From: Bacillota bacterium
GTDB lineage: Bacteria; Bacillota; Clostridia; Peptostreptococcales; Anaerovoracaceae
Assembly: GCA_029218545.1 (NCBI GenBank)
Contig: JAQXRN010000241.1
Location: forward strand, 1 to 36,211
Length of the DNA stretch: 36,211 nt
Reading direction: 5' to 3'
Under the pieces are notes generated by a model, which was not told the origin of the DNA, did no database searches, and worked only from the letters and a program-made list of their open reading frames with translations. A program made the position numbers and the translations under genes. This document shows, in pieces, positions 1 through 36,211 of the stretch (the first letter of the stretch is position 1; each line of letters starts with the position of its first letter).

Positions 1-60
1 TGATTTTTCAATGCCCTCTTTATATGCCTTATATGCATATTAACTTTCCAGATTAATGTC
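1..60. other. Window edge, no feature seen
   Basis: AT-rich sequence downstream of the DUF2207 stop codon. I see no hairpin with a T-tract and no start codon with a ribosome site in this stretch, so the terminator of the minus-strand operon, if present, lies outside the window. Confidence 0.5.
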
Positions 61-1938
61 CTACCAGCTTCCGCCGCCTCCGCCGCCGAAGCCGCCGCCT
101 GAGAAACCACCGAAGCCTCCTCCTGAGAAGCCGCCTCCGCCGCTTCCTGAGTCTCCACCTGTAGGAATGTGAATATTCTTTTCAAAGCTGCGCCCGCAAG
201 CTCTTGTCATGTTTGAAATCATCCAGATATCAAACATGTCAATATCTCTACCCACATACCAGGATGGTTTTGCCATAGGTATCTTTTCAAATTTCTTTAC
301 CCATTTATCGGTTAGTCCCATTACATATGCATACGGCAATACGTTATAGAAATAACCCGGGTCTTCTTCAACCAAAGCATTGATTTTGGAAAGCTCCGCA
401 GTTTCAATAAAGTTCTTTAGACCTAAAACCTTTCCCATAATGGCAATGCTCTTGGCAGTTCTCTGTCTCATAAGAACCGTTGCAATGCATTCTCCTGTAA
501 GAAGCACTGCCAGCAACACAAATATCCATACAGCTTCAAACATTACCATTCCTACAAGGTAAGAATATGCACAAACAGATATTATCAGGAGCAACCAGAC
601 AATCACACTGCTAATCTTTTTGGATGCCGGTTTCATTGTATAAATCATATACTCTCTTACAACTGCGACAGCAAGAATAATAGCAACTGCTATGGCAGCT
701 ATTGCAGCAAATACCATTACGACGGTCTTTGCACTGTACCATTCAGCAAGCAGCATATTCGCTATCAGTAAAACCACTGTCATCACCATTCCAAGAACCT
801 GGAAAACGGCAGACTTAATTGACATCTGTCTATTTTTGACCGAGCTGAAGTGTCCTCTCAGCTGTTCGATTGCAGTCAGGTAACTTTCGCCGAAATCTTC
901 ATCGAGATCGTCAAAGTTGATTTCATCTCCTTTATTGAACAATCCTCTAAAGAGAGTCTTCGCAAAGTTCTTTTCCTTTGGCTCGATATCTTTCAGCTTT
1001 CTGAGAATAATGCTCTTTTCGCTCTCCTGCTGGATGGATATGTATCCCTTCTCTGCATAATATAGAATAAGCGAAATGATATCACGCTTGTCTATAGAAT
1101 TGTCGATAATAAATCCCACCTCTGCAGGGGTCATTCCCTCAGGCGGATAAAACTCTACAGTAGGAATAATTCTCTTATCTCTTCCAAAGAAGAACCAAAG
1201 CAATATGATAATAACAGGTATAACAAGACCCATAGCTATCGCTAAAGTCTTTGACCACCCGTAGCCTGCTTCACCTTCCCAGTACCCTTCAGGAAGCTCA
1301 CAGAGTACAGTTATGCCTTTTCCCTGTTCGAGCCCGCTTGCCTTAACTGAAAGAGTTCTTGTCTTTTTGTCATAGGTCCACTGAACATCCCCGGAACCGG
1401 TAAATCCGTATTTGCCGCTGTATACCTTTATTTTACCTTCATCGATTTTCTTAGGAAAAACGATTGTGGCAGACGAACTTTTAATAGGAGTTTCCCAGCC
1501 CGTAGGCAGAATGTCCACATAGAAAAAGTCCTTTGACTCATCTCTGTCATCATGAATAACCATTCTGTAGTTTATTTCATAATTCTGCCTTCCTGTTACA
1601 GTTTCATCCTCATCGCCGATCTGAACAACCATGTTGCTATCTTCCGAATAGTCGCTGAAGTTCCATCCGGGAACATCAATGTCTTTAATACTCATATATC
1701 CCATATCATCAAAGTTTCCATATGGAATATATCTGAAAATACCATGTTTCTGTGTAGCAAAATTAACAGAAATACTTTCTTTAACTTGGTATGTGTTATC
1801 CTTGTTTACTGCAATAAAAACATCGTAGCTGTCTGTAGTGTAGCTTGCTGCTAAAGCAGGTGATGCACCGAAAACAAGGCACACCAAAAGTGCTGCAACT
1901 ATTGCAGTTCTTCTAAGTATCTTGCTTGAAAAAGTCAT
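61..1938 (-). CDS. DUF2207 domain membrane protein with glycine-rich tail
   Basis: A 625-residue membrane protein of the DUF2207 family. Seen: a signal peptide of about 30 residues ending near ASPALAA, an extracellular beta-rich region up to about residue 230, a hydrophobic segment ending WFFFGR, a cytoplasmic stretch, two further hydrophobic blocks around residues 380-500, and a C-terminal tail made almost only of Gly, Ser, Phe. A GTG lies 9 bases upstream, but it overlaps the AGGTGG ribosome site, so the ATG at 1938 is the better start. It lies 16 bases after lemA, and LemA with DUF2207 is a recurrent pairing in bacteria. The function of the family is unknown; a role in envelope homeostasis is only inferred from location and partner. 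Confidence 0.85.
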   Translation of the reverse strand: MTFSSKILRRTAIVAALLVCLVFGASPALAASYTTDSYDVFIAVNKDNTYQVKESISVNFATQKHGIFRYIPYGNFDDMGYMSIKDIDVPGWNFSDYSEDSNMVVQIGDEDETVTGRQNYEINYRMVIHDDRDESKDFFYVDILPTGWETPIKSSSATIVFPKKIDEGKIKVYSGKYGFTGSGDVQWTYDKKTRTLSVKASGLEQGKGITVLCELPEGYWEGEAGYGWSKTLAIAMGLVIPVIIILLWFFFGRDKRIIPTVEFYPPEGMTPAEVGFIIDNSIDKRDIISLILYYAEKGYISIQQESEKSIILRKLKDIEPKEKNFAKTLFRGLFNKGDEINFDDLDEDFGESYLTAIEQLRGHFSSVKNRQMSIKSAVFQVLGMVMTVVLLIANMLLAEWYSAKTVVMVFAAIAAIAVAIILAVAVVREYMIYTMKPASKKISSVIVWLLLIISVCAYSYLVGMVMFEAVWIFVLLAVLLTGECIATVLMRQRTAKSIAIMGKVLGLKNFIETAELSKINALVEEDPGYFYNVLPYAYVMGLTDKWVKKFEKIPMAKPSWYVGRDIDMFDIWMISNMTRACGRSFEKNIHIPTGGDSGSGGGGFSGGGFGGFSGGGFGGGGGGSW

Positions 1939-1954
1939 AATATCCACCTGAATT

Positions 1955-2500
1955 CTAGAAGCTTACCTTCACATTCTGTCTTTCTTCAGCAGCATCAACT
2001 TCAAACATAGCCTTCTTTTCAAATTTGAAAATTCCCGCAATAATATTTGAAGGGAATGCTTCGCACTTTACATTAAACTGCTTAACTACAGCATTGTAGT
2101 ATTTACGTGAGTTAGCAATATCCTCTTCCACTTTCTTCAGCTGGTTCTGAAGATCAAGGAAGTTCTGATTTGCCTTTAAATCAGGATAATTTTCAGCAAT
2201 TGCAAATAAGCTCTTGAGAGTTCCCTGCAACTGATTTTCCCCTGCAATTTTATCCTCAACTGTTGCTGCACCCTGTGCCATGTTTCTTGCTTCGATTACT
2301 TTTGTAAGAGTTTCTTTTTCGTGAGCTGCATATCCCTTAACTGTTTCTACCAGGTTTGGAATAAGATCATATCTCTTCTTCAGATATACATCCATTGTGG
2401 CAAAAGCCTCTTCACAATTGTTTTTAAGCTTGATAAATCCATTGTACATTCCTATTACTGCAACAACGATTACAACGATTACTAATAAAGCGATTATCAT
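1955..2500 (-). CDS. lemA: LemA family protein
   Basis: A 181-residue LemA-family protein. Seen: one N-terminal hydrophobic anchor (about residues 2-18), then a long helical body containing the family signature region NNCEEAFATMDVYLKKRYDLIPNLV (residues about 28-52; first half NNCEEAFATMDVYLKKR), and a short C-terminus ending EERQNVKVSF. Length matches the family. The start ATG follows a strong AAAGGAGGAG site. It sits between ung and the DUF2207 gene in one minus-strand run with gaps of 33 and 16 bases. LemA is known as a membrane-anchored helical protein with a periplasmic or outside-facing body; its biochemical role is not established. Confidence 0.93.
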   Translation of the reverse strand: MIIALLVIVVIVVAVIGMYNGFIKLKNNCEEAFATMDVYLKKRYDLIPNLVETVKGYAAHEKETLTKVIEARNMAQGAATVEDKIAGENQLQGTLKSLFAIAENYPDLKANQNFLDLQNQLKKVEEDIANSRKYYNAVVKQFNVKCEAFPSNIIAGIFKFEKKAMFEVDAAEERQNVKVSF

Positions 2501-2533
2501 TTTTCTCCTCCTTTAATACCTTAATAATGTCTT

Positions 2534-3202
2534 TTATTTCAAATCCCAGTCAATAGGTTTTTGACCCGTTATCTCCAGAAATCTGTTGGCCTTGCTGAAG
2601 TACCCTCCTCCAAAGAATCCTCTGTAGGCAGAAAGGGGGCTTGGATGAGGTCCTGCAATAATCATATGATTCTTATTGGTTATCAATGCCTCTTTTGCCC
2701 TTGCGTTGGAGCCCCATAGTATAAATACCATAGGTGCCTCCCTTTCGTTAAGGTGTCTTGCCACGGAATCGGTAAATTCCTCCCATCCCTTACCTCTATG
2801 AGAGTTGGCTTGCCCTTTGCGAACGGTTAAAACATTGTTCAGAAGAAGCACACCCTGTTTTGCCCATTTTTCCAGGTATCCGTGGTCAGGTGGTGTAATT
2901 CCAAGGTCATTTTCGATTTCTTTATAAATATTTACAAGGGATGGTGGAATCTGCACTCCCTTGTTTACGGAAAAGCACAGACCGTGAGCCTGATTCGGTT
3001 CATGATAAGGATCCTGCCCTAAGATTACCACTTTGGTGTTCTCATATGAGGAATATCTCAATGCGTTGAAAATATCCTCTTTAGGAGGATAGATAGTCTG
3101 TTCCTCATATTCCTTTTTCAGAAAATCTCTAAGGTTCAGAAAGTACTCCTTGTCAAATTCTTCAGCCAGTATTTCATCCCAGTCATTGCCGATATGTACC
3201 AC
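2534..3202 (-). CDS. ung: Uracil-DNA glycosylase (family 1)
   Basis: A 222-residue family-1 uracil-DNA glycosylase that removes uracil from DNA after cytosine deamination or dUMP misincorporation, starting base excision repair. Seen: the water-activating motif [18 protein letters not shown] (about residues 62-79) and the C-terminal DNA-intercalation motif [14 protein letters not shown] (about residues 186-199), both family-1 hallmarks. Length is typical. The start is GTG at 3202, preceded by an AAAGGGGAGG site about 10 bases upstream. It is the first gene of the minus-strand run ung-lemA-DUF2207 and is divergent from the DUF6873 gene. Confidence 0.97.
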
Positions 3203-3229
3203 TTTTATTCTGCCTCCCCTTTACTCCAT

Positions 3230-3258
3230 TTGAAATATTATAGCACAATGTGTATAAT
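3230..3258 (+). promoter_or_regulatory. SigA-type promoter of a predicted leaderless mRNA
   Basis: -35 TTGAAA at 3230-3235, a 17-base spacer, and a perfect -10 TATAAT at 3253-3258. The ATG of the downstream gene begins at 3265, seven bases after the -10, where the transcription start is expected. No Shine-Dalgarno sequence is present. A GTG at 3250 in the same frame lies inside the promoter and is rejected as start. Confidence 0.75.
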
Positions 3259-3264
3259 GTTGCC

Positions 3265-3912
3265 ATGAGTAAAATTTATGTTAGTAAAGAAGCAAACAGC
3301 CACCTGATAAAATACCTTGAAGAACAAGGTCATAAGGTGTCTCTTATGGAGTCAAAAGCCGATATTGACCCGCCCATCAGCTGCCATCCCGACATCTACA
3401 TGTGCCAGCTGACCCCTGAGGCAGTCTTTCATGGAAATCCTGAAAAGCTTGGAAGAGACTACCCATCTCATGCCATATATAACGGCTGTTCAACGGGCAA
3501 ATTCTTCATTCACAACCTGAAGATTACAGATTCTGAACTTCTTGAAGCTGCCTGCGGCAAAGGTCTGATAACGGTCCACGTTCCTCAAGGCTACAGCAAA
3601 TGCAATATTGTGGTTGTAGACGAGGATTCAATCATAACTTCAGACATGGGCATCTTCAGATCTGCCTTAAAAGCGGGGCTCGAAGTTCTTCTTATCGAGC
3701 CAAAGCAAGTGATACTTCATGGCTACCCTTACGGCTTTCTTGGAGGCGCCAGCGGCAGAATCGGCGATACCATATTGTTTAACGGCGATTTATCAAAGCA
3801 TTCAGATTTCAAGGAAATATGCCGGTTCATTTCTAGTCGTGGCTTAAAGACAAAATATTTTACAGAGTACCCACTCACAGATATCGGGTCAATAATACAG
3901 GAGAAAAAATGA
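3265..3912 (+). CDS. DUF6873 family protein (predicted GME fold)
   Basis: A 215-residue protein that I match to the DUF6873 family, assigned to the guanidine-modifying-enzyme (GME) fold; the family has no established activity. Seen: conserved-looking segments HPDIYMCQL, GYSKCNIVVVDEDSIITSD and GFLGGASGRIGDTILFNGDL, which give the alternating strand-Gly-Asp pattern of a GME-like propeller. The ATG at 3265 is chosen because an earlier in-frame GTG lies within the promoter. Its TGA overlaps the ATG of the radical SAM gene (ATGA), so the two are translationally coupled and probably act in one process, which I cannot name. Confidence is high for the gene, moderate for the family name. Confidence 0.75.
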   Translation: MSKIYVSKEANSHLIKYLEEQGHKVSLMESKADIDPPISCHPDIYMCQLTPEAVFHGNPEKLGRDYPSHAIYNGCSTGKFFIHNLKITDSELLEAACGKGLITVHVPQGYSKCNIVVVDEDSIITSDMGIFRSALKAGLEVLLIEPKQVILHGYPYGFLGGASGRIGDTILFNGDLSKHSDFKEICRFISSRGLKTKYFTEYPLTDIGSIIQEKK

Positions 3913-4988
3913 AAAAACACGCAATCATTCCCATCTTCATACCCCATAAGGGCTGCCCAAATGATTGTATCTTTTGCAACCAGAGAAAAATTACGGCAAG
4001 AACAGCGGATGTTACCCCTTCCGATATTCATAATACTATTAAGACCTATATGTCAACTTTGTCAGTAATGGATATGGAAACTATAGAACTGTCCTTTTTT
4101 GGGGGTTCTTTTACCGGAATTCCTATGGAAGAACAGACCGCCTTTCTTGAAATTGCAAAGGAGTATAAGGATAGGGGAATCATAGACAAGATTCATCTGA
4201 GTACGCGCCCGGATTATATCAATCATGCAATTCTCGATAATCTCAAAAAATACGGTGTCGATGTAATAGAGCTGGGAGTGCAATCCTTTGCCGAGCCCGT
4301 GTTAAAGGCTTCAAGAAGATGCCACGACGCAGCATGTGTCTACGAAAGCAGCCGGCTAATCAAGGAATACGGTTTTACCCTCGGAATCCAGCTCATGATA
4401 GGCCTTCCCGAGGATACCCTTGAATATGATATTTTTTCTGCCAGAGAGGCTGTCTCACTAGCCCCCGAAATTGCCAGACTGTACCCAACAGTGGTTATTA
4501 AGGATACACCATTATACGATGAGATGGAAGCAGGCAGATTCGTTCCCATGACTGAAGATGATGCCGTTATGAGAACGGCTCGCATGTACGAGATTCTCAC
4601 AGATGCAGGAATCAATGTAATCAGAGTGGGGCTTAAGTCCAGCGACATTATTTCCGACCCTTCCACTACATCCGGAACCTTTCATCCAGCCTTCAGACAG
4701 CTTGTTGAAGGATATTTAGCTAAGGAAAGCCTTGAAAAGCAAGTCAAAATTATGTATGCTAGAAGGGATACTTCTATGAAGGACTCAAGACATGAATCAA
4801 TTAAAGTGGCCTTTATTTCAAATCAGAAATGTTACAACAACATGTTTGGTCATGGAGGAATCAATAGAAAATATTTTTCAACAGAATATGATAGGCTAGA
4901 CATCAGATATATGTGCGATTACCAGTTCAGCAGTGATCTGCACCTTAAAGATAATCAATATCTGGTTAAAGACCTTTCAAAATACTAA
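3909..4988 (+). CDS. Elp3-like radical SAM protein
   Basis: A 359-residue radical SAM enzyme of the Elp3-like group (COG1243-like). Seen: the cluster-binding motif CPNDCIFC near residue 17 (Cys-x3-Cys-x2-Cys), the SAM-binding glycine patch ELSFFGGSFTG (about residues 60-70), and STRPDYI and GIQLMIGLPEDT later in the barrel. Full-length Elp3 continues into a GNAT acetyltransferase domain; this protein ends about 90 residues after the barrel without a recognisable acetyl-CoA motif. The start overlaps the preceding stop and has an AGGAG site. Substrate unknown; tRNA modification is the family precedent but is not shown here. Confidence 0.85.
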   Translation: MKKHAIIPIFIPHKGCPNDCIFCNQRKITARTADVTPSDIHNTIKTYMSTLSVMDMETIELSFFGGSFTGIPMEEQTAFLEIAKEYKDRGIIDKIHLSTRPDYINHAILDNLKKYGVDVIELGVQSFAEPVLKASRRCHDAACVYESSRLIKEYGFTLGIQLMIGLPEDTLEYDIFSAREAVSLAPEIARLYPTVVIKDTPLYDEMEAGRFVPMTEDDAVMRTARMYEILTDAGINVIRVGLKSSDIISDPSTTSGTFHPAFRQLVEGYLAKESLEKQVKIMYARRDTSMKDSRHESIKVAFISNQKCYNNMFGHGGINRKYFSTEYDRLDIRYMCDYQFSSDLHLKDNQYLVKDLSKY

Positions 4989-5006
4989 ATTTAAGGAGAT
5001 TTTGCA

Positions 5007-5270
5007 ATGAAAGCAGTATTAACAGTAATCGGTAAAGATATGGTGGGCATTTTAGCCAAGGTTGCATCCTCATGTGCAGAAAAAAATGCCAATGTACTTG
5101 AAGTTACTCAGTCCATTCTGGATGGATATTTCTGCATGGTTATGGTGATTGATATCAGCAAGCTTACATGTGAGCTTGATGAACTTGGCACTACCGTAAG
5201 AGCAGCTGTTCCTGATATGGTAATCCATGTTATGCATGAAGACATTTTCAATTCCATGCACAGAATATAA
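5007..5270 (+). CDS. ACT domain protein (UPF0237 type)
   Basis: An 87-residue stand-alone ACT domain, the small ligand-binding fold used for amino-acid sensing. Seen: MKAVLTVIGKDMVGILAKVASSC at the start (the Gly-Lys-Asp-x-x-Gly-Ile loop is the expected ligand site), followed by a second strand-helix-strand half. A clear AAGGAG site precedes the ATG. It lies 18 bases ahead of the UPF0210 gene; this ACT plus UPF0210/DUF711 pairing is a conserved two-gene arrangement in Firmicutes, so this protein is probably the regulatory or sensing partner of the next one. The ligand cannot be read from the sequence. Confidence 0.92.
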   Translation: MKAVLTVIGKDMVGILAKVASSCAEKNANVLEVTQSILDGYFCMVMVIDISKLTCELDELGTTVRAAVPDMVIHVMHEDIFNSMHRI

Positions 5271-5288
5271 TTAAACGGAGGAAACTTT

Positions 5289-6647
5289 ATGATAAACTTT
5301 AATGACATCATGGAAACCATTACCATGATTCAGGAAGAAAATTTAGATATACGAACCATTACCATGGGAATTTCTCTATTGGATTGCGCCGATGCAGATA
5401 TAGATCGTTCCTGTGAAAAGATTTACAACAAGATAACCACTAAGGCTAAGAACCTTGTTGCTGTAGGAGAAGCAATAGAAAAGAAATACGGCATTCCTAT
5501 TGTAAACAAGAGAATCAGCGTTACTCCAATTGCGATACTTGTAGCTGCAAGCGGCGGTGACCCTGTTAAATATGCAAAGACCCTAGATAGAGCCGCAAAG
5601 GAAGTAGGTGTAAATTTCATCGGTGGCTTCAGTGCCCTAGTTCAAAAGGGCTTCAGTGCAGGTGACAAAGAACTGATTCAGGCAATTCCTCGTGCTCTGG
5701 CCGAAACAGACTTCGTTTGCTCCTCAGTAAATATCGGATCAACAAAAGCCGGTATCAATATGGATGCTGTAAAGATGATGGGTGACGTGGTAAGGGAAGC
5801 TGCAGAGCTTACAAAAGACAAGCAGTGCATAGGTGCTGCAAAGCTGGTTGTTTTCTGCAATGCACCTGAAGACAATCCTTTTATGGCCGGTGCCTTCCAC
5901 GGTATCAGCGAACCTGATGTAGTACTAAATGTGGGTGTTTCCGGTCCCGGAGTTGTTCGTGCAGCTCTTACAAGACTTCCGGATGATGCACCTCTTAATG
6001 AAGTTGCAGAGCTTATCAAAAAGACTGCATTTAAAATTACAAGAATGGGACAGTTAGTTGGTACAGAAGCAGCAGAAATGCTGGGTATCCCATTTGGAAT
6101 AATTGACCTTTCACTGGCACCTACACCTGCTGTTGGCGATTCAGTTGCTTATATCTTAGAAGAAATCGGCCTTGAACAATGCGGAACACACGGAACAACC
6201 GCTGCTCTCGCAATGCTTAACGACGCAGTTAAAAAGGGCGGCGTAATGGCATCCTCTTCAGTAGGCGGACTGTCGGGAGCATTTATTCCTGTTACAGAAG
6301 ATGCCGGAATGATCGATGCCGCGCGTAAGGAAACACTTTCCATAGAAAAGCTTGAGGCCATGACAGCAGTTTGCTCTGTAGGTCTTGACATGATTGTAAT
6401 TCCTGGAGATACTCCTGCTACAACTATTTCTGCCATCATTGCCGACGAAGCAGCAATCGGCATGGTAAATTCAAAAACTACTGCAGTGAGAGTAATCCCT
6501 GCAATAGGTGTTCCTGAAGGAGAAGAACTCGACTTCGGCGGTCTGCTTGGAAATGGTCCTGTAATGAAGCTTCGCCCTCAGTCATCATCAAAAATGATAA
6601 ACAGAGGCGGCAGAATACCGGCACCAATGCAAAGTCTGAAAAACTAA
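5289..6647 (+). CDS. PFL family protein, UPF0210/DUF711
   Basis: A 452-residue cytoplasmic protein of the UPF0210 (DUF711) family, structurally in the pyruvate-formate-lyase-like superfamily. Seen: N-terminal MITFNDI-like start (here [11 protein letters not shown]), the long Gly/Ala-rich central core including [19 protein letters not shown] and [12 protein letters not shown], and the C-terminal [13 protein letters not shown]. Length equals the family norm. It lacks an obvious glycyl-radical loop, and no activating enzyme lies beside it. It has its own GGAGG site and follows the ACT gene closely, implying one transcript. The function of the family is unknown. Confidence 0.93.
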
Positions 6648-6690
6648 TATGAAGGAATATGAAGATTGTGTGGTTTATTGCCCGCTCCCA

Positions 6691-6719
6691 TTGACATTAG
6701 TGCTCTATACGAGTAAATT
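6691..6719 (+). promoter_or_regulatory. SigA-type promoter of the zinc-ribbon gene
   Basis: A perfect -35 TTGACA at 6691-6696, 17-base spacer, and a weaker -10 TAAATT at 6714-6719. The expected start near 6726 lies after the upstream in-frame ATG at 6720, which therefore cannot be the translation start. Confidence 0.6.
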
Positions 6720-6752
6720 ATGGTTATGATTTTAAAAGGAGGGAGAAATCTG

Positions 6753-7142
6753 ATGGGCAATTTTCGATATAAACTTGCACAATTCATGATAGGAAGAAAC
6801 GGTTTTGATACATTCTGTCACGCTTTACTAAAACTGGCTCTTTTTCTGATAATTGCCGACATCATAGTTCCCGGAAGAATTCTTCAAAAAATCGGTTTCC
6901 TGGCAATACTATATTCATATTTTAGAGCGTTTTCTCGCAATGTAGTCAGAAGACGTGCAGAGAATTACTGGTATGTTGAGACTATTGATATGCCTATAAG
7001 GGCCTACAGAGGTCGTGACCATAAGAACTATGTATATTTTAAGTGTCCTACATGTAAACAGACTTTGAGGGCTCCTAAAGGACGTGGCAAGATAAGAGTT
7101 ACTTGCAGTCGTTGCAACAGTAAATTCGAAAAAAAAGTTTGA
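6753..7142 (+). CDS. Small membrane protein with C-terminal zinc ribbon
   Basis: A 129-residue protein. Seen: a hydrophobic N-terminal part with one or two membrane segments (about residues 24-55), a basic linker FSRNVVRRRAE, and a C-terminal zinc ribbon with two CxxC knuckles, CPTCKQTLRAPKG and CSRCNSKF, about residues 98-125. The start is the ATG at 6753: AAAAGGAGGG at 6734-6743 sets it, and the promoter excludes the ATG at 6720. Similar MJ0042-like zinc ribbons occur in uncharacterised Firmicutes membrane proteins. Function unknown; it forms a single-gene unit with its own promoter and terminator. Confidence 0.8.
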   Translation: MGNFRYKLAQFMIGRNGFDTFCHALLKLALFLIIADIIVPGRILQKIGFLAILYSYFRAFSRNVVRRRAENYWYVETIDMPIRAYRGRDHKNYVYFKCPTCKQTLRAPKGRGKIRVTCSRCNSKFEKKV

Positions 7143-7167
7143 TAGCATTATTATTTGATAGCATTAT
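7138..7167. repeat. Imperfectly spaced 14-bp direct repeat
   Basis: TTTGATAGCATTAT occurs at 7138-7151 and again at 7154-7167. The first copy spans the stop codon of the zinc-ribbon gene; the second abuts the terminator stem. It looks like a local duplication. Confidence 0.85.
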
Positions 7168-7205
7168 AAAAGGATGTCCACATCAGAAAAAGGACATCCT
7201 TTTTT
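7168..7205. terminator. Bidirectional intrinsic terminator
   Basis: Arms AAAAGGATGTCC (7168-7179) and GGACATCCTTTT (7192-7203) pair perfectly around a 12-base loop, with a T-run on the plus strand and A-run on the other side. It ends the plus-strand zinc-ribbon gene and the minus-strand DUF554 gene, which converge here. Confidence 0.9.
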
Positions 7206-7211
7206 AATCTT

Positions 7212-7919
7212 TTAAATCAGCCCGCTTACAAAATCAAATAGCGGAACAAGTGCAACAGGCAAGAAAATAGCCGGCGTGTAGTTCATTATCTTAAGTTTGG
7301 TTGCACCGATTAGATTCAGTGCCATTCCAACAAGCATAAGAGAGCCGACACATGTCATTTCTGCAATTACCGCATCGCTTAAAAATGGCTGAATAAATTG
7401 CGCAAGCAACACAATTCCGCCTTGAAACACAAGCACAAATCCAGCAGATGCCAAAACTCCCACGCCCAGTGAAGCCGCAAAGAACACCGATGATATTCCG
7501 TCCATTGTAGCCTTGGTTATAAGCATTGTGTTATCACCTATAAGTCCCGCCTGAAGAGAACCGACAATGGTCATGGCACCAACACAAAACAACATGCTGG
7601 CTGTAATAAACCCTTCAGAAAAGGAAGGACCGCCTTCTTGAGATTTATTAATAAACTTCTTTTCGAATTTCTCAACGCCTCTGTTTACTCTGGCATCAAT
7701 ATCGAGAGCCATGCCTATTACGGCACCTACCGCCATGGAAATTACGGCAATTATCGCATTTTGACCTTCAAATGCACCGCTGATTCCAATATACATTGTA
7801 ACCAGACCCATGCCGCTTATGATGAAGCCTGACCAGTTATCAGGTATCGCCTTTTTGGCAGCAAGGCCTATCAGACTTCCTATTACTACAGTTACAGTGT
7901 TAACTATTACTCCAAGCAA
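7212..7919 (-). CDS. DUF554 family membrane protein
   Basis: A 235-residue integral membrane protein of the DUF554 (YdfK/YqgA) family. Seen: about seven hydrophobic segments, the family N-terminus GVIVNTVTVVIGSLIGLAAK, the AVGAVIGMALDID segment, and a central SFSEGFITASMLFCVGAM and VGSLQAGLIGD region typical of the family. It starts 2 bases after the small upstream gene and converges on the terminator at 7168-7205. A transport role is often assumed for the family, but no substrate is established. Confidence 0.92.
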   Translation of the reverse strand: MLGVIVNTVTVVIGSLIGLAAKKAIPDNWSGFIISGMGLVTMYIGISGAFEGQNAIIAVISMAVGAVIGMALDIDARVNRGVEKFEKKFINKSQEGGPSFSEGFITASMLFCVGAMTIVGSLQAGLIGDNTMLITKATMDGISSVFFAASLGVGVLASAGFVLVFQGGIVLLAQFIQPFLSDAVIAEMTCVGSLMLVGMALNLIGATKLKIMNYTPAIFLPVALVPLFDFVSGLI

Positions 7920-7921
7920 GG

Positions 7922-8200
7922 TTATTCACCATCCTCATCCGGTGCGATTTCTTTTTCGAGAGCTTCAATAGCAGCTAAACGCTCATCTATTTTATCACAA
8001 AGCTCCTTAAATTTTTCAACATCTGCATGAGTCCCTGACTTCATGGAGCTATAGACATATTCGCCTATTTCCTCCTTGAGGTCCTTAATCTTTCCTTTTT
8101 CGAGGACAATTTTTCCTTTGGCTTTTCCATAATCAAGAGTTTCTCCTGCCATTTCGCCTACCTTGTTTGCCATCTGTCCTAATTTGTCAATAAAAGCCAT
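7922..8200 (-). CDS. Small amphipathic helical protein, unknown
   Basis: A 92-residue, Lys/Glu-rich, almost wholly helical protein with no Cys, no signal peptide and no recognised domain. Seen: N-terminal MAFIDKLGQMANKVGEMAGE, then heptad-like repeats consistent with coiled coil (about residues 28-85), and an acidic end. It resembles the helical N-terminal part of Firmicutes zinc-ribbon membrane proteins but lacks the ribbon. The ATG follows a TAGGAGGG site. It directly precedes DUF554 (2-base gap), so the two are co-translated, and it lies 42 bases after potD. I do not recognise a function. Confidence 0.75.
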   Translation of the reverse strand: MAFIDKLGQMANKVGEMAGETLDYGKAKGKIVLEKGKIKDLKEEIGEYVYSSMKSGTHADVEKFKELCDKIDERLAAIEALEKEIAPDEDGE

Positions 8201-8216
8201 GTTTTTTCCCTCCTAT

Positions 8217-8242
8217 ATTTGTGCTGTTTATTTGTGCTGTTT
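8217..8242. repeat. Perfect 13-bp tandem duplication
   Basis: ATTTGTGCTGTTT is present twice head to tail (8217-8229, 8230-8242), filling the gap between the potD stop codon and the ribosome site of the next gene. It was probably made by replication slippage. Confidence 0.9.
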
Positions 8243-9301
8243 TTATTTTTTTGCCTTGTAGTTTTTCCAGTATTTGCTGTATAAGTCATCTGCTTCAGAA
8301 CCAAGATTCATGAGTGTTTCTGATTTTGCAAGTATATCCTGTGAAGGATTTAATACATCTGCAGTTGTCATATCTGCTATCTCTTTATTTGGAATCGCAT
8401 AAGTTAGATACTCAAAATTTGTAGCAGCAACCTTTCCATCAAGCATAAAGTTTATCCATGCTTCAGCGCCTTCTTTGTTAGCAGCATTAGATGTAATTGC
8501 CCAGCAGTCTGTCCAAACTTCTGTACCTTCCTTTGGCACAACGAAATCAATATTTTCATTTAATTCCTGTGAATATAACACTTCGCCTGAAGTTATTACT
8601 GCAAGGGCTGCAGACTCTCCAATCATTAGATCTCTTGCACTGTCGTTTGCCAGCTTGTAAACCAATGATTTTTGTTTCAGCAGAAGATCGGTCATTTCCT
8701 TTATCTGGTTTTCATCCGTTGTGTTCATTGAATATCCTAATATTTTGCCTGCAATCATGTACATTTCACGAACAGAATCAGGCATAATAATCTGATCCTT
8801 ATATTTTTCATCCCACAAATCAGTCCAGGAATCAATATCTTCAGCCTTTACCATAGTCTTATTATACATGATTCCGTATGTTCCCCATGTATGTGGAACG
8901 CTGTGCTTCATATCCGGATCAAAATCCTGGAAAAATGACTTCACATTGTCAGTTATATTTGCTGCATTTGGCACATTATCGTAGTTTATCTCACCTAACA
9001 AATCATTTTCAATAAGCTTTGCAATCATGTAATCTGATGCACAAATTACATCATACTTTGCTGTATCATTCTTGATAACAGGGAACAGCTCCTCGTTTGT
9101 ATCGAAATAGTCGATAATGACATCATATCCGGTCTGTTCTTCAAATTCATATTCTAAATCAGGATCGAAATAATCCCCAAAGCAATATACATAAACTTCT
9201 CCCTTTGAACCTTTCTTACTGCCGCCACAGCCGGCCATCAGCCCCGTAATCATCACAAAAATAAGCATCAGGGCAAAAACTTTTACAGCTCTCTTTTTCA
9301 T
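8243..9301 (-). CDS. potD: Spermidine/putrescine-binding lipoprotein
   Basis: A 352-residue solute-binding lipoprotein for polyamine import. Seen: lipoprotein signal peptide with basic start MKKRAVK and lipobox LMAGC (Cys25), a Gly/Ser/Lys linker, then the PotD body with VYVYCFGDYFDPDLEYEFEEQTGYDV, AKYDVICASDYM, VPHTWGTYGIMYNK and WTDLWDEKYKDQI, all family landmarks. It is the last of four pot genes in a single minus-strand operon and has an AAAGGAAAG ribosome site. Specificity for putrescine versus spermidine is not decided by what I can see. Confidence 0.95.
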   Translation of the reverse strand: MKKRAVKVFALMLIFVMITGLMAGCGGSKKGSKGEVYVYCFGDYFDPDLEYEFEEQTGYDVIIDYFDTNEELFPVIKNDTAKYDVICASDYMIAKLIENDLLGEINYDNVPNAANITDNVKSFFQDFDPDMKHSVPHTWGTYGIMYNKTMVKAEDIDSWTDLWDEKYKDQIIMPDSVREMYMIAGKILGYSMNTTDENQIKEMTDLLLKQKSLVYKLANDSARDLMIGESAALAVITSGEVLYSQELNENIDFVVPKEGTEVWTDCWAITSNAANKEGAEAWINFMLDGKVAATNFEYLTYAIPNKEIADMTTADVLNPSQDILAKSETLMNLGSEADDLYSKYWKNYKAKK

Positions 9302-9345
9302 TTTTCTTTCCTTTCTTTAACGATGTAGATATCAATTTTTAACTT

Positions 9346-10143
9346 TTATCTGTTTTTTCTACTGCTTAAAATATTAACAATTACCAATATGATTAATACC
9401 AGCAGAAATATTACTGTTGATAATGCATATAATGTCGGTCTTATTCCAACCTTCACCTGACTGTAAATCAAGGTAGAAAGGGTATTTATTCCTGCTCCTC
9501 TGGTGAAATGTGTAATTACAAAATCATCAACAGACATAGTAAAGGATAATAAGAATCCTGATAATACCCCGGGCATAATATCCGGTAGAACCACTTTAAA
9601 AAAGGCATATGCAGGGGATGCGCCAAGATCCAGTGCTGCTTCGTATGTGCTGTTTTGAAGTTGTTTAAACTTCGGCATTACAGAAAGAATAACATACGGT
9701 ATGCAAAAGGTTATGTGGCTAAAAAGCACAGTCCCGTAATTAAGTGAAATTCCACAAACTACAAACATCAGCATAATGGATATACCTGTTACAATATCTG
9801 CATTTAACAGAGGTATATTATTTAATCCCATTATCATCAGCCTGCTTTTTTCCTTCATGGAATTCATCCCTATGCAAGCCAAAAGTCCAATAACAGTTGC
9901 TATAGCTGCCGCCCAGAATGCAATGGTTAAAGTATTAATCAGCGCATCCATAATTACTTTGTTTCCCAGCATTTCCTCATACCATCTGAAGGAAAAACCC
10001 ATCCATTTTGTCATTGTTTTTCCATCATTAAAGGACAGCACCATCAGAGTTAAAATTGGAAGATAAAGAAACAGCAGGATTGCTGCAAGGTACAGACCAC
10101 GACAAACCTTGGATGCTATTTTTCTAGTTTTAAAGTTCATCAT
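9346..10143 (-). CDS. potC: Polyamine ABC transporter permease
   Basis: A 265-residue inner-membrane permease. Seen: about six hydrophobic segments, the N-terminal LYLPILTLMVLSFNDGKTMTKW pattern of PotC proteins, and the permease coupling loop EAALDLGASPAYAFFKVVLPDIMPG (EAA motif) near residues 170-194, which docks on the PotA ATPase. Its start overlaps the end of potB by 4 bases, giving translational coupling. It pairs with PotB to form the channel. Confidence 0.95.
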   Translation of the reverse strand: MMNFKTRKIASKVCRGLYLAAILLFLYLPILTLMVLSFNDGKTMTKWMGFSFRWYEEMLGNKVIMDALINTLTIAFWAAAIATVIGLLACIGMNSMKEKSRLMIMGLNNIPLLNADIVTGISIMLMFVVCGISLNYGTVLFSHITFCIPYVILSVMPKFKQLQNSTYEAALDLGASPAYAFFKVVLPDIMPGVLSGFLLSFTMSVDDFVITHFTRGAGINTLSTLIYSQVKVGIRPTLYALSTVIFLLVLIILVIVNILSSRKNR

Positions 10144-10961
10144 AGCATGTTTCCCTCCCCTTCTCTGTCAAATTTTTCTATCATAATCATACTGATTACT
10201 ATAAATACCATCATAACCAATGATAATCCGGCACCTAGATTCCAGTTGGAGCTTACGGTAAATTCCTGCTCTATGATGTTTCCAATGAGATTTACCTTTC
10301 CACCACCCAACATTGTGGAGATGGCAAAAGTGGTCAGAGACGGCACAAATACCATGGTTATTCCGCTGACTATTCCGGGCACTGAAAGTGGCACTATTAT
10401 TCTTTTTAAAACAGTTGCCTTGCTTGCCCCAAGATCATACGCAGCCTCAATGAGACTGTTGTCGATTTTAATCATAGCATTGTAAATCGGTAAAACCATA
10501 AAAGGTAAATAGTCATAAACCATGCCCAGAACTACCGCTGTTGGTGTATTTATTATGTCTAAAAGAGGCAACTCCAATGACTTAAGTATCAAGTTTATTA
10601 CGCCATTTCTTTCAAGTAATACCTGCCACGCCATAGTTCTAAGAAGGAAATTCATCCACATTGGCAGAATGAATACAAATATCATAAATCCCTTTTTGCC
10701 CAAATTACTGTCTTTAAGTATCAGCCCTAAAGGAAAAGCTATTATCAAACAGATAATAGTGCTTATAAAAGCAAGAAGTAATGACAGACCCAATGCCTGC
10801 GGATGGTCTCCGGTCACAATGGCAAAAATATTATCTACGGTAAAAGCTCCGCTTCTATCTGTAAGACCGTAAAAAGCGATTACTACCATTGGAATAATTG
10901 TTCCGCATAAAATAAACGCTAAAAATGGTCCGGAAAATATTCTTTTAATATTTCTATTCAT
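10140..10961 (-). CDS. potB: Polyamine ABC transporter permease
   Basis: A 273-residue membrane permease, partner of PotC. Seen: six hydrophobic segments, the region MWMNFLLRTMAWQVLLERNGVIN characteristic of PotB, and the EAA loop EAAYDLGASKATVLKRIIVPL about residues 185-205. It overlaps potA by 8 bases and potC by 4, a tight arrangement that fits stoichiometric assembly of the PotA2BC complex. Confidence 0.95.
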   Translation of the reverse strand: MNRNIKRIFSGPFLAFILCGTIIPMVVIAFYGLTDRSGAFTVDNIFAIVTGDHPQALGLSLLLAFISTIICLIIAFPLGLILKDSNLGKKGFMIFVFILPMWMNFLLRTMAWQVLLERNGVINLILKSLELPLLDIINTPTAVVLGMVYDYLPFMVLPIYNAMIKIDNSLIEAAYDLGASKATVLKRIIVPLSVPGIVSGITMVFVPSLTTFAISTMLGGGKVNLIGNIIEQEFTVSSNWNLGAGLSLVMMVFIVISMIMIEKFDREGEGNML

Positions 10962-12021
10962 CTAACGCCATCGCCTCCTCGTCTTCAGATTGCGGCTTAT
11001 GCATAATTTGAATGTTCTCCGGTGCAACCTTCATAGACACGCGAGTGCCTACAGGATAACTTGTTGTGTTCTGCACCAGCCATTCGAAGCCCCCTGCTTC
11101 AATGCACATTTCGTAGTGAACTCCAATAAACACATTGGAAGTTACCGTTCCGTCTATTGTACCTTCTCCGGGCTTTCCAATAATGATGTCTTCAGGTCTT
11201 ATTACAACGTCGACAGGCTTATTTCTTCCAAAGCCTTCATCTATGCAGGAGAAAATGTGCCCGCAAATCTTAACGACTCTGTCCTCAATCATTACAGCAT
11301 CAATGATGTTGCTGTCACCGATAAAGTCTGCTACAAACGCATTCTCAGGCTCGTTATATATTTCTTCAGGTGTACCCATCTGCTGAATGTAACCCTGATT
11401 CATTACTACCACCTTATCGGACATGGTAAGTGCTTCTTCCTGGTCATGAGTTACATAAAGGAAGGTTATTCCAAGTTCCTTCTTCAGTCTGATCAGCTCG
11501 TACTGCATCTCCTGCCTCAGCTTCAAGTCAAGTGCTCCTAAAGGCTCATCCAAAAGCAGTATCTTTGGCTCGTTTACGATGGCTCTTGCAATTGCAATTC
11601 TCTGCTGCTGTCCTCCGGAAAGAGAATCAACGGAACGTTTCTCGAACCCGCTGAGGTTTACAAGCTTAAGAGCATATTTTATTTTATCATTTATATATTC
11701 CTTACTTTTGCCGCTTATTTTCAGTCCAAAAGCGATGTTTTCAGCAATGTTCATGTTTGGGAACAGCGCATACTTTTGAAAAACGGTATTCAACGGTCTC
11801 TTGTTTGGTGCAAGATTTGTAATATCCTCACCCTTAAAGAGCACCTTGCCTGTGTCAGGAGTTTCAAAGCCTCCCAAAATTCTTAATGTAGTTGTCTTAC
11901 CGCATCCTGATGGTCCAAGGAGCGTTATAAATTCATTTTCTTTTATTTTAAGGTTAAATTCGTCAAGAACCAGTTCCCCGTCAAAAGACTTGGAAATGTC
12001 ACAAAATTCAATTAATGGCAT
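10954..12021 (-). CDS. potA: Polyamine ABC transporter ATPase
   Basis: A 355-residue ATP-binding subunit that powers polyamine uptake. Seen: Walker A GPSGCGKTT (about residues 36-44), ABC signature LSGGQQQRIAIARA, Walker B ILLLDEPLGALD, the switch histidine in VTHDQEEAL, and a C-terminal TOBE regulatory domain from about residue 240. Length matches PotA. It directly follows the XRE-cupin regulator (8-base gap), so regulator and transporter share one transcript. Confidence 0.96.
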   Translation of the reverse strand: MPLIEFCDISKSFDGELVLDEFNLKIKENEFITLLGPSGCGKTTTLRILGGFETPDTGKVLFKGEDITNLAPNKRPLNTVFQKYALFPNMNIAENIAFGLKISGKSKEYINDKIKYALKLVNLSGFEKRSVDSLSGGQQQRIAIARAIVNEPKILLLDEPLGALDLKLRQEMQYELIRLKKELGITFLYVTHDQEEALTMSDKVVVMNQGYIQQMGTPEEIYNEPENAFVADFIGDSNIIDAVMIEDRVVKICGHIFSCIDEGFGRNKPVDVVIRPEDIIIGKPGEGTIDGTVTSNVFIGVHYEMCIEAGGFEWLVQNTTSYPVGTRVSMKVAPENIQIMHKPQSEDEEAMALDE

Positions 12022-12029
12022 TTTTTAAT

Positions 12030-12563
12030 TTAGAAACTCGGTGGCGTACTTACCCACAGAATTTCCGCTCCTTTCTTCGATGTAATGTAGTGTTTTTTAT
12101 CGGGCGTGTAGTAAAAGGCCTCTCCTGCCTTGGCAATATATTTATCACTGCCCAAACATATTGTAATCTGCCCTTTAAGAACATACCCAAATTCCTCTCC
12201 TTCATGTGGATTGTCAGGATATGTCTGTCCTCCTGCCTTCAGGGAAAGCCTTATGGGTTCCATCATGTTCTTCTGAGCATTAGGTATTATCCACTCTGTC
12301 ATATTGCCCAGTTCCTCATCTATTTTTTCAAAATAATCAGATTCACCAAAGACAATCTGTGACTTCTCTTCTTTTGCAAAGAATTCGCTGATGGTCATTC
12401 CAAGACATTGCAGAATATCTTCTAAAGTTGAAATTGACGGTGAAGTTAAATCGTTCTCAAGCTGGGAAATAAAGCCCTTTGATAGTTCGCTTCTATCTGC
12501 CAGCTCCTCCTGAGTCAAACCGTTTAATACTCTTAATTCCTTTATTTTGGCACCTATGTCCAC
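12030..12563 (-). CDS. XRE-cupin transcriptional regulator of the pot operon
   Basis: A 177-residue regulator with an N-terminal helix-turn-helix (KIKELRVLNGLTQEELADRS, residues about 6-25, then LSKGFISQLEND) and a C-terminal cupin domain (about residues 105-175; GEEFGYVLKG and KAGEAFYYTPDKKHY). This PuuR-like architecture is commonly linked to polyamine genes, where the cupin senses a small ligand. It heads the potABCD operon, so autoregulation together with control of polyamine uptake is a good inference, supported by the dyad repeats just downstream of its promoter. Confidence 0.92.
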   Translation of the reverse strand: MDIGAKIKELRVLNGLTQEELADRSELSKGFISQLENDLTSPSISTLEDILQCLGMTISEFFAKEEKSQIVFGESDYFEKIDEELGNMTEWIIPNAQKNMMEPIRLSLKAGGQTYPDNPHEGEEFGYVLKGQITICLGSDKYIAKAGEAFYYTPDKKHYITSKKGAEILWVSTPPSF

Positions 12564-12592
12564 TTTCTCACCGCCTCTGTTTTTAATAATTT

Positions 12593-12620
12593 TAAACTAA
12601 AAGTTTAGAAATACTAAACT
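12593..12620. promoter_or_regulatory. Operator-like repeats for the XRE-cupin regulator
   Basis: Three alternating copies of a six-base half-site: TAAACT, AGTTTA, TAAACT, including the perfect dyad AGTTTAG-AAATA-CTAAACT at 12602-12620. The block lies about 8-35 bases downstream of the predicted start of the minus-strand regulator transcript, where a bound repressor would block early elongation. Confidence 0.65.
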
Positions 12621-12634
12621 AAATAGCATATATT

Positions 12635-12662
12635 ATTATATATTAATTTATTGCTAAGTCAA
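12635..12662 (-). promoter_or_regulatory. SigA-type promoter of the regulator-pot operon
   Basis: On the minus strand: -35 TTGACT (12657-12662), 16-base spacer, -10 TATAAT (12635-12640). Expected start is near 12628, leaving a leader of about 65 bases that contains the operator repeats. Confidence 0.7.
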
Positions 12663-12685
12663 TAGCAATTAATGGATTATTGGGG

Positions 12686-12714
12686 TTGCTCTTTTAGACC
12701 TTGAGGTTTATAAT
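12686..12714 (+). promoter_or_regulatory. Promoter of a predicted leaderless AEC mRNA
   Basis: -35 TTGCTC (12686-12691), 17-base spacer, perfect -10 TATAAT (12709-12714), then six bases and the ATG at 12721. The layout is the same as at 3230-3265: the predicted transcription start is the A of the start codon, and no Shine-Dalgarno sequence exists. Confidence 0.7.
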
Positions 12715-12720
12715 GGCTTC

Positions 12721-13668
12721 ATGGTTATTATTTTAAGTAAAATTGCAGGAATATTTATAGTTATGCTTCTCGGGCTTTTGATAAACAAAGCAAAGGTTAT
12801 TCCCGGAGAAGCAAATCACTACTTCGTAACATTATTACTTTGGGTAACAACGCCTTGTATGATTTATTGCTCTATTACAAGCAGAGAATACGATCCGAGC
12901 ATTCTATCCTCTACAATTCATATGTTTGTAATAGGTGTTGCATTTTTCCTTTTGGCGGTCATAATCGGTTTTGCTTTGGCTAAATACGTTCTAAAGGTTC
13001 CGGAAAAAGATTTGGGCATCTATGTGGCATCATTCGGAGGTATTAATAACGGCTTCATGGGTTTTCCTATTACTCTTGCCCTCTTTGGTAACAATGCGTT
13101 GTACTATATGGTTATTTTCAACATAGCTCTGAATATCTACATGTATTCAGCATGTCCTATAATTATGGGTATTGGTCATGACACTGGCAAGTTCAATGTC
13201 AAATACATTTTTAAGACATTGGCAAACCCTTCAACCATTATCTGCGTAGTAAGCATGGTTATGCTGGTTAAAGGCTGGAACATTCCCGATGTGTTATTCG
13301 AAAGTGTCGAAATGGTAGGAGATATAACGGTACCGTTGTCAATGCTGGTGGTAGGTATGCAGCTTGGACAAAGTGATGTGCTTAAAATTCTGAAGAACAA
13401 AAGGCTTCTTCTATTCTCTGTTATCAAAATGGTATCACTGCCTGTATTGGTTTTCCTTTTTGTAAACTGGCTGCCTGTTATTACAGCTGTAAAGATTGCA
13501 GCAGTCATCGGAGTTACATTCCCTTGTGCTGTTGTTGTATCCGCCATTGCACTTATGGAAAACAGAAATTCAATCTTAGCCTCAGAAATGGTTGCAATAA
13601 CCACATTCCTTTCGGTTATTACAATCCCAATTGTTTCGCTTCTTCTTGGAGGCTATTACGGAGTATAA
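12721..13668 (+). CDS. AEC family transporter
   Basis: A 315-residue membrane protein of the auxin-efflux-carrier (AEC) family, with about ten hydrophobic segments. Seen: the N-terminal half LLGLLINKAKVIPGEANHYF and TPCMIYCSI (the Asn/Pro crossover region), FGGINNGFMGFPI around residues 100-112, and the second-half VPLSMLVVGMQLG and GVTFPCAVVVSAIALM. Bacterial members move organic acids such as malate or malonate; the substrate here is not determined. The gene is divergent from the pot regulator and stands alone, ending at a terminator. Confidence 0.9.
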   Translation: MVIILSKIAGIFIVMLLGLLINKAKVIPGEANHYFVTLLLWVTTPCMIYCSITSREYDPSILSSTIHMFVIGVAFFLLAVIIGFALAKYVLKVPEKDLGIYVASFGGINNGFMGFPITLALFGNNALYYMVIFNIALNIYMYSACPIIMGIGHDTGKFNVKYIFKTLANPSTIICVVSMVMLVKGWNIPDVLFESVEMVGDITVPLSMLVVGMQLGQSDVLKILKNKRLLLFSVIKMVSLPVLVFLFVNWLPVITAVKIAAVIGVTFPCAVVVSAIALMENRNSILASEMVAITTFLSVITIPIVSLLLGGYYGV

Positions 13669-13680
13669 AAGCATAAAAAG

Positions 13681-13717
13681 AAAAACTTGGGAGTAATATT
13701 TCTTCCAAGTTTTTTTA
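13681..13717. terminator. Bidirectional intrinsic terminator
   Basis: Arms AAAAACTTGGGAG (13681-13693) and CTTCCAAGTTTTT (13702-13714) pair with one G-T wobble and are followed by more T. It closes the AEC gene; the stop codon of the convergent aldo/keto reductase (13715-13717) is inside its T-run. Confidence 0.88.
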
Positions 13718-14668
13718 ATACATTATTATTGCTCTTACAGGACATGCCGCTGCGCAATATCCGCAAGTAAGACATTTTACTTCATCTATCTGTGCCAATC
13801 CGTTTTCGTTGTAAAAAATTGCTTGAGATTCACACATCTTAAGGCATGTACCGCAGCCTTCGCAATCGCTCTGCTCTATGCACATCTTCTTCTGCGACAC
13901 ATCAGGATTGTAATTCGGACTCATCCTGCCATCCATATAGTCAAACAGGTCATCTACATCTCTGCTTTCTCCAAAGCCTATCATGACTGAATCTATTTCC
14001 TGTTTTTCCAAGACATACTTAAGAGCCTTCTGATAATTGGAAGTCAAATTTCCTCCGCCAAAGGCCTTCATTGAGAAAACACCCTTGCCTGAATCATGGC
14101 ATTTTGTAATTGATTCCATCATTTCAGCTGCTGTACCCGGACCATTTCCCTTACGAATGCCCAGACCCGCATAATTAATTAACGGGAAAACCACATCGCA
14201 CTCAGGCACATCTGCCATTTCAGAAGTAACCAAAAGGTCATGAGTTGATATGCCGCAGGCTCTGATTATTCCTTTAGCCTTTGCATCCTGAAGGCAGTCC
14301 CAGGCACCTTGCCTTTCTTCAAACTGACCGCATCTTAACTCGTGCAGCAGGAAAATATCTATTACATCTCTGTTGAGGCTTTTTCTGGCCTCATCAATAG
14401 CTGATTCCATGGACCTATAGTCAAGGCACAGGCTTTTTGATGATATAACAGGTTCATAACAGCTTCCTTTAAGTGCCTCTCTTATATAGGGGTATGTCTT
14501 ATAGTACTGAGCCGTATCTAAAAAAGTAATGCCTCTGTCTAAAGCATATCTGATTATTGAAGCGCCCTCATCAAGGGGCAGTGCTCTCTGATTGGGTCCG
14601 ATAGGTAAAACTCCCATTCCAACTCTTGAAACTTTTATATTCGTTTTTCCAAGTATTGCATATTTCAT
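13715..14668 (-). CDS. Aldo/keto reductase with C-terminal 2[4Fe-4S] ferredoxin domain
   Basis: A 317-residue oxidoreductase: an aldo/keto reductase barrel (residues 1 to about 255) fused to a ferredoxin-like tail. Seen: catalytic Asp and Tyr in FLDTAQYY, the Lys in ISSKS, the His in FLLHEL, and two cluster motifs CEGCGTCLKMCESQA and CLTCGYCAAACPVRA. Such fusions are common in anaerobes and probably exchange electrons between a barrel-bound cofactor and ferredoxin. A GAGG site precedes the ATG; the promoter lies in the palindromic region shared with relQ. Substrate unknown. Confidence 0.93.
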   Translation of the reverse strand: MKYAILGKTNIKVSRVGMGVLPIGPNQRALPLDEGASIIRYALDRGITFLDTAQYYKTYPYIREALKGSCYEPVISSKSLCLDYRSMESAIDEARKSLNRDVIDIFLLHELRCGQFEERQGAWDCLQDAKAKGIIRACGISTHDLLVTSEMADVPECDVVFPLINYAGLGIRKGNGPGTAAEMMESITKCHDSGKGVFSMKAFGGGNLTSNYQKALKYVLEKQEIDSVMIGFGESRDVDDLFDYMDGRMSPNYNPDVSQKKMCIEQSDCEGCGTCLKMCESQAIFYNENGLAQIDEVKCLTCGYCAAACPVRAIIMY

Positions 14669-14686
14669 ATAAAACCTCTTCCTTTT

Positions 14687-14718
14687 TAGATTATAATCTA
14701 GTATAATTTTATTGTAAA
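14687..14718 (-). promoter_or_regulatory. Promoter with 14-bp palindromic -10 region
   Basis: TAGATTATAATCTA (14687-14700) is a perfect palindrome and places a TATAAT on both strands. On the minus strand it combines with -35 TTTACA (14713-14718) at 17-base spacing to drive the aldo/keto reductase. On the plus strand no matching -35 is seen, so its use for relQ is uncertain. Confidence 0.6.
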
Positions 14719-14742
14719 TATTATTATTGGGGGTATAAGTTA

Positions 14743-15369
14743 GTGCCGACTACAAATCATATTTCGTCCGATGAACGATTTGAATCATTTAGACACGCTT
14801 ACAGGGCCGCTATCAAAGAAGTCAGAACAAAAATTGAGATTCTTTCCGAAGACTTCGCTGTACGACATGACTACAATCCTATTCATCACATGGAACGTAG
14901 GTTGAAGACTGCCGAAGGTATCGAAGAAAAGCTTATCCGATATGGCAAAGATGTTTCACTTGAATCTGCAAAAGAATACATAATGGATATCGCCGGCGTC
15001 AGAGTAGTGTGTAATTTCATCGACGACGTTTACAGAATTGCTGACATGCTTATGTCTCAAAGCGATCTGAAGTTTATAACTAAAAAAGACTACATAGAGA
15101 ATCCAAAACCAAACGGATACAGAAGTCTTCATCTTGTTGTAGGTGTCCCTGTTTATCTGCTTAACGGATGTGAATATGTCCCTGTAGAAATACAGATAAG
15201 AACGGTTGCTATGGATTTTTGGGCCAGCCTTGAACATCAGTTAAGATACAAGAAAGGCAAGGATTTACCTGAAAGAATTGACATGGAACTGAAATTCTGT
15301 GCTGATGACAGTACACAGCTTGACAAGAGAATGCAGCTTCTCTTTGACGAACTCTATAAAAACAGCTGA
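14743..15369 (+). CDS. Small (p)ppGpp synthetase, RelQ/RelP type
   Basis: A 208-residue small alarmone synthetase that transfers pyrophosphate from ATP to GDP or GTP to make (p)ppGpp. Seen: RelA/SpoT synthetase motifs IAGVRVVCNFIDDVYRI, KPNGYRSLHLVV (GTP-binding Tyr) and VEIQIRTVAMDFWASLEHQL (catalytic Glu in EIQIRT). There is no HD hydrolase and no TGS/ACT tail, so it can make but not degrade the signal. The GTG start is preceded by a GGGGG site; no better start was found. It forms a single-gene unit closed by a strong terminator. RelQ versus RelP cannot be settled by eye. Confidence 0.93.
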   Translation: MPTTNHISSDERFESFRHAYRAAIKEVRTKIEILSEDFAVRHDYNPIHHMERRLKTAEGIEEKLIRYGKDVSLESAKEYIMDIAGVRVVCNFIDDVYRIADMLMSQSDLKFITKKDYIENPKPNGYRSLHLVVGVPVYLLNGCEYVPVEIQIRTVAMDFWASLEHQLRYKKGKDLPERIDMELKFCADDSTQLDKRMQLLFDELYKNS

Positions 15370-15372
15370 TAA

Positions 15373-15408
15373 AAAAAGGAGGTTAGATTTTAGTCTAATC
15401 TCCTTTTT
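15373..15408. terminator. Bidirectional intrinsic terminator
   Basis: Arms AAAAAGGAGGTTAGA (15373-15387) and TCTAATCTCCTTTTT (15394-15408) form a 15-bp stem with a single G-T wobble and a six-base loop. It separates relQ from the convergent class-V aminotransferase gene. Confidence 0.92.
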
Positions 15409-15430
15409 ATATCTTATGCCAATTTGCATA

Positions 15431-16465
15431 TTATGCAAGCAGATATAAATCATCTAGCCCCTGAAGCTGCATCAGCACCCAAATCGCGTCGTTAACTTCC
15501 ATTCTCGTATTGAAATATCCGAAACTGAATCTAGCAACACCGTTTGCTTCTGCTTCAGGCCCTAAATCCTTCATAAGTCTAGGACAGTCCAAATCTCCGC
15601 ATTTAATTGCAATATGGTTTTTCTGCATATAGTCCTTTACTTCCTTTGCAGTAAAACCTTTAACATTAAGGGATACTGTAGGTATTCTTGTGTTGGTTCC
15701 GAAATCGCCGTATACCTTTACGTCCTTCATGGATTTTGTTGCCTCAAAGAATCTCTTAGCTAATCTATGTGGGCACATGGCAATTCCGTACATACCCTTT
15801 TCCAGTATAAAGTCAAGAGCTGCTAAAAGACCTCCAAGTTTTTCAGGTGAAGGCTCATGAACAACCTTCTTTTCTACTTCTGGATTCAATGATAGTCCTC
15901 TTCTGAAACATATTCCTCCTGTTCCATAAGGTCCCATGAGCTTTTTATGTCCTGCAAAACACAGTACATCAAGCTGTATTTCTTCCATATTGATATCTGT
16001 AGCGCCTACTGTCTGTGCAGCATCTGCGATTACCACCAGCTTGTTTCTTCTGGCAATTGTACATACCTTGTCAAGGTCTATTATATTACCTGTAACATTG
16101 GAGCCATGACAGCATACGATGGCCTTTGTATTTTCTTTTACAGCAGGCTCGATTAATTCATACTCCAGTTTACCGTATTCGTTTACAGGAATAAAGGTTA
16201 CCTCGCATCCTGCCTCTTCGAGTGCATCAAGCACTGCCTTATATTCCGTATTAGTTGAAATAACATGGTCTCCAGGCTTTACAAAGCTTAAAACAGCTGC
16301 ACGAACAGCTTCAGTCCCGCTTTGAGTAAGAACGATATTCTCAGGGCTGCTGCATTTTACCAGTCTGGCGATTCTATCCTTCACTTCCTCTGGTGTTGCA
16401 GCCTTGGCTTCTTTAACTGCTTCAGGTTTTAATATGGTTGTTGCTGCGTTATTTAAATATGACAT
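15431..16465 (-). CDS. Cysteine desulfurase-like class V aminotransferase, shortened N-terminus
   Basis: A 344-residue PLP enzyme related to cysteine desulfurases. Seen: N-terminal YLNNAATT, SGTEAV near residue 50, the PLP lysine in FAGHKKLMGPYGTGG, and ARFSFGYFNT at the end. The likely catalytic Cys is in CGDLDCPRLM, aligned with the group II loop. Oddity: residues that normally follow NAATT...P (the 25-30 residue GNP..H segment) are missing; the chain jumps from PEAVKEAKAATPEEV to the next helix. The ATG at 16465 is chosen because GAGGAGAAGACT precedes it; an ATG pair 18-21 bases earlier lacks a site. Substrate and activity uncertain. Confidence 0.85.
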   Translation of the reverse strand: MSYLNNAATTILKPEAVKEAKAATPEEVKDRIARLVKCSSPENIVLTQSGTEAVRAAVLSFVKPGDHVISTNTEYKAVLDALEEAGCEVTFIPVNEYGKLEYELIEPAVKENTKAIVCCHGSNVTGNIIDLDKVCTIARRNKLVVIADAAQTVGATDINMEEIQLDVLCFAGHKKLMGPYGTGGICFRRGLSLNPEVEKKVVHEPSPEKLGGLLAALDFILEKGMYGIAMCPHRLAKRFFEATKSMKDVKVYGDFGTNTRIPTVSLNVKGFTAKEVKDYMQKNHIAIKCGDLDCPRLMKDLGPEAEANGVARFSFGYFNTRMEVNDAIWVLMQLQGLDDLYLLA

Positions 16466-16540
16466 AGTCTTCTCCTCATGCATCATTGAGATATATTTTC
16501 TCTATTATACATGGTTTTTTCTGAAAAGTCAGCAACTTTA

Positions 16541-17251
16541 TTAAATGCTTTCATCTTCAATCATTCTGTATCCTATTCCCAGTTCTGTAAAAATGTACTC
16601 CGGCTCTCCTGGATTCTTCTCCAGTTTACGGCGAATGTTGGCCATATTGACACGTAGTATTCTGTTGTTGTCATCAGCATATGGTCCCCAGACCTCATCT
16701 ATGAGAGAAGAATATGTAATAACCTTGCCTGAATGCTTTGCAAGCAAGGATACAATCTTATATTCTACCCTAGTCAGATGGATTTCATTGCCATCGACAG
16801 TTACCTTTCTTTTTTCAAAATCAACTACAAGTCCCTTTGCAGAATAAGGTCTGAAGCTGTTTACCTGATCCGCTTCAATCTTATTGCTGTGCCTTATTGC
16901 AGTTCTGATTCTTGCCAGCAATTCTTCTGTGCCGAAAGGTTTTGTAATGTAATCATCTGCACCGGCATCAAGAGCTAATACCTTTTCTTTTTCCTGAGTT
17001 CTTGCAGAAATAACTATTATGGGAATACTTGACCATTTTCTTGTACTCCTTATTATTTCAATGCCGTCCATGTCAGGAAGCCCCAGATCCAGTAAAATAA
17101 GATCCGGCATCGACGATGTCAGAACTTCAAGCCCCTCCTTGCCTGTCGGTGCAGAAGTGACCTTGTAATCATTAGTGCTCAATATTTTACTTATAAAATC
17201 GCATATGCTCTTTTCATCCTCAATAATCAGAACTGATACTCTCTGCATCAT
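16541..17251 (-). CDS. KdpE-like OmpR-family response regulator
   Basis: A 236-residue response regulator. Seen: receiver domain with acidic pair EDE (residues 11-13), phosphoacceptor Asp55 in LILLDLGLPD, switch residues ISART and the Lys in ITKPFG, then an OmpR-type winged-helix DNA-binding domain (about residues 135-230; LTRVEYKIVSLLAKHSGKVI, LRVNMANIRRKLE). Its sequence is close in style to KdpE. The start lies inside the end of the sensor kinase gene (32-base overlap) with an AAAGGAGG site, so the pair is coupled. No kdpFABC potassium pump lies nearby. Confidence 0.9.
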   Translation of the reverse strand: MMQRVSVLIIEDEKSICDFISKILSTNDYKVTSAPTGKEGLEVLTSSMPDLILLDLGLPDMDGIEIIRSTRKWSSIPIIVISARTQEKEKVLALDAGADDYITKPFGTEELLARIRTAIRHSNKIEADQVNSFRPYSAKGLVVDFEKRKVTVDGNEIHLTRVEYKIVSLLAKHSGKVITYSSLIDEVWGPYADDNNRILRVNMANIRRKLEKNPGEPEYIFTELGIGYRMIEDESI

Positions 17252-18335
17252 AGCTCATATCCTCCTTTTCTGCCGGCAGGTCAAAATAAAACTCGCTTCC
17301 AATGTCAAGATTCTTTGCTTTTATATCGCCGCCGTGTGCCTTTATTATCGTTTTGCATATGGATAAGCCTATGCCCATCCCTTTATATCCATCTGTGTTG
17401 TCATCTTCTTTTTTAGAATAACTCTCGCCTTCAAAAAGTGTCTCCAGTTTGTTTTCACTAATACCAACACCATAATCTCTGACGCTGAACCATATTTTTT
17501 CGTCCCTGTGCTCTACGTGCAGCTCTATTGGCTGTACGGATTTAGAATGAACATGGGCATTCTGCAGAATGTTGATTATTACCTGCTCGATCAGCATGGG
17601 ATCCATCATCGCCATTACTACATCATCGGAAAGAAAAATCTTGAGTTTTGCATCAGGAAAACGCTTTTTAAATCTGACTACTGCAGAGGATACCACCTCA
17701 TCCACTGCCTCTAAGGACTTGTTAACAGATGTAGTGTCGTTATCAATCCTTGTAACGGAAAGCAGGTTCTCTACCATGTTTAGTAACCAGTTTGCATCGT
17801 TGGCAATATTTTCAATTATTTCGCGTTTTTCTTCTTTCGAGAAGCTGTCCTCCATTTCCAGATAGGACTCACTGTTGCCTATTATCCCTGTAAGTGGCGT
17901 TCTCAAATCATGGGAAACAGCTCTCAAAAGGTTAGCTCTCATCTTTTCCTTCTGTGCCTCGGCCAGTTCCTTTTCCTGCTTTGCCAGAATCTGCGCCTGC
18001 TTCTTAAGGTCCGTTGTCATAGCAGATGTTATTACGTAAATTATCAGCATTGCGGCAAAGGTAATGGGATACCCTTCCAAAGTAAGATTAAATGTGTGAT
18101 AGGGGAATGTAAAAAAATAGTTTACAGAAAAAACACTAAGCACTGCATACAGAAGTCCCCATATATAATCGCTTGTATATCTTGCAACTATCACAATTCC
18201 CAATATGTAAAACATTGTTATGTTTACATCTGGATTCGCAATCATCTCCCTAAAAAACAGCGCAATCATGGTTATGCCAAGAGAAGTGGCAAGAAATATT
18301 GCGAGATTTTGTCGATGTGTCAGGTTTTTTAACAA
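17220..18335 (-). CDS. KdpD-like sensor histidine kinase lacking the N-terminal KdpD/USP domains
   Basis: A 371-residue membrane sensor kinase. Seen: four closely spaced hydrophobic segments (about residues 10-105; DUF4118 as in KdpD), a coiled linker rich in Lys/Glu, HisKA with the phosphorylated His in LRAVSHDLRTPL (about residue 142), and an HATPase domain with N-box NILQNAHVH, G1 DYGVGI and G2 GMGIGLSICKTII. Full-length KdpD is about 900 residues with a cytoplasmic sensory N-terminus; that part is absent. A TTG start at 18335 is supported by GGGGGAG five bases upstream. The signal sensed is unknown. Confidence 0.9.
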   Translation of the reverse strand: MLKNLTHRQNLAIFLATSLGITMIALFFREMIANPDVNITMFYILGIVIVARYTSDYIWGLLYAVLSVFSVNYFFTFPYHTFNLTLEGYPITFAAMLIIYVITSAMTTDLKKQAQILAKQEKELAEAQKEKMRANLLRAVSHDLRTPLTGIIGNSESYLEMEDSFSKEEKREIIENIANDANWLLNMVENLLSVTRIDNDTTSVNKSLEAVDEVVSSAVVRFKKRFPDAKLKIFLSDDVVMAMMDPMLIEQVIINILQNAHVHSKSVQPIELHVEHRDEKIWFSVRDYGVGISENKLETLFEGESYSKKEDDNTDGYKGMGIGLSICKTIIKAHGGDIKAKNLDIGSEFYFDLPAEKEDMSYDAESISSDY

Positions 18336-18430
18336 AACAACTCCCCCTTTGACAGTATAATATATCTTTTATACGTTAAAATGGTGCTAAAATGCACGAT
18401 TTTGATGATTATCTATATATTTTTTTATTA

Positions 18431-18459
18431 TAACATTTTGAACTCTTTTATCATAGTAT
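18431..18459 (+). promoter_or_regulatory. SigE-like sporulation promoter of cotJ
   Basis: TAACATT (18431-18437), a 14-base spacer and CATAGTAT (18452-18459) resemble the mother-cell SigE consensus (-35 KMATATT, 6 of 7 matched; -10 CATACAMT, 6 of 8). B. subtilis cotJ is SigE-dependent. The expected start near 18466 lies downstream of the in-frame ATG at 18458, supporting the TTG start at 18491. Confidence 0.55.
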
Positions 18460-18490
18460 GAATTATACCCTCTTAGAAAGGAGAGATATT

Positions 18491-18688
18491 TTGATTAAAG
18501 ACCCTTATATAGGCATGCCTATTCATCTGGACACGTCAAGTGGAAGCTGTCTTGAGAATTATCCTATAGCTATGTCCTATGTTCCTTTCCAGCAGTGGAA
18601 ATCCACTTACCCACTGGAAAAGGCTCTCGAGAGAGGAACTCTCTTCCCTGAGCTGGACTTACCTTTTTTGGGAGGTAATACCAAATGA
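18491..18688 (+). CDS. cotJA: Spore coat-associated protein CotJA
   Basis: A 65-residue spore coat protein. Seen: short Pro-rich N-terminus, AMSYVPFQQWKSTYPLEKALERGTLFPELDLPF, the CotJA signature. The start is TTG at 18491, set by AAAGGAG at 18477-18483 (seven bases away); an in-frame ATG at 18458 has no ribosome site and lies within the predicted promoter. It is the first gene of cotJA-cotJB-cotJC; its stop overlaps the start of cotJB by 4 bases. In B. subtilis the CotJ proteins form an inner-coat complex made in the mother cell. Confidence 0.92.
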   Translation: MIKDPYIGMPIHLDTSSGSCLENYPIAMSYVPFQQWKSTYPLEKALERGTLFPELDLPFLGGNTK

Positions 18689-18933
18689 ATGAAAGACAAA
18701 TGATGCATCAGATACAGCAAGTGAGCTTTGCCCTTGTAGATTTGAATTTATTCTTGGATTCCCATCCTGATAATATGATGGCTCTTGATTTTTTCCGCGA
18801 AATGCAGAAAAAATATACTGAGCTGGTGGCAGAATATGAAATGATGTTCGGACCGCTTACCGCCTTTGACACTAATACTGAACATGGCTGGACCTGGATT
18901 AAGGAGCCTTGGCCATGGGAACTGGAGGCTTAA
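18685..18933 (+). CDS. cotJB: Spore coat protein CotJB
   Basis: An 82-residue coat protein. Seen: helical start QQVSFALVDLNLFLDSHPDNMMAL, and the Trp-rich C-terminus GWTWIKEPWPWE, both diagnostic of CotJB. The ATG follows TTGGGAGG and overlaps the cotJA stop (ATGA). It acts with CotJA and CotJC in coat assembly; no catalytic motif is present. Confidence 0.95.
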   Translation: MNERQMMHQIQQVSFALVDLNLFLDSHPDNMMALDFFREMQKKYTELVAEYEMMFGPLTAFDTNTEHGWTWIKEPWPWELEA

Positions 18934-18936
18934 TAT

Positions 18937-19533
18937 ATGTGGACTTATGAGAAGAAATTACAATACCCCATAAAAATCAAGAATCCTAATCCCGCGCTGG
19001 CTAAATTCATAATAAGCCAATACGGAGGTCCGCATGGTGAGATCGGTGCATCCCTCAGATACCTTTCTCAGCGAACTTCCATGCCCGACAGAAGAATAGC
19101 CGGCATCCTCAACGACATTGGCACCGAAGAGCTTTCGCATCTTGAAATGGTTCAGACAATTGTGCACCAGCTTACTAAAGGCATGACCATCGAGCAGATA
19201 AAGGAAGCCGGCATGGAAGCATATTTCGTAGACCATACAGCAAGCGTTTTCCCTCAGTTTGCTTCAGGCACACCGGCCACTGCCGCAACCTTTGCCGTTA
19301 CCGGAGATACCATCGCCGACCTTCAGGAAGATATGGCCGCAGAGCAAAAGGCTCGTATGACCTACGACAACATACTTCGCCTGGCTGATGACCCTGATGT
19401 AATCGACCCTATCAGATTCTTAAGAGCAAGGGAAATTGCACACTATCAGCGCTTCGGTGAAGGACTTCGCCTCGTTTTAGATGATCTTGATAAAAAGAAT
19501 TATTATGCTTTTAATCCAAGCTTTGATAAGTAA
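18937..19533 (+). CDS. cotJC: CotJC, manganese-catalase-family spore coat protein
   Basis: A 198-residue protein of the manganese catalase family. Seen: metal-ligand Glu/His positions in GGPHGEIGASLRYL (about residue 33), NDIGTEELSHLEMV (about residues 64-77) and REIAHYQRFGE near residue 170, on a four-helix bundle. Length fits CotJC rather than the longer true Mn catalases. It follows cotJB by three bases and ends at a terminator. A protective peroxide-removing role in the coat is plausible from the retained ligands. Confidence 0.94.
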   Translation: MWTYEKKLQYPIKIKNPNPALAKFIISQYGGPHGEIGASLRYLSQRTSMPDRRIAGILNDIGTEELSHLEMVQTIVHQLTKGMTIEQIKEAGMEAYFVDHTASVFPQFASGTPATAATFAVTGDTIADLQEDMAAEQKARMTYDNILRLADDPDVIDPIRFLRAREIAHYQRFGEGLRLVLDDLDKKNYYAFNPSFDK

Positions 19534-19534
19534 T

Positions 19535-19567
19535 ATAAAAACTGCCGTACTGATCGGCAGTTTTTAT
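19535..19567. terminator. Bidirectional intrinsic terminator
   Basis: Arms ATAAAAACTGCCG (19535-19547) and CGGCAGTTTTTAT (19555-19567) pair perfectly over 13 bp around a seven-base loop. It ends the cotJ operon and the convergent nuclease/DUF4299 run. Confidence 0.92.
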
Positions 19568-19596
19568 ATTACGGAATTTTTCGTATTATTTTAACC

Positions 19597-19791
19597 TTAC
19601 TGAATTGTGTCCAGCATCTTTTGCAGCTGTTCCTCCTCTATAGTAGAAAACTGTTTTCTTCGTCCTTCTAAGGCTTTAAAAAGCAGTTTATCGCTTTCTC
19701 TCACCAGAAAATCGTCATTTGGAAATCGAGAAACCAGAAATGCAAACACAAAATACCCTCTCTTCCGGTTTGACCGAAAAGGAGGGCACAT
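19597..19791 (-). CDS. Small hypothetical protein downstream of DUF4299
   Basis: A possible 64-residue protein, basic at the start (FRSNRKRGYFVFAFLVSR) and charged later (RESDKLLFKALEGRRKQ, IEEEQLQKMLD). No known domain is seen. The ATG at 19791 is chosen because AAAAAGGTG precedes it; a GTG at 19809 that overlaps the DUF4299 stop (GTGA) has no ribosome site but would give tight coupling. It is the last gene before the shared terminator. It may instead be a remnant; I rate the gene as possible, not certain. Confidence 0.45.
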   Translation of the reverse strand: MCPPFRSNRKRGYFVFAFLVSRFPNDDFLVRESDKLLFKALEGRRKQFSTIEEEQLQKMLDTIQ

Positions 19792-19805
19792 ATAAATCAC
19801 CTTTT

Positions 19806-20705
19806 TCACAGAGTTTTAGCAACTGTCATTTCGAGCAGCTGACGCATCTCTTCCACGTCCAGTTTTTCAAGCACAAAATGGTTTCCATCAAAACGCTTTA
19901 TTCTCTCTGGGAATTTATTCTTAATATTCGTAACAAACTCATCATATGGAATTTCACCCAGTATTTCGCATCCCTTGCTGTCATACATCAGAATTCCGAA
20001 GTCATCGCATTTTAGCAGTTCATCGGTCTCAGGGTCATTGTACCCATAAGGCACATACGCTCTGGTAGGAAGTATGCTTAAGGCCCCATCCGGCAATGCA
20101 TAACGCCCAAGAATAAGGTTCTCCGCCTTGTAGAAGGCAGGCGTTCCGTAATATGCCTGCATATTCTGCTTACTGTGAAGCCATTTTGCAAAATAGGACG
20201 GTTCTGCAATAAATACCTCCGCTTCAGCTTTGCCCATGACAAGAGGCCAGATTGCACAAAAGAATGTCAATTCCGAATTTCTGCCGGAAATCACAGACCT
20301 TGCCATATCTTTAAGAGACTTCTGATTAACTGCCAGCGTCTTGCTATATCCGTCCAGGAAATTATAAAGACCTGTAAACCTTCCGTCCACCTCTATTTCA
20401 TCAGCCTCCCAGTAATCTGCCACCCTCTCAACAGTTTCATAGAATACCTTAAGCTCTGCAGGTGTTGATGGTGTTAAAATGCGGAGCCTTATAGAAAAAA
20501 GTTCCTTTTCACTCCATTCTACAGTAATTCCTCTTCCTATCTGAAGTGGAATGTATGCAAGAAATTCGTCTTCATCCATTTCTCCCGGCTTTAGCCTCCA
20601 GTGGTCATCATAGGCGCCATATAAAAGGTCGCTGCCAAGTATTACTCTAAGGGGCATGGGCTCCTTATTCTTTCTTGTCTGCATTATTCTAACATCAATT
20701 GCCAT
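19806..20705 (-). CDS. DUF4299-type protein
   Basis: A 299-residue soluble protein, with no signal peptide or membrane segment, that I tentatively match to DUF4299. Seen: N-terminal MPLRVILGSDLLYG, a central strand-rich part RGITVEWSEKELFSIRLRILTPST, and ADYWEADEIEVDGRFTGL. No catalytic motif is recognisable. The ATG has GGAGA just upstream and overlaps the end of the nuclease gene by 11 bases, so the two are translated together. The family function is unknown. A protective or regulatory partnership with the secreted nuclease is possible but only inferred from overlap. Confidence 0.65.
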   Translation of the reverse strand: MAIDVRIMQTRKNKEPMPLRVILGSDLLYGAYDDHWRLKPGEMDEDEFLAYIPLQIGRGITVEWSEKELFSIRLRILTPSTPAELKVFYETVERVADYWEADEIEVDGRFTGLYNFLDGYSKTLAVNQKSLKDMARSVISGRNSELTFFCAIWPLVMGKAEAEVFIAEPSYFAKWLHSKQNMQAYYGTPAFYKAENLILGRYALPDGALSILPTRAYVPYGYNDPETDELLKCDDFGILMYDSKGCEILGEIPYDEFVTNIKNKFPERIKRFDGNHFVLEKLDVEEMRQLLEMTVAKTL

Positions 20706-21399
20706 CTGCTCTCCAGTTATCTCCCGTTTTGTAATCTATTTCAATTCCCGGCTGAACATTGTAGACAAAGATATTGAAGCATATTCCTTCTCCCTTGTCT
20801 TCCACCGAGTAAGCTTCCATGTGAACACCTCTTGCCACAAGCTCATCATCTTCAAAAATCGGTGTTACACGATATAACACGTGATTATATGTTTCATTTA
20901 TGTAGTCCATTACATCAAGCTCAAAAGGCAGCATGCCGCGCTTGTTCATGTAATCGGTGCCTGTAATCAGATTCTTTTCGTTGTCGTTTTCGCCTGCAAG
21001 TCCAAAGGCTATCAGATGACAACGGTTGTACAGGTATCTTTCATTGATTAAATCGCTGTATTCCGCAGTCTGCCACCCCGTAGGCTTAATATGGCTTATG
21101 CTCTTTCGCTCCTCTCTTGGCATAAGTTCCTTGCCAAGCATTGCATATGCAACTCCGCATCTTCCATAGGAGTCAAGTTCGCTGTAGGACTCAAAAACAT
21201 CCTGCTTCAGATCCTCTTCCGTAAATTCCGGCACATTATTGTTTAGAACCACATAGGTCTTGCCGTTGTACTCCTCAACGGTGTTCAAATCCATATATGC
21301 GCCGCCATAATCCACAAGATCATCTATGGTAAAGATGCCCAGTGATGTTCCAATTGCAAGAAAAGCAAAGAGAATAACTGCTGAAATCTTCTTCTTCAT
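20695..21399 (-). CDS. Secreted DNA/RNA non-specific endonuclease
   Basis: A 234-residue nuclease of the DNA/RNA non-specific (beta-beta-alpha metal) family related to streptococcal EndA-type DNases. Seen: N-terminal signal or anchor (MKKKISAVILFAFLAIGTSLG), the segment SHIKPTGWQ, and the active-site region YLYNRCHLIAFGLAGENDNEKNLITGTDYMN, where NRCH replaces the classical DRGH and the downstream Asn residues (ENDNEKNL) supply the metal-binding Asn. The NRxH form is usual in Firmicutes members. It probably acts outside the cell in nutrient scavenging or DNA release. It overlaps the DUF4299 gene. Confidence 0.88.
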   Translation of the reverse strand: MKKKISAVILFAFLAIGTSLGIFTIDDLVDYGGAYMDLNTVEEYNGKTYVVLNNNVPEFTEEDLKQDVFESYSELDSYGRCGVAYAMLGKELMPREERKSISHIKPTGWQTAEYSDLINERYLYNRCHLIAFGLAGENDNEKNLITGTDYMNKRGMLPFELDVMDYINETYNHVLYRVTPIFEDDELVARGVHMEAYSVEDKGEGICFNIFVYNVQPGIEIDYKTGDNWRADGN

Positions 21400-21472
21400 A
21401 ATGATTGTCCTTTCAATTCTTTCTTTCCAATCAATATCCGTTTATTATACTATATTTTCTCATGAAATGCAA

Positions 21473-21503
21473 AATGCACCGCAATTAAAAATTACGATGC
21501 ATT
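21473..21503 (-). terminator. Probable terminator of the glnPQ run
   Basis: A 14-bp stem on the minus strand (arms 21490-21503 and 21473-21486) contains two G-U wobbles and a three-base loop; the T-tract after it is short. It lies about 30 bases after the ATPase stop codon. Confidence 0.5.
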
Positions 21504-21535
21504 CCGCGTGTGGTTGATTGATATATTAAAAGTAT

Positions 21536-22252
21536 TTAGAGAACTTTCGCAAGGAAGTTTTTTGTTCTCTCATTCTGAGGGTTGTCAAAAATTTCAACAG
21601 GAGAACCTGTTTCAATAATTTTTCCATCGGCCATAAATACAACTTTATCCGATACCTCTCTGGCAAAACCCATTTCGTGGGTTACAACCAGCATAGTCAT
21701 TCCCTCATCTGCAAGTTCCTTCATTACGTCAAGAACTTCTCCTACCATTTCAGGGTCAAGTGCAGATGTAGGTTCATCAAAGAGGATAATTTCAGGATCC
21801 ATGGCAAGGGCACGTGCAATAGCTACACGCTGCTTCTGTCCACCGGACAGATTTCTAGGGAAAGCTTCAGCCTTTTCTTCAAGACCTACAAGCTTAAGAA
21901 GGTCCTTTGCCTTCTTTTCTGCCTCTTCCTTAGCAACGCCTTTAACATTAATAGGCGCAATTGTTATGTTGTCAAGAACGTTAAGATGGCTGAAAAGATT
22001 GAAATTCTGAAAAACCATTGCCATCTTTGTACGCATTTCCTGAATGTTTTCTTTAGTTACTTTCTCTCCATCTATTTCGATTGTTCCTTCATCAGGTTCT
22101 TCTAGCATATTTAAACATCTTAAAAAAGTGCTCTTTCCTGAACCTGATGGTCCGATGATGCATAAAACTTCACCATCATTTACTGTTATATCAACGCCCT
22201 TTACCGCATGAAGATTAGTAAAGTGCTTATGTATTCCGCTTGCTTTAATCAT
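21536..22252 (-). CDS. glnQ: Polar amino-acid ABC transporter ATPase
   Basis: A 238-residue ATPase of the polar amino-acid uptake (PAAT) family. Seen: Walker [10 protein letters not shown] (about residues 34-42), Q-loop MVFQNFNLF, signature [15 protein letters not shown], Walker [17 protein letters not shown], and switch His in VTHEMGFA. Length is typical and there is no extra regulatory domain. It follows the permease gene by four bases. Glutamine is only one of several possible substrates; the symbol is by family resemblance. Confidence 0.93.
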
Positions 22253-22256
22253 CTGT

Positions 22257-22922
22257 CTATACCTCCTTCGCCATATGCTTTTCTAAAGCATGTACACACT
22301 TTGAGAGTGGATATGTAAGCATCAGATAAACTGCCGCTGCACCTACATATGCAGGGAAAATGTTCAATGATGCCGCACTCCAAAGAGCTGCTTTTCTTAG
22401 TATTTCTACTATGCCTACGTAAGAAAGTACCGACGTTTCTTTTATCAGAGTAACAAATTCATTACCCATGGATGGAATTACAATTCTAAATGCCTGTGGC
22501 AGAATAATCAGCTTATTTATCTGGCTTTTGCTCATTCCAAGGGACTGAGCTGCTTCAATCTGACCATGATCGACGGCCTGAATACCACCACGTATGATTT
22601 CTGCCATATATGCAGCACTGTTTAAGCCGCATACTACAAGAGCAGGAATTATGAGATGAGGCCAGTTAAAATCGATTCCGTTTTCCTTTAACAGTACCGG
22701 AATCCCATACGCCATAATCAGCGCTTGAACAATCATAGGTGTTCCTCTGACAATTTCAATATATGCCTTTGAAAAAAGAGAAATAATCTTTGTTTCTGAT
22801 TTCTTCATCAGTGCGAAAACCAAACCAAACAAGGTACCGATTATAACGGCAACAAGGCTTACACCGACGGTAATTGGCGCCCCTTTCAGGGCAATTAAAA
22901 ATCCTTTTAAATACATTTCCAT
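22257..22922 (-). CDS. glnP: Polar amino-acid ABC transporter permease
   Basis: A 221-residue permease of the HisMQ/GlnP type. Seen: start [44 protein letters not shown] (the RGTP motif), and the coupling loop [25 protein letters not shown] about residues 137-161. It makes a homodimeric channel with the ATPase. No solute-binding protein gene is adjacent on either side, unlike most PAAT systems, so the binding protein must be elsewhere. Confidence 0.93.
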
Positions 22923-22974
22923 ATAAGTTCTACCTCTTCTATATCAATTCATTCTTTATTAACCACGTTTCATA

Positions 22975-23010
22975 TTATACACATCAGTGTATAAAAATGC
23001 AATAGTAATT
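22975..23010 (-). promoter_or_regulatory. Palindromic operator over the glnPQ promoter
   Basis: TTATACAC-ATCA-GTGTATAA (22975-22994) is a perfect 8-bp dyad with a four-base centre. On the minus strand it contains TATAAT (22973-22978), the -10 of the permease gene; a poor -35 (TTGCAT) lies 17 bases upstream, within the preceding terminator. A repressor bound here would cover the -10 and spacer. Confidence 0.6.
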
Positions 23011-23035
23011 ATGAATAATTATTGCATTTTTTCTT
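22995..23035. terminator. Terminator of pdaA
   Basis: A long AT-rich hairpin: outer arms AAAAATGCAA and TTGCATTTTT, a three-base bulge, and inner arms TAATTAT and ATAATTA. T-runs occur on both sides. It sits 3' of the minus-strand pdaA gene and just upstream of the glnP promoter. Confidence 0.75.
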
Positions 23036-23049
23036 ATACAATTAACCTT

Positions 23050-23865
23050 TTATTCATTTTTGAGATTTTCGATATCCTTAAACACATATCCATTTGCTTT
23101 CCATCCCTTTATCAGCTCCTCCAGGATTTCTGCATTGGTCTTAGAAGTGCTGTGGAGAAGTACGATTGCACCGGGATGAATTCTGCCGTTTAGCTTATTT
23201 AAAGCTTCCTCTCTTGAGGGCTGTTTATCAACATACCAGTCAACGTAGGCTAGACTCCAGAATATGGTCTTATACCCCAGTGCCTTTGCCTGCTTCAGGT
23301 TGTTTTCACTGTATTTCCCTTGAGGCGGCCTGTATAGCTTTTTCATTTTATGACCTGTTGTTTCCTCGTATATACATGACAGTTCCTCAAGTTCCTTCTT
23401 AAATGCATCCTTATCGCTTATGGCTGACATGTCCGGATGTGTCATAGTATGGTTTCCTACAGTATGGCCCTCTTCAACCATTCTCCTTACGATTTCGGGG
23501 TTTTCTTCAATATAGTTTCCCACAAGAAAAAACACTGCAGGAACCTTCTCTTTTTTAAGCACATCCAGTATTTTTTCTGTATACCCATTCTCATAACCTG
23601 CATCAAAGGTCAGATATATGCTGTTTTCCTTGCCGCAATGAGTGTCTATATAGTAAGCATCAAACTCCTTTAGATATTCCGGTGTTGCGTTTCCTATAGG
23701 TGCAATACCTTCCTGACTGAAGGATAGTCCCCAGTTTCCATCCGCTGCCGTATCTACCGCCTTGGGTCCTGCCGGTCCAGTATTTACAAGGCCCATGATT
23801 GCAGCCCACATACATATGCCGAAAACCGCTACTCCCAGTGAATAAATCAACATTTTTCTTCTCAT
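23050..23865 (-). CDS. pdaA: PdaA-type polysaccharide deacetylase (muramic-delta-lactam)
   Basis: A 271-residue exported deacetylase. In B. subtilis PdaA removes acetyl from N-acetylmuramic acid during spore cortex synthesis, needed for delta-lactam and germination. Seen: N-terminal membrane anchor (about residues 4-26), then the NodB domain with metal/catalytic motifs LTFDAGYENGYT (Asp), GNHTMTHPDM (H-x3-H), YRPPQGKYS, IFWSLAYVDW and ILLH-like IVLLHS. The close resemblance to PdaA includes WGLSF before the domain. The ATG follows GAGGTGATTTTTT, whose ribosome site is locked in a hairpin. Confidence 0.93.
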   Translation of the reverse strand: MRRKMLIYSLGVAVFGICMWAAIMGLVNTGPAGPKAVDTAADGNWGLSFSQEGIAPIGNATPEYLKEFDAYYIDTHCGKENSIYLTFDAGYENGYTEKILDVLKKEKVPAVFFLVGNYIEENPEIVRRMVEEGHTVGNHTMTHPDMSAISDKDAFKKELEELSCIYEETTGHKMKKLYRPPQGKYSENNLKQAKALGYKTIFWSLAYVDWYVDKQPSREEALNKLNGRIHPGAIVLLHSTSKTNAEILEELIKGWKANGYVFKDIENLKNE

Positions 23866-23897
23866 AAAAAATCACCTCATTCATATCTATGAGGTGA
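23866..23897 (-). promoter_or_regulatory. Hairpin covering the pdaA ribosome site / MFS terminator
   Basis: On the minus strand TCACCTCAT-loop-ATGAGGTGA (arms 23889-23897 and 23872-23880, 8-base loop) is followed by TTTTTT and then the pdaA ATG. The second arm contains the ribosome site GAGGTGA. The same structure has the form of an intrinsic terminator for the upstream MFS gene. Confidence 0.75.
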
Positions 23898-23946
23898 CTT
23901 CTTGCCCTATGTATTATATTACCTATGATTTTTTAGCTTTGAATTA

Positions 23947-25185
23947 TTATTTATCAAGCTTTGATTTTTTAGGCTTTACCCTTTCTATGCTTATACACAG
24001 CAACAATGCCCCCAGCCCTGTAATAAGCGTTGAAACAACCAGCATAGTGGAAGCTCCCTTTACGTCCAGCATTACACCTCCTGCAAAGCTGGCAAATATT
24101 GTGGCAACAGTGGTTACTATTGTATAAAGAGCCTGACCTTTGACAGCCTCTCCCTTGTCCATGATTTCATCGATAAAGGATACCATTGCAGGAAGAAATA
24201 TTCCAAAGGAAGTAAGCTGGAAAAGTTGTGCAACATATACCATAGTTACACTCCCTGCCAAAGTGGCACAAAGGATCTTGAGAGTAAAGCATATAGCGCC
24301 TAACTGCAGCAGTCTCTTATTGGAAACCCTTCTGTGCACTCTTTCAAAAAGGAATAGCGGCGGTATTTCAAGGAATGCCATCACGGAAAGAATTCTTCCC
24401 ATATCTTCGCTGGTCCCACCTACATTTTCTACAATCTGAAGCATAAAGCTGTTAAATATTGCATTACTGAAGAAAATGCCTGCAACACCTAAGTTTACCA
24501 CCAGGAATATCTTGTTGCGTTTAATAAACTGTATTAAGTTTATTTCCTCCTGCTGCGCAGGAAGCTCATCTGATAATTTTACCTCACTGTCTGTTTCCCG
24601 GATTTCAGCCTTTAGCTGACAGGCTTTATTGAAATGATGCTTTATTAAAATCAGCGTAATGAGCAGAAGCAGCAAGGTGATTTCACCTGTAAGAGGTACC
24701 ACTACTGTTCCATACCGCTCTGCCCAGGTTCCTAAGACAGCGCAGAGTACTGAATATGCCAAAGAGCCCATAGCTCTTGTTACTCCAAAGTTTATCTTAT
24801 GGCCACTTTCTTCCAATTTAAATGTCAGTGAATTAAACAGAGGCTGCAATGCAGTATGCCATGCAATCATCATTACAAAGATTACAGAAAGTGCAATGCT
24901 TGCACCTGTCATAACAAAGCAGAGAAGCAACATTACCATTATTAAAATGGTAATAATCTGCGTAATTCCTATGAGAGAAATTCTCTTGGATCTGTCCGCC
25001 AGGTCAGCAATAAAAGGCTGCAGGAACACAGCCACTACGCTTCCTACCGCAAGAATCAGTCCTATTTGAGAATTTGTATAGCCTCTATCCAGTAGAAATA
25101 CTGAGGCAAAACTTGAAATAACTGCATATGCCATCCAATATGTGGCATGTATGCCTCCATATTCTGTATTTAATATCTTTCCCAT
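23947..25185 (-). CDS. MFS transporter
   Basis: A 412-residue major facilitator superfamily protein (MFS_1-like/LacY-NupG side of the family). Seen: about twelve hydrophobic segments in two halves joined by a charged cytoplasmic loop (about residues 195-225; SEVKLSDELPAQQEE), the motif-A region between the second and third segments FIADLADRSKR, and a basic C-terminus RVKPKKSKLDK. Substrate not recognisable; sugars or nucleosides are typical for related proteins. It is divergent from the IT-superfamily permease gene. Confidence 0.88.
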   Translation of the reverse strand: MGKILNTEYGGIHATYWMAYAVISSFASVFLLDRGYTNSQIGLILAVGSVVAVFLQPFIADLADRSKRISLIGITQIITILIMVMLLLCFVMTGASIALSVIFVMMIAWHTALQPLFNSLTFKLEESGHKINFGVTRAMGSLAYSVLCAVLGTWAERYGTVVVPLTGEITLLLLLITLILIKHHFNKACQLKAEIRETDSEVKLSDELPAQQEEINLIQFIKRNKIFLVVNLGVAGIFFSNAIFNSFMLQIVENVGGTSEDMGRILSVMAFLEIPPLFLFERVHRRVSNKRLLQLGAICFTLKILCATLAGSVTMVYVAQLFQLTSFGIFLPAMVSFIDEIMDKGEAVKGQALYTIVTTVATIFASFAGGVMLDVKGASTMLVVSTLITGLGALLLCISIERVKPKKSKLDK

Positions 25186-25231
25186 GTCTTATACTTCCAT
25201 TATTCCTGTAATATAACTTGCTTAGATGGTA

Positions 25232-25255
25232 TTTTATAAATGATTATTTATAAAA
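25232..25255. promoter_or_regulatory. Perfect 10-bp inverted repeat in a divergent intergenic region
   Basis: TTTTATAAAT-GATT-ATTTATAAAA lies 47 bases upstream of the MFS start and 110 bases upstream of the permease start. Its size and position fit an operator, although AT-rich sequence makes chance dyads more likely. Confidence 0.5.
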
Positions 25256-25292
25256 CCCAAGGGTTATTCTACAACTTTTCTCTTCTGTTTTC

Positions 25293-25319
25293 AACGAAAT
25301 GTGATATAATTATTTCGTT
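25293..25319 (+). promoter_or_regulatory. Extended -10 promoter framed by an 8-bp dyad
   Basis: TGATATAAT (25302-25310) is an extended -10 element. It lies in the centre of the perfect dyad AACGAAAT (25293-25300) / ATTTCGTT (25312-25319). No good -35 is seen. Expected start near 25317; leader of about 48 bases with a small CGTTTT/AAAACG hairpin before the ribosome site. Confidence 0.6.
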
Positions 25320-25364
25320 TTGGGCATGAAAAACGCCTTTCGTTCACTGAAAAGGAGATAGAAA

Positions 25365-26486
25365 ATGATATTAAAATGCACACAATGGCTTAAGCAGGAA
25401 ACTTTACTTGTAATTACATTTATACTTGCAATGGGATCAACCTTAGTTGTTGCGCCAAGCCTTGATTATTTAAAATATATAGACTGGGACACTTTAGCAC
25501 TTCTTACTGCCTTGATGATAGTTGTCGGAGGATTCAAAACCCTTGGACTGTTCAGTGCCATGGGCAAAATTCTTTTATCCAGAGTAAGCAGCCAGCGTTC
25601 CATAGAGATTGTTCTCATTTCAGCTTGCTTCTTTTCAAGCATGATTATCACAAACGATATTGCTCTGATTACCTTTGTGCCCTTTGCCATAGAGACTCTC
25701 GATATGGCGAACATGGAAAAAAAGCTTATTCCCGTAGTAGTTCTTCAGACCATAGCAGCAAACCTAGGAAGCATGGTGACCCCAATAGGAAATCCTCAGA
25801 ATATATATCTGTATTTTCAATCAGGGTTTTCTGCCCTGGAGTTTATCTCACTGACACTGCCTTACGCATTGGTTTCCTTCGGCCTTTTGATGTTCTTTAT
25901 ACATGCAAAAAAAAATAAACCTCTTGAAATAACTCCTGTGGATGAGGCTTCCTTTGCAGAAAGCAAGGAAGAAAAGTTCAAGGCTTTGCTGTATACTATC
26001 ATGTTTCTTTTATGCCTGCTTTCACTGAGCAAAATCATACCTGTATACATGGTAGCCGCAGCGGTGGTGATTCTTGCCGCTGTATTCGACAAAAAGGTCA
26101 TAGCAGGTATAGATTATTCACTGCTGCTTACCTTTGTGAACTTCTTTGTCTTTGTAGGAAACATGCAGCATATTCCTATGCTTTCAGATGCCATAGTATC
26201 CATGGTATCTGGCAACGAACTTGCTGCTGCAATCGGCATCAGCCAGGTTATCAGCAATGTGCCTGCAGTTCTTCTTCTGACAGGCTTTACTAACAGCTGG
26301 AAAATGCTCATAATAGGAAGCAACCTTGGAGGTCTTGGAACCTTAATAGCATCCATGGCAAGCCTGATTTCCTATAAATATATCGCTAAGGAATGTCCTG
26401 ATCAGAAGATGAAATATCTGATTATTTTCACCGTTGCAAACGTTATTTTTCTTGCAACTAATTTGCTTCTGACCATGTTTATCTGA
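25365..26486 (+). CDS. SLC13/ArsB-NhaD-like (ion transporter superfamily) permease
   Basis: A 373-residue membrane protein with about ten hydrophobic segments. Seen: IDWDTLALLTALMIVVGG near residues 38-55, TNDIALITFVPF (about residues 96-107), and NLGSMVTPIGNPQNIYLY (about residues 133-150), the signature shared by ArsB, NhaD and citrate/dicarboxylate carriers. It is shorter than typical members (about 420-460 residues) but both halves are present. AAAAGGAG precedes the ATG. It heads a probable operon with threonine aldolase and an EamA exporter. The substrate is unknown. Confidence 0.85.
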   Translation: MILKCTQWLKQETLLVITFILAMGSTLVVAPSLDYLKYIDWDTLALLTALMIVVGGFKTLGLFSAMGKILLSRVSSQRSIEIVLISACFFSSMIITNDIALITFVPFAIETLDMANMEKKLIPVVVLQTIAANLGSMVTPIGNPQNIYLYFQSGFSALEFISLTLPYALVSFGLLMFFIHAKKNKPLEITPVDEASFAESKEEKFKALLYTIMFLLCLLSLSKIIPVYMVAAAVVILAAVFDKKVIAGIDYSLLLTFVNFFVFVGNMQHIPMLSDAIVSMVSGNELAAAIGISQVISNVPAVLLLTGFTNSWKMLIIGSNLGGLGTLIASMASLISYKYIAKECPDQKMKYLIIFTVANVIFLATNLLLTMFI

Positions 26487-26549
26487 TGTATCAACTTATA
26501 TAAATTGCAATGCACGAAATTAAAAAACCATTACGGAGGAAAAAATAAA

Positions 26550-27578
26550 ATGCTTTCATTTGAATGTGATTATAACGTAGGTGCTCATCCGAAAATTTTG
26601 GAGAAACTGATGGAAACCAATATGGAAAAGCTTCCGGGCTACAGAGAAGACCACTACTGCCTAAGTGCAGCCAGAAAGATAAAAGATGCCTGCGGTCTTA
26701 ATGAGTCCGATTCCGATATTCATTTTCTTGTAGGTGGAACTCAGACAAATCAGGTTGTCATTTCTTCAATGCTTCACAGCTATGAGGGAGTTGTTGCCGC
26801 GAAGACAGGTCATGTAGCAGTTCATGAAGCTGGTGCCATCGAGTATTCAGGTCATAAGGTAATTGAAATACCTTCTCACCAGGGTAAAATCCATGCCGCT
26901 GAGCTTAAAGAATATATAGATAATTTTTACAAAGACACCAGCCACGACCACATGGTTTTCCCCGGTATGGTATACATATCCCATCCTACGGAATACGGCA
27001 CTCTATACACAAAAGATGAACTATCGTCTATTGCCGATGTTTGTAAAAGCTTTGAAATTCCACTGTTTTTAGATGGTGCAAGACTTGGCTATGGTTTAGC
27101 AAGCAAGCAGACAGATATAACACTTAAAGATATTGCACGATATGCAGATGTCTTCTATATAGGAGGTACCAAGGTAGGTGCTCTTTTAGGAGAAGCCGTG
27201 GTATTTACCAGGAACAACACGCCAAAACAGTTTGTTACAATGACAAAGCAACGAGGTGCAATGCTGGCAAAAGGCCGCATCCTTGGAATTCAGTTTGATA
27301 CATTGTTTACCGACGATTTATACTTTGAAATCAGCAGGAATGCCATAGAAAGAGCTGAAGACCTTAAAGCACTTCTTAAAGAAAGAGGTTACAAGTTCTT
27401 CCTTGAATCCCCTACCAATCAGCAATTCGTCATTTTAAGCGATGAAAAAATTGCCCAGCTAGAAGGAAAGGTATCATACAGCTACTGGGAACCGCATGCT
27501 GAAGGCACTGTTGTAAGATTTGCTACAAGCTGGGCCACCACAGAGGAAGACATCAGAATGCTTGGTGAAATTCTATAG
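26550..27578 (+). CDS. Low-specificity L-threonine aldolase
   Basis: A 342-residue PLP-dependent enzyme that splits L-threonine or allo-threonine to glycine and acetaldehyde. Seen: N-terminal FECDYNVGAHPKIL, LVGGTQTNQVVISS (substrate/PLP loop), VYISHPTEYGTLYTK, LDGARLGYGLAS (PLP-binding Asp) and the PLP lysine in FYIGGTKVGALLGEA, about residue 207. The start is the ATG at 26550, set by GGAGG at 26535-26539; an upstream in-frame start at 26505 has no ribosome site. It sits between the permease and the EamA exporter and is probably co-transcribed with both. Confidence 0.92.
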   Translation: MLSFECDYNVGAHPKILEKLMETNMEKLPGYREDHYCLSAARKIKDACGLNESDSDIHFLVGGTQTNQVVISSMLHSYEGVVAAKTGHVAVHEAGAIEYSGHKVIEIPSHQGKIHAAELKEYIDNFYKDTSHDHMVFPGMVYISHPTEYGTLYTKDELSSIADVCKSFEIPLFLDGARLGYGLASKQTDITLKDIARYADVFYIGGTKVGALLGEAVVFTRNNTPKQFVTMTKQRGAMLAKGRILGIQFDTLFTDDLYFEISRNAIERAEDLKALLKERGYKFFLESPTNQQFVILSDEKIAQLEGKVSYSYWEPHAEGTVVRFATSWATTEEDIRMLGEIL

Positions 27579-27625
27579 AACTCCAATAGATTTTTTCAGT
27601 AATATCAAAGGTTAAAGGTACTAAC

Positions 27626-28495
27626 ATGACAGACAAAACAAAATCCGTGCTCTTTGCACTGACAACAATATTGCTGTGGTCTTCCGCCTTTCCACTGACA
27701 AAGGTTGCCACCGCATATATCCAGCCGAATGCTCTGGGATTTCTTAGATGCAGCATTGCGGCGGTTATTCTGATAATAATAGGAATAATTAATAAGATTA
27801 AACTGCCCCGCAAGCCATCTCATGTGCTCCTGTTTTTTCTCTCAGGGGGACTCGGCTTCACCCTTTACATGATCACCTTCAATACAGGGATGTTGACCCT
27901 TTCGTCAGCCATGGCAAGCCTTGTTATAGCTACAACGCCGGTACTTACAGCCATTGGAGCTTCAATTATTTATAAAGAACGGATAAAACCTCTTGGCTGG
28001 GCCTGCATTGCCGCTGCCTTTCTCGGCGTTGCAATTCTCCTTCTATGGGACTCGCAGCTTTCCATTAACAGCGGCTGCATATGGATATTATGTGCATCCT
28101 CCGTATTCTGCGGATATAACCTTATGAACCGTAAGCTCTTATCCATGGGCTACAATGCTGTCGAATGTGTAACCTGGAGCATCTTATGCGGCGCCCTGCT
28201 GCTGCTCCCCTTCGCACCGGCAGCAGCAGCCCAGGTGGCCGGGGCCACCTGGGAGGCATTGCTCACCGTGGTCTATCTGGGAGCAATGCCCAGCGCCGCG
28301 GCGTACCTCTTTTGGAGCCGCGCCTTCTCCATGGCAAAAAAAACAAGCGACGTCACAAACTTTCAGTTTCTGACACCACTTGTCTCTACAGTTCTTGGCT
28401 TTATTATACTTGGTGAAATCCCCGGTGTTTCCACACTGGTGGGAGGTATAATAATCATCTCAAGTATTGTCCTTTTCGGATTAAAAGGCAGATAG
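27626..28495 (+). CDS. EamA/DMT family exporter
   Basis: A 289-residue membrane protein with two EamA repeats (about residues 7-140 and 150-287), ten hydrophobic segments in all. Seen: LLWSSAFPLTKVA at the start of repeat one, SLVIATTPVLTAIGASIIYKERI, and in repeat two FQFLTPLVSTVLGFIILGE. Family members export amino acids or metabolites; threonine or a related amino acid is a contextual guess from the aldolase neighbour. Oddity: codons in about 28190-28333 are strongly GC-rich and packed with inverted repeats, unlike the rest of the gene. It ends two bases from the convergent trxB. Confidence 0.9.
   Translation: MTDKTKSVLFALTTILLWSSAFPLTKVATAYIQPNALGFLRCSIAAVILIIIGIINKIKLPRKPSHVLLFFLSGGLGFTLYMITFNTGMLTLSSAMASLVIATTPVLTAIGASIIYKERIKPLGWACIAAAFLGVAILLLWDSQLSINSGCIWILCASSVFCGYNLMNRKLLSMGYNAVECVTWSILCGALLLLPFAPAAAAQVAGATWEALLTVVYLGAMPSAAAYLFWSRAFSMAKKTSDVTNFQFLTPLVSTVLGFIILGEIPGVSTLVGGIIIISSIVLFGLKGR
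28196..28331. repeat. Cluster of back-to-back perfect inverted repeats in a GC-rich block
   Basis: Four perfect dyads follow one another: CTGCTGCTGC/GCAGCAGCAG (28196-28205, 28220-28229), CCCAGGTGGCC/GGCCACCTGGG (28230-28240, 28243-28253), GGCATTGCTC/GAGCAATGCC (28255-28264, 28281-28290) and the palindrome CGCCGCGGCG (28294-28303). TGGAG/CTCCA (28313-28331) is a weaker fifth. The whole lies within the EamA coding sequence. Confidence 0.9.
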
Positions 28496-28497
28496 CC

Positions 28498-29418
28498 TTA
28501 TTTAGCTGCCAGATATTCCAATGCGAAGTGGGAGCTTACAGCACCGTCTGCTACTGCAGTTACAACCTGACGCAGAGCTTTGGTTCTCACATCGCCAACA
28601 GCAAACACACCGGGCAGGCTTGTTACAGTCGTTTCATCGGCAACCACATAGCCTGCCTCGTCTAGTTCAAGCTGTCCGGCTACAAGCATTGTCGATGGCT
28701 TTCTTCCAACGCTTACAAAAAGCCCGTCCAGTTCAATATCTGACGACTCTCCATTGCTTTCAATTCTTATTCCTTTAAGCCTTCCATCTTCTCCCTTTAT
28801 AAGTTCCTTTACAACAGAATTCCAGCGGAATTCCACATTGCCAGTCTCTTTTAGCTGATTGTGGTAGATTTTTTCGGCTCTCAAGGTATCTCTTCTATGG
28901 ATTACAATTACCTTTGCGGCAACCTTTGATAGTATAAGAATATCTGCGACAGCTGTGTTGCCGCCGCCTACAACTGCTACTGTTTTACCCTTATAAAACA
29001 TTCCGTCGCACGCTGCGCAGTAATTGACTCCCTTACCTATGAGTTCCTCTTCGCCTTCAATGCCAAGATTTCTAGGCTCTGCACCTGTTGCAAGGATGAG
29101 CACTCTACTTTTAAACTGCCCTTCACTTGTTTCTGCAATTTTTATTTCACCTTCGAGATTGAGAGAATACACTTCTGCGTATTCTGTAACTGCCCCGAAT
29201 CTTTCAGCACCTGCCTGCATCTTCTCACCAAGTGAAAAACCATCGATGCCTTCTTCAAAACCCGGATAGTTATCCACCTGAGCTGTAAGGGCAATCTGAC
29301 CGCCTGCCGAAAGCTTTTCTAGTACGATGGTTTCAAGTCCCGCTCTGGTGCAGTACAAAGCCGCCGAATAGCCCGCAGGGCCGCCACCGATTATCATTAC
29401 ATCATATATTTTATCCAT
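28498..29418 (-). CDS. trxB: Thioredoxin-disulfide reductase
   Basis: A 306-residue FAD/NAD(P)H flavoenzyme that reduces thioredoxin. Seen: FAD-binding GGGPAGYSAALYC, GGQIALTAQVDNYPGF, redox motif CAACDGMFYKGK (about residues 132-143, where CATC is more usual), NAD(P)H-binding VVGGGNTAVADIL and HRRDTLRAEK, and C-terminal GVFAVGDVRTKALRQVVTAVADGA. Length is standard. It follows trxA by 23 bases in the same operon. Confidence 0.96.
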   Translation of the reverse strand: MDKIYDVMIIGGGPAGYSAALYCTRAGLETIVLEKLSAGGQIALTAQVDNYPGFEEGIDGFSLGEKMQAGAERFGAVTEYAEVYSLNLEGEIKIAETSEGQFKSRVLILATGAEPRNLGIEGEEELIGKGVNYCAACDGMFYKGKTVAVVGGGNTAVADILILSKVAAKVIVIHRRDTLRAEKIYHNQLKETGNVEFRWNSVVKELIKGEDGRLKGIRIESNGESSDIELDGLFVSVGRKPSTMLVAGQLELDEAGYVVADETTVTSLPGVFAVGDVRTKALRQVVTAVADGAVSSHFALEYLAAK

Positions 29419-29441
29419 TCTATAGCCCCATTCTACAGTCT

Positions 29442-29768
29442 CTACAGTCCCATATTTTTATCTATGAATTCATTTAGTTTTGCCTTTGAATCGGGTGCTA
29501 CTATGGAGTCTACAACCTGTCCGTCTTTTAGGAACATAAATGTAGGAATAACATCGATATTGTGTGCATCAGATATTTCAATTTCTTCGTCAATGTTCAC
29601 CTGTCCTATAATGATCTTATCTCCATATTCCTCGGAAATTTTATTGTACGCAGGTCCTATTCTGCGGCAATACACACACCATGGTGCTGAAAACTCAATT
29701 ACTCCTGTTTTTTTCTCTTCAACGAAATTCTTGTTGTAAAACTCCTTATTAATATTTACTACTGCCAT
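29442..29768 (-). CDS. trxA: Thioredoxin with CVYC active site
   Basis: A 108-residue thioredoxin-fold protein. Seen: FSAPWCVYCRRIGPAY (active-site cysteines about residues 31 and 34) and the cis-proline segment VIPTFMFLKDG (about residue 75). The active site is Cys-Val-Tyr-Cys rather than the standard Cys-Gly-Pro-Cys, so its redox potential and partners may differ. It precedes trxB, which is presumably its reductase. The codons are ordinary TGT and TGC, so this is not a selenoprotein. Confidence 0.94.
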   Translation of the reverse strand: MAVVNINKEFYNKNFVEEKKTGVIEFSAPWCVYCRRIGPAYNKISEEYGDKIIIGQVNIDEEIEISDAHNIDVIPTFMFLKDGQVVDSIVAPDSKAKLNEFIDKNMGL

Positions 29769-29798
29769 GTTAACTTTTCCTTTCTTTTATTATTTATA

Positions 29799-30830
29799 TT
29801 ATATAGATGATTCATCTGCATCTTCCTCGATAATCTGGCCATCTCCTTCCACGAATGTGACTGAAAGAACGGCCTGAGCGATATTCACATATACTTTTGC
29901 ATGCTTTTCTCTGGTTAAGGCTGCTTCCTCTATGACTTTCATCAGCTGCTCTAAGACGTCCCTTGTAAGATACCCGTTTCTCCAGTGAAAGGTAAGCTGT
30001 CTCCCCTTCTTAACTGCTTGAAGGGCTCTTTTGGAAACATCCTCCATCTTTGTAAAGGACATCTTATTTTTCTTGTAGTAAAAACCGTCATTGTCTTCAC
30101 AGGCTGGAACCTTCCATATTACAGGCTCATGATCTCTAAAAATCTGTTTATCGCTGAGCATGAAATAATCATACCTTATATTTCCTCCTTTTCCAAGGGA
30201 GTTATCAAAGGTGGCATCCATATGATAGTATTTGCCATCAATCCTGACGATATTCCATGCATGTCTGTATTTAATGCCCTTATCAGGGTTTGCCTCAGAA
30301 ACAGCTATGGTACACCATATTCCAAGCCTGTCGCAAAGAGCTTTCACAGTCTTTGAAATACCTTCACATACGCCAACACCCTGACCTAAAGGACCAATTA
30401 TTTCGTGGGAATACTGTTTCTTAAGCTTATCATATTTCACATTCTGACATATGAAATCATGCACATACCTTAGTTTTTCTTCCTCTTTAAGATTCATGGC
30501 CGGTCTTATAACCTTTTCTATTCTGGAATTCATGGCCTGCTGGTGTGCCTTCAGTTTCTTTTTATCAAAGAGAAACTCCGCAGCAATTTCTACCTGGGTC
30601 GAATCCTCAAAAAACTTGTATTTAATCCCTGATGAATAGAAAATATCAGGATTATCAAGTCTCAATAGAAAATGAATATCAAATATCTGGTTACCCTCCA
30701 GCCTCGGAGTGTAAAACCTTTGTCTTACATTCCTTATGCCCTCTTCAATGGAAAAATAAACCGCCTGTTTTTCTTTGTCCATCTTTGAATAATAGTATCC
30801 TGTCAGTGCCATCACCTCACTTTTTCTCAA
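29799..30830 (-). CDS. Transglutaminase-like domain protein
   Basis: A 343-residue protein with a transglutaminase-like (cysteine protease fold) domain at about residues 120-225. Seen: Cys in GVGVCEGISKTVKALCDRLGI, His in KYRHAWNIVRIDGKYYHMDATFDN with the Asp of the triad. There is no clear signal peptide, so a cytoplasmic role is likely. The TTG at 30830 starts the longest frame; the ATG at 30812 after GTGAGGTG is an alternative, but its ribosome site is very close. A TATAAT lies at 30842-30847 on the minus strand. Substrate unknown. Confidence 0.82.
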   Translation of the reverse strand: MRKSEVMALTGYYYSKMDKEKQAVYFSIEEGIRNVRQRFYTPRLEGNQIFDIHFLLRLDNPDIFYSSGIKYKFFEDSTQVEIAAEFLFDKKKLKAHQQAMNSRIEKVIRPAMNLKEEEKLRYVHDFICQNVKYDKLKKQYSHEIIGPLGQGVGVCEGISKTVKALCDRLGIWCTIAVSEANPDKGIKYRHAWNIVRIDGKYYHMDATFDNSLGKGGNIRYDYFMLSDKQIFRDHEPVIWKVPACEDNDGFYYKKNKMSFTKMEDVSKRALQAVKKGRQLTFHWRNGYLTRDVLEQLMKVIEEAALTREKHAKVYVNIAQAVLSVTFVEGDGQIIEEDADESSI

Positions 30831-30900
30831 GTTTCGGTACTATTATAACACATAAAACAACTACTTCTTGTCGTTTTTGGTCGATAAAAAACTCTTTTTA

Positions 30901-30930
30901 TTGTTTTTTGTTAAAAATTCAGGTTATAAT
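30901..30930 (+). promoter_or_regulatory. SigA-type promoter of the PfkB kinase gene
   Basis: -35 TTGTTT (30901-30906), 18-base spacer, -10 TATAAT (30925-30930). The expected start near 30937 leaves a 24-base leader containing AAAGGAG. Confidence 0.55.
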
Positions 30931-30960
30931 ATAGGGGCATATTATCAAAGGAGAGAAATT

Positions 30961-31881
30961 ATGAATATTTTAGTAATAGGAGCAGTTTTTTTAGATGTAA
31001 AAGGCTTCCCTGAAGACCTTTATATTCCGGATGGCAGAAACGTAGGCAGAATCGAATACATACATGGCGGCGTTGCAAGAAATGTCGCAGAGGATATTGC
31101 TAACGTAGAACTAAAGCCAACATTTTTGAGTCTCGTTGATGACTCTCCCATGGGAAAGGATATTATCGACAAACTCAATAATCACAAAGTAAACACAGAA
31201 TATATGCTTACTGTACCTGATGGAATGGGTACATGGTTAGCCGTGTTTGATAACAATGGTGACGTTGCAGGCTCAATATCCAAAAGGCCTGATCTGATGC
31301 CTATCGTTGATCTTCTTGAAGAAAGAGGCGATGAAATCTTTTCAAAAACAGACACTGTTGTCTTAGAATCAGATATAGATCTTCCTCTCGTAAAAAAAGT
31401 CCTGGAGCTGTGCAAAAAACATGATGTAAAACTTGTAGGTCTTGTTTCAAACATGGGTATCGCTGCCAAGAGAAGAGATCTTCTTCAGCAGTTCGACTGT
31501 TTTATCTGCAATCAGCAGGAGGCCGGAATTCTCTTTGCCGGTGACTACAGCCAGATGGATTCGGAAGAGCTTAAAAAAATCCTGCCACTGAAGATTAAGG
31601 CTGCAAACATTCCTGCAATGATAGTTACTCTAGGCGACAAAGGTGCCGTATATGCCGACCTGGAGGGTAACAGCGGTTCATGCCCTGCTAAAAAAGTTCA
31701 GGTTAAGGATACTACAGGTGCCGGAGATGCATTCTGTGCCGGTGTTGCCATCGGACTGACATTCTCCAAAACGTGGGAAGAAACCATTGAAATCGGCTCA
31801 ACTCTCGCCGCTTCTGTGATAACTTCATCAGAAAATGTATGCCCAAGATTCCTTCCTGAGGAATTCGGCATTTCCGCATAA
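30961..31881 (+). CDS. PfkB family sugar/nucleoside kinase
   Basis: A 306-residue kinase of the ribokinase/PfkB family. Seen: NILVIGAVFLDVKGFP at the start, YIHGGVARNVAEDIA (substrate-binding Gly-Gly, about residues 36-50), and the ATP/catalytic motif KDTTGAGDAFCAGVA with the base Asp (about residues 248-262). The ATG at 30961 is set by AAAGGAG; an upstream in-frame extension overlaps the promoter and is rejected. It is a single-gene unit with a terminator. Ribose, fructose or a nucleoside are all possible substrates. Confidence 0.9.
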   Translation: MNILVIGAVFLDVKGFPEDLYIPDGRNVGRIEYIHGGVARNVAEDIANVELKPTFLSLVDDSPMGKDIIDKLNNHKVNTEYMLTVPDGMGTWLAVFDNNGDVAGSISKRPDLMPIVDLLEERGDEIFSKTDTVVLESDIDLPLVKKVLELCKKHDVKLVGLVSNMGIAAKRRDLLQQFDCFICNQQEAGILFAGDYSQMDSEELKKILPLKIKAANIPAMIVTLGDKGAVYADLEGNSGSCPAKKVQVKDTTGAGDAFCAGVAIGLTFSKTWEETIEIGSTLAASVITSSENVCPRFLPEEFGISA

Positions 31882-31905
31882 AAAATATCTACTGAAAAAA
31901 CAAAC

Positions 31906-31947
31906 CTCCCGTAAAGTTTTACTTCTTTGCGGGAGATTCTTTTTTTG
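31906..31947. terminator. Intrinsic terminator after the PfkB kinase gene
   Basis: Arms CTCCCGTAAAG (31906-31916) and CTTTGCGGGAG (31925-31935) pair with one wobble around an eight-base loop; ATTCTTTTTTT follows. It also faces the convergent aldo/keto reductase. Confidence 0.88.
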
Positions 31948-31972
31948 TATTTGTTTTATTTTTTCTGAATTA

Positions 31973-33154
31973 CTATTTCTTTTCAGTAACCGGCTGCAGA
32001 ATTTCTCTCTGACGGGATATTTCCTCCCATCTTGGAATCTTATCATAAATTTGTGCAAAGTCCTTCATTGCAGCAGGAATATCGATATTCTGAGGGCATA
32101 CCTTGGCACACTTGCCGCAGGCGATACATGCTGCCGGCTTCTTGTCGTCAGGGAGTGCTTCCACAACCATTACGGTATTGAAGGAAGGAATTATCTTCGC
32201 ATCGTTATATACCGATAAAAGCATAGGAATATCAAGTTCTCTAGGACAGTCACTGCAGCAGTATCTGCACGCAGTACACGGAACAGAATCCTTCATACCT
32301 TCTGCAACGTCCATAAGAAGCTTCTTTTCAGCTTCAGAAAGCTTTCGTTCTTCCCTGAAGGTCTCAATATTCTCCTTCATCTGACGGATATTGGAAACAC
32401 CGTTTAATACTACCTTCACATTATCCATATTGTGGAAGAATCTCAATGCGAGAGACGCGGGAGTATCTTCAGGACTTATGGCCTTCATCTGTTCAGCAGC
32501 CTCACCTGTAACATTGGCAAGCTTACCTCCTCTAAGAGGTTCCATAACCCAAACGGGGATTCCACGCTTTGAAAGGATTTCGCACTTTTCTCTTGCCTTC
32601 TGAAGAGACCAGTCCAGATAATTCAATTGTATCTGACAGAACTCAATGGCATCGCCAAAAGCATCCAGAATTGCTTCGAGATTTTCAGCCTGAGCATGAG
32701 TGCTGAGTCCCAGGTGCTTAATTCTGCCAAGTCTTTTTTGCTCTTTAAAGTATTCAATAATGTCCCACTGAGGATCTGTATAGACGCTGATAGACTTTTC
32801 ATAAACATTATGATACAGATAAAAGTCAAAATATTCCACCCTGCACTTTTCTAATTGCTTTTCAAATATATATGCAGGGTCATATGTAGAGCTTATCTGA
32901 TGTCCCGGGTACTTGTCCGCCAAGTAAAAACTGCTTCGGTCATGTTTTGAAAGCGCCTCGCCTATGACCAGCTCTGATTGCCCGGTATGATATGGCCATG
33001 CAGTATCGAAGTAGTTTACTCCGTTTTCTATTGCCATATCTACCATTTCCTGAACCTGGACCTTATCAACGGTTCCGTCTTCAAGTAGCGGCAGGCGCAT
33101 AGCGCCAAAGCCCATAAGTGAAATTTTTTTGTCTTTAAATTCTCTGTAAATCAT
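31973..33154 (-). CDS. Aldo/keto reductase with C-terminal 2[4Fe-4S] ferredoxin domain
   Basis: A 393-residue oxidoreductase, the second of this architecture in the window but not a recent copy of the first. Seen: barrel with catalytic Asp and Tyr in YFDTAWPYHTG, Lys in LADKYPG, His in FYLYHNVY, a GVSNIRQM segment, and a longer tail with CTACRYCCSDCPRELDIP and CIACGKCAKVCPQNIDIP. The tail resembles those of HdrC/GlpC-like proteins. The start is divergent from the ABC exporter across the DnaA-box region. Physiological substrate unknown. Confidence 0.92.
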   Translation of the reverse strand: MIYREFKDKKISLMGFGAMRLPLLEDGTVDKVQVQEMVDMAIENGVNYFDTAWPYHTGQSELVIGEALSKHDRSSFYLADKYPGHQISSTYDPAYIFEKQLEKCRVEYFDFYLYHNVYEKSISVYTDPQWDIIEYFKEQKRLGRIKHLGLSTHAQAENLEAILDAFGDAIEFCQIQLNYLDWSLQKAREKCEILSKRGIPVWVMEPLRGGKLANVTGEAAEQMKAISPEDTPASLALRFFHNMDNVKVVLNGVSNIRQMKENIETFREERKLSEAEKKLLMDVAEGMKDSVPCTACRYCCSDCPRELDIPMLLSVYNDAKIIPSFNTVMVVEALPDDKKPAACIACGKCAKVCPQNIDIPAAMKDFAQIYDKIPRWEEISRQREILQPVTEKK

Positions 33155-33282
33155 ATTTTTTCTTTATCTCCTCGACTGGCTGCTGTTAATTATTTCTGTG
33201 GTAAAACTACGGATACCACACTTTTCAACAAGCAAAATTTGTCCATTTTTCAACGATTTGCCTTTTTATCCACATAGCATAG

Positions 33283-33302
33283 TAAAATCGTATACGATTT
33301 TA
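33283..33302. promoter_or_regulatory. Perfect 20-bp palindrome, GntR-type operator candidate
   Basis: TAAAATCGTATACGATTTTA reads identically on both strands. Its core TCGTATACGA fits the T-n-GTATAC-n-A form bound by FadR-subfamily GntR regulators. It lies between DnaA boxes 1 and 2. No GntR gene is in the window. Confidence 0.65.
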
Positions 33303-33424
33303 TGAACATGACCTTGTGGATAACATCAAATCATTGCAACCCAGTGTTTTCAATGGTTGAGCCCTTGTTATCGATTTGTCAAGAGAAAGTTATCCACATA
33401 TTTCTTACATTATTATAACATTTA

Positions 33425-33453
33425 TTGAATTAGTTTTCTACAGCAACTATAAT
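33425..33453 (+). promoter_or_regulatory. SigA-type promoter of the ABC exporter operon
   Basis: -35 TTGAAT (33425-33430), 17-base spacer, perfect -10 TATAAT (33448-33453); expected start near 33460, then GGGAGG and the ATG at 33479. DnaA box 3 ends 26 bases before the -35, a position suitable for activation or repression. Confidence 0.75.
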
Positions 33454-33478
33454 ATGAGTATCAGGGAGGTATTTTGAC

Positions 33479-34189
33479 ATGTTGAAAATTGAGAACTTAA
33501 CCAAGATATACGGCGACAAAAAGGCCGTTGATAACTTATCACTTCACATTAAACCGGGGGAAATATATGGATTTATAGGACATAACGGTGCCGGCAAAAC
33601 AACGACCATCAAATGCTGCTGCGGAATACTTCAGCACGAAGAAGGAAAAATTTTCATTGATGGAACAAACCTTTCAGAAGCACCTCTTGCCTGTAAGCAA
33701 AATCTGGCGTATATTCCTGATAACCCGGATTTATATGACTTTATGACAGGGATTCAGTTTCTGAACTTCGTAGCAGATATCTTCAGCGTTGATGCAGAAA
33801 TCCGTCAGAATCTCATCCACAAATATGCCGACATGTTCGAGCTAACTGCAGATCTTGCACAGCCTATATCAGCCTATTCACACGGTATGAAACAGAAGCT
33901 CGCCATCATTTCAGCTTTGATTCACAGCCCTAAACTCATAATAATGGATGAACCCTTCGTTGGACTTGACCCTAAGGCTTCCCATCTTCTCAAGGAAACC
34001 ATGAGGGAATTATGCAACAATGGTTCTGCAATCTTTTTCTCAACACATGTTCTTGAGGTTGCTGAAAAACTGTGCGACAAGGTTGCCATAATTAAAGGCG
34101 GAAAACTGATTAAATCCGGAACAATGGAAGAAGTTAAGGGCGATGCCTCTTTAGAATCTGTATTTTTGGAACTGGAGGCAGCAAAATGA
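33479..34189 (+). CDS. ABC exporter ATPase
   Basis: A 236-residue ATPase of the ABC-2/drug-exporter type. Seen: Walker A GHNGAGKTT (about residues 34-42), a modified signature AYSHGMKQKLAIISAL (SHGMK in place of LSGGQ, common in this subfamily), Walker B LIIMDEPFVGLDP, and switch His in FFSTHVLE. GGGAGG precedes the ATG. Its last codons overlap the permease start by four bases, so the two subunits are coupled. The cargo is unknown. Confidence 0.93.
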   Translation: MLKIENLTKIYGDKKAVDNLSLHIKPGEIYGFIGHNGAGKTTTIKCCCGILQHEEGKIFIDGTNLSEAPLACKQNLAYIPDNPDLYDFMTGIQFLNFVADIFSVDAEIRQNLIHKYADMFELTADLAQPISAYSHGMKQKLAIISALIHSPKLIIMDEPFVGLDPKASHLLKETMRELCNNGSAIFFSTHVLEVAEKLCDKVAIIKGGKLIKSGTMEEVKGDASLESVFLELEAAK

Positions 34190-35781
34190 CACAAGCATTA
34201 ATCAAAAAACAGCTTTTAGAAGTTTTTGCGTGGGTGTTTCAAGATAAAAAGACCGGCAAAAACAGAAAAGGCTCATCACTTGTTGCAAACAGCCTTCTAT
34301 ACATATCCATATTAGGTCTTATCATAGGTATCTTTTACTATATGGCAGATTCACTTTGTGCACCTCTTATTTCCTTTGATATGGGTTGGCTCTACTATGC
34401 AATAATGGGCCTCCTCGGCATTGTATTAGGTGTATTTGCCAGCGTTTTCAATACTTATACCACATTATATCAGGCCAAGGACAATGATTTACTCCTGTCT
34501 ATGCCTGTTCCTGCTTCAAAGATACTTTTTGCAAGGCTTTTAGGGATTTATACCATGGGACTGCTATATGAGCTCCTGGTAATGCTCCCTGCAACAGTGG
34601 TATTCTATGCAAATAGCAACATAGGCCTTCTAGGAGTAGTATTTACAATACTAATGCCGTTTTTGCTCGGTTTCGTCATACTGGCACTGTCCTGTATAGT
34701 CGGTTATGCCGTGGCTCTTATCGCCTCACATTTAAAAAGCAAAAAATTAGTGACCGTATTCTTATCATTGCTGTTTATTGCGGCATATTACTATTTCTAT
34801 GCCCATGCTTACAGCATCCTGCAGGGAATATTGCTTAACCCTGTAAGCTTTGGAGAAAAGGTGTCCGGCATCGCATATCCTCTTTATCAGATGGGACTTG
34901 CCGCTGAAGGCAGACTATTGCCTATGCTGATTTTTACCTGTATGTCCTTAGTGTTTTTTGCCCTTATATACTCCATATTGGCAAAGAGTTTTGTAAAACT
35001 TGCAACTACAAACAAAAGCTCTTCAAAAACAAAATATGTAAAGAGGGAAGCTAAGGTTTCATCTCAGTCAACTGCTTTACTGTCCAAAGAGTTTCGCCGC
35101 TTTTTGGGCAGCACCAACTATATGCTGAACTGCGGGCTTGGAATCGTCCTGATTATAATCGCCAGCGCATTTGTAATAATTAAAGGTGATTTCATTACAG
35201 GTTTTTCATCATCAGTTCCTGATGAATACATGGATGCATTTTATCTGATGGCTGCTGCTGCAGTTTGCCTGTCAACTACTATGAACGACATGACTGCCCC
35301 ATCCATATCACTGGAAGGAAAGAATCTCTGGATTTTACAGTCACTGCCTGTTTCAAGCTGGCAAATAATTAAAGCAAAGCTTCATATGCATCTTATCTTG
35401 ACTCTGGTGCCTTTAGCTATTCTTATAGTATGTGTTGAAGTAGTAGTTAAGCCTTCAGCTCTGTTTGCTATACTTATACCTGTAATTGCAGTACTCTTTG
35501 TTCTGCTTACAGCTAGTGCAGGACTAATAAGTAATCTGCTGATGCCAAACCTGACGTGGACAAACGAGGTTGTTCCCATCAAACAGAGCGCAAGCGTTTT
35601 CTTGGCATTGTTCGGAAGCTGGGCACTTATTACAGTACTTGGTGGAGTATATTATCTGATGTTTGAGCATATATCCGCAGGTACATATGCAGTAATTGTA
35701 GCCATTATATTTACCCTTTGCGATGTATTAATGCTTCGCTGGTTAAAGCTCCGCGGAACTAAACTCTTTGATGAGCTTTAG
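34186..35781 (+). CDS. ABC exporter permease subunit
   Basis: A 531-residue polytopic membrane protein, partner of the preceding ATPase. Seen: a cytoplasmic basic N-terminus (QDKKTGKNRKGSS), about twelve hydrophobic segments, and cytoplasmic loops QAKDNDLLLSMPVP (about residues 100-113) and EGKNLWILQSLPVS (about residues 377-390), a repeated pattern of the large clostridial ABC permeases in which each half contacts the ATPase. The ATG follows CTGGAGG. No regulator is beside it; control may act through the DnaA-box region upstream. Confidence 0.9.
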   Translation: MTQALIKKQLLEVFAWVFQDKKTGKNRKGSSLVANSLLYISILGLIIGIFYYMADSLCAPLISFDMGWLYYAIMGLLGIVLGVFASVFNTYTTLYQAKDNDLLLSMPVPASKILFARLLGIYTMGLLYELLVMLPATVVFYANSNIGLLGVVFTILMPFLLGFVILALSCIVGYAVALIASHLKSKKLVTVFLSLLFIAAYYYFYAHAYSILQGILLNPVSFGEKVSGIAYPLYQMGLAAEGRLLPMLIFTCMSLVFFALIYSILAKSFVKLATTNKSSSKTKYVKREAKVSSQSTALLSKEFRRFLGSTNYMLNCGLGIVLIIIASAFVIIKGDFITGFSSSVPDEYMDAFYLMAAAAVCLSTTMNDMTAPSISLEGKNLWILQSLPVSSWQIIKAKLHMHLILTLVPLAILIVCVEVVVKPSALFAILIPVIAVLFVLLTASAGLISNLLMPNLTWTNEVVPIKQSASVFLALFGSWALITVLGGVYYLMFEHISAGTYAVIVAIIFTLCDVLMLRWLKLRGTKLFDEL

Positions 35782-35867
35782 TACATATAATCTGCAATTA
35801 GGATTATTGGTAAAAAAACTAACAATAGGGATGTAAACTGCATTGCATTTTTCTTTAATGATTTCAT
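35778..35867 (-). CDS. Candidate 29-residue hydrophobic peptide
   Basis: A small frame too short for usual gene calling. Seen: a basic start MKSLKKN, a single membrane-length hydrophobic run LLLVFLPIILIA, and the short tail DYMY. The ATG is preceded by GAAAGGCGG at seven bases, a fair ribosome site. Its stop codon overlaps the permease stop codon on the other strand. It lies downstream of the GGDEF terminator, and no clear promoter was found. It could be a small membrane regulator or a toxin-like peptide, or may not be expressed. Confidence 0.4.
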   Translation of the reverse strand: MKSLKKNAMQFTSLLLVFLPIILIADYMY

Positions 35868-35957
35868 TTTTATACCGCCTTTCGACCAATAGACTTTAAT
35901 TCGGGTTCTTTGTGTATACCCATTATCCTATATGTTGAGTACGAAAAAACGGACAAT

Positions 35958-35990
35958 AAAAAGAGATTCCTTTTGCGAATCTCTTTTTTG
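35958..35990. terminator. Bidirectional intrinsic terminator
   Basis: Arms AAAAAGAGATTC (35958-35969) and GAATCTCTTTTT (35977-35988) pair perfectly over 12 bp around a seven-base loop, with T-runs on both strands. It ends the minus-strand GGDEF gene and could also stop read-through from the ABC operon. Confidence 0.9.
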
Positions 35991-36003
35991 TGTAAAGTTA
36001 ATT

Positions 36004-36211
36004 CTAGAATTGTACTCTTAGGTTCTTATTTTTGTACAACATGGCATCTGCCTCTTGGATCACATTCTGAATGTCAGAAGCTGCCGCATCATAACATGAA
36101 TATCCAAGTGAAACTCCCGGCATTCTCGAATCTTCTTTTTTTATTTCATTTATTGCAGATGTGAACTTTTCATTTAATGTTTCCAAATTCTCAATATTAT
36201 TCTTAAGAATT
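36004..36211 (-). CDS. C-terminal end of a GGDEF-domain protein (cut by the window edge)
   Basis: The last 68 codons of a gene that enters from the right edge; the frame is open to base 36211. Seen: PGVSLGYSCYD, then IQNVIQEADAMLYKNKN, the C-terminal strand-helix of GGDEF domains (usually S.G.A....L...AD..MY..K). The GGDEF active-site loop lies outside the window, so diguanylate cyclase activity cannot be judged. No in-frame ATG is seen here; the protein certainly begins upstream. Confidence 0.8.
   Translation of the reverse strand, partial: ILKNNIENLETLNEKFTSAINEIKKEDSRMPGVSLGYSCYDAAASDIQNVIQEADAMLYKNKNLRVQF

Follow-up and report, generated by a model that had tools for sequence, protein, structure and literature searches.

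The GC-rich segment of the EamA gene and its predicted fold

The window, by which we mean the whole stretch of 36,211 nt analysed here, contains an intact gene for an EamA-family transporter of 289 amino acids. The assignment is based on its open reading frame, on full-length orthologs and on two stretches matching PF00892 (5.8e-35; 121 bits against a curated cut-off of 28.2). Codons 189–235 of this gene have a GC3 of 0.81, compared with 0.46 for its remaining codons, and no 48-codon stretch in any other open reading frame of the window exceeds 0.604. A sequence-only reading of this DNA had described such a switch to GC-rich codons within an AT-rich genome; the switch is clearly present, but the AT-richness is only mild (the window has 40% GC). 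GC and GC3 averages over a sample of genomes were left out of the analysis because masked contigs had distorted them. Reading frame and family similarity continue unbroken across the segment, as had also been stated, with no gap relative to an ortholog of 64–65% identity. Because no EamA ortholog was detected in five congeners, in which the best matches were distant paralogs, the gene has probably been gained, or repeatedly lost, in this lineage.

The following features were delineated in and around the segment.

27626–28495, plus strand: EamA-family transporter gene, intact
28190–28330, plus strand: GC3-rich segment (codons 189–235)
28188–28299, either strand: closed four-helix cloverleaf, predicted by folding
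28188–28194: closing stem P1, left strand (GCGGCGC, 7 bp), predicted by folding
28196–28229: hairpin H1, arms 28196–28205 and 28220–28229, 10 bp, 14-nt loop (dyad scan)
28230–28253: hairpin H2, arms 28230–28240 and 28243–28253, 11 bp (dyad scan)
28255–28290: hairpin H3, arms 28255–28264 and 28281–28290, 10 bp, 16-nt loop (dyad scan)
28293–28299: closing stem P1, right strand (GCGCCGC), predicted by folding; overlaps the palindrome at 28294–28303

The three perfect dyads lie exactly where they had been reported, with arms of 10, 11 and 10 bp, gaps of 0 and 1 base and loops of 2–16 nt, and the 10-bp palindrome CGCCGCGGCG was likewise recovered at 28294–28303. Folding of positions 28186–28300 added a 7-bp stem flanking the array, which the earlier reading had missed. 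With this predicted stem closing the array, the whole becomes a cloverleaf with four unpaired junction bases. The MFE of this region is −76.3 on the plus strand and −78.6 on the minus strand, corresponding to z-scores against dinucleotide shuffles of −5.9 and −6.1. The EamA segment is hence modelled as a cloverleaf within coding sequence, composed of three nearly abutting hairpins and a closing stem, with the protein still encoded.

In this segment the protein has many Leu and Ala residues, and pairing is favoured by GC-rich codons, so a suitable control must preserve both. We therefore shuffled the codons of the segment between positions for the same amino acid, keeping protein and codon content. 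The observed MFE of −82.5 kcal/mol was reached in none of 2000 permutations (−61.0±4.3), and for a shorter segment of 114 nt one permutation in 1000 reached the observed fold. Three perfect dyads with arms of at least 10 bp never occurred in 20,000 trials under each of four null models. The EamA array is thus not a chance product of the encoded protein and the codons used.

Recurrence of the fold in unrelated genes

We scanned 845 kb of the genome that contains the window (G000; about 40% of 2.08 Mb) for runs of perfect hairpins. The scan yielded exactly three closed arrays of three perfect hairpins, all of them intragenic, and block-shuffled copies of the same 845 kb contained arrays of three in 0 of 40 cases. 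Besides the EamA array, these are:

G000:C262, 7769–7859 (L103), gene on the minus strand: array in a SpoIIE-like phosphatase gene (perfect-hairpin scan)
G000:C51, 7623–7714 (L159): array in a malate/lactate-dehydrogenase-like (MDH-like) gene (perfect-hairpin scan)

Both gene names are our assumption from recognised sequence motifs, and only EamA was assigned by a family search. The three arrays have a closely similar geometry (arms of 10–11 bp, gaps of 0–3 bases, spans of 91–95 bases) and no common sequence, and their loop sizes and orientation vary. The hairpin helices of this class comprise about one helical turn (9–11 bp) and the closing stems 5–8 bp. In the EamA, SpoIIE-like and MDH-like copies the closing stems have 7, 8 and 5 bp, lengths obtained in flank shuffles at frequencies of 0.0019, 0.0008 and 0.0196, respectively. 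Codon permutation reached the fold of the MDH-like segment in 0 of 1000 trials, and the same result was obtained for the SpoIIE-like segment in each of three species.

A folding scan returned 453 cloverleaf-like MFE folds in 16,702 scanning windows, and branch number alone is therefore useless as a marker. The three arrays rank apart from all others, with a shortest stacked helix of 9–10 bp and about −80 kcal/mol; the next-ranked folds have a shortest helix of 8 bp and −38 to −46. A covariance model of the SpoIIE-like copy (R1) recovered two congeneric copies and missed the EamA and MDH-like copies at genome level. With a structure-only model (R2), derived from base-pair-shuffled synthetic sequences, the latter two scored 34 and 27 bits with filters switched off and were lost under default filters. 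No Rfam family matched at the gathering score or at E-values up to 1. We regard the cloverleaf in the EamA gene as a member of a class that recurs in this genus.

Two further candidates were rejected. A possible fourth copy in the TatD gene beside the SpoIIE-like gene was weak (codon permutation 12/1000 in the own sequence and 119/1000 in that of G002), and L231 in G003 was not significant (93/1000). The tatD stretch itself (L103:8226–8375 in G000:C262, minus strand) is GC-rich and cloverleaf-like and is closer to its counterpart in G002 (L208) inside than elsewhere (nucleotide identity 0.87 versus 0.77).

Distribution among relatives and origin of the arms

The SpoIIE-like fold is common to G000, G001 (MFE −74.6) and G003 (−83.2), and three other congeners lack it. 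Nucleotide identity to G001 and G003 is 0.83–0.86 inside the fold compared with 0.53–0.56 in the rest of the gene. Amino acid identity is raised likewise (0.82–0.84 inside, 0.46–0.50 outside), so part of the nucleotide identity reflects constraint on the protein. Two base pairs are altered on both sides, one in H1 and one in H2. In H2, CAGCCTGCC/GGCAGGCTG corresponds to CAGGCTGCC/GGCAGCCTG, by which a C-G pair becomes G-C and Ser and Arg are exchanged between two positions. With three sequences, these paired double changes do not exceed what shuffling gives (109 of 500 shuffles do as well). Synonymous changes fall largely in the H3 loop. To judge from these comparisons, the SpoIIE-like fold has been retained across three species, which is our main argument that a fold of this kind can be kept.

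For EamA and for the MDH-like gene, the array is known from a single assembly. The closest relatives compared were congeneric species, and orthologs share about 65% nucleotide identity. The MDH-like gene occurs in all five congeners with the same length in this region and without the fold (−24 to −37 versus −73.6). The closest EamA orthologs (L052, L053 and L034; 60–65% amino acid identity) contain no array and have MFEs of −32 to −56, and the alignment to the closest of them, L052, shows no indel. Orthologs with the same protein, ordinary codons and no dyads, which the sequence-only reading had named as refuting the feature, thus exist for EamA; they refute deep conservation of the EamA copy but not the feature itself.

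Comparison of the individual arms revealed an asymmetry in some stems. Nucleotide identity to orthologs lies below the ortholog–ortholog level by 0.23 in arm H1R of EamA and by 0.15 and 0.27 in arms H1R and H3L of the MDH-like gene, while the partner arms are unchanged. In MDH H3L, the Thr-Glu of a TEGR motif that is uniform in five congeners has become Gly-Ala, and amino acid identity in this arm is 0.50 to orthologs versus 1.00 among orthologs. The asymmetry is clear for EamA H1, MDH H1 and MDH H3 and not seen in the remaining stems. Three EamA residues in or beside H1R and H2R (A199, W209 and E210) occur in none of 32 orthologs. The arms of the EamA array encode motifs conserved in the family. 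G-U pairs are few in the arrays, one to three of about 42.

Sequence comparison therefore shows that the arrays originated in place, neither by insertion nor from a dispersed repeat, because the MDH-like genes of the congeners lack both fold and indels and the SpoIIE-like fold is found in only some congeners. For EamA, this agrees with the earlier statement that the segment is not a simple insertion. Hairpins are known to be formed and preserved by template switching, which produces perfect stems in one step (PMC8794818). Overwritten arms beside partners that are conserved for the protein fit short-range template switching, although such a fit is not proof.

Possible explanations and role of the fold

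The explanation that we prefer, and to which we give about an even chance, is that the stems were made by template switching during replication of coding DNA and that at least one copy was then kept for its fold. Arms would be rewritten as reverse complements of neighbouring, protein-conserved arms, and short-range switching would write perfect Watson-Crick stems at once, even where this alters residues. The resulting four-helix fold would stay where it is useful or harmless, and the SpoIIE-like copy would since have been retained across species. The high GC3 of the EamA segment reaches beyond the arms and is not explained by arm copying alone.

Similar events may have left a functionless by-product, in which quasipalindrome correction or template switching goes unchecked under weak surveillance of hairpins and stems persist at any site where the protein can accommodate them. 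We consider this rather unlikely. In its favour, the arms are perfectly Watson-Crick paired, some residues conserved in orthologs were overwritten (MDH H3L), and two of the copies, EamA and MDH-like, are confined to one species. SbcD is a subunit of a nuclease that cuts DNA hairpins. None of the five congeners gave a detectable match to it, nor did most of the genomes sampled from the family, whereas all sampled genomes of the other families of the order did, some of them below the curated cut-off. A full-length SbcD match is nevertheless present in G000 itself (G000:C4:5657–6370), so that simple absence is not the cause unless this contig is misbinned; the gene may have been regained, or the contig may indeed be misbinned. 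The by-product reading also has to account for near-identical geometry at three loci, for significant closing stems and for a SpoIIE-like copy kept in three species. A different course, stepwise point substitution under selection for mRNA structure (pausing or stability) with no template switching, would suit the paired changes in the fold common to three species and the clustering of synonymous changes in the SpoIIE-like H3 loop. This appears improbable, as the EamA and MDH-like copies would need many coordinated changes, no intermediates were found among the relatives, G-U pairs are few, and both strands fold about equally well.

The sequence-only reading had offered a segment recombined from a GC-rich relative and a domesticated palindromic repeat as possible sources, and both are disfavoured. 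Import was probably not involved, and we rate it as very unlikely. It would explain the elevated GC3 and the fact that codons 214–235 are nearer to the GC-richer orthologs L053 and L034 (nucleotide identity 0.76–0.77) than to L052 (0.70). Across the whole segment, identity compared with the rest of the gene is 0.62/0.62 for L053, 0.60/0.63 for L034 and 0.58/0.65 for L052. A search for a DNA donor yielded no convincing candidate among 395 genomes of the order and no match in plasmids or viral contigs, the dyads are absent from the GC-richer orthologs, and residues 199, 209 and 210 match no ortholog. GC-rich codons alone do not give the fold either: GC-rich synonymous resampling reached the MFE in one of 2000 trials and three dyads in none of 20,000. 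An in-frame insertion of a dispersed palindromic repeat, as in Rickettsia, is scarcely plausible. Tandem palindromes within coding sequence would be expected of it, but a DNA search of the own genome returned only the segment itself, no indel separates it from the closest ortholog, the arms carry family-conserved motifs, and the three arrays have no sequence in common. An assembly artefact or chance is just as hard to credit. The assembly is of the metagenome type with 266 contigs, but the frame is intact, chance is excluded by the controls above, and the SpoIIE-like fold is present in three separately assembled genomes.

Since at least one copy, that in the SpoIIE-like gene, has been kept across species, the fold itself probably has some function, either in mRNA or as single-stranded DNA. 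The simplest effects would be a slowing of ribosomes or a change in mRNA decay. As the stems pair equally well on both strands, a role in single-stranded DNA during replication is also conceivable. Among the three ideas of the earlier reading, a structured element slowing translation within a membrane protein comes closest as far as the structured element is concerned; the link to membrane proteins does not hold, because the same fold occurs in two genes for soluble-type proteins. We further propose, as a tentative and rather doubtful generalisation, a sequence-independent element in which a four-helix junction of constant geometry is repeatedly carved into the coding sequences of unrelated genes in this genus and kept for its shape, at the level of mRNA or single-stranded DNA, while the protein stays intact. 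The arrays raise the questions of how perfect stems originate and whether shape alone can be selected within a protein gene. With one copy present in three species and another absent from five congeners, they provide a natural before-and-after set that allows tests of template switching as a maker of structure and of selection on mRNA shape on top of the protein.

We found no description of such hairpin arrays in coding sequence in the literature searched, and known systems resemble them only in part. Hairpins made by template switching (Monttinen and Loytynoja 2022, PMC8794818) likewise have perfect reverse-complement arms close together; their paired multi-base changes and the use of one arm as template have candidate counterparts here in two base pairs of the SpoIIE-like fold and in the arms of some stems. 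That study concerns RNA genes, whereas the present arrays combine three hairpins with a closing stem and recur with similar geometry at three bacterial protein-coding loci. Rickettsia palindromic elements also place palindromic DNA within open reading frames but are sequence-related insertions, and the present arrays are neither inserted nor related in sequence. In conserved RNA structures of coding regions (cis-acting mRNA elements), as probably in at least one of the arrays, constraint on the fold is added to that on the protein; the arrays differ from them in matching no Rfam family and in occupying unrelated genes with unrelated sequence. The single-strand initiation sites of G4-type phages share the three adjacent hairpins, in about 100–140 nt, and are sequence-specific, non-coding phage origins.

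Several other hairpin clusters were observed. In another genus of the family, the murE gene (L221:1501–1600, G007:C11) has two adjacent hairpins of about 10–11 bp and a closing stem (codon permutation 3/1000). Three GC-rich hairpins lie side by side at an intergenic site in another genus of the family (L037:439–504, G387:C43); their loops measure 3 nt, and the segment has a GC content of 0.85 and is single-copy in its genome. Perfect hairpins of 13, 11 and 10 bp lie next to each other in another family, apparently between genes (L045:245–324, G559:C9). Finally, an intergenic stretch of G000 (L086:1261–1385, G000:C150; MFE −59.9, z −5.8) contains three strong hairpins, the first of which resembles a terminator, together with a closing stem of 5 bp.
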